A stretch of 52,015 bases of DNA, taken from positions 1 to 52,015 of the IMG/VR virus record IMGVR_UViG_3300028920_000088. The stretch is one strand, 5' to 3'. A program made the position numbers and the translations under genes. The notes beneath the pieces were generated by a model that saw nothing but the letters and a program-made list of their open reading frames with translations, was not told where the DNA came from and did no database searches. Source of the stretch: a virus. Each line of letters starts with the position of its first letter. The first letter of the stretch is position 1. Of this stretch, positions 1-52,015 are shown piece by piece.

Positions 1-74
1 TACGAAGCAGAGAGCCGACTCGTACGACAAGAGACGATATCCGTTCAGCCGATAGATGAGGAACTAGCTAGTCA
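1..74 (+). other. Left edge, probable 3' end of an upstream gene
   Basis: The window opens inside a dense + strand gene series, so this is probably the tail of a preceding virion gene. All three forward frames are open at the left edge. One closes at 53-55, one at 57-59, and one would run into the next gene, so the true frame cannot be chosen. Confidence 0.3.
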
Positions 75-1211
75 ATGGCCGATGTGTTTGTACAATCTGG
101 GGATTCTACCAACGTAGGTATACCTGCTCCGTTTCTACAAGGAGTTTTTATTCCTGGAGTAGACCTCTCTACGAAAGTAGATGGCTTCGGGCAGGTTAAT
201 GTCTTGGGTGGGGGGCCCTCCGTAAGCAGGTACGACGGTTATGGAGTGCAGTCAGAACCAGCGGAAGCCTCCTCGGTAGCACTGGACGCCATGTATAGTA
301 CTATTAGTGGCATGGGCCAATCCAATATAACTTACAACTTCGAGGGCCTCCTAGGCCCGCAGGGGCCTCCAGGACCAGCAGGACCTCCAGGAATTGGCAT
401 CACTAATTATATTGGGGGTACGATACCTGTAGACACAAATACTATAGTAGCGGACGTGCCTCTTACGAATGGTATTGTGTTTAGTGACGGCGGTGGTGGA
501 GTTGTTACTTGGACTACCGGCACGTTAAGATATAAGGGGACCGACTATACCATAGCTGCGGAAGATACTGGAGATACTAATGCCTATATATATTGGGACT
601 TGAACTCCAACAATACCACCTTTAAGACTACTGCTACGTTGGCAGATGCTCTTGGAGCAGATAAGTGGGCAATGTGTTATAATGATGGTGGAACTCCTTA
701 TCCGGCATACTCCAACAAGATACTACATGGCGGATATATTGAGGCTTCCACCATTGATACGGTGAATTTGAATGCACTAAGCATAACTACCGAGAAGATC
801 AACAACTTGGACGTGACTACCGGAAAAATAGCTAATGAGGCTACCTCCATATCGGAGTCTGCTTCGACTGCTGCGGAATTGTCCTTGGACGCTGGGGCCG
901 ATACTATACAGACATTATCTGATGTGAACGCATTAGGCTACCCTATTACACTAACTGGCACATTCAACATGTATAATGCTAGCGTTACTACAAATAGAGC
1001 ATATGCAGTAGATTTTTATGAGGGGGCCAACTTGCTAGTAACTAGGTATACCCCTTTGGTACCACTAAGTGCTTGGAGTTCTTGCTCATTAAGTCATACA
1101 TATACTCCTACTACAGGAGATAAAACGTACTACCTTAAAGTCACTAGAGCTATGGCAGGAGATAAGGTAAGTAACCGTATACTTGCAGCTACCGTGGACA
1201 AGGGAAAATAA
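75..1211 (+). CDS. Tail fibre-like protein with a collagen-like segment
   Basis: A 378-aa protein. Around residues 94-108 it has a short Gly-X-Y stretch (GPQGPPGPAGPPGIG), a collagen-like triple-helix motif common in phage fibres. The rest is rich in Thr, Ser, Gly and Asn with beta-prone repeats, and around residues 240-265 there is a segment typical of trimeric fibres (TEKINNLDVTTGKIANEA). The next gene starts at the base after the stop codon. Its position beside a tailspike and a large structural protein supports a receptor-binding or fibre role. The Gly-X-Y motif is seen directly; the fibre role is inferred from family habit. A weak GAGGA-type ribosome site lies about 12 nt upstream. Confidence 0.65.
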   Translation: MADVFVQSGDSTNVGIPAPFLQGVFIPGVDLSTKVDGFGQVNVLGGGPSVSRYDGYGVQSEPAEASSVALDAMYSTISGMGQSNITYNFEGLLGPQGPPGPAGPPGIGITNYIGGTIPVDTNTIVADVPLTNGIVFSDGGGGVVTWTTGTLRYKGTDYTIAAEDTGDTNAYIYWDLNSNNTTFKTTATLADALGADKWAMCYNDGGTPYPAYSNKILHGGYIEASTIDTVNLNALSITTEKINNLDVTTGKIANEATSISESASTAAELSLDAGADTIQTLSDVNALGYPITLTGTFNMYNASVTTNRAYAVDFYEGANLLVTRYTPLVPLSAWSSCSLSHTYTPTTGDKTYYLKVTRAMAGDKVSNRILAATVDKGK

Positions 1212-1406
1212 ATGAGTAAAGACCATTTTATTGTGTGCAGCGGCGATACTATCCTTAGACGTGGAGTATGTGGAAATGGGAAAGCTCTGGAAAAAACTAC
1301 TCTGCCTGGAGAATATATTATCTTGTTAGAAGGCCAACAGGTCTATGAGGATATCGAAAGGATGTATAAACTACAAAATAGAAAATTGGTAAAGAATAAT
1401 GGCTGA
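1212..1406 (+). CDS. Small protein of the tail region, unknown function
   Basis: A 64-aa protein starting directly after the fibre stop codon and overlapping the next gene by 8 bp, so it is very likely translationally coupled. It is mixed charged and beta-prone, with no signal peptide or membrane segment and no family I recognise. The tight sandwiching between two structural genes suggests a small virion or assembly protein. Confidence 0.6.
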   Translation: MSKDHFIVCSGDTILRRGVCGNGKALEKTTLPGEYIILLEGQQVYEDIERMYKLQNRKLVKNNG

Positions 1407-4305
1407 AGATAGAATATACCTACATCAGAAGTATGAGTCCCCAAGGATGGATAGGTCGGTGCCGTACGAGCAGGTGAAGAAGGGCTCCTTAGGTAAGGTG
1501 TCAGGGGCCGACGGCAGATTCAATGGAGGGATTCGTAAGTTCTACGGGATGCGAGAAGTCCTCGATATCGACGACGTAACTAACATGGGGGGAATAGATG
1601 CCTATGACGGACCAAGCTACTTTAAGGCAGTAACGTTCCAGAAGAAGGATACGTCTACCGTGTATCGCGGCTTCGTCATTAGGTGGGATAGCCAAAATGA
1701 TAATACTGCCGAGCAGGTAGATCTTATTTATACAGCCAATAGTGGAACCTCTTGGTCGAGACACGCTATTTGGGGATGCCGATCTATAGCGTTCACGTCT
1801 GGGGGCACGACCGAAATCTCGATAGGAGATACAATTACTGGAGCTACTGGCGGGGCTACCGCGTATGTGGACTTCGTAGTATTGTCCTCCGGATCATGGG
1901 CTGGAGGAGATGCTGCCGGAACATTCTACGTTAGGAATCAATCAGGAACGTTCGAGAGTGAGAACCTAAATGTAGGAGCTTCCACGAACCTGGCTACTAT
2001 AGCTGGAGATACTACAAACAATTCGATTTCTAGTACTGCCGATATTGATTGTGCTGTGGATAGAGGGTTCCTAATAGTCGGGATAGAGGGTAGTGCGACG
2101 AAGACTACGTATTGGAATGGCTCCTCTATAGTTACTGTGTCCAGTGGTCCGGGAGACTTTGATACAGAGCTTACGGCTCCAACCCTGAATACATCCTCCG
2201 TAAATACTAGCTACCAACTGAAGGGTAATGGGACCTACCAAGTAGCATACCGATTTTACGACTCTACTCGTGGAATATACAGTGCGTTAAGTGCACCTCT
2301 TACGATACATCTGGATCGCATGAAGACGACATATGCTACTGGCACTATTACATTCAATAGCGGGGGAGATAACTCCGGCCTAATGCAGTCTGGTGATATC
2401 TTTACAATCAATAGTAGGACCTACGAGTATATATCTGACTCCGGGTCGGACGTGATTATTAGTGCAGCATCAGCTGCTGATATAGAATCACACGCTGAGG
2501 CATTGGCAGATGCAATCAATGGGGACAGCTCAGCTGAGGTGACAGCTACAGCCCAAGCAACGTCGGTGCTTATTACTGCCTCCACTAGGGGATCAGACGC
2601 TAACTCGTATGGATTGGTAGTAACTGTAGGGGGAAATGACTTCTCTGCATCAGGGAGCACCCTTTCTGGGGGCGGAGATGCTACATCGGAGCCAGAAGAT
2701 CAGTGTCGAGCTACGATTGACTTCCCTGCAAATACAGCGGTAGTGTCTGGGGAGGCTTACTCGGACTTTGCCGCCTTGTTCGATACAGTAGATATTTTCC
2801 GGACTGTGAATTTGGGAGAGACAGTATCGACGCAGGGAGCCATCTTCTATCTGGAAAGTACGATTGCTAAAACGGGAAATTGGGCTACGTCAGGAACGTG
2901 GGACTCCCTTACAGCATACATAGGTTCCAAGGTTGATGACGCATTGCCGTTCCAAATCATGTACGATCCGGAAAAGGATATTATACAGACGCCTCCGCAG
3001 AGTGGAACCATTGGTAGGTACGGCAGGCTAACCTTCATGGCTCAAGCGTCCAGCGTCGATGGGGGATACGATACCCTACATAGTAGTTACGAGCATACGA
3101 GTCCGGAATACTTCAGCACCTACAATAAGAGGAGAGGAGACCCGGAGGACGGTAGGCCTCTCAGATTTATCAGGGCTGGGGTCAGCCTGTTCCAACTATG
3201 TTATAACTCTATCGTGCATATATTTAAGTCGGGAGATACGAAGCCGCTTCAGTATACGAGGCTACATGAGAAGCGTGGTATCGTAGGGAAGGGAGCCGCC
3301 CACTCAAGCGGAAATAGTATATTCATGGTTAGTGGATTGGGGGTAGCAGCCCTGAATGCTACTGATGGAAGTATGGGGGGTATTTCAGCGGCGGACCGAG
3401 TAATCTTTGACGATTGGAAGTCCTATTTGTCTGAGATTGAATCATGCTACGACGCCCTGATGAATTGCAGCTTCTTTCTGTGTCCTTCACTCAGGCAAAT
3501 ACTATGCTTGTGGCACTCTAGCAGGACGGTATCTTTCCTGGAGGGGGCAAACTTCGTGGGGGCCTCCGGCGGACCCAACGTTAGTGGGACAAATGACAGG
3601 GCGTTCTTCATAACGGCTACTGGCCTGATTGTTTCCCCCGACGTACTGGAGGCAGGGAGCGGTACGATGTGGGACCTAGCTAGTACATATACCTTGGACA
3701 GTACGGTTACTACCGGGGGAACAACATTGACGGATACGGAGGCTACCTTCCATGCCGACATGGTTGGGGCGAGACTTTACATTACGAATGGGACAAACGC
3801 AGGATACGACAGAGAAATAGCTAGTGTGAACACCAGTACGAAGGTACTGACGTTTACTGAAAATTTCCCCTACGATATAGGGGCTACTGACCGATACAGT
3901 ATTAGTCCTGTCCCCTTTATCGTCCGTACTTGGCCGCTGGCACAAGAGGAATTGTCCCCCTTCGTGAGACGTATACTGATGGGGGTGGCTGTGAAGGCCA
4001 GCGATCAGTCTGGATTTGAGGAAAATACCAATAAGTACTGGAGGGTCTCGGCGTATCGGGACAGGGAGCCTACACCTGAGCAACAGATGGTTTATATATC
4101 GATGGATTATGGGCCTGGCGTTTCCTGCGGAGGCCTTAATATAGATGGGGTGAATGTTACTCCTTACATTGAGCAGATATCTACTGGAACTATGTTTGAA
4201 TTAACTGACGCCGAATTCGCCATGACTCCAACTGACAGCAGGATGACCGGGGACGAGTACGCATACGGAGATGGTGACTACGGATCGGGAAGGTACGGTT
4301 ACTAA
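1399..4305 (+). CDS. Large tail structural protein, possibly nozzle-like
   Basis: A 968-aa protein, beta-rich with many Gly, Ser and Thr residues, no membrane segments, and a Gly/Tyr-rich C-terminus (DGYGSGRYGY). The segment around residues 540-720, with repeated hydrophobic beta strands and surface loops, recalls the beta-propeller tail-tube or nozzle proteins of short-tailed phages (T7 gp12-type). That likeness is an impression, not a motif match. It overlaps its upstream neighbour by 8 bp and its stop codon overlaps the start of the tailspike gene. A dispersed 12-bp motif copy (4124-4135) lies inside it in the frame encoding Ser-Cys-Gly-Gly, and a weaker copy sits at 2990-3001. Confidence 0.55.
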   Translation: MAEDRIYLHQKYESPRMDRSVPYEQVKKGSLGKVSGADGRFNGGIRKFYGMREVLDIDDVTNMGGIDAYDGPSYFKAVTFQKKDTSTVYRGFVIRWDSQNDNTAEQVDLIYTANSGTSWSRHAIWGCRSIAFTSGGTTEISIGDTITGATGGATAYVDFVVLSSGSWAGGDAAGTFYVRNQSGTFESENLNVGASTNLATIAGDTTNNSISSTADIDCAVDRGFLIVGIEGSATKTTYWNGSSIVTVSSGPGDFDTELTAPTLNTSSVNTSYQLKGNGTYQVAYRFYDSTRGIYSALSAPLTIHLDRMKTTYATGTITFNSGGDNSGLMQSGDIFTINSRTYEYISDSGSDVIISAASAADIESHAEALADAINGDSSAEVTATAQATSVLITASTRGSDANSYGLVVTVGGNDFSASGSTLSGGGDATSEPEDQCRATIDFPANTAVVSGEAYSDFAALFDTVDIFRTVNLGETVSTQGAIFYLESTIAKTGNWATSGTWDSLTAYIGSKVDDALPFQIMYDPEKDIIQTPPQSGTIGRYGRLTFMAQASSVDGGYDTLHSSYEHTSPEYFSTYNKRRGDPEDGRPLRFIRAGVSLFQLCYNSIVHIFKSGDTKPLQYTRLHEKRGIVGKGAAHSSGNSIFMVSGLGVAALNATDGSMGGISAADRVIFDDWKSYLSEIESCYDALMNCSFFLCPSLRQILCLWHSSRTVSFLEGANFVGASGGPNVSGTNDRAFFITATGLIVSPDVLEAGSGTMWDLASTYTLDSTVTTGGTTLTDTEATFHADMVGARLYITNGTNAGYDREIASVNTSTKVLTFTENFPYDIGATDRYSISPVPFIVRTWPLAQEELSPFVRRILMGVAVKASDQSGFEENTNKYWRVSAYRDREPTPEQQMVYISMDYGPGVSCGGLNIDGVNVTPYIEQISTGTMFELTDAEFAMTPTDSRMTGDEYAYGDGDYGSGRYGY

Positions 4306-5729
4306 TGGCTGAGACTTATCCACTTCCAACAGTAAATGACGATAGGGGTACTTGGGGGCCCAAGCTAAATAACTACCTGAACTCTATGAAACCGTTCTAT
4401 AGTGTCAAGACCTATGGAGCAAAGGGCGACGGCAGCACTGACGATACGGCGGCTATACAGGCGGCGATAGACGCAGCCCGTGCTATAAGGACTGCCGGTG
4501 AACTAGAGCCAGCAGTTTATATCCCCGGTTCTCAATACTCCTACATGGTGTCAAATCTGACGGTTTACAATGGGACCAAACTTATCGGTGACGGACCCCA
4601 TCATTCTCGGCTCAAGATGATTACCGGCTCCACAGGGGTGATGATAGGTGATGATGGTAACGCTGTTGGGACTATTATTGCTGATTTGATGATACACGGT
4701 AATTCATGCACCGCTGACGGCATAGACTTGGGCCATAGTAGCTATCCACTGGGGACATTCGGCGGATGCTGGAATTTATATGTGAGCAACTTTACCGGAT
4801 GGGGAATTAAGATCCTCGGCAACGCTGCTCATCTTGAAACATGCGAAGTCACCAATTGTACCACTGGTGGAATCTATAATGATGGTTCTGGCAATCATCT
4901 CCGCAATTTGATGATAGGCGAAAGTGCCATAGGCATAGACGTCACAGCGGCTTTAACACACCTTCACGGCGTTCACTTTGAAGGGGAGCATTCCACTGCC
5001 TGTATCAGAGTTCAGGGCGACGGCGACAAGATTATACTGGAAAGCATAGATTGTTATATCGGGGCTGGTAACACAATAAACACCGTCGTGGAAATCGAGT
5101 CTGGGGCCGGACAAGTTATGATTCAGGGTCTTGTGGTTAGCAAGGCACCTACCGGCACATTGACCAAGGGAATGATATATGACCAGACGTTAGCCTATGA
5201 CCGTGTCGTAGTTGATACCAGCAATTATTCAGTGGAGTCTTATACATCGGGCTTGGGATATGTTAGTCGAAACGGCAGAGCTAATTCCCCGCCGACAGAG
5301 GGAACGTGGGTTTACGGAGACGTTTTCCTAAATACTTCGGCGGGATATGGTGAATCTATTGGCTGGGTATGTACTGCACAGGGTTCGCCGGGCACGTGGG
5401 CATCTATGGGCACGTCTCCGGGCTATCAGGACAAGACGGCAACCTATTCCGTTCTTGCAGCGGACACCGGCAAGAGATTCAGTAATACAGGAGCAACAGA
5501 GGCCATTGAGTTCGACCTTCCAGCTGATGCCGAGAACCTTGAATATGAATTCGTTAAGACTACTGATGAAGCAGTAACAATAGACCCTAATGGTACAGAT
5601 ACTATTCAAGGTCTTGGTGCAGGAGTAGCTCTAACTTTGACAAATGTTGGTGATGCAGTGAAGGTCTCATGGCTGTCATCAGGTGTATGGCGTGCTCAAT
5701 ATTATGATGCGACACTTTATGTTCCGTAA
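4305..5729 (+). CDS. Tailspike with pectate lyase-like beta-helix
   Basis: A 474-aa protein. Residues about 33-65 hold the hallmark N-terminal signature of the pectate lyase 3 superfamily (VKTYGAKGDGSTDDTAAIQAAID). A right-handed beta-helix pattern with regularly spaced Asn, Gly and hydrophobic residues follows to about residue 320. This fold is used by phage tailspikes to bind or cleave host surface polysaccharide. The C-terminal 110 residues form a separate beta-rich domain. The start overlaps the preceding stop (TAATG). The spike role is inferred from fold and position; whether it has lyase or hydrolase activity cannot be read from the sequence. Confidence 0.8.
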   Translation: MAETYPLPTVNDDRGTWGPKLNNYLNSMKPFYSVKTYGAKGDGSTDDTAAIQAAIDAARAIRTAGELEPAVYIPGSQYSYMVSNLTVYNGTKLIGDGPHHSRLKMITGSTGVMIGDDGNAVGTIIADLMIHGNSCTADGIDLGHSSYPLGTFGGCWNLYVSNFTGWGIKILGNAAHLETCEVTNCTTGGIYNDGSGNHLRNLMIGESAIGIDVTAALTHLHGVHFEGEHSTACIRVQGDGDKIILESIDCYIGAGNTINTVVEIESGAGQVMIQGLVVSKAPTGTLTKGMIYDQTLAYDRVVVDTSNYSVESYTSGLGYVSRNGRANSPPTEGTWVYGDVFLNTSAGYGESIGWVCTAQGSPGTWASMGTSPGYQDKTATYSVLAADTGKRFSNTGATEAIEFDLPADAENLEYEFVKTTDEAVTIDPNGTDTIQGLGAGVALTLTNVGDAVKVSWLSSGVWRAQYYDATLYVP

Positions 5730-5737
5730 GAAAGTAG

Positions 5738-5770
5738 TTGACAGTAATGGGATACCCTATTATAATAGGG
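5738..5770 (+). promoter_or_regulatory. Consensus sigma70 promoter with palindromic operator
   Basis: TTGACA at 5738-5743, a 17-bp spacer, and TATAAT at 5761-5766: both hexamers and the spacing are perfect consensus. A perfect 16-bp palindrome, CCCTATTATAATAGGG (5755-5770), covers the whole -10 box, so a bound dimeric repressor would block the promoter. It drives the internal virion genes starting at 5791. Transcription would start near 5773, followed by the ribosome site AAAGAGGTGG. Confidence 0.85.
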
Positions 5771-5790
5771 TTTAGAAAGAGGTGGATTAA

Positions 5791-6963
5791 ATGGCAATGG
5801 AAATGGATTATACTAAGTTTCTGAAGGCCGATGCAACTGGTGGGGACCCGTTCAACTACGAGGCGTTCCGGAAAACGATAGGTGATTTGGCTAGTCAGAC
5901 TCGTGAGGTTAGTGGAACGGAAGGATACCAAGCGGCAGTCCCCCTTTATGAGTCGATCAAATCTAGTGGATGGTCTCCAGGATCGTCGGGCTCCCTATCT
6001 TCGTATCTTAGTTCAGGGTCTAAAGTTGCGGCAAAAGCCCAAGCTGAAGCTGGAATGGCTAAGGCAAGAGGGGATATCCAATCGTTGCAGGGGCAAGCAG
6101 ACAAGGCCTCCGCAGGACTCGAAGTTATGGGAGCTGGAATGGAGGCCTACATGAAGAGGCTTCAGTCGGCCCAGGACTTCGCCGCTACATCCTATCAGTC
6201 TGCCGCCGAGGGTTGGGGGGCCGCTGCGGAGAAAGCAGACGAGTACGTGCAGGCGTCGAGGGCCCGAGTAGCAGAAGTCCTAAGCACGTTAGATGAAACA
6301 CATCAACAGATTGGTAGGGATCGGGACTTCGCTCGTGCACATGCCATGCAGGCTGGGGTACAGGCTACGCTAGGGTCCATGAAGGCCGAAGAGCGTAATA
6401 TCCTACAGAATTATGGTGCTGACTCTGCTGAGTATAACCAGTTCGTCCAAAGTAAAGGGACTGCCTTGGCTACGATGGCCAGTAATATCCATACGAACTA
6501 CCAGCAGTTGGCGGAGACGGCTAGTGTCCAACATATGATGGCCACCAACGAGGCTATGTGGAAGCAGAATATGTATACTAGCTTTCAGGAGCAGCAGCAT
6601 GTCGAGATGCTAAAGTTCCTGGAGTCCTCGAAGTACCAGTATGCTATGGAGAAAGCCAAATTCGATGTGGAAGTTGAACAACTACGGATGGCTGGTATGG
6701 AAAATGTTGCTAGCTGGTTTTATAATACACCTAACTTCATGTATGATGCTATGCCTATAGTTGACGTACTGGCCGAGGTAGCTAACTCGATGAGTGTTAA
6801 TCGGCAGCTCGCAAATATGATGTCGAGTCAGCGGGGCGGATTCAGTATTAGTCCTCTATACTCATCTGCATCTAGTATTCCAGCCCCGTCTTCTAGTACA
6901 CCAACAAGCAAAAAATCCTCCGTAAAACCCGATGGAAAGGCTTCTGAAAGAGTCTCAAGCTAG
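5791..6963 (+). CDS. Helical virion-associated protein
   Basis: A 390-aa protein. Residues about 65-290 are strongly alpha-helical and rich in Ala, Gln, Lys and Met, consistent with long coiled coils. The N-terminus is short and disordered, and the C-terminal 50 residues are Ser/Pro-rich. It is the first gene behind the consensus promoter at 5738, with a good ribosome site (AAAGAGGTGG). Helical Ala/Gln-rich proteins just before a very large protein are typical of ejected internal core proteins of short-tailed phages; that role is inferred. An exact copy of the dispersed 12-bp motif (6105-6116) encodes Ala-Ser-Ala-Gly here. Confidence 0.5.
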   Translation: MAMEMDYTKFLKADATGGDPFNYEAFRKTIGDLASQTREVSGTEGYQAAVPLYESIKSSGWSPGSSGSLSSYLSSGSKVAAKAQAEAGMAKARGDIQSLQGQADKASAGLEVMGAGMEAYMKRLQSAQDFAATSYQSAAEGWGAAAEKADEYVQASRARVAEVLSTLDETHQQIGRDRDFARAHAMQAGVQATLGSMKAEERNILQNYGADSAEYNQFVQSKGTALATMASNIHTNYQQLAETASVQHMMATNEAMWKQNMYTSFQEQQHVEMLKFLESSKYQYAMEKAKFDVEVEQLRMAGMENVASWFYNTPNFMYDAMPIVDVLAEVANSMSVNRQLANMMSSQRGGFSISPLYSSASSIPAPSSSTPTSKKSSVKPDGKASERVSS

Positions 6964-6975
6964 AAAGGTTAAATA

Positions 6976-8271
6976 ATGGCTAATGGAAATATAGTTACAG
7001 GCGGTGCTGTCAACCCGTCGGTAGTAGCAAGTATGGCACAGAATAAGCAGGCTCGGGAGAATCGTGTCCTCCAAGCCATGCAGAGTGAGACTGCCCTCAA
7101 GCAGACCGCAATGCAGGAAGAGGGGTCATATGCTAGGCAGAACCAAGTACTGGCCGCACAGTCGGCAGAGAGAGGAGCAGATAGAGCTGCCGAAATACGA
7201 GGTAGGATAGAGGATAGAAGATGGAGAACAGATGAGGCCGCACTAGATAGGGAACTAGAAAAGGACATTCAGGACTCTCTTTTCAAGCACGAGACTGGGC
7301 TAAGAAATCAATCTATCGAACTCATGAGAGAGGGAATGCACGATACTAAAATGTACCGAGCGAAGCAAATGCTTGTAGACATCGTTAGAAATCTTGATAA
7401 TGCTAGGACCCTAAGGGCACTAGGAGAAAGAGCTAACGAGGCTGAGACTTCTTACCAAGTTACCCTCGATAATATAATGAGAAAGACAGAAGAGGCTAAA
7501 GCATTACGGGAGTACTCTGTAGGGGTAGTAGGTCGTGTCTCAGATGCTCTAGCCCGAGAACCGAGGTTCGGTCTTTCAGCCATAAGAGAGTGGGGTCCCA
7601 AATTAGGTACGGAGTCTATGATGGTCGCCCTAAACAACTCCCTAAGCGGAGAGAGTACTTCGCTGAATATCCACGAGAAGGCCCCGTTCTTTGTACTAGG
7701 AGCTACGGAGGACGAAGTAATTAAAGGGATCGCCGAGGGAAAGTACGTAGCAGAAGATTTCATTAAGGTAGCAGGGGTATTGGATGGCGGAATAAAAGCT
7801 CTAGAGACTGAAGCTAAACGTAAAGATATTGGGAAAATTCACCGAGTCGAAGCCGAGACTCTGGAGTCTCTGAAGTCTGCATTAGCAGTAAGGCGTGGCC
7901 TGCTGGACAAATGGATTACCGACAAAACTCCAATGAAGGACCAATCCTTTGGAGAGACCGTTGGTGACTACATGAGATATATTATCAGCAGGATAAATAA
8001 TAGTAGTTGGGGGGGTACGTGGCAGAGGGCTGCCGAGGCTGCTGGGCCTGGAATGAAGATGGGGGACCTCTTAAATGCGGCAGGAAATTCCCAAGCTTCA
8101 TTCATTGATGCTCTAGGAATGATTGATATCGGGGAAGATGACCCAGACTTCCAAGAATTATATAACTGGTCAGCTGGTCGAGACTCACATAGACAGAAGT
8201 ACTTTAACGGAGAGAAAATTGAGACCAATACTGACGACCTAATAATTAAAGACAACGTAATAATTAAATAG
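6976..8271 (+). CDS. Helical virion-associated protein
   Basis: A 431-aa, highly charged, almost wholly helical protein with coiled-coil propensity in residues about 20-200 and no membrane segment. It follows the previous gene by 12 bp with ribosome site GAAAGG. I recognise no enzymatic motif. Size, composition and position between another helical protein and a membrane-anchored small protein suggest an internal or ejection protein, or a scaffold for one. This is inference from gene order. Confidence 0.5.
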   Translation: MANGNIVTGGAVNPSVVASMAQNKQARENRVLQAMQSETALKQTAMQEEGSYARQNQVLAAQSAERGADRAAEIRGRIEDRRWRTDEAALDRELEKDIQDSLFKHETGLRNQSIELMREGMHDTKMYRAKQMLVDIVRNLDNARTLRALGERANEAETSYQVTLDNIMRKTEEAKALREYSVGVVGRVSDALAREPRFGLSAIREWGPKLGTESMMVALNNSLSGESTSLNIHEKAPFFVLGATEDEVIKGIAEGKYVAEDFIKVAGVLDGGIKALETEAKRKDIGKIHRVEAETLESLKSALAVRRGLLDKWITDKTPMKDQSFGETVGDYMRYIISRINNSSWGGTWQRAAEAAGPGMKMGDLLNAAGNSQASFIDALGMIDIGEDDPDFQELYNWSAGRDSHRQKYFNGEKIETNTDDLIIKDNVIIK

Positions 8272-8281
8272 GGGGTATATT

Positions 8282-8683
8282 ATGACACCTGCCGAATGGG
8301 TAGCACTAATAGGGTTAATGATAGCAGGTTACAAAGCTATGGACCTTGGGTATAAGAGAGGAGAGAGGAAAAAGGACGCCGCCCTTCAAGAGAAGCAGCT
8401 GGCTTCTGAGGAACGGATGGCAACTGCCGAGCGTAAGGGGGCAAAGAAGTCCTTGAAGGAGACCCGCTCACGTGAAGATGAGTACATGAAGATGCTGATG
8501 AGCATGAATGAAATGGCTAGGGGGGAAAAACGCGAGAGCCGGAGCTTTTCGGCTATGCAAGCTAGCAAGGACAGGCAGGCTATGATGATGATGCAAATGA
8601 TGTCTGCTCTAATGGCTAACAAGCAGGAGGCTCCAAGCGGAGTTGTCCCGCCCTCGTCTGGAATGCTTTCCCTACTGAGATAG
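8282..8683 (+). CDS. Small protein with N-terminal membrane segment
   Basis: A 133-aa protein. Residues about 4-22 (EWVALIGLMIAGYKAMDLGY) form one likely transmembrane or amphipathic helix, followed by a long Lys/Glu/Met-rich helix and a Pro/Ser tail. The ribosome site is AGGGGG. Such anchored coiled-coil proteins occur among phage ejection proteins, but no specific family is evident. Confidence 0.55.
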   Translation: MTPAEWVALIGLMIAGYKAMDLGYKRGERKKDAALQEKQLASEERMATAERKGAKKSLKETRSREDEYMKMLMSMNEMARGEKRESRSFSAMQASKDRQAMMMMQMMSALMANKQEAPSGVVPPSSGMLSLLR

Positions 8684-8696
8684 AGAGGTTATAAGA

Positions 8697-9359
8697 ATGG
8701 CTAAACTACCAACTAAGCATAATGCCGAGACAATGGAATGGTTCGTCAGAGCTATAACGGAAGGTCGCTCGGGCGGGAAGCCGAAGGACATGAAGAACTT
8801 CTTTCCTGGGATGGGGGCTGTTGATAAATCGGTCGGAAAGGTTCCGAGCGTGGAGGCTTCCAAGGCTAAGAGGCTACAGAAGATGCTGGCCGAGGGGAAG
8901 TTTAATCCTTCCGCAGCTAAGGCCTCCGCAGGGAAGGAGGCAGCTAAGAAGGCGGCTAGGTCCGGAGGCAAGTTCACTAAAGCAGCCGGAGAAACTATTA
9001 GCAAGACAGATGACATGACTTGGTTGGGGAAGTTCTTTGGTAAGGGCGGGGGGATGTCAAAAGTCGGCAAGTTCATGTCCGGCAAATCTGGAGTAGCCCT
9101 CGACGCAGTCCTATTCGGACTGTACCTGATGAACATGCAAGAGAAGCTGATGGAGTCTGGGTTCGCTCGCCAAGCTGAGGAGAACGTGATAGAATCACGG
9201 GAGGATGTTCTTACTCCACAGCACTTCTATCTACAGTCGGCGTTGCCCGAGGCACAGGAGCGGGAGCGTGGATTGCGACAAGCTGTCGTAGGCAGACTAG
9301 CTACAGGCGGAGTTCTCGGACCTTCACTGGCACGCGGCGAAACCATGATAGGGAGCTAA
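8697..9359 (+). CDS. Basic Ala/Lys-rich virion-region protein
   Basis: A 220-aa protein. Residues 55-105 are rich in Ala, Lys and Gly (for example KASAGKEAAKKAARSGGKF). A hydrophobic stretch at about residues 133-146 (ALDAVLFGLYLMNM) could insert in a membrane. The exact dispersed motif at 8921-8932 encodes the Ala-Ser-Ala-Gly in this basic region. The next gene starts one base after the stop. Position suggests a virion or ejection protein; no family is recognised. Confidence 0.5.
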   Translation: MAKLPTKHNAETMEWFVRAITEGRSGGKPKDMKNFFPGMGAVDKSVGKVPSVEASKAKRLQKMLAEGKFNPSAAKASAGKEAAKKAARSGGKFTKAAGETISKTDDMTWLGKFFGKGGGMSKVGKFMSGKSGVALDAVLFGLYLMNMQEKLMESGFARQAEENVIESREDVLTPQHFYLQSALPEAQERERGLRQAVVGRLATGGVLGPSLARGETMIGS

Positions 9360-9360
9360 C

Positions 9361-12300
9361 TTGGACATCTTGGACAGATACGATCCTGAGACGGACGTTC
9401 CCCGCTATGGGCTGGGAAGCATAGAGTTCCCTACTACAGTATATGATCGAGGTTCCTTGGCATTCTCCAATGTCTTGAGGGGGGACCTCGACGCTGCCAG
9501 TAGGTCCATACTATCTCCACAGGACCTCTCCCCTGCGGAGGCCCAAACGCTGACCAACAAGCTGCTGGGGGACAACCCTAATCCATTGCTAAAGACGCTG
9601 GTCGATGTGGCTACTAATCCACTGGTGGTGGCAGGGTTACTGGCAGGGGTAGTGTTTTGGCCGCTGGGTACGACTGCTCCTCTTACCATGCTGGCTAAGG
9701 GGTTGGGGCCGAAGGCCAAACATATAGGCAGGCTCATGCGGTATCCTAGTGGTGCCATGTCCTACATGAAGGGGGTAGGTAAGACTGTTGGAAAGGAGTG
9801 GGTAGGTTTATGGGAGAAGTATTCTGCCGTACTTAAACAGCAGTCTGACTGGCTAAGCAAGTACAATCAGGGGTTGGATAAGATATACAAAGCTAACATC
9901 GCTAAGTATGGAACTAAGCTGACCCCCGACGATGTGAGGGTAGCTGGTATGATTGCCGACACGGAACGAGGGGGTGTCAACCTGGTAGGTAGGGCCTTTG
10001 ATGTAACTAAGGCTGGTCCTCGTAATCCAGAGATGTATAACTATTTCAAGGGGTTGGGACTCAAGAAGGGGGACTCCTTTACGAAGGTTTTCAAGAATCA
10101 CCCGAAGTACAAGCAGCTAAAGGAGCTGGCTGATAACGTACGTAGATTACAGGATAAACAATGGAGTTACTTACCTAAGGACAAGAAGACCTTGCTACAG
10201 TTGAGACAGAGAGCTGGAGCTAAGGGTGAAGTGAGTCTGTTCCAGCCGGGGTATGGACTGCCCCACTACGCAACGATGGATAGGTATACACATAGGTCTC
10301 TATTCCAGCGTATGAACAAGAAGAACTTCTCGGCGTGGGCCACAGAAGCTAAGGAGAAGATGGCTAAGGTATTCTATCAGGATAAAGCCCAATCCATCAT
10401 AGACCCTGACGCCCTACTGGCTGCTGAAAGAGGGGGATGGTTGCCAGCTGGTGCTGCTAAGGCGGTACGGGCTGACTACGCTAGGGCCTCCGCAGAGGCG
10501 ACGCAGCAGGTGGCTAAGATATGGGAGCGAGCTATCACTAAGGGGGGAAATAAGGAGCAGGTAGTCAAGAAGTTCATTGACGACACGATCACGTGGTTCA
10601 AAGGGAGTGGCAAGACTACCTCGTTGGGTGCGAGGCTTAGTTCAGGGATTACACCGGAGACCGCGAAGGCTACCGCCGACAAGCTACGGATTGCTAACAA
10701 GAAGTTGATGGGGGACATGCTGGGGGAGATGGGCAACCAGTTGTATAAGGCTGGCAATCCCGTCGCACTACAGAACGAGTTGGAGGCTATAGGCAGGGTG
10801 ATTGGGTCACCGGCTCGGTATGATACACATCTACTTAAAGCGGCACAACGATACACACATAACATATCACAGGCAGTGCCATGGTATCATAAGAATGTAG
10901 CATTGAGGTCGGGGGAAGGACTGGACGATTTCGTAAGGGAAGTAGTTCTTGATCCTCCTGCGTGGGCGGAGAAGCCACCGGCCTTCCTGAAGAACCTGAT
11001 GGAGGAGACGCTGATCCCACAGCTCAAGGGGTACAAGACATGGCAGCAGGGGCAAAGGTCCCTAACTATATTTGAGACGAACCGTAAGTCGTATGACTTC
11101 GTGACCAAGAACCCCATGATGAAGGGCATAGCTCCGGAGGGGTCGGCATTAGGGGATTGGTTGCGAGCTACGTTCGGAGGAGGCCCCAAGTCACTGACTG
11201 CTGAGGGGGTAGAGCATGGTATCTCTAGCTGGATATATACATCGGCACTGGGAGCAAACGTGTCCCCCATATCCAAGAACTCGCTACAGACGTTGGCTAC
11301 CGTCATCAACATGCCAGGCATGGGGCCCTCCTCTATAGTTAGGGGGATCAAGGAGCTGAATCCCAGACTGTGGGGCGGCATGGCTCACATGTGGGACGAT
11401 GCTGCTGGTAAGATGGTTAAGGTAAAGGTAGACGGGGTCCTTCCCAACTGGATCAAGGGGATCAAGGAGGCCAAGCACCCTATTACTGGCGAGATAGTGT
11501 CTAACATGCAGGCTAACTTCCCTGAGTTCGTAGCCCACTTCGGAGAAGGGGAAGGAATGGTTGCTGCCATAGAGGCTGGTGACATGGGCATGGACATGAT
11601 GGGGGCTTCTTCCCTAGCCAAGAGCGGGCTAAAGAAGATGCAGGAGAAGCTGCTGTATGGGTTCGAGAAGTCCGAGATGTTCAACAGGCTCCTTGGTTTC
11701 TATGCAGGACAGCAACAGCATCTGCATCATTTGAAGGGCAGTATTGGTAAGGGCATGTCGGCTGCAAAGAAGATAGAACAAGCCAATACTGTGGGAGCTA
11801 ACGTGGTGCATGCCGGTCACTTCACGGGCGGACCACTCGGGACCCCGTCGGCTACGCTCAACTGGTCTGCCCCCCTGCGTCAGTTTACACACTTCCCACT
11901 CAGGATGGTAGACTTCCTTGGTGCCTCTACTCGATGGGGACTCGACCCATCCAAGTTGAACTTCGGCACCATTGGCAGGACGGCTGCCACGGCTGGAATC
12001 ACATACGAGGTAGGTAAGAACCTATTGGGGGTTGATCTTTCGCAGGCGATTGGGTCCGGCACGATTCCCGCACCCGCCTACGAGGGGGCCCCCTTCTATC
12101 CGTTCCCATTGGTATCTCCATTGGTCAGTGCTGTTGGGTCAGCTGCTGCCGCCCTGTACGAGGGGGACATGGAGAAGCTCGGGGCTACAGCTGCATTGGC
12201 TGTGCCTGGTGGACTGGCTGGCCGAAGACTCTACAAGACGCTGGCTCCCAAGTATGCTGACTACCAGAACAGAACTCCGGATGGACGTATCCCTGTATAC

Positions 12301-12732
12301 AACGATGACCATGCCCTGATAGGTACGTATACTCCAATGCAGATGGTGATGCGGGCGATGGGTATCAAGGTAATGAACCAGTCTGAAGAGCAGGGAGCCA
12401 TGAAATGGTTGCTGTCGCAGCGAGATAAACTTCGTGAATACAGGCGAGAATACCTTCAGGCACTCTTCAAAAACGACTACTCCCGTGCGGAGGCCATACA
12501 GAAAGAGTATCAGGAGCAGTACCCTGAGCTGGGTCCGTTACAGGTGAAGAAGACAGACATCACAGCCCTGAAGAACCGAAGGAATGTAAGCAGAATCAAT
12601 AGGGTCTTGAAAGGATTCCCGAAGGAAGCTCGTCCTGTATTCCAGCAAGTGCTGGGGGACGCCGCGTTGCGTACCATGTACCAGGATGTGGAGACGAACC
12701 CCGCCTCATTTGACATCTACTTCCCACAGTAG
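9361..12732 (+). CDS. Very large virion protein, ejection-protein candidate
   Basis: A 1123-aa protein, the largest in the window. It starts with TTG, with GGGAG 7-11 nt upstream; no ATG fits as well. Residues about 76-110 are hydrophobic (NPLVVAGLLAGVVFWPLGTT), and a second hydrophobic patch lies near residues 870-940. The rest is mostly helical and basic. Length, location as the last gene of the tail/internal module and the membrane-prone segments fit the giant internal proteins that short-tailed phages eject into the cell. I could not find a lytic transglycosylase or polymerase motif. Four dispersed-motif copies or near copies lie in or near it, including 9532-9543. Confidence 0.5.
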   Translation: MDILDRYDPETDVPRYGLGSIEFPTTVYDRGSLAFSNVLRGDLDAASRSILSPQDLSPAEAQTLTNKLLGDNPNPLLKTLVDVATNPLVVAGLLAGVVFWPLGTTAPLTMLAKGLGPKAKHIGRLMRYPSGAMSYMKGVGKTVGKEWVGLWEKYSAVLKQQSDWLSKYNQGLDKIYKANIAKYGTKLTPDDVRVAGMIADTERGGVNLVGRAFDVTKAGPRNPEMYNYFKGLGLKKGDSFTKVFKNHPKYKQLKELADNVRRLQDKQWSYLPKDKKTLLQLRQRAGAKGEVSLFQPGYGLPHYATMDRYTHRSLFQRMNKKNFSAWATEAKEKMAKVFYQDKAQSIIDPDALLAAERGGWLPAGAAKAVRADYARASAEATQQVAKIWERAITKGGNKEQVVKKFIDDTITWFKGSGKTTSLGARLSSGITPETAKATADKLRIANKKLMGDMLGEMGNQLYKAGNPVALQNELEAIGRVIGSPARYDTHLLKAAQRYTHNISQAVPWYHKNVALRSGEGLDDFVREVVLDPPAWAEKPPAFLKNLMEETLIPQLKGYKTWQQGQRSLTIFETNRKSYDFVTKNPMMKGIAPEGSALGDWLRATFGGGPKSLTAEGVEHGISSWIYTSALGANVSPISKNSLQTLATVINMPGMGPSSIVRGIKELNPRLWGGMAHMWDDAAGKMVKVKVDGVLPNWIKGIKEAKHPITGEIVSNMQANFPEFVAHFGEGEGMVAAIEAGDMGMDMMGASSLAKSGLKKMQEKLLYGFEKSEMFNRLLGFYAGQQQHLHHLKGSIGKGMSAAKKIEQANTVGANVVHAGHFTGGPLGTPSATLNWSAPLRQFTHFPLRMVDFLGASTRWGLDPSKLNFGTIGRTAATAGITYEVGKNLLGVDLSQAIGSGTIPAPAYEGAPFYPFPLVSPLVSAVGSAAAALYEGDMEKLGATAALAVPGGLAGRRLYKTLAPKYADYQNRTPDGRIPVYNDDHALIGTYTPMQMVMRAMGIKVMNQSEEQGAMKWLLSQRDKLREYRREYLQALFKNDYSRAEAIQKEYQEQYPELGPLQVKKTDITALKNRRNVSRINRVLKGFPKEARPVFQQVLGDAALRTMYQDVETNPASFDIYFPQ

Positions 12733-12740
12733 TATTATAA

Positions 12741-12776
12741 CCCCTCGCTTATGGGGGGGGCGGCGAAATTTTTTTG
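12741..12776 (+). terminator. Weak terminator candidate after the ejection-protein gene
   Basis: CCCC (12741-12744) can pair with the G run at 12752-12760, and a T tract follows after about 8 bases. The stem is only four to five base pairs, so termination is possible rather than clear. The T tracts may instead belong to the bent promoter region downstream. Confidence 0.3.
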
Positions 12777-12833
12777 AATTTTTTTGAAATTTTTTGATTT
12801 TTTTGTTGACGGCGTTGCGAAATCGGTTATCAT
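12769..12833 (+). promoter_or_regulatory. Promoter of the replication operon with phased T tracts
   Basis: TTGACG at 12806-12811, 16-bp spacer, TATCAT at 12828-12833. Upstream lie four T tracts with starts about 10 bp apart (12769-12804), one helical turn each, a classical recipe for intrinsically curved DNA and AT-rich UP-like elements. Predicted initiation around 12840 falls three or so bases from the polymerase ATG (12843), and no ribosome site is present, so the first transcript may be leaderless. Confidence 0.7.
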
Positions 12834-12842
12834 AGCGGCGGC

Positions 12843-15479
12843 ATGGCAACGAAAAACGCAAAAAATTCGATTGAATTTCCGACACACAGTAGATGTCAGG
12901 ACTGTCCCCTATATGAGGGAGCTATTAATCCTGGACTACCAACTAGGAAGCTCTCCTTCAGAGGGGAGGAATGCGACGACAGGGTATGGAAGGATCGTGC
13001 TATCCTGTTCGTAGGGCAGGCCCCAGGACTTAACGAAGACCTTGCAGGAAGGACCTGGATAGGTTTTGCTGGGGGGCTCCTGGAACGGTTCGTGACCTTG
13101 GCCAAGATACGCGAACTAGCTGACATCTACGTGTCCAATGCTGTCCGATGTAAGCCTCCGCAGGGAGCGGTACCGACTGACGGTCAGGTTGCCATATGTC
13201 GACAGCATATTGAAAAGGACTTAGAGCTGCTTAGCTCCAACTACAAGGAGGTAGTATTGGTAGCTTGCGGAGCTAAGGCAGCCAAGTCCATAGCCAGGCA
13301 ACGGTCGTTGGGGCACGGGCTACGCAAGCAGGGACAACAAGGGGTTTGGCCTGACTACTCCTGTTTCTATACAAACAACCCTGCTATCCTGCATACAAAG
13401 AGGAGCCCATCGCTAGCTAAATCAGTTGAGGACCATTTCCGACTAATAGTGCGATACCTCAGGGGCGAGTTCATCCCCAACGACCTTTCGATTGTTCCTA
13501 TGCTAGGGGCCCCAGTGCCACCTAGGATTCATAATAATCTCGTAGCTTTCGACGTTGAGACGTACGGCATACTAGCAGGAAACTCTCAGACTGTGTTCAC
13601 CCCTCGAAAGTCCTTCTATGTGGACGGTTATCCATACCGGGAGCAAGTAGTAACTTGTGCGTTCGCATGGAGGGACATAGAGGGGGTCCTAAGGACTGCG
13701 GTATACTGTATGAAGTGGGAGGGGCACCGAGAGATAGTGCGACAGTGGTTCAAGAGGATGGTCGACTCAGGCATCACAGCGTTGGGACAGAATACTAAGT
13801 TCGACCTGCAATATTTAAGAGCAGCCGACCCATCACTGAGGCAGTGGGTTAATCCCTCCAAGCTGATCGTCGATGATACTATGTTGATGAGCTTCTTGGA
13901 ATACGAGCAGCGACCAGAGAGAGGCTTGAAGGAGCAGGCTTTGCTGTTCGGCATAGCTGACTACAGTAGTTCAGGTGTTACAGGCAAGGAAGGGAACGCC
14001 ACGGGGTACGGAGACCCCGAGCTACTGGAGTACAACTGCCTTGATGCTGCGGTCACCTACCTCCTGTATGAGGAGATGGACAGACGTATCAAGTCTATCT
14101 ATGGCGACAGTAGCCGCAAGAACTCTGAGTTCTGTAAGGCTATGAGAAATATGACGGTCTGGTGTGTGACAGACCTGGAGCGTAACGGCAGTACATTGTG
14201 GTTGCCTAAACTAAAGGAAGTACATGATGAATACGAAGCAAGAAAAGACGCCGCTTGCCACAGAGCGGAACATGACCACGGTATCAAATTGCACGGGATC
14301 GGTTCTGACGCTCCACTGCGAGAACTCTTCCTCAGATTGGCCTTCGGAGCAGGTCTTATCGATGACCCCAGACTTGAGTGGAGTGAAAAAACTGGAGCTA
14401 TTTCCATTGGAGTCGGCAACTCTAATCTCCTCCTCAAATATCTCGGTGACACTGACGGAGGACGGGATATCCTAGAGTTATTCCAGGAGTATAAAGACTG
14501 TGCGAAAATTACTAACACGTATACGCGGCCTCTGCTCACGAACAAGAAGAGAGGGGTCGTCCACACCAAAGGTAACGTTGGATATGTATACCCATCCTGG
14601 TTTCCTATACCTTCGTATTCCAATCGCGGAGCTGCACAGGATGATCGAGCAATGGGACAAATACAAGGGCGTTTTTCCGCTTCGGGGCCTGCGAGACTCA
14701 CAGAGCCTAAGACTATCCGTAACTGTAGTTGCTCCAGATTCGACGGAGGAAAGCTCTGGGAGTACGACATGTCCCAAGACCACCTCCGAATGGCAGCCTT
14801 ACTATCTAACGACCCCGTCCTCTACTCAGCCTACACCTCCGACGGAGCAAGTCTACATACCATGACGGCACAGGATATATTTCCTGAGGCTGACCCGGCC
14901 TCCGCAGGATGGAAGGAGTCTAAGGAGTACAAGCTGGGTAAGACTCTCAACTTCCTTATCTTGTTCCGTGGCGGAGCTGATACTTACGTGCAGACTGCCA
15001 GAAGAGACGTCGGAGTTGAAATAGATTTGGAGTTTGCAGACAGAGCTATTCGTACATGGTACGACGTACACCCTGTGTTCCATCAGTGGCAGGACTCCCT
15101 TATTAGGGAGGTAATGAGGAAGGGATATTACGAGACCATTACCGGGTGGAGCAGGACGTTCGGCAAGGGGGCAGAGGGTGTAGCTAGTTCGATCAACGAG
15201 ATATGTAATTGTGCAATCCAAACACCTTGTGCTCAATGTACTCAGTCTGCACAGTTCGAGATCATAAAGGAGTTTGAGCTGAGGGAGATGAACAGCTTGA
15301 TCTGCCTACAGATTTACGACTCCGTATTCGTGGATGTGTATCCAGGTGAGGAGAAGTTGGTTGACGAGATCGTGCCTCGACACCTAGAACACCCCCCCGT
15401 GCTGCGGGAGCTAGAGAAACAGTTGGGCAGAACAATTCCATTTGTGTGTGAGAAGAAGGAGTATGAGTCATATGGGTAG
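12843..15479 (+). CDS. UDG-exonuclease-family A DNA polymerase fusion
   Basis: An 878-aa replicative polymerase. Residues about 15-210 match family 4-type uracil-DNA glycosylase: C18-x2-C21 and C103 as Fe-S ligand candidates, GQAPG at 58-62 (usual GEAPG) and a TNNPA motif. Residues about 230-420 are a DnaQ-like 3'-5' exonuclease (FDVET and YNCLDA motifs). The polymerase domain follows: motif A YDMSQDHLR (D642), motif B around K700 (KTLNFLILF), motif C YDS (D826). Canonical motif C is HDE, so His and Glu are replaced by Tyr825 and Ser827; both metal-binding Asp residues remain. UDG-polymerase fusions are known in SPO1-type phages. First gene behind the bent promoter. Confidence 0.92.
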   Translation: MATKNAKNSIEFPTHSRCQDCPLYEGAINPGLPTRKLSFRGEECDDRVWKDRAILFVGQAPGLNEDLAGRTWIGFAGGLLERFVTLAKIRELADIYVSNAVRCKPPQGAVPTDGQVAICRQHIEKDLELLSSNYKEVVLVACGAKAAKSIARQRSLGHGLRKQGQQGVWPDYSCFYTNNPAILHTKRSPSLAKSVEDHFRLIVRYLRGEFIPNDLSIVPMLGAPVPPRIHNNLVAFDVETYGILAGNSQTVFTPRKSFYVDGYPYREQVVTCAFAWRDIEGVLRTAVYCMKWEGHREIVRQWFKRMVDSGITALGQNTKFDLQYLRAADPSLRQWVNPSKLIVDDTMLMSFLEYEQRPERGLKEQALLFGIADYSSSGVTGKEGNATGYGDPELLEYNCLDAAVTYLLYEEMDRRIKSIYGDSSRKNSEFCKAMRNMTVWCVTDLERNGSTLWLPKLKEVHDEYEARKDAACHRAEHDHGIKLHGIGSDAPLRELFLRLAFGAGLIDDPRLEWSEKTGAISIGVGNSNLLLKYLGDTDGGRDILELFQEYKDCAKITNTYTRPLLTNKKRGVVHTKGNVGYVYPSWFPIPSYSNRGAAQDDRAMGQIQGRFSASGPARLTEPKTIRNCSCSRFDGGKLWEYDMSQDHLRMAALLSNDPVLYSAYTSDGASLHTMTAQDIFPEADPASAGWKESKEYKLGKTLNFLILFRGGADTYVQTARRDVGVEIDLEFADRAIRTWYDVHPVFHQWQDSLIREVMRKGYYETITGWSRTFGKGAEGVASSINEICNCAIQTPCAQCTQSAQFEIIKEFELREMNSLICLQIYDSVFVDVYPGEEKLVDEIVPRHLEHPPVLRELEKQLGRTIPFVCEKKEYESYG

Positions 15480-16068
15480 TGGCGGTCACTATGGATACCG
15501 GACCCACACTCCATTGGAGAAAGTATCAGAGGATTTGAAGAGACGGTACTGTGAGGCTGCTCCCATTGCAGCTGGACGTATCCTGCGGAGGCCAAGGGTT
15601 GCTGATATAAAGCTATGGGAGAAGGATGATCTGATTAATGAGGCTTTCTTGCATGGAAACTGGTGGAAGTACGAAGATCGTGACGACGACTACCTGTCTT
15701 ACATAATATACTGGGACATGTTGAAGTGCGTAGCTGTATTGGAGAAAGACCCATTGGTCCGTGGTTACAGTGCTGGGGATGAGAAATTAAGACTGAAAAA
15801 GAAAGAAGATTTTTGTACTCGTGTGGATAACCTACGCGTGGATGATAATTTAGACGAGGTAGAGAATAGGGACTTCCGGGATTACTGGAGAAATAACAGC
15901 AAGCTAAATGACAGTCAGCTATGGTTGTTCGACCAACTGTATGTGTACGGTAGAAGTGCTAAGGATATAGCAGAAGAGATAGGCGTTAGTAAACAGTCAA
16001 TATATTTGCGTAGGAAAAGATTAATAGAAAAGATTCAATACGCTAGGAGATGCCATGGAACACAGTGA
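15472..16068 (+). CDS. Sigma70 region 4-like protein, first of a tandem pair
   Basis: A 198-aa protein. Residues about 145-190 form a helix-turn-helix of sigma region 4 type (LYVYGRSAKDIAEEIGVSKQSIYLRRKRLIEKI), and the N-terminal half is helical. I chose ATG 15472, 10 nt after AAGGAG (15456-15461). ATG 15463 lies only 1 nt from it. It overlaps the polymerase end by 8 bp and the next gene by 14 bp. The C-terminal half is organised like that of the next protein. It probably redirects host RNA polymerase or acts as a DNA-binding regulator. Confidence 0.65.
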   Translation: MGSGGHYGYRTHTPLEKVSEDLKRRYCEAAPIAAGRILRRPRVADIKLWEKDDLINEAFLHGNWWKYEDRDDDYLSYIIYWDMLKCVAVLEKDPLVRGYSAGDEKLRLKKKEDFCTRVDNLRVDDNLDEVENRDFRDYWRNNSKLNDSQLWLFDQLYVYGRSAKDIAEEIGVSKQSIYLRRKRLIEKIQYARRCHGTQ

Positions 16069-16678
16069 TCTAAATGTAGAGCAGTTAGCTAAGTTTTCAA
16101 AGCTGGCTAGGTCTGAGGCCCGTAAGTTAGTGAATAAATTAGGGAAAGCCCTAAAGTTTTATGAAGAGGATGACTTCGTAAACTGGGCTTACGTAAGTAA
16201 GTACTGGATGAATTATCTTGATGACGGGGATGAGCATATCATGAGGATAGCGTTGCGGTTCGCCATGATACGGGCGATGTCCGAGTCACGAGGTAGTCAA
16301 GGAAAGAAGTTTTATAGCTGGAGTTTTGATCAAGGCATACCCTATAGGGTACTGAAAAGGTATGGATTGATCGACAAGAACCTACCAGATTCAAACGCTA
16401 AGTTTAAGCCTATTGAATCTCCCGACGAATTAGAAAGTATGAAGGCTGAAGACCCTATAGATGTATTGATTAGACAGGAACTGTATGATACATTAAGAGT
16501 CTTGACGGGATGCCTGCCGGACAAACAAAAAGAAGCTATAGAGAAGAGGGTAAACTCCGGGGCTACGTTCAAGGAGATAGGGAAAGAAATGGGAGGAATT
16601 AGTAGTCAAGCTGTAAATAACTTGTACAATAGAGGAGTGACCAAAATTAGAAAGGAACTGAATCATGGAAATTACTGA
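16055..16678 (+). CDS. Sigma70-like factor, second of a tandem pair
   Basis: A 207-aa protein. The N-terminal 110 residues are helical (RIALRFAMIRAMSE), in the place of sigma region 2. Residues about 150-200 are a clear region 4 helix-turn-helix (LPDKQKEAIEKRV...FKEIGKEMGGISSQAVNNLYNRGVTKI). Start ATG follows AGGAG by 5-6 nt and overlaps the preceding gene. As a small sigma-like protein it likely reprograms host RNA polymerase for later phage genes, or is a duplicate specialised for another promoter class; which promoters it reads is unknown. Confidence 0.75.
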   Translation: MEHSDLNVEQLAKFSKLARSEARKLVNKLGKALKFYEEDDFVNWAYVSKYWMNYLDDGDEHIMRIALRFAMIRAMSESRGSQGKKFYSWSFDQGIPYRVLKRYGLIDKNLPDSNAKFKPIESPDELESMKAEDPIDVLIRQELYDTLRVLTGCLPDKQKEAIEKRVNSGATFKEIGKEMGGISSQAVNNLYNRGVTKIRKELNHGNY

Positions 16679-16705
16679 TGGCACATCCAAAAAAGGAGTC
16701 TCCTG

Positions 16706-17287
16706 ATGTCCAAGATTAACGATGCAATCTACAAACGGTACGAGGTACCTAAGAAGGTCACGGTCTTGGTTGATACGAGGGAGAAGTACCCGATGATATT
16801 CCCTGATGTAGTACATGTTGCTCACCCGTTCTTGAACTACAGTAGCCTTGCGATACAGGTAGAGACCAAGAAACAGAAGCTGGATGTGGGGGACTATATG
16901 TTAGGGGAGTACCCTGATGTCTGTATCATAGAGAGGAAGGCATCACAGCTAGAGTTGTATAAGAATCTGATGGAGAGTCGTGACTCAATCAGACAGGCTA
17001 AAGCCTTCCGTAAGTTAGCAGCTACTGCGGAGTATCCTGTACTTTTGGTGGAGGCTTCCCCGACTGAGCTACTGAGAAAGAGAACCAAGAAGCCGTGGAT
17101 TAAGAACCCGGAGATTATAGTTAGCAAGTTGTCACTGGCGGTAGCTAAGTACGGGTTCAACGTAGTGTTCATACCGTGGAAAGCAAGAAACTACCAGACA
17201 CGAAGAAAGGTGTGGACACTACTGGTACATATGATGGTAGCTTATGCAGTTTACCCTCATTTTGAGGTCGTGCCGAATCCCCTCTAA
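16706..17287 (+). CDS. ERCC4-domain nuclease
   Basis: A 193-aa protein with the ERCC4/XPF nuclease core: VDTRE at residues 22-26, GDY at 62-64 and the catalytic ERK at 76-78. The usual Asp after ERKxxx is absent (ERKASQLEL), a mild departure. Such phage proteins cut branched or flapped DNA during replication or recombination. It has an AAAGGAG ribosome site and follows the sigma pair by 27 bp in the same direction. Confidence 0.85.
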   Translation: MSKINDAIYKRYEVPKKVTVLVDTREKYPMIFPDVVHVAHPFLNYSSLAIQVETKKQKLDVGDYMLGEYPDVCIIERKASQLELYKNLMESRDSIRQAKAFRKLAATAEYPVLLVEASPTELLRKRTKKPWIKNPEIIVSKLSLAVAKYGFNVVFIPWKARNYQTRRKVWTLLVHMMVAYAVYPHFEVVPNPL

Positions 17288-17386
17288 AATTTTTAATGCC
17301 CATCGTGTAAGTTTCCTTGACAAGGAGTTTCCTAAGTTAAGTAACTATAAACATGCGGAAGTCAAGTACATTTTACCCTACATGGG

Positions 17387-17415
17387 TTGACTTATGAGGT
17401 ATTGTATGGTAATAT
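17387..17415 (+). promoter_or_regulatory. Extended -10 promoter upstream of the XRE-like gene
   Basis: TTGACT at 17387-17392, 17-bp spacer, TAATAT at 17410-17415, with TGG just before the -10 box (an extended -10). A TATAAT also occurs at 17415-17420 with a poorer 22-bp spacer. It sits in the intergenic gap after the ERCC4 nuclease; a TTGACA at 17317 lacks a partner at usable spacing. Confidence 0.65.
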
Positions 17416-17454
17416 ATAATTATGGGAAGGCAAAGAAGTTAGCCCATTTAATTT

Positions 17455-17466
17455 GGCCTCCGCAGG
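17455..17466 (+). repeat. Dispersed motif, intergenic copy in leader hairpin
   Basis: Exact copy forming the left outer arm of the hairpin before the XRE-like gene. Confidence 0.95.
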
Positions 17467-17515
17467 GATGGGGGTGTGTAGTGGACTCCACTACCGCCCC
17501 TGCCCGTTTTTCAAA
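17455..17515 (+). terminator. Hairpin with T run: attenuator or small-RNA terminator
   Basis: TAGTGGA and TCCACTA form a tight stem near 17477-17492. Outside it, GCAGGG (17462-17467) pairs with a downstream CCCTGC, separated by internal loops, and GTTTTT follows directly. The left arm contains an exact dispersed 12-bp motif (17455-17466). With the promoter at 17387-17415, transcription would give a short RNA of about 90 nt unless it reads through into the XRE-like gene. It is either an attenuated leader or a discrete small RNA. Confidence 0.6.
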
Positions 17516-17527
17516 TTGGAGGCCACT

Positions 17528-17821
17528 ATGATAGTCAACGATCCAAATAAGAACACATCTGAATCTTGCCTTGCGGAAGCAGAGAGTAGAGCCTACGAGA
17601 ATCTTAGGACCCAGGTAGCAGAAGACCTGATTAGACTAGCTGCTGAGCACGATATGTCCACAGAATACATGGCTGAGAAGCTAGACTTGAGTCCTATTGG
17701 CTATAAGTTCCTGATATGGGACAAGGAGATGAGCCTACGGGAACTGAATGAGGTTGCCAGTGTATTTAGTTATGAGCCGGTCATTCTATTCCGTAGGAGG
17801 TGGCCTGCCACCCACAATTAG
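17528..17821 (+). CDS. XRE-like helix-turn-helix regulator
   Basis: A 97-aa protein. Residues about 36-85 read as an XRE-type helix-turn-helix (LIRLAAEHDMSTEYMAEKLD followed by LSPIGYKFLIWDKEMSLRELNEVASVF). ATG 17528 is preceded by TTGGAGG, which rules out earlier starts inside the hairpin. Located behind a promoter and an attenuator-like hairpin, it is a good candidate for a phage transcription regulator, perhaps of the palindromic operators seen elsewhere. Target and mode are unknown. Confidence 0.7.
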   Translation: MIVNDPNKNTSESCLAEAESRAYENLRTQVAEDLIRLAAEHDMSTEYMAEKLDLSPIGYKFLIWDKEMSLRELNEVASVFSYEPVILFRRRWPATHN

Positions 17822-17843
17822 AAACAATTAGAAAGGAAAGAAA

Positions 17844-18116
17844 ATGATGGAATTTAGTGTGGTTAAATACTCGGAAATAGACCCCTTCATACCAGAAGTA
17901 ACAGTGGAGCGGGACGACAAACTTAGATGCTTCACGTTTGTTGGAGATAAGATCGGCTATTTTTATCATGTATCTTATAACAGGTGCGATACTCCATCAA
18001 AAATACTTGGGTGGTGCGATCATCTAAAAAGAAAAACATGGTTCGACACGTACCTCTTAGACAGCTTCATACAGCTTGCATTCGAGAGGATCGGAGTCAG
18101 AAAGGAGTACCCGTGA
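17844..18116 (+). CDS. Unknown 90-aa protein
   Basis: A small mixed-charge soluble protein rich in aromatic residues, without recognised motifs. It has a ribosome site GAAAGG, lies 22 bp after the regulator, and its stop overlaps the GTG start of the RecB-like nuclease by 4 bp, so the two are probably translated together. Confidence 0.65.
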   Translation: MMEFSVVKYSEIDPFIPEVTVERDDKLRCFTFVGDKIGYFYHVSYNRCDTPSKILGWCDHLKRKTWFDTYLLDSFIQLAFERIGVRKEYP

Positions 18117-19120
18117 ACGAATTCATTAAGGAAAGAAAGAGTTACGATGCATACCCCCTCAGTCAATCGAGCATAGCTTGTGCGTTGGGGTGTGAGAGGA
18201 ACTGGTTCTTCCGGTACCGATGGCACCTCAAGCCGAAAGATAGGGAGTTCAGGAAGGCGGCAGACCTCGGTACGATCTACCACCTGATGATGAAGAAGGG
18301 CCCGACCAAATTGGAGGAAGTCTTGAAATGGGTCAAGGATAGACAGGCTGTCCTCATGGAAGAGGTTGATGAGTTCGGGGGGTACAGCGACGAGGTTGTC
18401 AAGCATGTGAACGACCTTACCGACATGTATAATCGTGCGAAATGTATGGCAGAACTGTTCTGGGAAAAGTTCCCCCGTGGGGAGGATAGAGAGACCCTGT
18501 TCCGAGAGCAGTACTTGGAGATGGACGATCTGTGTGGGACTATCGATGAAGTAGAACACAAAATCAGCACAAACACCATCAGCATCAGGGATACTAAGAC
18601 TACGACGCGAGAGCTGAAGGCTGTCGTTACAGGATATCGGTTCGGGATTCAAGCTAGATTGTACCGCCTGCTGGTCGATGACTGGGCCGCAAAGAATGGG
18701 CATAAGAGCCCCTCCGGATTCATACTGGATGTGGTACGGATGCCCAATATTAAACTGTGTGGCACAGACGTAAAGAAAGCCAACAAACTTCACATCACTC
18801 CTGCGGAGGCCTATAAGATGAGGGTCCTTGAATGGTACGAGGACAACGGGATAGCAGCTATGAACTGTGTAGCTATGCCGTTTGAGGAGCCTATCATGAC
18901 CGACGAGTTGGATAGGGTGCTGGAAACCGTGCGAGACATGGCTAATCGTGAGCCTGATCCAAGAAACTATAGTAGGGACATGAGCCGACGTTGTTGCTAT
19001 AAATTTAATAAGCAGTGTCCCTTTCATAGTCTTTGTGATATGGATATTAGCTTATGGCCAGCCGAGCTGCATCGTGAATACACAACATATGAAAAGGTGG
19101 AGAAAGGAGTGCTTTCATGA
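18113..19120 (+). CDS. RecB/AddB-like PD-(D/E)XK nuclease with Fe-S cysteines
   Basis: A 335-aa protein. The start is GTG 18113, overlapping the preceding TGA, with AAAGGAG 6 nt upstream. The nuclease core is seen as GTIDEVE (D145), IRDTKT (D160, K162) and QARLY (Q180), which is the RecB-family motif order. One cysteine pair near residue 23-27 and a cluster at the C-terminus (CCYKFNKQCPFHSLC) match the 4Fe-4S arrangement of AddB and Cas4 nucleases. It probably resects DNA ends for recombination with the nearby annealing-type ATPase and SSB-like protein. Confidence 0.85.
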   Translation: MNEFIKERKSYDAYPLSQSSIACALGCERNWFFRYRWHLKPKDREFRKAADLGTIYHLMMKKGPTKLEEVLKWVKDRQAVLMEEVDEFGGYSDEVVKHVNDLTDMYNRAKCMAELFWEKFPRGEDRETLFREQYLEMDDLCGTIDEVEHKISTNTISIRDTKTTTRELKAVVTGYRFGIQARLYRLLVDDWAAKNGHKSPSGFILDVVRMPNIKLCGTDVKKANKLHITPAEAYKMRVLEWYEDNGIAAMNCVAMPFEEPIMTDELDRVLETVRDMANREPDPRNYSRDMSRRCCYKFNKQCPFHSLCDMDISLWPAELHREYTTYEKVEKGVLS

Positions 19121-19200
19121 TATATACGTAAATGGGGCTAAAATTTTTAATTCAGCGTTTTCGGCAATGTTAATTAACTGTCTAACTAAAGGAGGTGATT

Positions 19201-19353
19201 ATGGCAGATGACCTGAAGTGGGTGGACGAAGATTTTTCTAACGTGTATTCAGAGCTATCAGATCTATATGATATGTTTAACTCCTTATTGGAGAGAGTAG
19301 AGAAATTAGAAAGGTTACATGATGAAAAATTGGAATGTAAGTCGAGCGACTAA
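19201..19353 (+). CDS. Small acidic coiled-coil protein (50 aa)
   Basis: A 50-aa ORF with a near-perfect ribosome site, AAAGGAGGTG, ending 3-4 nt before the ATG, which is why I accept it. The product is acidic with a heptad-like helix (LYDMFNSLLERVEKLERLH). It overlaps the following lipoprotein-like gene by 35 bp. Role unknown; a small accessory to the next membrane protein is possible. Confidence 0.7.
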   Translation: MADDLKWVDEDFSNVYSELSDLYDMFNSLLERVEKLERLHDEKLECKSSD

Positions 19354-19882
19354 ACTGAAATATGTAGTTATAGGGGCTATCGCCGGTTCCTTATTGACAC
19401 TGATGGGCCTGGCCTTCGTGGGGTGTGAGTCCTACAATCCGGCAGATGTCCGCTTCAATCAAGGTACCGCCACCCAGATGCAGGGAGTAGTCGAGAAGAT
19501 CGACGAAGAGTATAATAGGACGATGCCTGACGTGAAGGCGGTAGTAGATGAGGTTGCCTCGGAACAATACTCCGAGAACGAGGATGAAGGCCTGAATAAC
19601 CTGATACAAGCCATAAGGGCTGGTAATAGAGCTTCGGCTCCGTGGAATCCTTATGCCCCGGTGATAGAGGTCGTTATGCTGGCCGCGTCGTCGTTTGCTG
19701 CCTTGTTCTTCAGGAAGAAAGCATCGGTAGCTGAGACGAAGTATACAGCCCATAAGGTGGGAGTAGAGAAGTTCCGCAACCAGTTGGAGGCTGTGCCGCC
19801 TACTGAGACTACCTCGCTTGCTGCGGTCCGATCAGACCTGTATAAGGCTATAGGCGACGAGAGAACAGCCAGAGGCATCTAA
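19319..19882 (+). CDS. Predicted lipoprotein with second membrane segment
   Basis: A 187-aa protein. N-terminal basic residues, a hydrophobic segment (YVVIGAIAGSLLTLMGLAFV) and the lipobox-like FVGC predict lipid attachment at about Cys36. A second hydrophobic segment, VIEVVMLAASSFAALFF, lies near residues 115-131, followed by a charged helical tail. A lipoprotein N-terminus plus a later membrane span recalls single-protein spanins or holin-associated proteins in lysis, but unimolecular spanins usually end at the membrane span, so this is only one option. Confidence 0.6.
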   Translation: MMKNWNVSRATKLKYVVIGAIAGSLLTLMGLAFVGCESYNPADVRFNQGTATQMQGVVEKIDEEYNRTMPDVKAVVDEVASEQYSENEDEGLNNLIQAIRAGNRASAPWNPYAPVIEVVMLAASSFAALFFRKKASVAETKYTAHKVGVEKFRNQLEAVPPTETTSLAAVRSDLYKAIGDERTARGI

Positions 19883-19912
19883 GTACTTATTGCGTTGAAA
19901 GGAGATTACCAC

Positions 19913-20800
19913 ATGCCCCCCATTACTACATTACAGCCCAATAGCTTGCCAGCCGACTGGAAGAAGCTCGGTGCAGAGACCGGGTACCATCCAAAAGAGG
20001 CTAAGGACTTGCGGCTATGGGTAGCCGGGCTGACCGGGGAAGGAAAAAGTACGTTCACTAGGTCGATACCGGACACCTTGACGTTGGACTTCGGAGACGA
20101 GACTGGAGGTGTGTTTGAGCCTAGAGGTCCCCGTATCAACATAGAGAACTACAAACATTTTGAAGATGTCATAGAGAAACTGGTTACAGACGGGTCCAAC
20201 GGAAAACATTGGATGCACCGCGTTGTGTTCGACAATGTAGACGACTGGGCAAATATGATTATTAACGTGCTTGAAATAGAGAAAGGAGTGGAAGATATAA
20301 CAGACTTCGGCCACAAGGGCAAGGGTTACTCCCTGATCCGTAACAGATGTTGGGGCTCAATCCAGAGACTGTCAGAGGCTGGGTACATATGGTCATGTAC
20401 TGCCAACCTTATTGAGAAGCAGCAGGCTATGGGTAAGACCACTACTACTGTCATCCGTCCTGTTGTATTCCCTGGGTTTGCTTCCATGTTTGGAAGACGG
20501 GCAGACTACAAGCTGGCCATCTACTCCACCCCCAAGGTGATTAAGAAGACCAAAAAAGTAAAGCTGCCTAACGGGATGGAGATCGACCAGACTATAGGGG
20601 AAGAGACTACGACCATCTATTACTGTAACTGCCGATCAACTAATCTCCGTGAAGCCAAGTCCAGAGGAGTTCCTGGGATGCAGGAGACGTTCGAGTTGCC
20701 CTTGGTTGATGGATGGAAAGTATTCGAGAAGTTCTACAATGAGGCTAGGGACGCGGCCCTCGCCAACGGTAATAGTAATGCAAGTACAAAGGAGAATTAA
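19913..20800 (+). CDS. Sak4-like phage RecA-fold ATPase
   Basis: A 295-aa protein. Walker A is GLTGEGKST (residues 39-47) and a Walker B-like strand is RVVFDNVDD. Overall organisation matches the short phage ATP-binding proteins (AAA_24/Sak4 group) that promote single-strand annealing. ATG 19913 follows AAAGGAG by 8 nt. The next gene, an SSB-like protein, starts one base after its stop; Sak4-type ATPases are often coded next to a cognate single-strand binding protein. Together with the RecB-like nuclease it would form a recombination module. Confidence 0.75.
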   Translation: MPPITTLQPNSLPADWKKLGAETGYHPKEAKDLRLWVAGLTGEGKSTFTRSIPDTLTLDFGDETGGVFEPRGPRINIENYKHFEDVIEKLVTDGSNGKHWMHRVVFDNVDDWANMIINVLEIEKGVEDITDFGHKGKGYSLIRNRCWGSIQRLSEAGYIWSCTANLIEKQQAMGKTTTTVIRPVVFPGFASMFGRRADYKLAIYSTPKVIKKTKKVKLPNGMEIDQTIGEETTTIYYCNCRSTNLREAKSRGVPGMQETFELPLVDGWKVFEKFYNEARDAALANGNSNASTKEN

Positions 20801-20801
20801 T

Positions 20802-21287
20802 ATGGCAGAGAAAGAAAACCCGATGGAATTTATATCGGCATTGGCAGCATACCAGGAGGAGTTCGATCAAGCAGAGGTGTTTGATAATTGGTACCCTCCT
20901 GACAATAATTATACTGTCTCCATCACAGGCGTAAAGAAGGGCGTCACTGAGAAGGACGGAGAGCCTTTCGTGTGGTGGAAAGTAATGGCTGTAGCCCATG
21001 CCGACGATCCCGAAGTAAACAACAGGGATTTCCAAATGGCATTCTTCAGTCGAAAGACCTTCGGCATGATGAAGGGCTTCGTCCACCAGATTACTCAGAA
21101 TACCGAGAAGCGACCAATCGAAGAGTATGATAGGGACTTGGAGAATAGTGTCGGTACGATCTGCGAAGTTCGTGTTCACAGGGAGAAGAGCACGAAGACA
21201 GGTAAGATGTTTACAGCAGTAGACCTCGTCAAGGTCATCAAGATGCCTGGAGACGAGACCCCTACTACTGAGGAAGCTGCTGCGTAA
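20802..21287 (+). CDS. SSB-like protein, partner of the Sak4-like ATPase
   Basis: A 161-aa protein with a beta-rich core (NYTVSITGVKKGVTEKDGEPFVWWKV) of OB-fold type, a basic segment near residue 130 and an acidic C-terminal tail (DETPTTEEAAA) as in many single-strand binding proteins. The layout resembles phage DUF669-type proteins. Ribosome site AAAGGAG. Placement one base after a Sak4-like ATPase supports a single-strand DNA-binding role; the family call is by pattern only. Confidence 0.6.
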   Translation: MAEKENPMEFISALAAYQEEFDQAEVFDNWYPPDNNYTVSITGVKKGVTEKDGEPFVWWKVMAVAHADDPEVNNRDFQMAFFSRKTFGMMKGFVHQITQNTEKRPIEEYDRDLENSVGTICEVRVHREKSTKTGKMFTAVDLVKVIKMPGDETPTTEEAAA

Positions 21288-21354
21288 CGATACATGTTAA
21301 TGGTTTTTGGGTGAGGGGGAGTTATGGGCTCCCCCCATCCGGCTAGGAGTAAGC

Positions 21355-21816
21355 ATGAGAAACTTGATATTAGTGATAGCTATATGTTTTCTTAGTGGAT
21401 GTGCAATAGGAAAAGTTGAGGGGATTTCGGCCTCCGCAGGGAGTTTTGAAAGAGGGTTGTGGTTCGATCATGATAAGCAGCAGTACCAGCCTCATGGATG
21501 GGGTATCAAGTGTGATATTGTAGCAGGACATATGATTAGACCGGTGCCTAAGTTTTGGAAGAAAGATCAGAATCCGTGGAAAGGAGATGAACCGTGGTTT
21601 GTTATCAGACTACCTATGTGTGGTCCGTTTGTAAGTGTTGCAGCAGGCCGTATTGGCGTCTATGCGGGATTGAAGACGTTTCGGGTGGAAGACCGACATC
21701 GAGTACCGGAGCGGTACGGACTCTGGATGCGAGAGAAAGAATTCCCGCCGTCACCGGAGGATACTATGTGTTACCTGCAACTGAGCGGGTCGATTAGACG
21801 GACGAGGTGGAAATGA
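21355..21816 (+). CDS. Small predicted lipoprotein
   Basis: A 153-aa protein beginning MRNLILVIAICFLSGCAIG: a short signal peptide with a clean lipobox LSGC, so lipid attachment at Cys16 is expected. The mature part is beta-prone with several Trp and Pro residues. ATG 21355 has TAGGAG upstream. An exact dispersed motif (21429-21440) encodes Ser-Ala-Ser-Ala-Gly just after the signal. It could act at the envelope (superinfection exclusion, or the outer-membrane half of a lysis pair), but there is no specific evidence. Confidence 0.7.
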   Translation: MRNLILVIAICFLSGCAIGKVEGISASAGSFERGLWFDHDKQQYQPHGWGIKCDIVAGHMIRPVPKFWKKDQNPWKGDEPWFVIRLPMCGPFVSVAAGRIGVYAGLKTFRVEDRHRVPERYGLWMREKEFPPSPEDTMCYLQLSGSIRRTRWK

Positions 21817-22250
21817 TCGATTGTAAAGTGTGGGATCATGTTTATGGTGGAGGTAAGTATTATAGGATGTATCGAGTTTTCGGACGGGGAAGAAGTGTAA
21901 ACGTACAGAAGATTCAATTTGCAGGTCTCGTAGGAGACCCCCCTCGGCCAGTATTGACATTTGGGAGGCCCAAGGACATAGATACGGTACTGGCTATAGA
22001 TTTACTGAAAACGACTATCGCAGGAGAGCGTGTCAAGTGGCTGGATGCAGTCAAGGCCTATAGGCTCGGGACTGGTATGAAATACTATATTCCTGGCAGC
22101 TTGATACCCTTCATTGGGGAACCTCCGAAGTACGCATACTTGTGTATGGTACAAACCTGCATTGGAGCAGTAGGGTTGCCCTCGTTAGTCCTCGATACAG
22201 AAGGGAAATACCCTCTATCATGGAAAAAATCTCCCCCCTCAAAACTGTAA
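21813..22250 (+). CDS. Unknown 145-aa protein
   Basis: Starts at ATG 21813, overlapping the lipoprotein stop by 4 bp (ATGA), with a GAGGTGG ribosome site. Soluble, basic and beta-prone, with no recognised motif. Its 3' end overlaps the likely start of the AAA+ ATPase by about 30 bp, so the three genes are probably co-translated. Confidence 0.6.
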   Translation: MIDCKVWDHVYGGGKYYRMYRVFGRGRSVNVQKIQFAGLVGDPPRPVLTFGRPKDIDTVLAIDLLKTTIAGERVKWLDAVKAYRLGTGMKYYIPGSLIPFIGEPPKYAYLCMVQTCIGAVGLPSLVLDTEGKYPLSWKKSPPSKL

Positions 22251-23413
22251 AGAATAAGTTCCAAGACATCCTTCAATTCACCGACGATGATAAGTGGCTA
22301 TTTGACATTGTGCCAAGTATCATGTTGGCTACTATGCACGAGAATATGATGTCCCCCATCTGGATGTATATTATAGGGCCTCCAGGAAGTGGAAAAACAG
22401 AATCAATCTCCCCTTATAGTGTGCTACCTAATACCATGTTTGTCAGTACTATGACCGAGAATACATTGGCTAGTGGGTATAGGGACGATAAAAAGAAAGA
22501 AGACCCCTCTTTACTGCTCAAACTAGACAAAAAAGTCTTGGTTGTAAAAGATATTAGCTGTCTTATCAATGACAGTAAGGAGAAGGTTACGAAAATCTGG
22601 GGCGACCTTCGAGATGCCTACGACGGATGTTTCTCTAAAAGTTCTGGCACCCAAGGTCTTGTAGAATATAAAGCCCGATTCGGATGTATCATGTGTGCAA
22701 CTGGCTCAATAGATACCTTCAATGAGTCACACCAGCAGTTGGGTGAACGGTTCCTTGCGTTCCGTATACATCGTAGGATTATGACTGTAAGAGAAGCATC
22801 AAAGTATGCTCATCGAATATTCAAATCCATAAAGAACAAAGCTGCTTGGAGAAAGGAACTTGAAACAGTCGTCTATGACCAGGTAATTAACGCATATAAC
22901 TGGCTCAAGAAGAATCCTGGACTACCGGACGTAGCAACTAAGTATGAGAACGAAATTTGCGACCTTTCAGCTATAGTAGCCATACTTAGGACCTCGCCTA
23001 TAGGCTTTAAGGCAGAGCAACCGGAACTACCTTCACGACTAATGTTGCAACTAACTGGATTGGGGCAGGCCCATGCCCTTATCGATGGAAGAACAGAATG
23101 GAACGATGAGGATACTGCCCTTATCAAGAGAGTGGCTTTGGATACCTTCCCTATCGACAAACGTAGACTTCTGCAAGTACTGTACAGACGCGGGAAGAAT
23201 CGACCATTTTCCAATCTCAGATACCTGACAACTTCGAGTAAGATGGACGATACTAATGTCTCCAAGACTCTAATGCAGTGGGATTACCTAAAGGCCGTTG
23301 AGCCTGACAAGAACGAGGAGGGAAAGGTTGTAGGTTACAAGTTAAGCAAAGAAATGTATGATATCCTAGATGAAATACAGTTTTTCACAGGGGATCATAT
23401 GCCACCCAAATAG
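22220..23413 (+). CDS. AAA+ P-loop ATPase, helicase or loader candidate
   Basis: A 397-aa protein. Walker A GPPGSGKT is at residues 53-60, a Walker B-like strand KVLVVKDIS near residues 99-107, and an arginine-containing sensor region (GERFLAFRIHRR) near residue 183. The C-terminal third is helical with a winged-helix-like end. The start is uncertain: ATG 22220 is preferred because an upstream GTG at 22142 would overlap the previous gene deeply. No other replicative helicase is visible, so it may unwind DNA or load a host helicase; this is inference. Confidence 0.7.
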   Translation: MEKISPLKTVKNKFQDILQFTDDDKWLFDIVPSIMLATMHENMMSPIWMYIIGPPGSGKTESISPYSVLPNTMFVSTMTENTLASGYRDDKKKEDPSLLLKLDKKVLVVKDISCLINDSKEKVTKIWGDLRDAYDGCFSKSSGTQGLVEYKARFGCIMCATGSIDTFNESHQQLGERFLAFRIHRRIMTVREASKYAHRIFKSIKNKAAWRKELETVVYDQVINAYNWLKKNPGLPDVATKYENEICDLSAIVAILRTSPIGFKAEQPELPSRLMLQLTGLGQAHALIDGRTEWNDEDTALIKRVALDTFPIDKRRLLQVLYRRGKNRPFSNLRYLTTSSKMDDTNVSKTLMQWDYLKAVEPDKNEEGKVVGYKLSKEMYDILDEIQFFTGDHMPPK

Positions 23414-23429
23414 CAGAAAGGAAAGAAGA

Positions 23430-23897
23430 ATGATAGTGGACATCTCAAATCTGGTTAACAATTATGAACGTCAAGTAAGTAAGTTAATGGATCATAAACG
23501 AACGCAGGTGCCATTACATGTACTACATGCAGTATTGGCCCTTAATTCAGAGGCTGGAGAGCTAGCTAACGCCTACATAAGGCACCTCGGGTATAACGAG
23601 ATGCTCGACATAGACAACGTATATGAAGAGCTAGGAGACCTCCTATTCTTTATTACCTACTTAGCAAATTATTATGGAGGCTCTTTGGATCGTTTGATTG
23701 TTGCCAACTCTGCGAAGCTGAAGAAACGATACCCACACGGATATTGGACCCCTAAGGCCGCAAAGGAGCGTGCCGATAAGGCCTCCGCAGGGGGTGAGTC
23801 ATCGCCAGAGCCAGCCTCCGATTTAGACCATTTGATGTCCTTTGTTATTTCTGACCTGTTTCCGTCGATACGAAGGGAGATTGAAAATGGAAAGTAA
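23430..23897 (+). CDS. MazG-like NTP pyrophosphohydrolase
   Basis: A 155-aa protein. The metal-binding signature of all-alpha NTP pyrophosphatases is present: ALNSEAGELANA near residues 36-47, then VYEELGDLLFFI near residues 63-74. Such enzymes hydrolyse (d)NTPs to monophosphates, balancing pools or lowering (p)ppGpp during infection. ATG 23430 follows AAAGGAAAG. A dispersed motif (23780-23791) encodes Lys-Ala-Ser-Ala-Gly in a disordered Ser/Pro/Glu-rich linker near the C-terminus, where an insertion would be tolerated. Confidence 0.8.
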   Translation: MIVDISNLVNNYERQVSKLMDHKRTQVPLHVLHAVLALNSEAGELANAYIRHLGYNEMLDIDNVYEELGDLLFFITYLANYYGGSLDRLIVANSAKLKKRYPHGYWTPKAAKERADKASAGGESSPEPASDLDHLMSFVISDLFPSIRREIENGK

Positions 23898-24531
23898 GAA
23901 GAAAGCGATTATTGCAACGTGGGGCGGGGGCAGTTTCGACTGCCTCAACCCTTCCCCCGACGACGTGGATATTGAGGACATAGCCAAATCGTTAAGTTGC
24001 ATCTGTCGCTATACTGGACACGTAAATGGATTCTACTCGGTGGCACAACATAGTGTACTGATGTCTAGGGTTCCGGAATTCGATAATAATGGGACATGTC
24101 TACAACGGCTCCTCCACGACTCTGCGGAGGCCTATATTGGGGATATCCATAGTCCACTAAAGAGTCACTTATGCCTGATTCATAACCATGGTACTCTTAT
24201 TCAGAGAACTAAGGCGTGGAGACAACCGTCGGTGGAAACGAAGATTTTGAAGGCTATCGGGGAAAAATTTGGAGTAGATATTGTAGGGGGGCTCGATGCC
24301 GTAAAGGAAGCGGACAACCGCATGATGGCTACCGAAGTACGGGACCTGATAAGTGAGAAGGGCCAAAAGTTATTCGGTCCGTGGTTGGAAGGGTTCCCCC
24401 CGTTGCCTCATCTTATAATCCAACCGTGGACGTGGCAAGAAAGTTACAGGGAATTTCTGTACACCTACAATATACTGAAAGGATTGGAAAATGAACACAA
24501 GCATAAGAATGAAGAAAGAGTTGTGGCCTAA
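23887..24531 (+). CDS. HD-domain phosphohydrolase (YfbR-like)
   Basis: A 214-aa protein. Metal ligands typical of HD phosphohydrolases are visible: H55 (SVAQHSV), H77-D78 (LLHDSAEAYIGD) and a later Asp near residue 139 (KEADNRMM). The pattern is like 5'-deoxynucleotidase YfbR and similar phage enzymes that dephosphorylate deoxynucleotides. It overlaps the MazG gene by 11 bp and shares its nucleotide-pool context. A near copy of the dispersed motif (24121-24132) encodes Ser-Ala-Glu-Ala directly at the HD motif. Confidence 0.8.
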   Translation: MESKKKAIIATWGGGSFDCLNPSPDDVDIEDIAKSLSCICRYTGHVNGFYSVAQHSVLMSRVPEFDNNGTCLQRLLHDSAEAYIGDIHSPLKSHLCLIHNHGTLIQRTKAWRQPSVETKILKAIGEKFGVDIVGGLDAVKEADNRMMATEVRDLISEKGQKLFGPWLEGFPPLPHLIIQPWTWQESYREFLYTYNILKGLENEHKHKNEERVVA

Positions 24532-24832
24532 ATTCGCTAAGGCCTGTGAATCGCAATGGAATTGTGGCGGAGATCGATATAGGCTGTCCGAGGACAAGGA
24601 GTTTACGGATTTAGTTTGCGAGGCAGCCGGAAATGAGTGGATCGCCGGGAACATAATCAAGTATGTTGGAGAGACCATTAATACGGAACCCAAGCCGGAA
24701 GTGAACTTCTTCAAGATAGCAGTGTATGCGTTCATCTGGTGGCTAAAAGAACAGGAGAACCTAACCCGAAGAGATAAAGGGGAGGAATATATCCATGCAG
24801 AAGCCGAAGAAGACAGTCCTAGCTGTAGGTGA
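24491..24832 (+). CDS. Small protein with DUF3310-like segment
   Basis: A 113-aa protein. The segment EWIAGNIIKYVGE followed by NFFKIAVYAFIWWLKEQ resembles the helical core of phage DUF3310 proteins, sometimes called nucleotide kinase-like, though the match is partial. It overlaps the HD gene by 41 bp and the phosphoesterase gene by 38 bp. Likely part of the nucleotide-metabolism cluster. Confidence 0.55.
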   Translation: MNTSIRMKKELWPKFAKACESQWNCGGDRYRLSEDKEFTDLVCEAAGNEWIAGNIIKYVGETINTEPKPEVNFFKIAVYAFIWWLKEQENLTRRDKGEEYIHAEAEEDSPSCR

Positions 24833-25490
24833 TATACATGCTCCAGTGGATCACCCGAAATATCTCAAGTTCTGTAAAGACCTGTATGATGAGTATGATT
24901 GTAATGAGGTAGTGTTGATTGGCGACGTGGTTGATTGGCACGCTATCTCCTTTCATACCAAGCATCCAGAATGTCCGGGGCCCAGAGATGAATATCTGCT
25001 TGCAAAAAAGAGAATACGAAAGTGGCATACTGCATTCCCAAAAGCTAAGGTTTGTATCGGGAACCACGACGCTCGACCAATGCGGCTCGCGGAACCCCAA
25101 GGAATACCAGAAGAGTTCCTCAAGGACTACAATACTCTTTGGGGGACTCCTGGTTGGGAATGGGACTATGAATTCATCATCGACGGTGTATACTATTTCC
25201 ATGGAACTGCCCGTGGTGGTGTACACCCAGCGTACAACGCTATGAAAGATATGCTGATGTCGGTGGTGATGGGACATGTCCATACGGCTGCTGGAATCAA
25301 GTGGTTGGCAAATCCACAACAAAGGACGTTCGGTATGGATGTCGGATGCGGTATTGATATTGAAGCCTTTCAGTTCGCATACGGCAAACATATGAGGAAG
25401 CGTCCAATTCTGGCGGCTGGTATAGTCAAGAAAGGTATTCCGTACCACGAGATAATGCCTATGTCTTTGGGGGAAAGGTATCACAAATGA
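24795..25490 (+). CDS. Calcineurin-like metallophosphoesterase
   Basis: A 231-aa protein with all five metal-binding blocks: GDIH (12-15), GDVVD (43-47), GNHD (89-92), a central His region (YYFHGTARGG) and GHVH (160-163). The fold is the calcineurin-like phosphoesterase family; phage members dephosphorylate nucleic acid ends, nucleotides or proteins, and the substrate here cannot be read. It starts inside the end of the preceding gene with a GGGGAGG site nearby, and its stop overlaps the next ATG. Confidence 0.9.
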   Translation: MQKPKKTVLAVGDIHAPVDHPKYLKFCKDLYDEYDCNEVVLIGDVVDWHAISFHTKHPECPGPRDEYLLAKKRIRKWHTAFPKAKVCIGNHDARPMRLAEPQGIPEEFLKDYNTLWGTPGWEWDYEFIIDGVYYFHGTARGGVHPAYNAMKDMLMSVVMGHVHTAAGIKWLANPQQRTFGMDVGCGIDIEAFQFAYGKHMRKRPILAAGIVKKGIPYHEIMPMSLGERYHK

Positions 25491-25708
25491 TAGAAACAAT
25501 ATTTTCAATAGTGGGGACCCTCTCCCTCTTTACCGGATTGGCCCTGATAGCACATAAGAAAGCTGCTGGTCATGTATTCATGATGTTTACAGCGTCTACC
25601 TACTGTGGAATCATGATAGCGAACGACCTCCCGCTCCTAGCGGCTAAGGACGCAATCTGCGGGTTAATAGCCGTATATTCGTATTTCAAATGGAGCATAA
25701 TCGGCTAG
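25487..25708 (+). CDS. Small membrane protein
   Basis: A 73-aa protein with two or three hydrophobic segments (TIFSIVGTLSLFTGLALIA; VFMMFTASTYCGIMIA; AICGLIAVYSYF). It resembles half of a PnuC-type transporter, but size and sequence also fit a holin-like protein. The ATG overlaps the phosphoesterase stop by 4 bp. It is the last gene before a strong terminator. Confidence 0.65.
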   Translation: MIETIFSIVGTLSLFTGLALIAHKKAAGHVFMMFTASTYCGIMIANDLPLLAAKDAICGLIAVYSYFKWSIIG

Positions 25709-25736
25709 ATTAAATCGACGTTTAACCCTTTCTGGC

Positions 25737-25773
25737 ACCCTCGGTATGGGTAATTCCTGCCGGGGGTTTTTTT
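25737..25773 (+). terminator. Intrinsic terminator of the replication operon
   Basis: ACCCTCGG (25737-25744) pairs with CCGGGGGT (25760-25767) in an 8-bp stem with one G-U pair and a 15-nt loop, followed by seven T residues. It sits 28 bp after the last gene of the operon. An exact inverted copy of the dispersed motif begins 5 bp after it. Confidence 0.85.
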
Positions 25774-25777
25774 ATTT

Positions 25778-25789
25778 CCTGCGGAGGCC
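25778..25789 (-). repeat. Dispersed motif, intergenic copy after terminator
   Basis: Exact inverted copy 5 bp after the terminator at 25737-25773 and adjoining a 23-bp direct repeat. Confidence 0.95.
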
Positions 25790-25812
25790 AAGCGAGTGAA
25801 ATTTCAACCATT
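25790..25812 (+). repeat. 23-bp direct repeat, copy 1
   Basis: Begins AAGCGAGTGA and ends CCATT, and matches 34615-34637 at 21 of 23 positions. Both copies lie directly beside a dispersed 12-bp motif (here 25778-25789), and both regions carry GTGACTCAAGA further downstream (25861 and 34685). Confidence 0.7.
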
Positions 25813-25869
25813 AGGCCCGAAAAATTTGGCTTGCGAGTTTGGCGTCACCACGGGGGGTCGTGACTCAAG

Positions 25870-25929
25870 AAAAAGTTTCAAAAAAATTCAAAAAAAATTC
25901 TCGACGTCTGGATCGCCTCGCGATACAAT
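25870..25929 (+). promoter_or_regulatory. Promoter of the accessory operon with phased A tracts
   Basis: TCGACG at 25901-25906, 17-bp spacer, TACAAT at 25924-25929. A tracts begin at 25870, 25880 and 25890, exactly 10 bp apart, just upstream of the -35 box. This repeats the architecture of the replication promoter at 12806 with the opposite strand base. It would transcribe the operon that includes the ubiquitin-like cassette. Confidence 0.7.
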
Positions 25930-26004
25930 GCCATCGGCGAATCGCCCCTATGGGCTGGTGATAAGAGTCCAGGATATATATTATTTACAGAAAGGAAGAA
26001 GATT

Positions 26005-26337
26005 ATGTCCAATAAAGTCCAATCCATACAAGAAGCAGTACAAAAAGCCACACAGAAGGCACAGTATGCGGCACAGAAAGCATGGAATGCAGCATGGGAA
26101 GCACGGAAAGTCTCAGAGGAAGCATTGAAAGTATGTGAAGCCTTAGAGAAAGCATGGGAAGAATGGGAAGTTTCAGATGAAGTATGGAAAGAATGGGAAA
26201 TCACAGATGAAGTATGGGAAGCATGTGACGCCTTAGAAGAAGCACAGGAATCATGTGGAGACTTAGAGGAAGCATGGAAAGCGGTACGGACAGTAGCACA
26301 GAAAGTATGTGAAGTACATAAAGCAACAAACAACTAG
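26005..26337 (+). CDS. Trp-rich decapeptide-repeat helical protein
   Basis: A 110-aa protein, first gene behind the bent promoter at 25901, with ribosome site AAAGGAAGAAG. From about residue 31 it is built of roughly seven tandem 10-residue units: WEARKVSEEA, LKVCEALEKA, WEEWEVSDEV, WKEWEITDEV, WEACDALEEA, QESCGDLEEA, WKAVRTVAQK. The DNA shows the same 30-bp period. It is predicted to be wholly helical and acidic, with Trp at unit starts and four Cys residues. I know no family like it. A leading position in an early operon suggests a host-interaction protein, which is inference. Confidence 0.7.
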   Translation: MSNKVQSIQEAVQKATQKAQYAAQKAWNAAWEARKVSEEALKVCEALEKAWEEWEVSDEVWKEWEITDEVWEACDALEEAQESCGDLEEAWKAVRTVAQKVCEVHKATNN

Positions 26338-26361
26338 TTACAACTAATCAAGGTGGTGTCT

Positions 26362-26937
26362 ATGATAGCTCCAGTTAAGACAGTTAAGAAGAAAGTCAAG
26401 AAAAAGGTCAAGAAAGTTAAGAAAGTCAAGAAGAAAGTCCCAGCTAAGGAGTCAATCCCCAAAGAGTTATTGGCCGACCATCTGGTCCCAATGCCGGACT
26501 CTCTCCTGCGGATGGTGGAACTACATATCACGGCAATACACGACTTCCATGATTGGCAGGAGAAGAAGGATCCTGTTGGTCAGTGTGTATTGTTCCGGTC
26601 AATGGTGGCACTGCTCAACCTGATATCGTACTCTATTAGGTTCCACAATATTCCCCATGACCCGAAGGAGGAAGCCATAGTGGTTGGTAAATGTGCCTGT
26701 TATAGTCCCTTCCACAATCAGATATTAGGGTATTGCCTACGACCTTTCATCAGGCTTGGGAGTCTGAAGGGAGAAAAGAATATATGGAGATGTGCATGCT
26801 GTTATAGGGGGTATTCACGGAAGCCCACCAGAGATAAGATGCCTGTTACAGCTATGAAATATTCGGGTAAACCAGTTAGGGAGTGGTACGAGTCCCACAA
26901 GAATGAATGGTCGTTTCTGAATAAGATAAGGGGATAG
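26362..26937 (+). CDS. Lys-rich tailed putative zinc protein
   Basis: A 191-aa protein. Residues 5-30 are almost all Lys and Val (KKVKKKVKKVKKVKKKV), a histone H1-like basic tail likely to bind nucleic acid. The C-terminal half has paired Cys and His (KCACYSPFH, GYCLR, WRCACC), a probable zinc site. ATG 26362 follows AAGGTGG by 5 nt. It might be a nucleoid- or RNA-binding protein; no specific family is recognised. Confidence 0.6.
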   Translation: MIAPVKTVKKKVKKKVKKVKKVKKKVPAKESIPKELLADHLVPMPDSLLRMVELHITAIHDFHDWQEKKDPVGQCVLFRSMVALLNLISYSIRFHNIPHDPKEEAIVVGKCACYSPFHNQILGYCLRPFIRLGSLKGEKNIWRCACCYRGYSRKPTRDKMPVTAMKYSGKPVREWYESHKNEWSFLNKIRG

Positions 26938-26941
26938 TATC

Positions 26942-27154
26942 ATGAGAACTAATCATATGATTAGAATTGTTGCTAGAGTCGGGAAGCCTGCTCCTAAGTT
27001 TGACTATCTCCATAAGGATAGTGGGTTCATGTATACGGCAGAGGAAGTCAAGGAACAGGGACCCAATAGCAAGGCAGTAGAGGAAATAGGAGCATTCAGG
27101 TCATGCTTCAACAAGAATTTGGTAGTAGAGGCTGATATACATAGAAAGAGATAA
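26942..27154 (+). CDS. Unknown 70-aa basic protein
   Basis: A small soluble protein four bases after the preceding stop, without known motifs and with a single Cys. GGGGATAG provides a weak ribosome site. One of a run of small genes preceding the ubiquitin-like cassette. Confidence 0.55.
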   Translation: MRTNHMIRIVARVGKPAPKFDYLHKDSGFMYTAEEVKEQGPNSKAVEEIGAFRSCFNKNLVVEADIHRKR

Positions 27155-27180
27155 AGAAAGGGAAAAAGAAAGGGAAGATC

Positions 27181-27390
27181 ATGAGACATTTATGTGAAAT
27201 TACAACTGAGGATACTAGTATTCTGGTCATGGGCGATACAAGAGAGGCCACAGAAGATAGGGCCTATGCGATTTGTGAGTTTCTCCAACCTTTGTGTCAG
27301 TCAGAGGTTACCTTTTCTGGATCTAAAAGTACCTATTACAAGCTATATCCACAAGTAAAGAAAGGAGGTGTCAATAGTACGTCGAACTAA
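27181..27390 (+). CDS. Unknown 69-aa protein
   Basis: A small alpha/beta protein (LCEITTEDTSILVMGDTREATEDR in two halves, then CEFLQPLCQ) with ribosome site AAAGGGAAG. No family recognised. Its 3' end contains the strong ribosome site AAAGGAGGTG that belongs to the next gene. Confidence 0.55.
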   Translation: MRHLCEITTEDTSILVMGDTREATEDRAYAICEFLQPLCQSEVTFSGSKSTYYKLYPQVKKGGVNSTSN

Positions 27391-27400
27391 CGGGGACAGT

Positions 27401-27721
27401 ATGGGATTGACCCCCTTTTTGAGGACGTACAAGATGAGCATAAATGTGTTAGGGGTATTGTGTAGTTTCCTATGTCAAGAACCTGACTCATACAAGACTA
27501 TCAGGACTGATGGAAGAGTCTTAGTCAGTAATGGGGCCCAAATAGGAGAGTGGAGAATTGGAGAAGCAAGGCCTGTAGTTGTAGAGACTATAAAGAAACG
27601 TAGAATAAAGACAACTTGGCCTTCTGATCCAGCTCTTGGTTACTCTCAGGCAGAACGACATAGGAAAATGGTGTTACAGCTTATACAGTGTAATATCCAG
27701 AACAAAATGAATTTGAATTGA
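27401..27721 (+). CDS. Unknown 106-aa protein, start uncertain
   Basis: The reading frame is open from 27368. The strong ribosome site AAAGGAGG at 27361-27368 is too close to the in-frame GTG at 27368, and no ATG lies at ideal distance. I give ATG 27401; an ATA start at 27374 would fit the ribosome site better. The product is basic with two Cys and no recognised motif. Confidence 0.45.
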   Translation: MGLTPFLRTYKMSINVLGVLCSFLCQEPDSYKTIRTDGRVLVSNGAQIGEWRIGEARPVVVETIKKRRIKTTWPSDPALGYSQAERHRKMVLQLIQCNIQNKMNLN

Positions 27722-27759
27722 TTTTTGATTTAATCACAACAACAGAAAGGACGTGTTTC

Positions 27760-27984
27760 ATGAGAGTTTCTTTTTCAAACAATGAGAGTGGAGCTGCAAC
27801 CAAGAGGCTGGAGGTCCCCAATGGGACTACTGTCTCTCAATTAGTCAGACGGAATATGCCCCACTTCAACGGTGGTCGACATCAGGTACGGGTGAATAGG
27901 GAGATGGCAGCTCCTGAAGACATCCTGGAAGACGGCGATGCAGTAACTGTCCTTCCCAACAAGGTAGGAGGAGGTAACTGCTAA
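27760..27984 (+). CDS. Ubiquitin-like beta-grasp protein (ThiS/MoaD-like)
   Basis: A 74-aa protein with the beta-grasp pattern: beta1 RVSFSN, beta2 KRLEVPNG, helix TVSQLVRRNM, beta3 HQVRVNRE, then ILEDGDAVTVLPNKVGGG, very like the ThiS/MoaD signature (a Gly-Asp turn, a hydrophobic strand, Pro, and terminal glycines). The chain ends G70-G71-G72-N73-C74, so two residues would have to be removed to expose a Gly terminus for activation; a JAMM peptidase is encoded two genes downstream. ATG 27760 follows AAAGGA. The first gene of the Ubl-E2-JAMM-E1 set. Confidence 0.82.
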   Translation: MRVSFSNNESGAATKRLEVPNGTTVSQLVRRNMPHFNGGRHQVRVNREMAAPEDILEDGDAVTVLPNKVGGGNC

Positions 27985-27999
27985 GTAACTGCATAAAAC

Positions 28000-28060
28000 C
28001 TATAGGGCCTCCGCAGGGATAGACTTGCCGGGTAGTTCCCGGTCCTGCGGAGGCCTATAG
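28000..28060. repeat. Inverted pair of the 12-bp motif, large hairpin
   Basis: GGCCTCCGCAGG (28006-28017) faces its exact complement (28044-28055), extended outside by CTATAG on both sides with one extra G on the left. Between them CCGGG (28028-28032) pairs with CCCGG (28038-28042). The whole forms a long nested hairpin or cruciform in the gap between the Ubl and E2-like genes. No T run follows, so it is more likely an RNA-processing, stability or DNA-binding element than a terminator. Confidence 0.85.
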
Positions 28061-28080
28061 AATGTGAAAGGGGTCTAATT

Positions 28081-29442
28081 ATGATAAGAGAGAACAAGAA
28101 ACAAAAAGGACCTACCAAGTTTAGCAGGCTCTCCAAGGTAAAGCAAAAAGAGCTTCTAGAAAAGTGGAAGGTATTAGCAAAGAAGGTCATAAATCGCTCT
28201 ACTGACGGGTATGAGAGGGTTATCAAAAGAGTTAGTAATCAGGATAGTATTCCGGCGGACGCTGGAATTCCACGTAAAGATGCTGCTATTCTCGGCACTT
28301 ATTCAGTAAGGGAACTGACCGAAATGGTTGTCGGGGAACGAGAATTCCCGGAGAAGTTAGAGAAGCAAATAAATAGGTACCGGCTGGGCAATTACCTGCA
28401 GCGAATCTTTTTACGGCGTAGCGACGACATGGCCTGGGTTGCTGGTATTGAGGATAAAGTTCTTGCCGCTACTAGGAATAAGTATGAACTGATTACTTCT
28501 GCTGTGGAAGACCTCCGTACCCTATACAATATATATGGCAAAGATTTGATTGTAGAGGGAGAAGGCCCTACTGGGGTTTATTTTCGTTTCGGCTTCCGTA
28601 CCAGGGCCATTTCATTTGGGAATAGAAGGTTCGGGAGATTCACTGTCGGATATAGAGACTTGAAGGAAGATAATTTTGCCTTTCCTAGGGCTATTGCAGA
28701 TACCCCAAACTATGCAGCTCCTACGAGACACATAGAGACACGATCTCTTACTCATCCCCATGTTAAAAACGGCTACTTATGTACAGGAGATGTCAAGAAC
28801 TTATTGGTCAGTCACTTGACGTTAGGCCAGTTTCTTGATGCCGCTGAGCTACTGAGACTACTGATCACGACGTATGATCCAGACGGGGCCTTTAAGCTAC
28901 TGGATGATTGGAAAAATTCAATGGGATTGAAGGTAGTTACTTGCCATACATGTAATGAGAGGGTAGCTCATCACCGCTGTTATACGTGTATTGGATGTAT
29001 TGAAAAGGGACTCACCAAGTACATATGTAAGGAATGTTGGGCGGACCCCAAAAAGAGTTTTACATGTCCTACTTGTGGAGGCGTATCATGTAGGACGGAT
29101 TTGAGGGAAGACGGGACAGCATCGTGTTTGCATAAGTGCTATATTTGTGGAAAAGAGCGTTGTTCCCATTGTAGTGTATATATGTTTCCATCAGGACGGA
29201 ACGATGGTGGCCGAATCTATATCTGTAGACCTTGTTTAACAAGTCGTAACGGTATCGGCATCCTTCTAGATCTTATCCGTCTTGGGACTCCTTTCGCTAT
29301 CCCAGCCATGCCGCAAAATGACTGCACAAGAAATACGGCGTGGTTGTCGAAGTTATTGGATAAAACAGAGAAACTTATTAGGCCTATAAATCGGGAATAT
29401 GAAGAATTGAAGGAAATAGTCAATAAATTGAAATTGAAATAG
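28081..29442 (+). CDS. E2-like conjugating enzyme fused to a multi-zinc domain
   Basis: A 453-aa protein. Residues about 140-280 resemble a ubiquitin-conjugating (E2) fold: beta strands, then THPHVKNGYLCTGD with H225-P226 and a candidate catalytic Cys234, followed by helices LGQFLDAAELLRLLITTYDPDGAF like the segment after the E2 cysteine. From C288 to about residue 385 there are many CxxC pairs (TCHTC, CYTCIGC, CKEC, CPTC, CYIC, CSHC, CRPC), a RING- or B-box-like zinc array that could act as an E3. The N-terminal 130 residues are helical and basic. Ribosome site AAAGGGG. The E2 call rests on motif and gene order. Confidence 0.68.
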   Translation: MIRENKKQKGPTKFSRLSKVKQKELLEKWKVLAKKVINRSTDGYERVIKRVSNQDSIPADAGIPRKDAAILGTYSVRELTEMVVGEREFPEKLEKQINRYRLGNYLQRIFLRRSDDMAWVAGIEDKVLAATRNKYELITSAVEDLRTLYNIYGKDLIVEGEGPTGVYFRFGFRTRAISFGNRRFGRFTVGYRDLKEDNFAFPRAIADTPNYAAPTRHIETRSLTHPHVKNGYLCTGDVKNLLVSHLTLGQFLDAAELLRLLITTYDPDGAFKLLDDWKNSMGLKVVTCHTCNERVAHHRCYTCIGCIEKGLTKYICKECWADPKKSFTCPTCGGVSCRTDLREDGTASCLHKCYICGKERCSHCSVYMFPSGRNDGGRIYICRPCLTSRNGIGILLDLIRLGTPFAIPAMPQNDCTRNTAWLSKLLDKTEKLIRPINREYEELKEIVNKLKLK

Positions 29443-29463
29443 AAAGAAAGGTTGAATAAGATT

Positions 29464-30318
29464 ATGGTGAAGAAAACAAAAACTGAAGGGAACAACAAAA
29501 AACAGGTTGCAGATTGGAAAGATGTGAAGGGGGAAGAGGGAGACGTATTGCCAGAACTGCCTGATGAGGAGACCCCTAGTTTGGTATTGACCGGCTGGGT
29601 ATACCAGAAGCTAAGTTACTGGAGAAGACTTGCAGACGGTAACGAGATAAGTTGTTTTGGTATTTCTAGATCAGTTGATGATCCTCTGAGGGTCGTAGAG
29701 CTATATATGCCTAGACAAGAAGTCACGAGAGGTAGTACCGACATGACGGCAGAGGGCTTGGCTCAGATGTGGGATGACATGACGGGGGCAGGATTGGAGC
29801 CGGAACAGTTCAATCGAATATGGATACATACACATCCAGGAGATACTAATCCATCCAGGATTGACTTCGATACGTGCAAAGAGGTGTTTGGTCGATGCGA
29901 CTGGTTCATCATGATGATTATGGGCAAGGAAGATTTTGGCTGCTGGTTATACAAGATGGGTAGGATTCCTACCCGTACTATGCTCGAAGTCAAGGTGGAT
30001 TATTCCTCCCCAGGTCTCCCTCCAGACACCTTGAAGAAATGGGAAAATACAATAAGCAATATGGTGACTGTCGAGAAGCCTATCATGGTCATACGAGATT
30101 TCATGGGCAAAGGCATGGGAGATGACCCAAGGGTACTAGGAATCGTTGGGAAGATCAGAACCATAAGGGGCAAAATAGATGAACTAACAACCCGATGTTA
30201 TGAGTGTCGAAGGAAAAGAGATGTAAAAGAAGGAGACGCTATGACTGAATGTGCGATGTGCAATACCAGAAGAAGCCTAGTGGGTCTATACATGGAGCTT
30301 GACACCCTAAAAGGGTAA
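29464..30318 (+). CDS. JAMM/MPN+ isopeptidase
   Basis: A 284-aa protein with a textbook JAMM motif: H122-x-H124-P then P130-S131-x2-D134 (HTHPGDTNPSRID), with an upstream Glu candidate in RVVELYMPRQEV. This is the metalloprotease core of Rpn11/AMSH-type deubiquitinases and bacterial Ubl-processing enzymes. A C-terminal zinc ribbon follows (CYEC...CAMC). Expected jobs are trimming the Ubl precursor and removing Ubl from targets. ATG 29464 is preferred over a TTG 12 bp upstream. It lies between the E2-like and E1-like genes. Confidence 0.88.
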   Translation: MVKKTKTEGNNKKQVADWKDVKGEEGDVLPELPDEETPSLVLTGWVYQKLSYWRRLADGNEISCFGISRSVDDPLRVVELYMPRQEVTRGSTDMTAEGLAQMWDDMTGAGLEPEQFNRIWIHTHPGDTNPSRIDFDTCKEVFGRCDWFIMMIMGKEDFGCWLYKMGRIPTRTMLEVKVDYSSPGLPPDTLKKWENTISNMVTVEKPIMVIRDFMGKGMGDDPRVLGIVGKIRTIRGKIDELTTRCYECRRKRDVKEGDAMTECAMCNTRRSLVGLYMELDTLKG

Positions 30319-30373
30319 TAACAAATCTTTATTCAAGCACTAACTGCCAACAACCAACAATAGGAGATTTAAC

Positions 30374-31495
30374 ATGGGTAAAACAACAAAAAAAGAAAAG
30401 CAAGAGTTCTCCCAGTCAGACGACATACTAGAGGTTGTAGAGTACCAGAAGGAAGAAATGGAGAAAGAAGAGGAGAGACTCAAAGCACAAGAGCAGGGAG
30501 AGGAACAAGAAGAGAAACAAGAAGAGGAACAAGAAGAGAAACAGGTAGTTCTCTTTGCGGATGAAATGGCGGATGACGAAGAGTCTATTCTTTGTAGGGG
30601 AGCATTATCGAATACCATATACATGAGAACCAGTTCTCTGCTACCTATGGGGGAGGTCAATAAGGATTCCGCCATAGTGGTTGGAGTCGGAGGTATAGGT
30701 CGACAAGTAGCATTGCAATTGACCTCTCTTGGCGTTGAGAATATTGCAATATGGGATGACGATATTGTGTCAGCTACAAATGTAGCCACACAAGGATATC
30801 CTATAGGCGATATAGGACAACATAAGGTTGACAGCCTAGACTTCTCCATGAACGAGATTATTGATGGCAACTTTAATCCCTACCCTTACAAGTTCCCGCC
30901 ATCCGACAAGTTCGAGGATTATTGGTCCAACGATCCCCAGATAGGAGTTGTATTCTTGTGTGTTGATCGTATTGACATACGAGAGTCCATATGGAAAGAC
31001 ATGCAGTTTGGTAGTGGAGTTAATCCGGCCAAATATCCCCTGGTTATTGATGGGAGAATGGCTGCTGAGACAGGACGAGTCATAACGGTAAATACAAGGT
31101 CAAAAGAGGACCTGAAATACTACGAGGCCACCTTGTTCCCACAAGAAGAGCAGACACCAATGCCTTGTACTGCTAAGGCCACCATTTATTGCGGCAACTT
31201 CATTGCAGCCATTATGGTAGCCCAATATACTAGGTACTTAAGGGCCTCCGCAGAGGAGAAAGCGAAAGGTAACGATGAGTATAGGGACCTTATGTTCTCC
31301 TTGAGGTCTTTTGAGATATTTCCATATGATGAGATGGCAAACACTGAGGATAAGGCGAAAGAGGCCCATACTGTTCCTTTACATACTCGTACCAACCCGA
31401 CAGGATTGGTGAAGATTGCATCTAGTACAGGTACAAAGAAGAAGAAAGGAGGTGGTAAGAAGAATAAGGCTACTAAAACTACGAAGAAGCAGTAA
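30374..31495 (+). CDS. E1-like (ThiF/MoeB family) Ubl-activating enzyme
   Basis: A 373-aa protein. Residues 1-70 are an acidic Glu/Gln-rich tail. A Rossmann ATP-binding core follows with G104-x-G106-G107-I-G109, the acidic strand end IWDDDIVSATN (D128-D130, N136), TQGY...IGQHK as in E1 enzymes, and a candidate catalytic cysteine C265 (TPMPC) before a helical segment. The E1 reaction adenylates the Ubl C-terminus and passes it to a cysteine. The C-terminus is Lys/Gly-rich. ATG follows TAGGAG. Completes the Ubl-E2-JAMM-E1 set in Bil-like order. Confidence 0.87.
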   Translation: MGKTTKKEKQEFSQSDDILEVVEYQKEEMEKEEERLKAQEQGEEQEEKQEEEQEEKQVVLFADEMADDEESILCRGALSNTIYMRTSSLLPMGEVNKDSAIVVGVGGIGRQVALQLTSLGVENIAIWDDDIVSATNVATQGYPIGDIGQHKVDSLDFSMNEIIDGNFNPYPYKFPPSDKFEDYWSNDPQIGVVFLCVDRIDIRESIWKDMQFGSGVNPAKYPLVIDGRMAAETGRVITVNTRSKEDLKYYEATLFPQEEQTPMPCTAKATIYCGNFIAAIMVAQYTRYLRASAEEKAKGNDEYRDLMFSLRSFEIFPYDEMANTEDKAKEAHTVPLHTRTNPTGLVKIASSTGTKKKKGGGKKNKATKTTKKQ

Positions 31496-31507
31496 CAAAT
31501 AGTAAGA

Positions 31508-31534
31508 AACAGTAATAACAGTAATAACAGTAAT
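31508..31534 (+). repeat. 9-bp tandem repeat x3
   Basis: Three perfect copies of AACAGTAAT directly after the E1 gene, with degenerate copies before them. One of several 9-bp tandem arrays in this genome. Confidence 0.85.
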
Positions 31535-31556
31535 ACCGAAAGAAAGGATTACCATT

Positions 31557-32069
31557 ATGGGTAATGCAATAACTGGAACAAAGGAAGGTGCTTTGGAGGT
31601 TATCAAGGATTTGGATAACGGCACTACAGGAGCATTCCTGGACGAGAGCCAGAGAGACTATGCCTTGAATAGGCTGAATGGTCTGGCAGAAGAGCAGTTC
31701 AGTACGTACTGTGACGACCATCCTGCTCCGTACAGCTATCGACCTGAATTGACCCTTGATGAAAAGGTGAAGCAGCTCAAGGACGGAAGAGCAAAGCTCA
31801 TCGACCTGGAGAAGGTCAAGAAGGCTGAGCAATTGCCTGGCGGAGAGGCCACTTATTGGGACTCGATATTCGAGTTCGAAGACACCGTAGAGCAGAAGGA
31901 GTATGCAGATTGGCAGGCTGACATCGACTCGATGGATATGGCCATTTGTGATGCACGAGATGCTGCTGTGGACGCGATCATGCTGGGTAGTGGCAGTGAT
32001 GCTGCTGCTATTCTGGCTAAGTTTGGCCCCAACGCGGATGATCCCAGGAACGTACCTGAGCCTGCATGA
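31557..32069 (+). CDS. Unknown acidic helical protein downstream of the E1 gene
   Basis: A 170-aa protein, acidic and mostly helical, with a disordered C-terminus ending in DPRNVPEPA. Ribosome site AAAGAAAGGA. I see no catalytic or zinc motif. It is the next gene of the same operon after the E1 and sits between two 9-bp tandem arrays, so it could be an accessory or a target of the Ubl system; nothing in the sequence proves this. Confidence 0.6.
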   Translation: MGNAITGTKEGALEVIKDLDNGTTGAFLDESQRDYALNRLNGLAEEQFSTYCDDHPAPYSYRPELTLDEKVKQLKDGRAKLIDLEKVKKAEQLPGGEATYWDSIFEFEDTVEQKEYADWQADIDSMDMAICDARDAAVDAIMLGSGSDAAAILAKFGPNADDPRNVPEPA

Positions 32070-32070
32070 C

Positions 32071-32106
32071 GTTGTTGACATTGTTGACGTTGTTGGCATT
32101 GTTGGT
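32071..32106 (+). repeat. 9-bp tandem repeat x4
   Basis: GTTGTTGAC, ATTGTTGAC, GTTGTTGGC, ATTGTTGGT: four imperfect 9-bp units starting one base after the stop codon at 32069. Confidence 0.85.
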
Positions 32107-32116
32107 TGACTGATTT

Positions 32117-32142
32117 GGGAGGGGACTTAATTGTTCCCTCCC
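32117..32142 (+). terminator. Hairpin after the Ubl operon core
   Basis: GGGAGGGGAC (32117-32126) pairs with GTTCCCTCCC (32133-32142), ten base pairs with one G-U, loop TTAATT. The following bases (ATTTCT) are a poor U tract, so it may attenuate or protect RNA rather than fully terminate. Confidence 0.6.
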
Positions 32143-32184
32143 ATTTCTAAATATCCCATTAAGAATTAAGAAGGGAGCCGTATC

Positions 32185-32439
32185 ATGATAAAAGCCAAAA
32201 AGACTACAGATGAGGCTGGAGTAGAAAAACCCAAAATGTCGTTGTCAAGACCAAGCCTCCCTGGGGGGATACGCACTCAATACTGTTTGAAAGGAGATCT
32301 CGTTATTCCTATAGGAGACTGGAAACCCAGAAAGACAATGAGGCGTAAATCGACTATACCTAGTGATGTAAGCGTGCTCAATATCTTCAGTGATGCTCTT
32401 GCGGAAGGAAAGACAGATGAAAACACACCAGATTTCTAA
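32185..32439 (+). CDS. Unknown 84-aa basic protein
   Basis: A small basic protein with a Ser/Pro/Lys-rich N-terminus and ribosome site AAGGGAG. No motif recognised. It overlaps the following zinc protein by 23 bp. Confidence 0.55.
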   Translation: MIKAKKTTDEAGVEKPKMSLSRPSLPGGIRTQYCLKGDLVIPIGDWKPRKTMRRKSTIPSDVSVLNIFSDALAEGKTDENTPDF

Positions 32440-32836
32440 TAGAGAGGAGGGGAGGTGTCCTTTCTGTCATCATACCTTGAGGATTGGCGGTAAGTCCCAG
32501 TATTCCCCCACGTCCTATGACTGGTTAACTCATATGGAGCTGCTCAAATGTACTCGGGTATGTCATAGTTGTGGATGCACGTTCCTTGCTGCTTATGGGT
32601 ACAAATTCTACAACAGTAGGGTAATAGAGCCTGGGAGGGATTCTACGATACTGACGCAGGAAGAGGACAAAACTGAGACTACAATAGCTAAAGATATATC
32701 AGTAACAGTCAAGGAAGACACTATTGAGGAAAAGAAGGAAGAGAAAGAGGAGCCTATTCCTCCAGCTCCAGTGTCTGATGTACCAGTAGAGGATAAGATA
32801 GCCCTGACAATAACGAGTCCTTGGTTAGGGGGATGA
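32417..32836 (+). CDS. Small zinc-finger protein with acidic tail
   Basis: A 139-aa protein. CPFC near residue 15 and CTRVCHSCGC near residue 47 form a four-cysteine zinc ribbon. The C-terminal half is disordered and Glu/Lys-rich (EEKKEEKEEPIPPAPVSDVP). ATG 32417 follows GGAAGGA by 8 nt inside the previous gene. First of a series of tiny Cys-rich proteins. Confidence 0.6.
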   Translation: MKTHQISNREEGRCPFCHHTLRIGGKSQYSPTSYDWLTHMELLKCTRVCHSCGCTFLAAYGYKFYNSRVIEPGRDSTILTQEEDKTETTIAKDISVTVKEDTIEEKKEEKEEPIPPAPVSDVPVEDKIALTITSPWLGG

Positions 32837-32839
32837 CAA

Positions 32840-33076
32840 ATGGCCGTGAAGATAACAGACTTGGAGAGGTGCTTGACTTATTCTAGGAGGATTTGTCCTT
32901 CCTGCGGAGGTGAAGCTAAATTCAGGTATAAAGCAAATGTCGAGTACCTAATGAATCCAGGCATGGAACTAGCAGCAAGAGAATGTACGATATGTGGGGC
33001 ACAATCTTATGAGGTATGGCAAAATGGAAAATACAATGGTCTACTGGTTCACCGCAAAGGTAAAGGAGAAGATTGA
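32840..33076 (+). CDS. Small zinc-ribbon protein
   Basis: A 78-aa protein with CPSCGGEA and CTICGA pairs, a typical zinc ribbon. It starts three bases after the preceding stop. The dispersed motif core (32901-32910) encodes Pro-Ser-Cys-Gly-Gly, so here it overlaps zinc-ligand codons. Probable nucleic-acid or protein-binding adaptor; function unknown. Confidence 0.6.
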   Translation: MAVKITDLERCLTYSRRICPSCGGEAKFRYKANVEYLMNPGMELAARECTICGAQSYEVWQNGKYNGLLVHRKGKGED

Positions 33077-33077
33077 A

Positions 33078-33296
33078 ATGAATAAAGAATGGGCAGAACA
33101 TCAAGAACAGCAAGAACGATTCAGGAGAGAAATGTGGGAAGAATGGGATCTATTTCTCAATGAATTGCAGTATCCTACTCCCTGGTATACCAGGTTGTTG
33201 AGAAGTCCCAGACTCAAAGCAGTATTGATTGGGATTATTCAGTTGATTACAGGCATACTGATTGGATGGGCTGCAGTGTATTTCTACTTGAACTGA
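33078..33296 (+). CDS. Tail-anchored small membrane protein
   Basis: A 72-aa protein: a charged Glu/Gln/Trp-rich N-terminal helix and one C-terminal membrane segment (AVLIGIIQLITGILIGWAAVYFY). ATG 33078 follows AAAGGAGAAG. Such tail-anchored layouts are seen in small phage inner-membrane effectors. Confidence 0.6.
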   Translation: MNKEWAEHQEQQERFRREMWEEWDLFLNELQYPTPWYTRLLRSPRLKAVLIGIIQLITGILIGWAAVYFYLN

Positions 33297-33305
33297 TTGG
33301 GAAAA

Positions 33306-33560
33306 ATGATGAGCCGATCATTAAGACTAGCTGTTGTACGAGGATGTAAACGTATGGCTGATAATGTTCACCGTGCAGTTAGGAAGAGAATCAAACAGAA
33401 ACTAGCCAAGATGGACTTGGACGATCCAGATGAGTTGACATTGTTGGATATAGAGGCTGACTGCAAAGCAATGGGGTTAGAAGACCATGGCTCCAAGATA
33501 TACTGGGAATTTGATGACTGCGAAGATGAGGAAATAAAAGACAAGTACAGACGAAAATAA
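33306..33560 (+). CDS. Unknown 84-aa protein
   Basis: A basic N-terminus (SRSLRLAVVRGCKRMADNVHRAVRKRIKQKL) and an acidic C-terminus. No family recognised. Start ATG 33306 or 33309; a TTG at 33297 is also open. The ribosome site is weak. Confidence 0.5.
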   Translation: MMSRSLRLAVVRGCKRMADNVHRAVRKRIKQKLAKMDLDDPDELTLLDIEADCKAMGLEDHGSKIYWEFDDCEDEEIKDKYRRK

Positions 33561-33572
33561 GGAGACAGAACA

Positions 33573-33752
33573 ATGAGCTTAGTATGTGATTGCGGATTCA
33601 AGTTTGCTGGTCCTGGAGAGTACAGGAATTGTGAGTCATTCATTACCGATAAGGGGTTGAGTGGGGTAATATGTCCTGAGTGCGACCAGGCCTATATTGA
33701 TGGGGTAAAGGTTGATATTGATAAGTGGAAAGAAAGAAGGGTTGGCCGATGA
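33573..33752 (+). CDS. Small zinc-ribbon protein (59 aa)
   Basis: A short ORF with a good ribosome site (AAGGAGA). The product has CDC near residue 5, a lone C20 and CPEC near residue 34, a likely zinc ribbon. Its stop overlaps the ATG of the next gene (ATGA), supporting translation. Confidence 0.6.
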   Translation: MSLVCDCGFKFAGPGEYRNCESFITDKGLSGVICPECDQAYIDGVKVDIDKWKERRVGR

Positions 33753-33994
33753 AGTGTCCAGCTTATATCCGTCATGGACCAGGTCACCAGAGTACCACCT
33801 ATTGTCACAAAACAGACGTGGGGCACAAAGTACATGAAACTTATTATGGATCACGACATGACTTTGCAATGTGGGAAGGCAAGAGCTGCTTTTCCGGGTT
33901 TTTTGACGAACCACCAATCTATAATCCTTCAATTCAGGATAGCAAGAGAATTAATTCAAGTATTTGTTGTAAGGAGAAAGAAAGAGAGGAGTAA
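33749..33994 (+). CDS. Small Cys/His-rich protein
   Basis: An 81-aa protein beginning MKCPAYIRHGPGHQS, with several His and Cys residues and a CCKEKE tail. It is coupled to the previous gene by a 4-bp overlap. Possible zinc binder; function unknown. Confidence 0.5.
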   Translation: MKCPAYIRHGPGHQSTTYCHKTDVGHKVHETYYGSRHDFAMWEGKSCFSGFFDEPPIYNPSIQDSKRINSSICCKEKEREE

Positions 33995-33997
33995 CCG

Positions 33998-34234
33998 ATG
34001 CATATAATAGATGTTAGATCCACAAGGGCGAAGGAAATCGCCAGGCTCAAGAAAGAGAACGACAAACTCAAGGAGTTACTGAAAGTCGCCAAGTGTCCTA
34101 ACTGTGCGGGAGATGGAGTTGTGCCCGTAACAACCGGAGAAACGTGGGAAAGGGGTGATGGCGAAGTGTTTGTCGTTACAGAGCCTTCTCAGTGTCAATG
34201 GTGCTACGAAGTCAAGCAAGCTCTGAAGGAATAA
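33998..34234 (+). CDS. Coiled coil plus DnaJ-like zinc motif
   Basis: A 78-aa protein. Residues 9-32 form a Lys/Glu/Leu helix (EIARLKKENDKLKELLKVAK). Then CPNCAGDGVV and CQWC form a CxxCxGxG-type zinc motif, as in DnaJ zinc centres. Ribosome site AGGAG. Likely a small protein-binding adaptor. Confidence 0.6.
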   Translation: MHIIDVRSTRAKEIARLKKENDKLKELLKVAKCPNCAGDGVVPVTTGETWERGDGEVFVVTEPSQCQWCYEVKQALKE

Positions 34235-34238
34235 AGAT

Positions 34239-34424
34239 ATGTTAGAGATGAAAGTCTGTAGTTGGTGTGGCCGTCCTAGGGCGATGTGTGAGGAAGGTAG
34301 TTTTGAGGTTGATCCTGTGGATGAAACAACAGAGATAGGCTGGGTTTGCGACCACTGTATTTACCGTTTTGATAATGAATGTTCATGCCCTCTTTGTTCT
34401 CGGTATTGTGAGGCGGCCAAATAG
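34239..34424 (+). CDS. Small multi-cysteine protein
   Basis: A 61-aa protein with CSWCGRPRAMC, CDHC and CSCPLCSRYC: at least nine cysteines, enough for two zinc sites. It is the last gene before a tandem repeat and a terminator. Confidence 0.6.
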   Translation: MLEMKVCSWCGRPRAMCEEGSFEVDPVDETTEIGWVCDHCIYRFDNECSCPLCSRYCEAAK

Positions 34425-34453
34425 CATTATAGCATTATAGCATTATAGCATTA
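34422..34453 (+). repeat. 8-bp tandem repeat x4
   Basis: Four perfect copies of TAGCATTA beginning at the stop codon of the preceding gene. Confidence 0.9.
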
Positions 34454-34479
34454 CATCATTTCGTCTCCCTTTCACTACG

Positions 34480-34530
34480 GGTGGCACGGTATCCTTCCTG
34501 ACTCCTTCTTGCCGTGCCACCCTCCTCTTT
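34480..34530 (+). terminator. Terminator of the accessory operon
   Basis: GGTGGCACGG (34480-34489) pairs perfectly with CCGTGCCACC (34512-34521) across a 22-nt loop, followed by CTCCTCTTTT. Its stem is strong and the U tract moderate. The non-coding region 34425-34820 also holds a dispersed motif (34600-34611), a 23-bp repeat and a promoter. Confidence 0.7.
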
Positions 34531-34599
34531 TGTCCAGTTGGTATATAGGTGATATAAGGATAGATGATAAATGTTGATTATTGGGCTAAAAATCCATAT

Positions 34600-34611
34600 G
34601 GCCTCCGCAGG
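34600..34611 (+). repeat. Dispersed motif, intergenic copy
   Basis: Exact copy 3 bp before the second 23-bp direct repeat. Confidence 0.95.
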
Positions 34612-34614
34612 GAG

Positions 34615-34637
34615 AAGCGAGTGATATTTCATCCATT
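34615..34637 (+). repeat. 23-bp direct repeat, copy 2
   Basis: Second copy of the block at 25790-25812 (21 of 23 identical), again directly beside a dispersed 12-bp motif, but with the motif in the other orientation. AGGTAGTGAC occurs twice just downstream (34643 and 34680). Confidence 0.7.
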
Positions 34638-34724
34638 CCAGGTGGAGGGGAGGTAGTGACATGAATGTAATTGGTAATCAGGTAGTGACTCAAGATAAAT
34701 ATTCAGGACAAAATAGGAATTTTA

Positions 34725-34752
34725 TTGACTGCCGTTTCTTATGTCTTAGAAT
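34725..34752 (+). promoter_or_regulatory. Sigma70-type promoter
   Basis: TTGACT at 34725-34730, 16-bp spacer, TAGAAT at 34747-34752. It would transcribe the two small genes at 34821 and 35107, which end at a strong terminator. Confidence 0.6.
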
Positions 34753-34820
34753 CAGTGCAAAACTTGCTATTTCACAAGTGAATATGAGATGCCCAAACCG
34801 GGCAAGAAATGGAGACGAAA

Positions 34821-35114
34821 ATGTCACAAATAGATTACAAGTATGATGAGAAGAAGGACACCATGACAATTACAGTTTCCCAGTTGACCAAAGCACCGTA
34901 CCTCACAAGGTTTAAGAAGGCCGACGTTGCCGAACGTGCTGGATGCAATATAGGCGATCCAAAATCCTATATGCACGCTACGACAAGAGGTTTCCAGACG
35001 CTGGACGTGGAGCATCGGAAACGGCCGATCAAAGTGAGCCTGAATATCATGAGCGAGATGTCAAAGAAGGATAGGCAGGCAGTGATCGAGAACGAAGAGA
35101 ACGACGATGAGTAG
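34821..35114 (+). CDS. Unknown 97-aa protein
   Basis: A soluble protein with an acidic C-terminus (ENEENDDE). The middle (RFKKADVAERAGCNIGDPKS) looks like a possible small DNA-binding helix pair, but no family is certain. ATG 34821 has TGGAGA upstream; an in-frame ATG at 34809 is less well placed. It overlaps the next gene by 8 bp. Confidence 0.55.
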   Translation: MSQIDYKYDEKKDTMTITVSQLTKAPYLTRFKKADVAERAGCNIGDPKSYMHATTRGFQTLDVEHRKRPIKVSLNIMSEMSKKDRQAVIENEENDDE

Positions 35115-35343
35115 AATGGAATCCCCGGAAGAACACGCCGTAGGGGCTCGTATAGGCTATTGTGGTCGATTGACAGCTTTCTTAGCTGAAGAGTTGAATC
35201 ACCAAAGTATGGTTTGTTTGGAGGAACCTCCAGATGCCCATATCTTAGAGGATATCAGACGGAAGCTTAGGATAATATGCAACGATCTGTACGACGTCAC
35301 AAAGCCTTACAAAGCACCTCTTGACGATGAGCAAGCAAAGTAG
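35107..35343 (+). CDS. Unknown 78-aa protein
   Basis: A helical, mildly acidic protein with three Cys, coupled to the previous gene by overlap and followed by a strong terminator. No recognised motif. Confidence 0.5.
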   Translation: MSRMESPEEHAVGARIGYCGRLTAFLAEELNHQSMVCLEEPPDAHILEDIRRKLRIICNDLYDVTKPYKAPLDDEQAK

Positions 35344-35379
35344 CCAATAGTACCAAATCGCATAGAATAGCAAGTTTTA

Positions 35380-35409
35380 AGCCTCTGGAGTAGTCCAGGG
35401 GCTTTTTTT
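35380..35409 (+). terminator. Strong intrinsic terminator
   Basis: AGCCTCTGGA (35380-35389) pairs with TCCAGGGGCT (35394-35403), ten base pairs with one G-U, loop GTAG, followed by seven T residues. Confidence 0.92.
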
Positions 35410-35477
35410 GTGTCTGGGGGTTTTATTATAATCAAATAGGTTCGACAGTTGTAGAAAGTGTGTCGATCTGGCGGGAC

Positions 35478-35831
35478 ATTAGGGTTTTCCCTAATAGTGA
35501 CATAAGGAAATTCGAAATCGCCCCTCAACGCCCCTCATCGTCCCTCAAAACGCCGGCGAAGCGTTCGCAGTTAGCATGATTGTGCGTCCGCAGTGCCGAT
35601 CTGAGCGGTTTTCTCGCATCCGGCGGCATTATGACCGCCTATCGTCGCGATCGTGCATTGTGAGCGATCCTCGTGCGTTCTATCGTGTGCCGCCGCCGCC
35701 GGATTACCTTCTGCCAATTCAATAACAAATCGCAAACGTCACGCGTGACGTCACCGGTGACATCGACTGTCACGACGTAGTGACATAACATAATTTTTCA
35801 CCCCCCCGTCGGCCCCCCAAGTGACATTGTG
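35478..35831. other. Palindrome- and iteron-rich region, origin candidate
   Basis: About 350 bp without a gene and more GC-rich than its surroundings. It holds ATTAGGG-TTTT-CCCTAAT (35478-35495), TAGTGACATAA twice (35495-35505, 35778-35788), three 10-bp units of the type CCCCTCAACG (35521-35550), a perfect 16-bp palindrome ACGTCACGCGTGACGT (35736-35751) overlapping a 12-bp palindrome GTCACCGGTGAC (35750-35761), and TGTCAC/GTGACA arms (35768-35785). Repeated GTGAC half-sites and tandem units fit a replication origin or a multi-site operator. The rest of 35344-36086 has no convincing gene. Confidence 0.55.
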
Positions 35832-35950
35832 ATTGATTGAGGAAAGACCTCACAAGTTCTAATTCCATTTCCCTATATTTCCTTGACACCACACTTATGT
35901 TTCACCAAGTGGAATTTCATGTATCATAAAGGAGGATAAAGACTTACTAG

Positions 35951-35972
35951 ACTTTTTAGACTTTTTAGACTT
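35951..35972 (+). repeat. 9-bp tandem repeat
   Basis: Two perfect copies of ACTTTTTAG plus a partial third (35951-35972), with a degenerate copy before them, in the gene-poor region. Confidence 0.8.
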
Positions 35973-36050
35973 AATAAATTTAATGGTCCTTTCTTCGCAC
36001 GCGGGGGCTCTTCGGTACCCATGCCGGGGGGCCCCAATCTTTCCGATTTT

Positions 36051-36062
36051 CCTGCGGAGGCC
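36051..36062 (-). repeat. Dispersed motif, intergenic copy before HExxH gene
   Basis: Exact inverted copy 25 bp upstream of the HExxH gene start, just before its ribosome site. Confidence 0.95.
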
Positions 36063-36086
36063 TAATTGAATGAAATGGAGGAACAA

Positions 36087-36554
36087 ATGAAAAAGAAAAT
36101 GAAAAATAAAATGAAAAATAAAACTCCGGAATCCAGCTTCTGGCACATGGAAGTAACCCCATTCATGGAGAACCTGTATTGGAGCTTTGCCCCAACCTTC
36201 GACAAGTTTACAGCCCAATTCAAGAAATCCCTCCCCAAATTAATCGAACAGGGCATCGAGCCCTCTGGAAAAGGCATGGATCGTATAGGCAGCAGAGGGG
36301 TCTTCCAAGTATACATGGGGGAAAATTTTGTTGCTCCAATCATTTGGGTCAAAGCCGAAGGTCCTGAATCAGACGCCGACCTAATAACCGTTTTGACCCA
36401 CGAAATATTCCATTTCGTACACTGGCTCATGAGCCGCAAGGATATCCCTCTTTGTGACGAAACCGAGGAGGTTTACGCCTACCTTTTGGAATTTTTAATC
36501 GAGACCATCATGGCGAATAAGCCGGAGCGTCTCAAGGAAATGCCCACGCCATAG
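36087..36554 (+). CDS. HExxH putative metallopeptidase-like protein
   Basis: A 155-aa protein. H105-E106-I-F-H109 (THEIFHFVHW) is a zincin-type HExxH motif, and Glu residues 20 positions later (ETEEVYAYLLEFL) could be the third ligand. The N-terminus is Lys/Met/Asn-rich from a short duplicated DNA segment. ATG 36087 follows GGAGG by 5-6 nt. It stands alone between two gene-poor tracts, and its coding strand is richer in C than its neighbours. Peptidase activity is inferred only from the motif. Confidence 0.6.
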   Translation: MKKKMKNKMKNKTPESSFWHMEVTPFMENLYWSFAPTFDKFTAQFKKSLPKLIEQGIEPSGKGMDRIGSRGVFQVYMGENFVAPIIWVKAEGPESDADLITVLTHEIFHFVHWLMSRKDIPLCDETEEVYAYLLEFLIETIMANKPERLKEMPTP

Positions 36555-36963
36555 CCCCATTTGGTTCGATTTATCCAATACTACAATCCCTAACCGTTGG
36601 AACGCCCTCATTTTTAGCCCAAAAACGAAGCCCGCGAAAAATTTGGATTTTAGTATCGGCGTTTAACAGAACCATAATCCTACCCCGTTTCAAGGTAAAA
36701 ACGTGATTTTCAATTAAACCTCACGAACGAACCTCATTTTTAACTCAAAAACAAAGATTCTAAAAAACAAAAGGTAGTTAACCTCTAATACTTAATTATA
36801 GTTTTTTATAACTTATCCCTTAGCCCTACCCCCCCTAGACGACTTTACCCCCCCCCAAAATAAAAAAATACAAAAATTCGATTTTGCCAATTACATGTTC
36901 GCCGTTCAAAGGTAGTTAGAAGGTGTAGCCGTTGCGGCGAACCGCGACGCCGCCGACGGGCGA
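36555..36963. other. Gene-poor C-rich tract with direct repeats
   Basis: No ORF is convincing here. The + strand is C-rich and G-poor, unlike the rest of the window. Imperfect 25-bp direct repeats lie at 36606-36630 and 36732-36756 (both begin CCTCATTTTTA). AAAGGTAGTTA occurs at 36770 and 36908. A GC-rich imperfect hairpin lies at 36929-36959. Control or origin-flanking DNA is likely. Confidence 0.5.
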
Positions 36964-36997
36964 ATTAAATTGAATTTAATGATCGCGTGCGTAATAC
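36964..36997 (+). promoter_or_regulatory. Promoter of the packaging operon with palindrome at -35
   Basis: TTGAAT at 36970-36975, 16-bp spacer, TAATAC at 36992-36997. A perfect odd palindrome, ATTAAATT-G-AATTTAAT (36964-36980), covers the -35 box and is a candidate operator. The first gene of the packaging module begins at 37019 with AGGAAGGAAAG. Confidence 0.5.
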
Positions 36998-37018
36998 TAT
37001 TTTAGGAAGGAAAGAAGA

Positions 37019-37870
37019 ATGGACAAGGAAAGCAAGGAAAAGGAAAAATCAACATTCACCATTGATGGGGTAGAGTTCGACAGGAGCTGGCCTGAGGCAG
37101 AGGATAAGGAGTACTCCGACTTGCAGACCCTTGAGGGATTTGCCGTATTTAATATGCGGCCCCCCAAGAGCTGGTTCGGGGACGTAGCCGACGGGGATAA
37201 GGAGTGTAAGCTCTGTGGCTGTAGATTCCCTGAGACAGACGAATACTTCCACGTGAGCCGAACATACGTCAGCAAGAAGACCGGGAAGGAAGAAACCTAC
37301 CTAAGCAGCTACTGCAAGGAATGTCACAAAGCTAAGAACAAGCTCAACAGGAAAAAGAAGGAGATAGAGCTGCATCAGGACAACGTAGAGTACGACCCTG
37401 CGTTACATGGGGAGGAGCCCCCCAAAGACAAGCTATTTGAACGTGCAACGAGTAAAACTCCTGTCCCTATCCCAGGCTGGCAGCAATGCAGTAAATGTAA
37501 GGAATGGCAGCCCAGGAACAGGGATCATTTTAAGTATAATAGAGGTCGTCCTGGTATCCAAGTCCCCCGCTTCTCAGGCACCTGTAAGGACTGCGACCGT
37601 GAAACACGTAGGACAGCCCGCCACCAGAAGATAATCAGGGAGGGCCTAAAAGGTGTACATGGAACAGAGGGCTGGACCTTGGATGATCCCGATAAGAAAA
37701 TAGCAGAGGCCGAGGCCTACCTCAATAGTCACAGTGAGGACGAGTTGAACGCCATGTATGGAGTTCTCCCTGCGGAGGCCCCTGAGGAAACCAAGGACAC
37801 TAATGTCGGATGTGCTAGTACAACTGAAGAATGTGGGTGCAGAGTGCTCCCAATTAGTAAAACAGCCTGA
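37019..37870 (+). CDS. Two-zinc-motif protein, HNH/endonuclease-like
   Basis: A 283-aa protein with two similar modules: C62-x2-C...C-x2-C (CKLCGCRF...YCKEC) and CSKC...CKDC near residues 157-196, each followed by basic residues. These resemble the N-terminal zinc module of the endonuclease VII protein at 39156. It may bind DNA near the packaging machinery or serve a nuclease role. It overlaps the next frame by 68 bp. Confidence 0.6.
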   Translation: MDKESKEKEKSTFTIDGVEFDRSWPEAEDKEYSDLQTLEGFAVFNMRPPKSWFGDVADGDKECKLCGCRFPETDEYFHVSRTYVSKKTGKEETYLSSYCKECHKAKNKLNRKKKEIELHQDNVEYDPALHGEEPPKDKLFERATSKTPVPIPGWQQCSKCKEWQPRNRDHFKYNRGRPGIQVPRFSGTCKDCDRETRRTARHQKIIREGLKGVHGTEGWTLDDPDKKIAEAEAYLNSHSEDELNAMYGVLPAEAPEETKDTNVGCASTTEECGCRVLPISKTA

Positions 37871-38546
37871 CCAGAGTCTCTCCTATCTGGAGGCATTCCT
37901 GGACCCAGCTGCCCTAGTCAACTCACTTAGCGAGAAGGGCATCACCCAGGAGTGGTTGCTGGAGCAGCTAATAGACGTAGCGGGCAATACAGAGAAGGAC
38001 TCGGTGCGTCTAGCCGCAATAAGAGAGATACGACGTATTATCAGTGAGGTTGCGGAACATGCTGGCCTCATAGCCAAAGTAACACAGACCCGTATAATGG
38101 AAGATGGCAGTACGCTCTCAGCAGAGCGTGTAGCTAATGTATTAGGCCCCAATCCCTCCCCAAGAAAGGAGATATTGAATGACGAAACTGACGAACCAGA
38201 AGACACAATCGAAACAATCGAAACCATCGAAACCGAGGAAGAAGAGGAAGAAGGAGACGAGGCCCAGGAAGAAAGCGAAGGTGCCCAGACCGAGGGACCC
38301 ACAGACGGGCAAGATAATCAGCCGAGAACAGCACGCCGAGAACCTGTTGGAGAACGCAATGACAGCGACAGCGGAAGTACAGGAAGCAGCGATAAAGGAG
38401 ATGAGGACCTCGACGGAGCTACAACCGACGAAGACGAGCGAAGAGGAGACCTCGACGACCATAAGCCTCCCCCTGCAGGAAACGAAAAACTCTTCCCCGG
38501 AGCAGCCCGACAAAAGTACAGACCCCCCGCAGGAAGTGGATTCTGA
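37803..38546 (+). CDS. Helical protein with long acidic tail, small terminase candidate
   Basis: A 247-aa frame. Residues 1-125 look like a genuine folded helical protein (LDPAALVNSLSEKGITQEWL then RLAAIREIRRIISEVAEHAG). Residues 126-247 are Glu/Asp-rich low complexity and coincide with the start of the next gene in another frame, so part of this tail may be a shadow or truly dual-coding. Position before the large terminase suggests a small terminase or regulator; unproven. Confidence 0.5.
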   Translation: MSDVLVQLKNVGAECSQLVKQPDQSLSYLEAFLDPAALVNSLSEKGITQEWLLEQLIDVAGNTEKDSVRLAAIREIRRIISEVAEHAGLIAKVTQTRIMEDGSTLSAERVANVLGPNPSPRKEILNDETDEPEDTIETIETIETEEEEEEGDEAQEESEGAQTEGPTDGQDNQPRTARREPVGERNDSDSGSTGSSDKGDEDLDGATTDEDERRGDLDDHKPPPAGNEKLFPGAARQKYRPPAGSGF

Positions 38547-38925
38547 CTATACTGAATTTGCCTCATTCATGCTGAGAAATGTTAATGATTATCTAATATC
38601 GGCCCATCTGGTGGCCCTCACAGCCGACCCGCAAGTGATACCGAGGCTAGGTTTGTGGGATACAGGGGTACCGATCAATCTGGTAGACGTAATACGCTCC
38701 ATCATTTTCCAGCCAAATTACCTGAAGGCAATCTACCCCTCTTTGAAAATCGTGATGGGGAACAGTCTCTCAAACTTTAATTGGGCATCCACGGTGGTAA
38801 TTAGTATGGCATTCTTCGATGCAATCAAAGTATTACCACAAGCAATCCACTTGTATGTGGTCCAACAAAAGTCTGTAAAGTCTGTAAAGTCTGTAAAGGA
38901 AGAGGCCAAAAAAGGAGAAGTTTAA
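38179..38925 (+). CDS. Basic-tailed protein overlapping the acidic frame
   Basis: A 248-aa protein. ATG 38179 is preceded by AAGGAG, supporting initiation inside the previous frame. Residues 1-45 are Lys/Arg/Pro-rich; RDPQTGKIISREQHAENLLEN looks well folded. The C-terminal half has hydrophobic helices and ends with SVKSVKSVK, encoded by three tandem GTCTGTAAA units. The 368-bp overlap with the preceding frame lacks stops in both. Function unknown. Confidence 0.6.
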   Translation: MTKLTNQKTQSKQSKPSKPRKKRKKETRPRKKAKVPRPRDPQTGKIISREQHAENLLENAMTATAEVQEAAIKEMRTSTELQPTKTSEEETSTTISLPLQETKNSSPEQPDKSTDPPQEVDSDYTEFASFMLRNVNDYLISAHLVALTADPQVIPRLGLWDTGVPINLVDVIRSIIFQPNYLKAIYPSLKIVMGNSLSNFNWASTVVISMAFFDAIKVLPQAIHLYVVQQKSVKSVKSVKEEAKKGEV

Positions 38926-39146
38926 TGTCATATACAGAAATCTCAGGAAGTCATAACCCGGCGTTGGTCGAGATGATCGATATTATGCTGGATGACAAAG
39001 ATAGTCCCCTTACTCCAGGTGAAACCATGTGGGTCGAGGAGGTAGATCACATGTTCGCCCTTGGCAAATCGGTGTCTGTAGACGACGTAAACGGTATTCA
39101 AGGAATCTATCGCAAATACTATGGAAGATATCCCATACCGGAGTAG
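38925..39146 (+). CDS. Unknown 73-aa acidic protein
   Basis: Starts in a TAATG overlap with the previous stop and has AAAAGGAG upstream. Acidic and helical; the C-terminal part (DDVNGIQGIYRKYYGRYPIPE) recalls small phage proteins seen near terminase genes. No function assigned. Confidence 0.6.
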   Translation: MSYTEISGSHNPALVEMIDIMLDDKDSPLTPGETMWVEEVDHMFALGKSVSVDDVNGIQGIYRKYYGRYPIPE

Positions 39147-39155
39147 AGGAGTTCC

Positions 39156-39605
39156 ATGGGGCCGAAGAAATCAAAAATATGCACTAAGTGTGGGATAAAG
39201 AAGTACCGTCGTGATTTTGGCAAGCGAAAAGCAGCTAAAGATGGCCTTCGGCCCCAATGCAAAGAGTGTGACAAGAAATACAGGATAGCATACTGGAAAG
39301 CCCATCCCAATAGGCTAAAATCAAAAGACTATAAATCTAACAGAGAAAGTCGTTGGAGGAAATGGGGATTGACCTTTACATTAGAAGATTATAATACAAT
39401 GTTCGAGGCCCAAGGCGGTAAGTGTGCTATTTGTGGGATACATCAGAATACTCTATCGAAGAGACTGTGTGTAGATCATTGCCACGAGTCATTGGAAGTT
39501 AGAGGGCTGCTATGTACCAAATGCAATACGGCGATTGCTAGGTTTGAAAATGATATAATTTGGTTAGATAAGGCTATGGACTATTTGGGGAGGGGTAATG
39601 AGTAA
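39156..39605 (+). CDS. Recombination endonuclease VII-like nuclease
   Basis: A 149-aa protein. The endonuclease VII (His-Me finger) signature is clear: GKCAICG, then LCVDHCH, then VRGLLCTKCNTAIARFEND. An extra N-terminal zinc module (CTKCG...CKEC) precedes it. This family resolves branched DNA before packaging. It overlaps the large terminase start by 8 bp, consistent with debranching DNA for the packaging motor. Confidence 0.9.
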   Translation: MGPKKSKICTKCGIKKYRRDFGKRKAAKDGLRPQCKECDKKYRIAYWKAHPNRLKSKDYKSNRESRWRKWGLTFTLEDYNTMFEAQGGKCAICGIHQNTLSKRLCVDHCHESLEVRGLLCTKCNTAIARFENDIIWLDKAMDYLGRGNE

Positions 39606-41460
39606 CCCTAATCCATATTATCCTCTTCCAGCAGATTATGCCCAACTCTCCAGGGATGGGCAGCGGGAAGCTAGAGTTGCAACTCTTAAAGATCACGACA
39701 CCCCTGATAAGCTGGTTGAGAGATGGAATCTGTTCAGAAGATTGTATCTGTGTACAGTAGGGGAGTCTTTCTATAAAGGGGGCTATCAAGAGTCCCCCCC
39801 CTTTCATTATCAAATGGTCCGGGACTTGGCTACCTATGGTAGAAATGCTGTTGGGGCCCCCAGGGGCTCAGCCAAGTCAATGGTGATAGGCACCGAAATT
39901 CCTATGTTCTTTGCCCTTACCCGCCCCTATTACGAGATCATGTTGTGCCTGGCGACGGATAGACTGGTGGAGGAGAGGTTCGACAAGATCATTACCCAGC
40001 TGACTGAAAACCAATATATAATGGACGACTTCGGTCCTATCAAACCCACAAGGGGAAGGGCGATCTGGAATCGCCACCATCTGCATTGTGTGAATGGGGC
40101 AGTAATCAAGGGAATCAGCGTACTGGGTAAGAAGCGTGGCGGAAGACCCCAACTATTCATATTGGATGACCCTGAAAATGACCCGGATTCTGATTCGCAA
40201 GAGAGTAGCCAGATGTTACTGGAGAAATTTGAGAGAATACTGTTCAGGCAAGTTATACCGATGCTTGAGCCTGGGTCAGGTATTTTCTGGATTGGTACTC
40301 TTATCAATCGTCGCAGCTTTCTGTATCATGCTACCAGTATGGACGATTCTCGATTCAACCAGTGGAACCGTCGTGTATACAAGGCCATTACCTACGATGC
40401 AGATACGGGACCCTCGAAGGTCAAGGTTCTGTGGGAATCCAAGTGGTCAGCTGATGTGCTTGAAGCCAGAAGAGAGGAGATTGGAGACGCGGCATTCCAC
40501 GCGGAATACCTTAATGACCCCGTATCCGACACCGAACGTGTATTGGTCGTCGACCCGAGACGTAACGAGTATTTCGTCCACGACCATGAAACAATGGACA
40601 TGCTTAACCCCCTCTCGGCTACAAACGAGGTCATGTGGTTCGACAGAGTGGTCAAGAAGGGGGAGGAGACTAAGCCTACATTCGTTGAGCAGAAGGAGAG
40701 TTTTTCCAAGCTAGTCCAGCCAATGTTCCGCATAAGTACCTTCGACTACGCTCAGGGCCTCAACAAGTTCAACGACTACAGTTGTCTCGGGGTATTTGGA
40801 TTCGACCACAACAACACACTATGGATACTGGACATGTGGATGGGGCGTGCCAAAGAATCAACCCTCCTAAAAATCATCTATGAGAAGAGCAGAATATGGC
40901 AAGTCAGGATAATAGGGATAGAGACCGCAAGTGTTCAGGTGTCCTTCAAGGAGGCTGTAGACGAGTATGTACAGCAGCAGATCGATCAGACGGGGGACAG
41001 CTGGCGTGCCCATGTTTTTCCGGTGAAGTATCCGTCGAATACATCGAAGAGCCAGCGAATAGCGGGGCTAGAGTGGAGATTTCGCCCTGGCCGTATAAAG
41101 TATCCGGGACACCTCTCAAGTACGTACCCTATCAACCATCTATACAGACAGACCGCCGACTTCACCCCGGACCTCGCCCTCCTGGTAAAAGACGATGCAA
41201 TCGACACGGTTGCCATGACCCAGTATGTGATCAAGACGAAGGGCACCCGCACCAACATAGTGGAGGAAACACCTCCCCTGCGGAGGCGTCTTGCCGAGGG
41301 AGTGCCTATTGTACGGGGGATGCCGGTCCTAAGCGGGGTCTCCCCTAATCAGTTAGATGCACAGGATATTGAAATGCTTATTGACAGAAAACTAAAATCT
41401 GCTATGATAGAGAATAGTAGGGGAAGGTACGACCTGAGACGTCCACAGATAATCTACTAA
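39598..41460 (+). CDS. terL: Terminase large subunit
   Basis: A 620-aa packaging motor. Walker A-like GAPRGSAKS is at residues 86-94, Walker B LFILDDPEND at 186-195, and a C-terminal RNase H-like nuclease has FDYAQG near residue 384, an ETAS strand near residue 442, and DDAIDTVAM near residue 540 as acidic sites. It pumps DNA into the prohead and cuts it. It follows endonuclease VII and precedes the portal, the normal order. A near dispersed motif (41277-41288) lies near its end. Confidence 0.93.
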   Translation: MSNPNPYYPLPADYAQLSRDGQREARVATLKDHDTPDKLVERWNLFRRLYLCTVGESFYKGGYQESPPFHYQMVRDLATYGRNAVGAPRGSAKSMVIGTEIPMFFALTRPYYEIMLCLATDRLVEERFDKIITQLTENQYIMDDFGPIKPTRGRAIWNRHHLHCVNGAVIKGISVLGKKRGGRPQLFILDDPENDPDSDSQESSQMLLEKFERILFRQVIPMLEPGSGIFWIGTLINRRSFLYHATSMDDSRFNQWNRRVYKAITYDADTGPSKVKVLWESKWSADVLEARREEIGDAAFHAEYLNDPVSDTERVLVVDPRRNEYFVHDHETMDMLNPLSATNEVMWFDRVVKKGEETKPTFVEQKESFSKLVQPMFRISTFDYAQGLNKFNDYSCLGVFGFDHNNTLWILDMWMGRAKESTLLKIIYEKSRIWQVRIIGIETASVQVSFKEAVDEYVQQQIDQTGDSWRAHVFPVKYPSNTSKSQRIAGLEWRFRPGRIKYPGHLSSTYPINHLYRQTADFTPDLALLVKDDAIDTVAMTQYVIKTKGTRTNIVEETPPLRRRLAEGVPIVRGMPVLSGVSPNQLDAQDIEMLIDRKLKSAMIENSRGRYDLRRPQIIY

Positions 41461-41478
41461 GTCGTAAGGAGAGAGACA

Positions 41479-41775
41479 ATGGAGAATTCTGACCTTTTAT
41501 TGATTTGGATGACGGTAATACTTGGCCTTATGGTCCTAATGTTTTGGGTATTGGCCACGGCCTTCCGTGCATTATTGAGACATAATAGTGATCTTACTAT
41601 GCTGCTATCTGCTAGGAACGAGGCCAATAAGGGTACCGAGTATGGGAGAGCCCATGTGGCAGCTATCAAGGAACTCAAGAAAAAGGCTGATAAAGTCGCA
41701 TCGGGGGTTCCATCTAGACCCTCTAAGCCAATTGGAAAGGCAAAACCGTTCACGTTTAAGCAGGTAACCCCCTAA
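41479..41775 (+). CDS. Small membrane protein between terminase and portal
   Basis: A 98-aa protein with one N-terminal membrane segment (LLLIWMTVILGLMVLMFWVLATAF) and a basic tail; ribosome site AAGGAGAG. A holin-like or head-assembly accessory role is possible; the sequence does not decide. Confidence 0.6.
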   Translation: MENSDLLLIWMTVILGLMVLMFWVLATAFRALLRHNSDLTMLLSARNEANKGTEYGRAHVAAIKELKKKADKVASGVPSRPSKPIGKAKPFTFKQVTP

Positions 41776-41783
41776 GGACCATT

Positions 41784-43799
41784 ATGGCATACAATCTAGT
41801 AATCCCAAAAGAGACAAAAGAAGCGGAAGCTGTCATTTCCCGACTGGTAAAGGAAGGAAAATCCCGCCGTAATCCCCAAGCCGTCCGCTGGTGGATCAAC
41901 CACTGGTATATGAGGGGGGCCCGCCACTTCAGCCAACTGGACTACAGTTCTGGTACAGTCAACATAGGATATACGGATTCCTCCGGGGTCCTGAAATTCC
42001 AGTTCGAGGGCATCATAGCTCAATACGCCAGCCAGCTAGGCAGGCTTATGGCCATTAATTTGGACCCCATCGTACGTAAAAGGGGCATCTCTCTGGATGG
42101 CCTCCGCAAGGCAGGTATAGGGCAGACCGTCCTGAATTCAGCATTCCCATCCCGTAAGGTTGAGCAGTTGAAGATGGATTTATTCCCGGCCCTCCTGATG
42201 TATGGCACAGCTGGAGTTGTTTTGTGGGTAGAGAACCAGGACTCCATGGGACTGGAAGTCGTGATGCCATGGGAGTTGGTGCCGATCCCAATCTCGATGG
42301 CTAGTCCGGCAGGCACCAGAGGCCTCATGAGACGTCGTATGGTACCGAAGGAATGGGTCAAAAAACTAGCGACAACTATCGGAGAAAGGTCAAAGAAATA
42401 TGAGGAAATGGTCTCGTATAACATACCGATTGGGGATATGCCAGATGAGACGGCTTCTCGGTTTACGTCCGACACTACAGCCCTCGGATTTTCTGCGGCC
42501 TCGAATGCGATCCGGGATACGTCCAATAAGCAGTCGTTCTCAGGGGGTCCGAAGAAGAAGGACAAGACTAAGATCGATGTGGTAGAGTTGGTCGAGGTCT
42601 GGATGCTGACCCCCGATGGTTACCTCGACGAGTACCTCGTACATGCAGGGGAAAAGCAACTGTTGCGGAACAAGATGACAAAGCCTACGCACCCGCCAAT
42701 AGCCATAGCTCGTGATACACCGGTAGGCGGATTCTGGGGTAGATCATACATTGAGACCCTTATCCCTCTTAATACGGAGATTGAGTTTGCGTTGGCTGGT
42801 ACGTTTCAGGCACTACAGGACTTTGACACTTATGGTATCACTATGTGGCCAGCCTCCGCAGGGACCCCGGCCTTAGCAGACAGGGCTTCTGACGGTCTCC
42901 GCAAAATGATATATGAGGTGGACTATACAGTACCAGACCAGAAACCCTTCAACGTGCAGCCAGCCAAGATGACTCCGTTCCACATGCAGGCGGTAGAGAT
43001 GGCTGCCACATTGAATGAGAAGATTGCAAACCAGCCCCAAGCCCTTATGCAGGGCGATGCTCCCGGACGTGTGGACTCGTCACAAGGGCTTGGGCTGCTG
43101 TTTGAGTTGTCGAGCGTGCCGCTAGCCCCTGTAGCTCGCAGCATCAGTGAGGCGGTAAGCCAAATATATAGGGCAGCCTTGGAAGTCACAAGGGATACAT
43201 GGAGTGGGTCACAGGTAGTCGATCTCAATACGCTAGACGATGGGGTGGCTGGCGTGAAGCTAGATACCGAGACCGGCACCATGAGCTTGGAGGACAACAA
43301 TATACCCCATCCTGACGAGGTGAATATAACAGTGTCTTCAGCGGTCCCAATATCGGACGAGCAGAAGAAGGCCGAACTGAAGGAGGCTTTGGCCCAACAG
43401 CGGATCACGCTTCGAGAGTACCAATTCAAGGTGAGGGAAGAGGGCCTCGATCTGCCGGTGGGTAATGAACAAGAGTGGCAAAACTACAGGCGGGCCAAGA
43501 TGGAGAATATACTTTTGTTCGGGGATGGTGAGGCCCCCGGCAAAATTATCCCGTCTGACCGTGACAACCATATGGTCCACTTGGAGGTGCTTGATGCGTT
43601 CATGGCTAAGCCGGAATTCCATCTGGCAAATCAGGCAGTCCGTAATGCCTTCGTAGAGCACCATGAGTTCCATACTGTAGGACTGGGACAACTACCTATC
43701 GGCATGGGGTCCCCTGAGGATGAGGCCGAGATGGCAGCGATGAAGCAGGGGACAATGGCTCAGATGCCCCCACAACTGCCTCCGCAGGGGATGATGTAA
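41784..43799 (+). CDS. Portal protein
   Basis: A 671-aa protein placed between terminase and scaffold. The N-terminal half fits phage portals of short-tailed type (KFQFEGIIAQYASQLGRLMA, then MPWELVPIP), a central helical region follows, and the C-terminus is Gln/Pro/Met-rich. It forms the dodecameric DNA gate at the head vertex. The call rests on gene order, length and pattern. Three dispersed-motif near copies lie inside (42099, 42851, 43777). Confidence 0.82.
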   Translation: MAYNLVIPKETKEAEAVISRLVKEGKSRRNPQAVRWWINHWYMRGARHFSQLDYSSGTVNIGYTDSSGVLKFQFEGIIAQYASQLGRLMAINLDPIVRKRGISLDGLRKAGIGQTVLNSAFPSRKVEQLKMDLFPALLMYGTAGVVLWVENQDSMGLEVVMPWELVPIPISMASPAGTRGLMRRRMVPKEWVKKLATTIGERSKKYEEMVSYNIPIGDMPDETASRFTSDTTALGFSAASNAIRDTSNKQSFSGGPKKKDKTKIDVVELVEVWMLTPDGYLDEYLVHAGEKQLLRNKMTKPTHPPIAIARDTPVGGFWGRSYIETLIPLNTEIEFALAGTFQALQDFDTYGITMWPASAGTPALADRASDGLRKMIYEVDYTVPDQKPFNVQPAKMTPFHMQAVEMAATLNEKIANQPQALMQGDAPGRVDSSQGLGLLFELSSVPLAPVARSISEAVSQIYRAALEVTRDTWSGSQVVDLNTLDDGVAGVKLDTETGTMSLEDNNIPHPDEVNITVSSAVPISDEQKKAELKEALAQQRITLREYQFKVREEGLDLPVGNEQEWQNYRRAKMENILLFGDGEAPGKIIPSDRDNHMVHLEVLDAFMAKPEFHLANQAVRNAFVEHHEFHTVGLGQLPIGMGSPEDEAEMAAMKQGTMAQMPPQLPPQGMM

Positions 43800-43939
43800 T
43801 GTATACGAAACGTAGAAGGAGATGGCGATGTTGGTTGGGATTTCATAGGTGGCACAAAGCGAGGATAAAGACCTGCTACAACGGGCATACGATACGGATA
43901 GTGGCCTGTAAAGATTGTGGTTGCTTCCAACTTTTATAG
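43799..43939 (+). CDS. Tiny Arg-rich zinc-ribbon-like protein (46 aa)
   Basis: A 46-aa ORF starting on the last base of the portal stop (TAATG) with AGGGG upstream. Very Arg/Trp-rich, ending CKDCGC; it may bind zinc and nucleic acid. Accepted because of the overlap and because it is followed directly by another ribosome site. Confidence 0.5.
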   Translation: MYTKRRRRWRCWLGFHRWHKARIKTCYNGHTIRIVACKDCGCFQLL

Positions 43940-43947
43940 GAGGTAAG

Positions 43948-44202
43948 GTGAGAAGGTATAAGAGGAACCGAAGGTTGGAGGTATTTTGGTACGATATCGT
44001 ACAGGACCCTAAGTGGTTACCGGAGACCGAGATGAATAGGGAGCCAGATTGCCTGTGTGCTACATTGGGGTACTATCATCATCATGACAAACAATTCCTG
44101 TATTTGAGTCATACAATCAGCTCGAAGGAACGAGACAAAACAACAATCCCCCTAGGATGTATAAAGAAGGTAATAGCAATCAAGGATAAGGAGTTAATAT
44201 GA
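43948..44202 (+). CDS. Unknown 84-aa protein, GTG start
   Basis: GTG 43948 is preceded by a strong AGGAGGT, better than any upstream start. The product is basic, with a His run (YYHHHDK) and two close Cys. Its stop overlaps the scaffold ATG by 4 bp. Role unknown. Confidence 0.6.
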   Translation: MRRYKRNRRLEVFWYDIVQDPKWLPETEMNREPDCLCATLGYYHHHDKQFLYLSHTISSKERDKTTIPLGCIKKVIAIKDKELI

Positions 44203-45095
44203 AACGCAGTATGATGCCCGAATCGTGGAAGAACGGAATCAAAGCAGCACAAACAATTGACGAACCGGATCCGGAGCCCACACCGGAACCCAAGCCCGAC
44301 CCCGAACCTAAACCCACTCCTCCTGCGGAGGCCCTAGAGGTGACCGTCAACGGGGAGAAGAAGGTGTATACGAAGGAGGAGGCTATTGAGGCCCTATCGA
44401 AGGTCAGAGGGGCTGACGCCAAGTTCAGGGAGGCTGCGGAAATCCGTAAGAAGGCCGAACGAGGCATGAGGATCGACTCCCTGTTTGCCCGGATCAAGGG
44501 CGGGGAGGCCGAGGAAGAGGAGGTGAACGAGTTGGTAGGACTTTTGGGGATTGATCCTGCTGCATTCGCAGAAGTAAGTGTGGGGCCGAATGGAACGAAG
44601 CCCGAACCGAAGCAGAAGGTAACCCTTGATGATTTGGACCCCTCCCTGAAGCAGCAGTTGCAGTTTGATGCTCAGCAGAATATTAAGAGGGCGGAGGAAC
44701 AAATTCGCAATGATGTGAAAAAAAGGGTTGACAAAGATGAGATACTTGGTAAAATGAATAGTGTAGCGGTAGAGGTAGGTAATGAGGATTTTATCGACGC
44801 CGTTACAAAGATGGTCCATGAGGATGTTCTTAGGAAGATTCGGAATGGTGAGTCGTACGGGACCGGAATGGTCGATAACTCTATTCAAGTGACTAGGGCT
44901 CGACTCAAACAATTCGGTATCCCGGACAAGGTATCCAAGCCTAAAACCTTAATTGTTGGGGCTGGGGCACCGGGTGGCGAGCCGTTGGAAATCCAACCCG
45001 ACGAGCCGGAAAAGAGAGTTGACACGAATGATGCGGGGTACTCCGACAATCTGGTAAAAAGAGTATTCCAGAGGTTACAGAAAGGGGCCTCGTAG
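44199..45095 (+). CDS. Scaffold-like head assembly protein
   Basis: A 298-aa acidic helical protein. Residues 20-45 are a Pro/Glu/Asp/Lys repeat (PEPTPEPKPDPEPKPTP), followed by long coiled-coil-prone helices and a C-terminal helix (NLVKRVFQRLQKG) like the capsid-binding end of scaffolds. Position between portal and major capsid protein is typical. A dispersed motif (44322-44333) encodes Pro-Ala-Glu-Ala at the end of the Pro-rich linker. Confidence 0.75.
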   Translation: MKRSMMPESWKNGIKAAQTIDEPDPEPTPEPKPDPEPKPTPPAEALEVTVNGEKKVYTKEEAIEALSKVRGADAKFREAAEIRKKAERGMRIDSLFARIKGGEAEEEEVNELVGLLGIDPAAFAEVSVGPNGTKPEPKQKVTLDDLDPSLKQQLQFDAQQNIKRAEEQIRNDVKKRVDKDEILGKMNSVAVEVGNEDFIDAVTKMVHEDVLRKIRNGESYGTGMVDNSIQVTRARLKQFGIPDKVSKPKTLIVGAGAPGGEPLEIQPDEPEKRVDTNDAGYSDNLVKRVFQRLQKGAS

Positions 45096-45197
45096 CATCT
45101 AACTCGTAAATCTCTTGGCGACGGTAATCCCGACCTTGGTGATTGACGCAATCGGTGCGTCGACACACTGTTATTAACCTTGGTTAGGGAATTAAAA

Positions 45198-46796
45198 ATG
45201 GCTCAAGCAACCACAGGTATAGGGGTTCTAAACCAAATCATTCGGGAGGAGATTGATTTCACACTCCGTGAGTCTCTCCCGGCAATCGCCCCTATATTCG
45301 ATAAGATTGAGAATTCCGCTGTCAGTGTCCAGCGTGATAAGGGCATAGGCAGGGGATGGAAAGTATTGCATACATATGCCGCCGGTGATGTTGCTGGTCT
45401 CATTGAGACCTCATCTCCGACCGGCCCAACCTTCAGCTCCATGATAGGCGGGGACGCCGACTACGCTCAGGCACACATGCTTGATATTAGTTCGGATCAA
45501 AATGGTCTGGATATATTCCCGACCGCGTCTCACTCTCCCCATACCGCCGAGATTCAGCGTGAGCTTTCTCTCCATAAGTCGGTTGGTAACTACTCGCTGC
45601 CGGTCCACTGGTTGCAGGCTGACGCTTTGTCGGCTACGGTGGTCAAGAAGGTGGCCCGCGACATTCAGGGTATAGGTAAGAACAAGGCTATCCAGGAGGC
45701 TTCCAGCTTCTTCAGCTATTGTGTTACCAACTCTAGCGGGTACCAGAATCAGGTTCTGGGTAGACTAGCTGCAAATGCTTCTGACAACTCTGGAACTACC
45801 GGTATGATCGACATCACGATTGATGAGGCATACGGTCGTATTTCTAACTTCCGGCAGGGTATGGTAATTGACATACATAAGGACTCGTCAGGAACTTTCC
45901 AAGAGGGTACCGATCTTGACTTGAACGATAGGAAGAATGTTGATGCTAGCGGTTACATACTAAAGTGTATCGTAACGGACGTCGACTTCTTGGCTAAGAG
46001 AGTAACCTTTATGCCTATCGACACTTCCGATGGTACTATGCCAGCTTTTGCTGATGGGTATTATGGGAGTGTTGCAGGAAGTGCTGCTTTCCTTGAGGAC
46101 GATTGGATAGTTATTGCTAATACAGGCACCTACGCCGCTGGGTCGAGACCTCAGTACAGTTGGGGTCTTAATGACTGGCTCAAGAGTTCTGGCCAACTGA
46201 TGGGTGGAGCTGCTGGGTCAGGTGCATTGGACCTGACGTACTACAGTCAGTTTAAGAGTCAGGTTGTGGCTGTTAATAGTCCGCTTACCGACGATGTCCT
46301 GAACCGGTACATTGCTGGTTACCTGGATGCTTATCCCGGCATGACTATCGACACGCTCATCACCACGCAGGGCGTCAACCAGAAGTGGTTGCAGCAGCCG
46401 CAGCTTGGTGCAGGACGCTTCATGTACGACAGGACCGGTAAGTCCCTTAAGATGAAGGGCGGTTGGTCTGAGGTCACATACGAGTGGGGCGGCCGTACGT
46501 TTAGCTACGTGGTCAGTCCGATGTGTCTCTCGAACACGCTGTACGGCCTGAACTTCAGTGGTGGGAACATCACGAGGTACGTGCCTCCGGCGGTTGGTGG
46601 GTCCAGCTCACAGGTTGGCGGGGTTGAGTTCCTCGCTCCTCTGGGCGGCCATAGTGGCATCTTCAAGATTGCCCATAGCTCGGGTGGTGCTTCGCAGGAC
46701 CTCGTTGAGGCTCCGTTCTGGATGTACCAGCTGATAGCTCCGACCGATCCGAAGGGCATTAAGCTCACTGGCCTGACGGAAGCTACGATGACGTAA
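45198..46796 (+). CDS. Major capsid protein
   Basis: A 532-aa protein following the scaffold and ended by a terminator, as expected for a highly expressed capsid gene. Folding pattern and composition (long N-terminal helix, beta-rich centre, no Cys-rich or membrane parts) fit an HK97-type shell protein. Codon choice looks different from neighbours, richer in GCT/GTT/GGT, consistent with high expression. The 102-bp gap before it contains a GACGCA/TGCGTC hairpin (45145-45161). Confidence 0.85.
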   Translation: MAQATTGIGVLNQIIREEIDFTLRESLPAIAPIFDKIENSAVSVQRDKGIGRGWKVLHTYAAGDVAGLIETSSPTGPTFSSMIGGDADYAQAHMLDISSDQNGLDIFPTASHSPHTAEIQRELSLHKSVGNYSLPVHWLQADALSATVVKKVARDIQGIGKNKAIQEASSFFSYCVTNSSGYQNQVLGRLAANASDNSGTTGMIDITIDEAYGRISNFRQGMVIDIHKDSSGTFQEGTDLDLNDRKNVDASGYILKCIVTDVDFLAKRVTFMPIDTSDGTMPAFADGYYGSVAGSAAFLEDDWIVIANTGTYAAGSRPQYSWGLNDWLKSSGQLMGGAAGSGALDLTYYSQFKSQVVAVNSPLTDDVLNRYIAGYLDAYPGMTIDTLITTQGVNQKWLQQPQLGAGRFMYDRTGKSLKMKGGWSEVTYEWGGRTFSYVVSPMCLSNTLYGLNFSGGNITRYVPPAVGGSSSQVGGVEFLAPLGGHSGIFKIAHSSGGASQDLVEAPFWMYQLIAPTDPKGIKLTGLTEATMT

Positions 46797-46821
46797 GAGT
46801 GGTTTGACAATTGAATAGAGA

Positions 46822-46907
46822 CCCCAGGCTCGGGTGGATTCATACGATAATATGTTCATATGTTTCTTTCCTTCCTTCTTCGGGTAGCCCGGCCTGGGGG
46901 CCTTTTT
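46822..46907 (+). terminator. Terminator after the capsid gene
   Basis: CCCCAGGC (46822-46829) pairs with GCCTGGGG (46892-46899), extended by CGGG/CCCG with one bulge. The loop is long (about 55 nt). CCTTTTT follows. Confidence 0.7.
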
Positions 46908-46942
46908 CCATCAATAGAAAGTTTAGTATAGGAGTATAGAAA

Positions 46943-47920
46943 ATGGCATCAACAAATCCAATGTTGACCTCCGACTTGATCGCCAAGTACGGATGGCAAG
47001 TAATGCCCTACCTGTCCAACCTCGGAGTCAATCTCCTTGCGGAGGCCGCTCTTCTGTTTGTCGATAGTGGAGCTACGAATGCCCTCGACGCGGACGATGG
47101 TATACATGGGCATAGTTTCCAGTATCCTTTCGCAACAGCCAACTTCGCAAATTACATGGCAACTGCCAGCCAAGGAGATGTTATTCTTCTGGCCCCAGGA
47201 CACGCTGAGACTATCAACGATGGTGGTACAGCTAGTTCCACTGCCACAGACGAACTGGTCATGGATAAAATTGGCGTGACCATGCTTGGTATCGGCACCG
47301 GCACTTTGCGACCCACGTTCACTATGGGGAGTGACGATACTACTGCAACCATCAATATTACAGCGGCCAACTGTAGGCTGTCTAACGTTCGAGTTATCTC
47401 GGGCCTGGCTGACTTGGCAATAGGTATTACGGTAGCGGCTACAGCCGACGGAACAGTTATAGACAACTGTGACATTCGAGACGGCAATGCCGCAAATAAG
47501 GAAATGGTGATCGGCATCAATGTTGCAGCCAACGCGGATGAGGTGACTATCAAGGACTGCGTGTTCGAGACAGTGGCAAGCGGTGGATGTGCTAATGCTA
47601 TCGTTCTGGCTGGTGGGTGTGACCGTGGTCAGTTGGTAGGAAACGTAGCATACGGTACGTATTCAGCCGGGACAGTTCTTGCCTCTGCGGCAGCCAGTAC
47701 CGGACTCATCATTACCGACAACATATTCGTCAACGAGGGTGCGGTAGCATTGGCACTTAATGCGTCTACTACAGGACTGGTGGCTAGGAACTTCCTTGGA
47801 GGAACCACTAGCATGGCGGCTGCCTTAACAGGTGATACAGCTGTATGGTGCTTCGAGAACTATATTTCTGGTGCTGCGGGTGCAAGTGGCGTTATCAATC
47901 CGGCTGTTGACTCTGAGTAG
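46943..47920 (+). CDS. Beta-helix virion protein, paralogue 1
   Basis: A 325-aa protein with right-handed beta-helix character (repeats such as VTIKDCVFETVASGG and GLIITDNIFVNEG). It shares layout and wording with the next protein (DVILLAPGHAETI versus DVILVAGNHAETI; GVTMLGIGTGTLRPTFTMG versus GVTIIGMGRGTGRPTFTLG). Located after the capsid gene, it may decorate the head or form a spike. Ribosome site TAGGAG; a near dispersed motif lies at 47036-47047. Confidence 0.7.
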   Translation: MASTNPMLTSDLIAKYGWQVMPYLSNLGVNLLAEAALLFVDSGATNALDADDGIHGHSFQYPFATANFANYMATASQGDVILLAPGHAETINDGGTASSTATDELVMDKIGVTMLGIGTGTLRPTFTMGSDDTTATINITAANCRLSNVRVISGLADLAIGITVAATADGTVIDNCDIRDGNAANKEMVIGINVAANADEVTIKDCVFETVASGGCANAIVLAGGCDRGQLVGNVAYGTYSAGTVLASAAASTGLIITDNIFVNEGAVALALNASTTGLVARNFLGGTTSMAAALTGDTAVWCFENYISGAAGASGVINPAVDSE

Positions 47921-47958
47921 TCCGATAGTTTAGTTTAGCATAGTATAGGAGATAAAAA

Positions 47959-49353
47959 ATGAATAAGTATGATGTTACTGGACAATACGGGTTCGATGGG
48001 TTTCCTACAGGAGCTGGGACGGCTACAGCCGTAGGTACGTCCAGCGGTAAAACCTTATATGTGGACTCAAACGCTGCCAATGCTGCGAACTCAGGTGCCT
48101 CAGGACAAGGGGAGAGCTGGCTCAATCCGTACGCTACGGTGAACTATGCTATCAGCCAGTGCTCCAACGAGGGTAAAGACGTTATCTTGGTGGCCGGAAA
48201 TCATGCAGAAACTATTACCGACACCAGTACTACCAACTCTAGCGGTTCGACTACGGGCGTATTCTGTGTAGATAAGGCTGGGGTCACTATCATAGGTATG
48301 GGGAGGGGGACCGGACGGCCAACCTTTACGCTTGGTACTGCGACAGACGCCACTCTTGAGATCCGTGCAGCCGATGTTACCATAAAGAATCTGTTGGTCG
48401 TATCTGCCTTGGCGGATGTGGCTGCTGGGATCACGGTATCCAACGCCTGTGATGGAGCTACGATTGAAAGTTGTACGTTGAGAGACGGCTCAGCTACTTT
48501 GGAATTGGTATTGGGCATAAGTATATCGGCAAGTTCCGACGACGTGACTATTAGGGACTGTGAGTTTATTACTACGGCTGCTGGCTCCGGAACACTGTCT
48601 GCTATCAAGACTGTTGGTGTTGCTTCCAGGCTCCGAATTTACGACAACGTCTTCATGGGTGACTGGAACGCTCAGGTGATGGACTTGGACGCGGCCAAGA
48701 TAACAGACTTGTTGATACGCGACAATATTATCAATAGTCTGGATTCTGGCGGTGTGGCAATTGATACCCACTCTACCTCTACGGGCGTGATTACTGGAAA
48801 TACTATTCATGTTGGGTCTGCTGTTGACTTCGCTATTATCGCGGCTGCTTGTGCGGTCACCGATAATATCGTGATAGTTGCTGAGGGGTCAAATGGATTC
48901 TTGTCAGCCTCTACCCCAGCTGTTGGGTATGCTCAGAAGTCCTATTCTACCGCTACGGCTGCAAAGCATAGTTTGTTTACCGTGGCTGGGGGTCCTGTGA
49001 AGATGACAGGATTTTATGGTCTGGTTACTACCGATGTGGAAGATGCTTCCGTTGACATTAGTATCCAGCATACTACTACTACTCCTGCTGGAGCGGTAGA
49101 ATTGGCGTCCGATCTCGTATGTGACGATGATGCTGCTGGTACGATTTACAACCTACCGGCTACACTCGGCGATCCATTGGAGGCGGTAACCGCCGGTACC
49201 CATGCGAATATCGAGGCAGACACCATATTGCCTATCGGCACTCTCAGCTTTACGCTAGAGGACGCAGCAGATACGGAGGGGGCTTATACTTGGTATATGA
49301 GGTATGAGCCTCTAGCCGCAGGTGCATACGTGGTACCAGCTACAACCGACTAA
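47959..49353 (+). CDS. Beta-helix virion protein, paralogue 2
   Basis: A 464-aa protein, longer than paralogue 1. Residues about 40-310 are a beta-helix matching it; residues 320-464 form an added beta domain (TAAKHSLFTVAGGPVKMTGF). A similar leader, TAGTATAGGAG, precedes both genes. The pair probably arose by tandem duplication. A terminator follows. Expected role: head fibre, decoration or receptor contact. Confidence 0.7.
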   Translation: MNKYDVTGQYGFDGFPTGAGTATAVGTSSGKTLYVDSNAANAANSGASGQGESWLNPYATVNYAISQCSNEGKDVILVAGNHAETITDTSTTNSSGSTTGVFCVDKAGVTIIGMGRGTGRPTFTLGTATDATLEIRAADVTIKNLLVVSALADVAAGITVSNACDGATIESCTLRDGSATLELVLGISISASSDDVTIRDCEFITTAAGSGTLSAIKTVGVASRLRIYDNVFMGDWNAQVMDLDAAKITDLLIRDNIINSLDSGGVAIDTHSTSTGVITGNTIHVGSAVDFAIIAAACAVTDNIVIVAEGSNGFLSASTPAVGYAQKSYSTATAAKHSLFTVAGGPVKMTGFYGLVTTDVEDASVDISIQHTTTTPAGAVELASDLVCDDDAAGTIYNLPATLGDPLEAVTAGTHANIEADTILPIGTLSFTLEDAADTEGAYTWYMRYEPLAAGAYVVPATTD

Positions 49354-49361
49354 CATCCCCT

Positions 49362-49406
49362 AGGGTCTCGGGTCCCCCTACCGTGGGGGGCTCGACCCTA
49401 TTTTTT
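49362..49406 (+). terminator. Terminator after the beta-helix pair
   Basis: AGGGT (49362-49366) pairs with ACCCT (49395-49399), and a TCCCCC/GGGGGG inner stem is separated by a small internal loop; six T residues follow. Confidence 0.85.
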
Positions 49407-49417
49407 AGGAGTTTATC

Positions 49418-50530
49418 ATGTCTGTAGAAACCAGACCTATGAAATGCGGACCGAATTGGCCTATCACACATTTGAATGGGAACGCTGCTAGGTCTACTAC
49501 ACTACTGAATGCCCCAGGGAGTGCCCTTAGTCATTGGATTACAGGATACGTTCTGGATGGACTGACCGACGATGACGGATTCCACCTCCTCCGCAGAAGT
49601 TGTGTCCAGTTCACAACTACCGACACCTATACAATAACAGATACAGGGACGACGTTCGATACCGGAACAGAAGCAGCCAGTGGGCACATGACAATAGAGA
49701 TGTGGGTATATGTACCTACTGCCACCGGAGCCCACGCTACGTTACTGAAGAGAGGCGACCCTGCTGCGGACGGTTGGCTACTTGAACTTACCTCAGCAGG
49801 TATTCCAAAGTTTACTATCCATGATAGTTCCGCAGCTGTTACACAGACAGCCACCCACTCTGTATTCGATAAGTGGGCCCTCATTACTGTTGTCTTTGAA
49901 CGAAACTCTACTACAGGACTGAAGATATATATTGACGGCAAAGTGGAAGCCGCCTCCGCTGGATCAGCTGATACTACGGCCTTAAATCTCACATGTGACG
50001 GTGGAACCACGATAGTATGCACTGGGGTGTCAAACAAAAAGCACTATCTCGGACCCCTTGGAATATATATTGGTTCTAGTGCTGCCCTATCTGCCGCTAC
50101 TATCCTCTCCAACTACAATGGTGGATATGGCAGAAAGTATGACGGCTCGGAGACCGGCTTGGTTGCTGGCTTCAACAACGACGAGGGTACGGGTACGGCG
50201 TGTTATAACATATTGTCCCCCACTACCGGGTTGGTTGCCCTAAGTGGTACCGAGTGGGCCCCATACAAACAGGACGGGTCTACCGCAGCAGTGACTATCA
50301 TGGGTCCCCCGTTCGAGTCTTTGGAAGAGAAGTCTATTCATTCCGACGGGGAGCAACTCCCTGCGGTAGGGAAGTTCGGCACCGGTAAGCTAAGTACTAA
50401 CGGCATCTGGAGTCCTGTCGTAGCGACGTTCCCGCAAGCTATCAAGATTGGGAGAGATAATCCTGTCCGCATCTTGGAGACCAACGGAGCGTTCACTCTC
50501 AAGCTGTTTGGATTTACTGATGGTTATTAA
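49418..50530 (+). CDS. LamG/concanavalin-like lectin domain protein
   Basis: A 370-aa protein. Residues about 85-235 carry the LamG pattern (TIEMWVYVP, GWLLELTSAGIPKFTI, KWALITVVFERNSTTGLKIYIDGK). Such jelly-roll domains bind carbohydrate and occur in phage head or tail adhesion proteins. ATG follows TTAGGAG just after a terminator, so it may need its own promoter or read-through. Confidence 0.8.
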   Translation: MSVETRPMKCGPNWPITHLNGNAARSTTLLNAPGSALSHWITGYVLDGLTDDDGFHLLRRSCVQFTTTDTYTITDTGTTFDTGTEAASGHMTIEMWVYVPTATGAHATLLKRGDPAADGWLLELTSAGIPKFTIHDSSAAVTQTATHSVFDKWALITVVFERNSTTGLKIYIDGKVEAASAGSADTTALNLTCDGGTTIVCTGVSNKKHYLGPLGIYIGSSAALSAATILSNYNGGYGRKYDGSETGLVAGFNNDEGTGTACYNILSPTTGLVALSGTEWAPYKQDGSTAAVTIMGPPFESLEEKSIHSDGEQLPAVGKFGTGKLSTNGIWSPVVATFPQAIKIGRDNPVRILETNGAFTLKLFGFTDGY

Positions 50531-50533
50531 CCT

Positions 50534-51403
50534 ATGGACCTAGGCGTACGTGAAATCTTGAAAACTGGCAAGGAGCTGATGGCTCCGACGAACCAGTATA
50601 TGCGGGACGAGTCCAACAAGATGATACGGGGCGGGAAATACTTCCTGCCCTACGCTTTATCGAAGGCAATCGCTCCTACCGCATGGGTAATCCCAGGCGT
50701 GACAGCCAAAGAGATTAATAAGAAATTGGATAGGGACTTCGCGGACAAGGTGGGGGGATTTGGTAAGCCCCTCGCCAACGTCTCTGCGGAGGCCCTGGTG
50801 TCTGCCACTATAGGAAAAGGGCTGCGTATGAAGAAGCCTACTGTTACTACGAAGGCCCGTAAGATGGCTGGTATGAAATTGTCTGCCGGTCTGAACAAGG
50901 GGGCGGCCTCCGCAGGAAGTGCTATGGATAAGGCCCACTCGAATTTCTTGCTTAGGGCGGAGAAGGGTATATCGATGAGTGACTTGGTTGAGAAGGAGAT
51001 TGCTAAGGGCACTCCCGTAGGAACCGTTCAGAAATGGTACAGACAGGCGATGCAACTTAGAGAGGAGGCCGCCAAGATAGCAGCATACCAATCGAAACTA
51101 TCCTCCGGGGCTAAGGCGACTGGCAGTGCAGCAGAGGGGGTTACTAAGTATAAAAAGTTACCGTCGGATAGTCTTAGGTTTGCTTGGAAGGCCGCCAATA
51201 AAAGGTATGCTGAAGTTGCAGCTAAGGCTATGGGTCTCAAACCAGAAGAGCTTGAGGTTATGCACAAGGCGACGAAAGGTTACGATATCGGCAACGTGCC
51301 CGCTAGGAAAGGAGCCGAGGCTGTTTCAAAATTTATGGCAGACTCTCGTTGGCAAGTGGAGGCGAATAGGTGGTTAGACACGATACTAGGTATGAAAAAT
51401 TAA
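50534..51403 (+). CDS. Ala/Lys-rich virion-region protein
   Basis: A 289-aa basic, helical protein starting three bases after the previous stop. Its composition and length resemble the basic protein at 8697 and other ejection-region proteins. Residues about 125-130 (AASAGS) are encoded by an exact dispersed motif (50905-50916); a near copy at 50783 encodes SAEA. Function not recognised. Confidence 0.5.
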   Translation: MDLGVREILKTGKELMAPTNQYMRDESNKMIRGGKYFLPYALSKAIAPTAWVIPGVTAKEINKKLDRDFADKVGGFGKPLANVSAEALVSATIGKGLRMKKPTVTTKARKMAGMKLSAGLNKGAASAGSAMDKAHSNFLLRAEKGISMSDLVEKEIAKGTPVGTVQKWYRQAMQLREEAAKIAAYQSKLSSGAKATGSAAEGVTKYKKLPSDSLRFAWKAANKRYAEVAAKAMGLKPEELEVMHKATKGYDIGNVPARKGAEAVSKFMADSRWQVEANRWLDTILGMKN

Positions 51404-51418
51404 GACGGAAGGAAAGAC

Positions 51419-51817
51419 ATGTTCGGAGACGCATATCCCTATCGCGAAGGGGAGATTAAGATACTGCCTGAGAACGATACGTTGAAAGGCATGAAAGAGC
51501 GAGTGAAGGGAAAGGAGCCTTTGCTCGCTAAAAATTTGTTCTGGTATTACCATCCGAAGCACGATAACTATGTGATAGCAGAGTGGATCGGACGACCAAA
51601 GCTCTACTATATCGACAAGATTAATTTGGGGCCCAAAGGTATTCAGGGGCTGACACGGGAGAAGTACGATACTTTCCTGCGGAGGTCCCTTGAGCCTATG
51701 ACGGCACAGGAAGTCATGCAAATGCAGGTTGAAGAGGAATATAAATTTCACGTAATGTTACAAGAACATCAGGCCGAGGAGAGAGAGCGGCTAGAGAAGA
51801 GAGCTAGAGGAGAATAA
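51419..51817 (+). CDS. Unknown 132-aa charged protein
   Basis: Ribosome site GGAAGGAAAG. An aromatic N-terminal half and a long charged C-terminal helix rich in Glu, Gln and Arg. It lies in the virion operon; possibly a head completion or assembly factor. A dispersed-motif near copy (51676-51687) encodes LRRS. Confidence 0.5.
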   Translation: MFGDAYPYREGEIKILPENDTLKGMKERVKGKEPLLAKNLFWYYHPKHDNYVIAEWIGRPKLYYIDKINLGPKGIQGLTREKYDTFLRRSLEPMTAQEVMQMQVEEEYKFHVMLQEHQAEERERLEKRARGE

Positions 51818-51818
51818 C

Positions 51819-52015
51819 ATGTTAGACGAAGGCGACAAAGCTCAATGTATGGAGATAGCGAGGGAGATTGTGGAGAAGGTGATGGCTGGTCATATAGCAT
51901 CCTGTCCCCATGGGCAACTGATGAGGCGGTCCAAGGCGTGGCTCCTTGGTTGTTCGGTGGGGGTGGGATTAGGTAGTGGCACTATCGCAGTGGCACTTAC
52001 AAAAATATTTGGTGG
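51819..52015 (+). CDS. Partial small membrane protein at right edge
   Basis: Open from ATG 51819 to the window end (65 complete codons). A predicted helix and then a hydrophobic segment (AWLLGCSVGVGLGSGTIAVAL). Ribosome site AGAGGAG overlaps the preceding stop region. Truncated by the window. Confidence 0.55.
   Translation, partial: MLDEGDKAQCMEIAREIVEKVMAGHIASCPHGQLMRRSKAWLLGCSVGVGLGSGTIAVALTKIFG

Follow-up and report, generated by a model that had tools for sequence, protein, structure and literature searches.

A phage-borne four-gene cassette resembling ubiquitin-like conjugation systems recurs in uncultured virus records

The stretch of DNA analysed here (the window) is a virus record of 52,015 bases with 48% G+C. 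It is a phage, with a terminase large subunit gene (39.6-41.5 kb), a DNA polymerase gene and weak portal and tail-sheath matches. We found four genes on the same strand at positions 27760-31495, encoding a ThiS-type ubiquitin-like protein (Ubl), an E2-like protein, a JAMM protease and a single-domain ThiF/E1 enzyme (Table 1). A first-pass annotation of this DNA had claimed that a phage here carries the full set of Ubl, E2, JAMM and E1, with Cys residues 234 (E2) and 265 (E1) as candidate catalytic residues, and all four genes are indeed present. The cassette is flanked on one side by a replication/nucleotide module (exonuclease, Sak4-like annealing protein, MazG, dNMP phosphatase and metallophosphatase) and on the other by the packaging genes. 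Elsewhere in the window, a protein encoded at 16055-16678 matches sigma-70 region 4 (Pfam, 7e-7) and is possibly a phage sigma-like factor. An Rfam search of the window detected no RNA family.

Table 1. Features of the cassette in the window, and AAA+ ATPase genes in related records
Feature	Location	Strand	Remarks
Ubl, 74 aa, ThiS-type beta-grasp	27760..27984	+	Pfam ThiS E=3.6e-6, above cut-off
Strong RNA hairpin in the Ubl-E2 gap	28000..28060	+	-43 kcal/mol, z -4.4
E2-like protein, 453 aa	28081..29442	+	
E2-like domain, about residues 100-280	28378..28920	+	H225-P226-H227 and candidate catalytic C234
Cys-rich region, residues 288-385	28942..29235	+	repeated CxxC pairs kept in relatives
JAMM metalloprotease-like protein	29464..30318 (ATG)	+	upstream TTG start at 29452 possible
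ThiF/E1-like adenylating enzyme, 373 aa	30374..31495	+	Pfam ThiF E=1.3e-19
AAA+ ATPase	L023 12314-13873; L012 8259-9752		
AAA+ ATPase, further records	G002, G004, G005, G006, G012, G017, G019, G020, G022, G023, G024		

The Ubl of the window ends in KVGGGNC. It had been described as having terminal glycines; the glycines are present, but Asn-Cys follows them, and the feature shared by the family is the Gly of a KVxG motif with a short variable tail. G71 of the window protein aligns with this Gly (alignment of six relatives), which in most members lies near the C-terminus and is followed by a few variable residues. Ubl homologues occupy the same position in other loci. The homologue in locus L044 carries an 80-residue extension beyond the KVxG Gly, and the one in L053 is without the Gly. 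Two loci (L033, 1315-1980; L034, 1429-2094) encode three tandem Ubls per protein, two of which end in KV[EQ]GA, like a polyubiquitin-type precursor. A second Ubl-like gene in the element of L023 (2365-2613) ends in KLVQAC, with the glycine absent. Ubl precursors with tails, an 80-residue extension or tandem Ubls would need a processing protease, and the JAMM protein can supply it.

The hairpin that follows the Ubl gene in the window has no T-run and is a possible attenuator or processing site; for comparison, 12 of 100 further gaps taken from the cassette loci have z values below -3. By eye, G+C-rich hairpins are found in the Ubl-E2 gap of eight loci (L016, L019, L021, L023, L035, L038, L049 and L053), mostly followed by a T-rich stretch as in an intrinsic terminator. 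L043, like the window, has a hairpin without a T-rich stretch, and four loci (L015, L018, L031 and L045) have no clear hairpin in this gap. A hairpin after the Ubl gene fits an excess of Ubl over the enzymes, suggesting a partial terminator that would yield more Ubl, which is what conjugation would require.

The 453-aa protein has no match in the family libraries. It contains THPHVKNGYLCTGD, which includes C234 (codon 28780-28782). The H, the P, the Cys and the Gly two residues after the Cys are invariant in an alignment of 27 E2-like sequences, most of which were retrieved through E1, so that the motif was not selected for. The upstream HP motif of E2s is thus present before the Cys, with H replacing N. 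A model of the E2-like domain from this alignment (pLDDT 81.6, pTM 0.74) consists of a long helix, a beta sheet, a loop carrying HPH and the Cys, and two helices; the full-length model, from 6 sequences, reached a pLDDT of 49.6. When the domain model was compared with the PDB by Foldseek, 13 of the 17 matches were E2s (best E 0.8, TM about 0.4, none significant alone), and five of the eight marginal PDB matches of the 27-sequence profile were ubiquitin-conjugating enzymes, likewise with none significant alone. A profile comparison with archaeal E2s places HPH..C on the E2 motif, with E = 0.0026 (0.82 for the control). E2s account for about 317 of the 177,635 PDB sequences, and a simple binomial probability for their enrichment among the matches is extremely small; since related E2 matches are not independent, the predicted E2 fold of the 453-aa protein is likely rather than proven. 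Model, fold search, profile search and archaeal comparison all point to the E2 assignment made at first, and the invariance of the Cys agrees with C234 as the catalytic candidate. In most relatives, the last third of the protein is rich in Cys and probably binds zinc through its CxxC pairs. A RING identity for this domain is not supported, as Pfam gives neither RING nor any other family.

The JAMM protein carries HTHPGDTNPSRID and has weak matches to PADLOC JAB (0.002) and NCBIfam Cap3 (0.01). Its residues E60, H121, H123, S130 and D133 (P0003 numbering) are invariant in ten sequences. The residues of the metal site expected of the proposed JAMM isopeptidase are all present, though HxH and Ser are separated by a loop one residue short, with 6 residues in the window and 7 in nearly all relatives (motif E...HxHx7SxxD).

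The E1 scores 70.8 bits with Pfam ThiF against a cut-off of 28.1. It consists of one adenylation domain with GVGGIG at residues 104-109, in agreement with the GxGGIG core reported before, and its candidate catalytic C265 is encoded at 31166-31168. Across nine aligned relatives, R85, GxG, D128, D130, N136, K151, D198 and C265 are invariant, which favours C265 as the catalytic candidate; it also aligns with a Cys of the ThiF proteins of crAss-like phages. In a profile search of the PDB, UBA5 chains came best, followed by MccB, PaaA, MoeB and ThiF, all of them minimal adenylating enzymes. At its N-terminus the window E1 has an acidic extension of 83 aa and at its C-terminus a Lys-rich one, both absent in its relatives, whose total length is only 212-286 aa. 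These extensions, together with the HxHx6S loop of the JAMM protein in place of x7, might indicate that the window copy is a decaying family member with partly lost activity. We consider this highly improbable, given that the four frames are open and all catalytic residues are retained.

We investigated the distribution of the cassette in viral contigs. Searches for single proteins with exact peptide patterns of E1, E2 and JAMM gave no matches there, because identities are too low for exact patterns. A DNA pattern for HPHV..G.LC.G matched seven stretches, all seven in frame in E2-like proteins whose genes adjoin JAMM and E1 genes. A scan with the E1 alignment detected 26 loci, 20 of them in new records. 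In total, the cassette was found in 27 other uncultured virus records and three MAG contigs, which together with the window make 31 loci; independent cases are slightly fewer, owing to the near-identical record pairs L016/L017 and L045/L047. Profile searches show the four genes in the order Ubl-E2-JAMM-E1 on one strand in 24 of the 31 loci. The remaining seven are cut by contig ends or include a member that scores weakly or, in the case of the E2 recognised by eye in L052 (HPY...ICLG), has diverged. No matches were obtained in tblastn searches of E2 and JAMM against annotated phages or of E2 against plasmids.

The proteins of these relatives are 14-43% identical to those of the window. Over 20 loci, the distances measured for each of the four proteins correlate with those for the others (r = 0.84-0.92; Mantel p = 0.0005, the smallest value possible with 2,000 permutations). 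Because the four proteins co-diverge despite such low identities, the four genes have been inherited together as one old unit. The recurrence of the same families in the same order and on the same strand is far more than chance. Two phage genes upstream of the cassette are common to L018 and the window, and in both the cassette adjoins replication and nucleotide genes. An AAA+ ATPase gene exists in twelve virus records and in the L023 contig, 2-8 kb from the cassette where located; the window has none. The terminase gene in the record of L048 (G025, 16446-18134) reads through two in-frame TGA codons, and this may be a recoded phage.

The three matches in genome bins are assigned to Gemmataceae, Heimdallarchaeota and Shapirobacteria, and none of them is evidence of a cellular cassette. 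The Gemmataceae contig seems to have neighbours in common with the viral locus L012, and the Shapirobacteria match is a 3.3-kb fragment. An archaeal host, as implied by the match to a 'Heimdallarchaeota chromosome', was rejected: the contigs of that record are joined by 100-N gaps, and the contig with the cassette is viral in gene content. This locus (L023) corresponds to CP070695 151234-172989, a contig that looks viral, as probably does the one at 50-94 kb. The public record CP070695 thus seems to include virus sequence.

In crAss-like and Flavobacterium phages (L002, L003, L004 and L005), an E2 candidate, a JAMM and an E1 gene are found in the same order, with the E1 annotated as 'thiamine biosynthesis protein'. 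Their E1 and JAMM proteins are homologous to those of the window family (profile E 7e-35 and 6e-6, respectively), whereas the E2 candidate is weakly related (0.021), with HSH where the window has HPH and no Cys-rich tail seen, and the Ubl profile comparison gave only 0.24. BLASTP between the E2 candidate of crAss-like phages and the window protein was set aside as meaningless. These cassettes look like a distant cousin of the window cassette.

We compared the cassette with known systems. The first-pass annotation had linked it to the bacterial Bil operons. The four genes and their order, Ubl-E2-JAMM-E1, are indeed equal, whereas the link does not extend to kinship. While BilA consists of two consecutive Ubl domains (PMC11354881), the window Ubl is a single 74-aa domain, and its relatives are mostly single too, apart from the two triple-Ubl proteins. 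BilD comprises an inactive and an active adenylation domain and a Cys domain of about 80 aa (PMC11354881); the window E1, like its relatives, has a single ThiF domain and neither the inactive domain nor the Cys domain. The CEHH motif of BilB (Cys, Glu at +6, His at +8 and His at +13; PMC11354881) is absent from the window E2, which has N240, L242 and T247 at those positions after C234; it has instead HPH upstream of the Cys and a Cys-rich tail, and is encoded by phages. Processing of the Ubl by the JAMM protease is described for Bil, and would be shared by the window cassette. Judged by its sequences, the cassette is Bil-like in outline, with three Bil-defining features missing, and is not a member of the Bil family.

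These differences bear on what the cassette might be for. Bil attaches Ubls to a phage tail fibre (PMC12948488; PMC11354881), and a cassette with the same order and component types, spread over diverse phages, might use the same conjugation chemistry to tag virion proteins of rival phages in defence against superinfection. We regard this as unlikely: the three features above set the cassette apart from Bil, its neighbours in L018, as in the window, are genes for replication and nucleotide functions, and there is no sign of lysogeny among the genes examined.

Other prokaryotic systems share parts of the cassette. Bacterial operons with Ubl, E1, E2 and JAB genes were described by Iyer et al. (2006), together with a pair of Ubl and JAB genes in phages that has neither E1 nor E2 (PMC1779556). 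The window has the same four component types as these operons and the PRTRC system, and PRTRC_ThiF matches its E1 at 1.3e-9; however, this match has 37.7 bits against a cut-off of 144.75, and the other three proteins of the window have no PRTRC match. The row-6d E2 of Iyer et al. is without the classical upstream His (PMC1779556), whereas the window E2 has HPH before the Cys. The tail-assembly pair of the lambda gpI/gpK type also combines a phage Ubl with a JAB protease (PMC1779556), but it is without E1 or E2, and the window cassette does not lie in a tail module. The single-domain E1 is a likeness to the minimal E1 systems of UBA5/UFM1 and MoeB types, with the similarity confined to the adenylation core. 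The UFM1 system is eukaryotic. Type II CBASS has a fused E2-E1 protein, Cap2, and a CD-NTase; the window, by contrast, encodes its E1 and E2 separately, and matches to the PADLOC E1-E2 models are confined to their E1 portion. We found no earlier report of such a phage cassette in the open-access literature searched, including jumbo-phage reviews, and we file it as a phage-borne variant of prokaryotic Ubl conjugation.

The relatedness of these E1, E2 and JAMM enzymes to those employed by host systems also allows a counter-defence function, in which the phage machinery would compete with or reverse host Bil or type II CBASS, with JAMM as the main active part. JAMM-like deconjugation has been proposed as a viral strategy for Borgs (PMC12660748). 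However, a lone protease or a decoy would be enough for such a task, and the strict retention and co-divergence of four parts favour conjugation, making counter-defence quite unlikely.

A sulfur-carrier pathway of the ThiS/ThiF, MoaD/MoeB or TtuB/TtuC kind would explain another set of similarities. In such a pathway, the E1 would convert the Ubl into a thiocarboxylate, the sulfur donor for a nucleotide, a tRNA or a metabolite, JAMM would do no more than trim the Ubl, and the 453-aa protein would not act as an E2. ThiS/MoaD are the nearest matches of the Ubl, as ThiF/MoeB-type enzymes are of the E1, and bacterial ThiS-JAB-E1 sulfur operons exist (PMC1779556). However, genes for rhodanese (PF00581), cysteine desulfurase (PF00266) and TtuA-type ATP_bind_3 proteins (PF01171) are found in none of the 28 virus records, with positive results in control genomes, and the E1s examined have no CxxC pair, in line with the doubt about a plain sulfur pathway expressed at first. 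The co-diverging E2-like partner, whose Cys is invariant, is found in every locus whose contig extends far enough. Host enzymes could still provide the sulfur, yet a sulfur carrier is very unlikely.

The four genes, the conservation of their active sites, their fixed order and co-divergence, and the E2-like predicted fold argue for conjugation instead. We think that the cassette is probably a phage-encoded, self-contained system for Ubl conjugation and deconjugation, and infer the following chemistry and order of transfer. Trimming by the JAMM protease would leave the conserved KVxG glycine at the end of the Ubl. The E1, which has a single domain and is probably homodimeric as UBA5 and MoeB are, would adenylate this glycine with ATP, hold the Ubl on Cys265 and hand it on to the E2 at Cys234. 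Perhaps aided by its Cys-rich domain, the E2 would then join the Ubl to amino groups of target proteins, which may be host or phage proteins during infection, and JAMM could reverse the bond between Ubl and target. Since the cassette lies between replication/nucleotide and packaging genes, its likeliest purpose may be, tentatively, the modification of phage proteins or of host proteins, defence factors among them, in the course of takeover.

With about even confidence, we extend this proposal to diverse tailed phages, which would run a complete reversible Ubl modification; its parts would be a Ubl matured by processing, a minimal E1, an E2 whose built-in zinc domain may be a ligase, and an isopeptidase; in a large-genome branch, the nearby AAA+ ATPase could unfold the tagged proteins. 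The 'thiamine biosynthesis ThiF' proteins of crAss-like phages are suggested to belong to a similar cassette. Bacterial Ubl conjugation is known mainly as an anti-phage weapon. A complete, intact and widespread phage cassette would reverse that picture and predicts protein tagging by phages, and its members are ready candidates for reconstitution. If this is true, phages use ubiquitin-like signalling as a tool of infection, beyond suffering it as a host defence.
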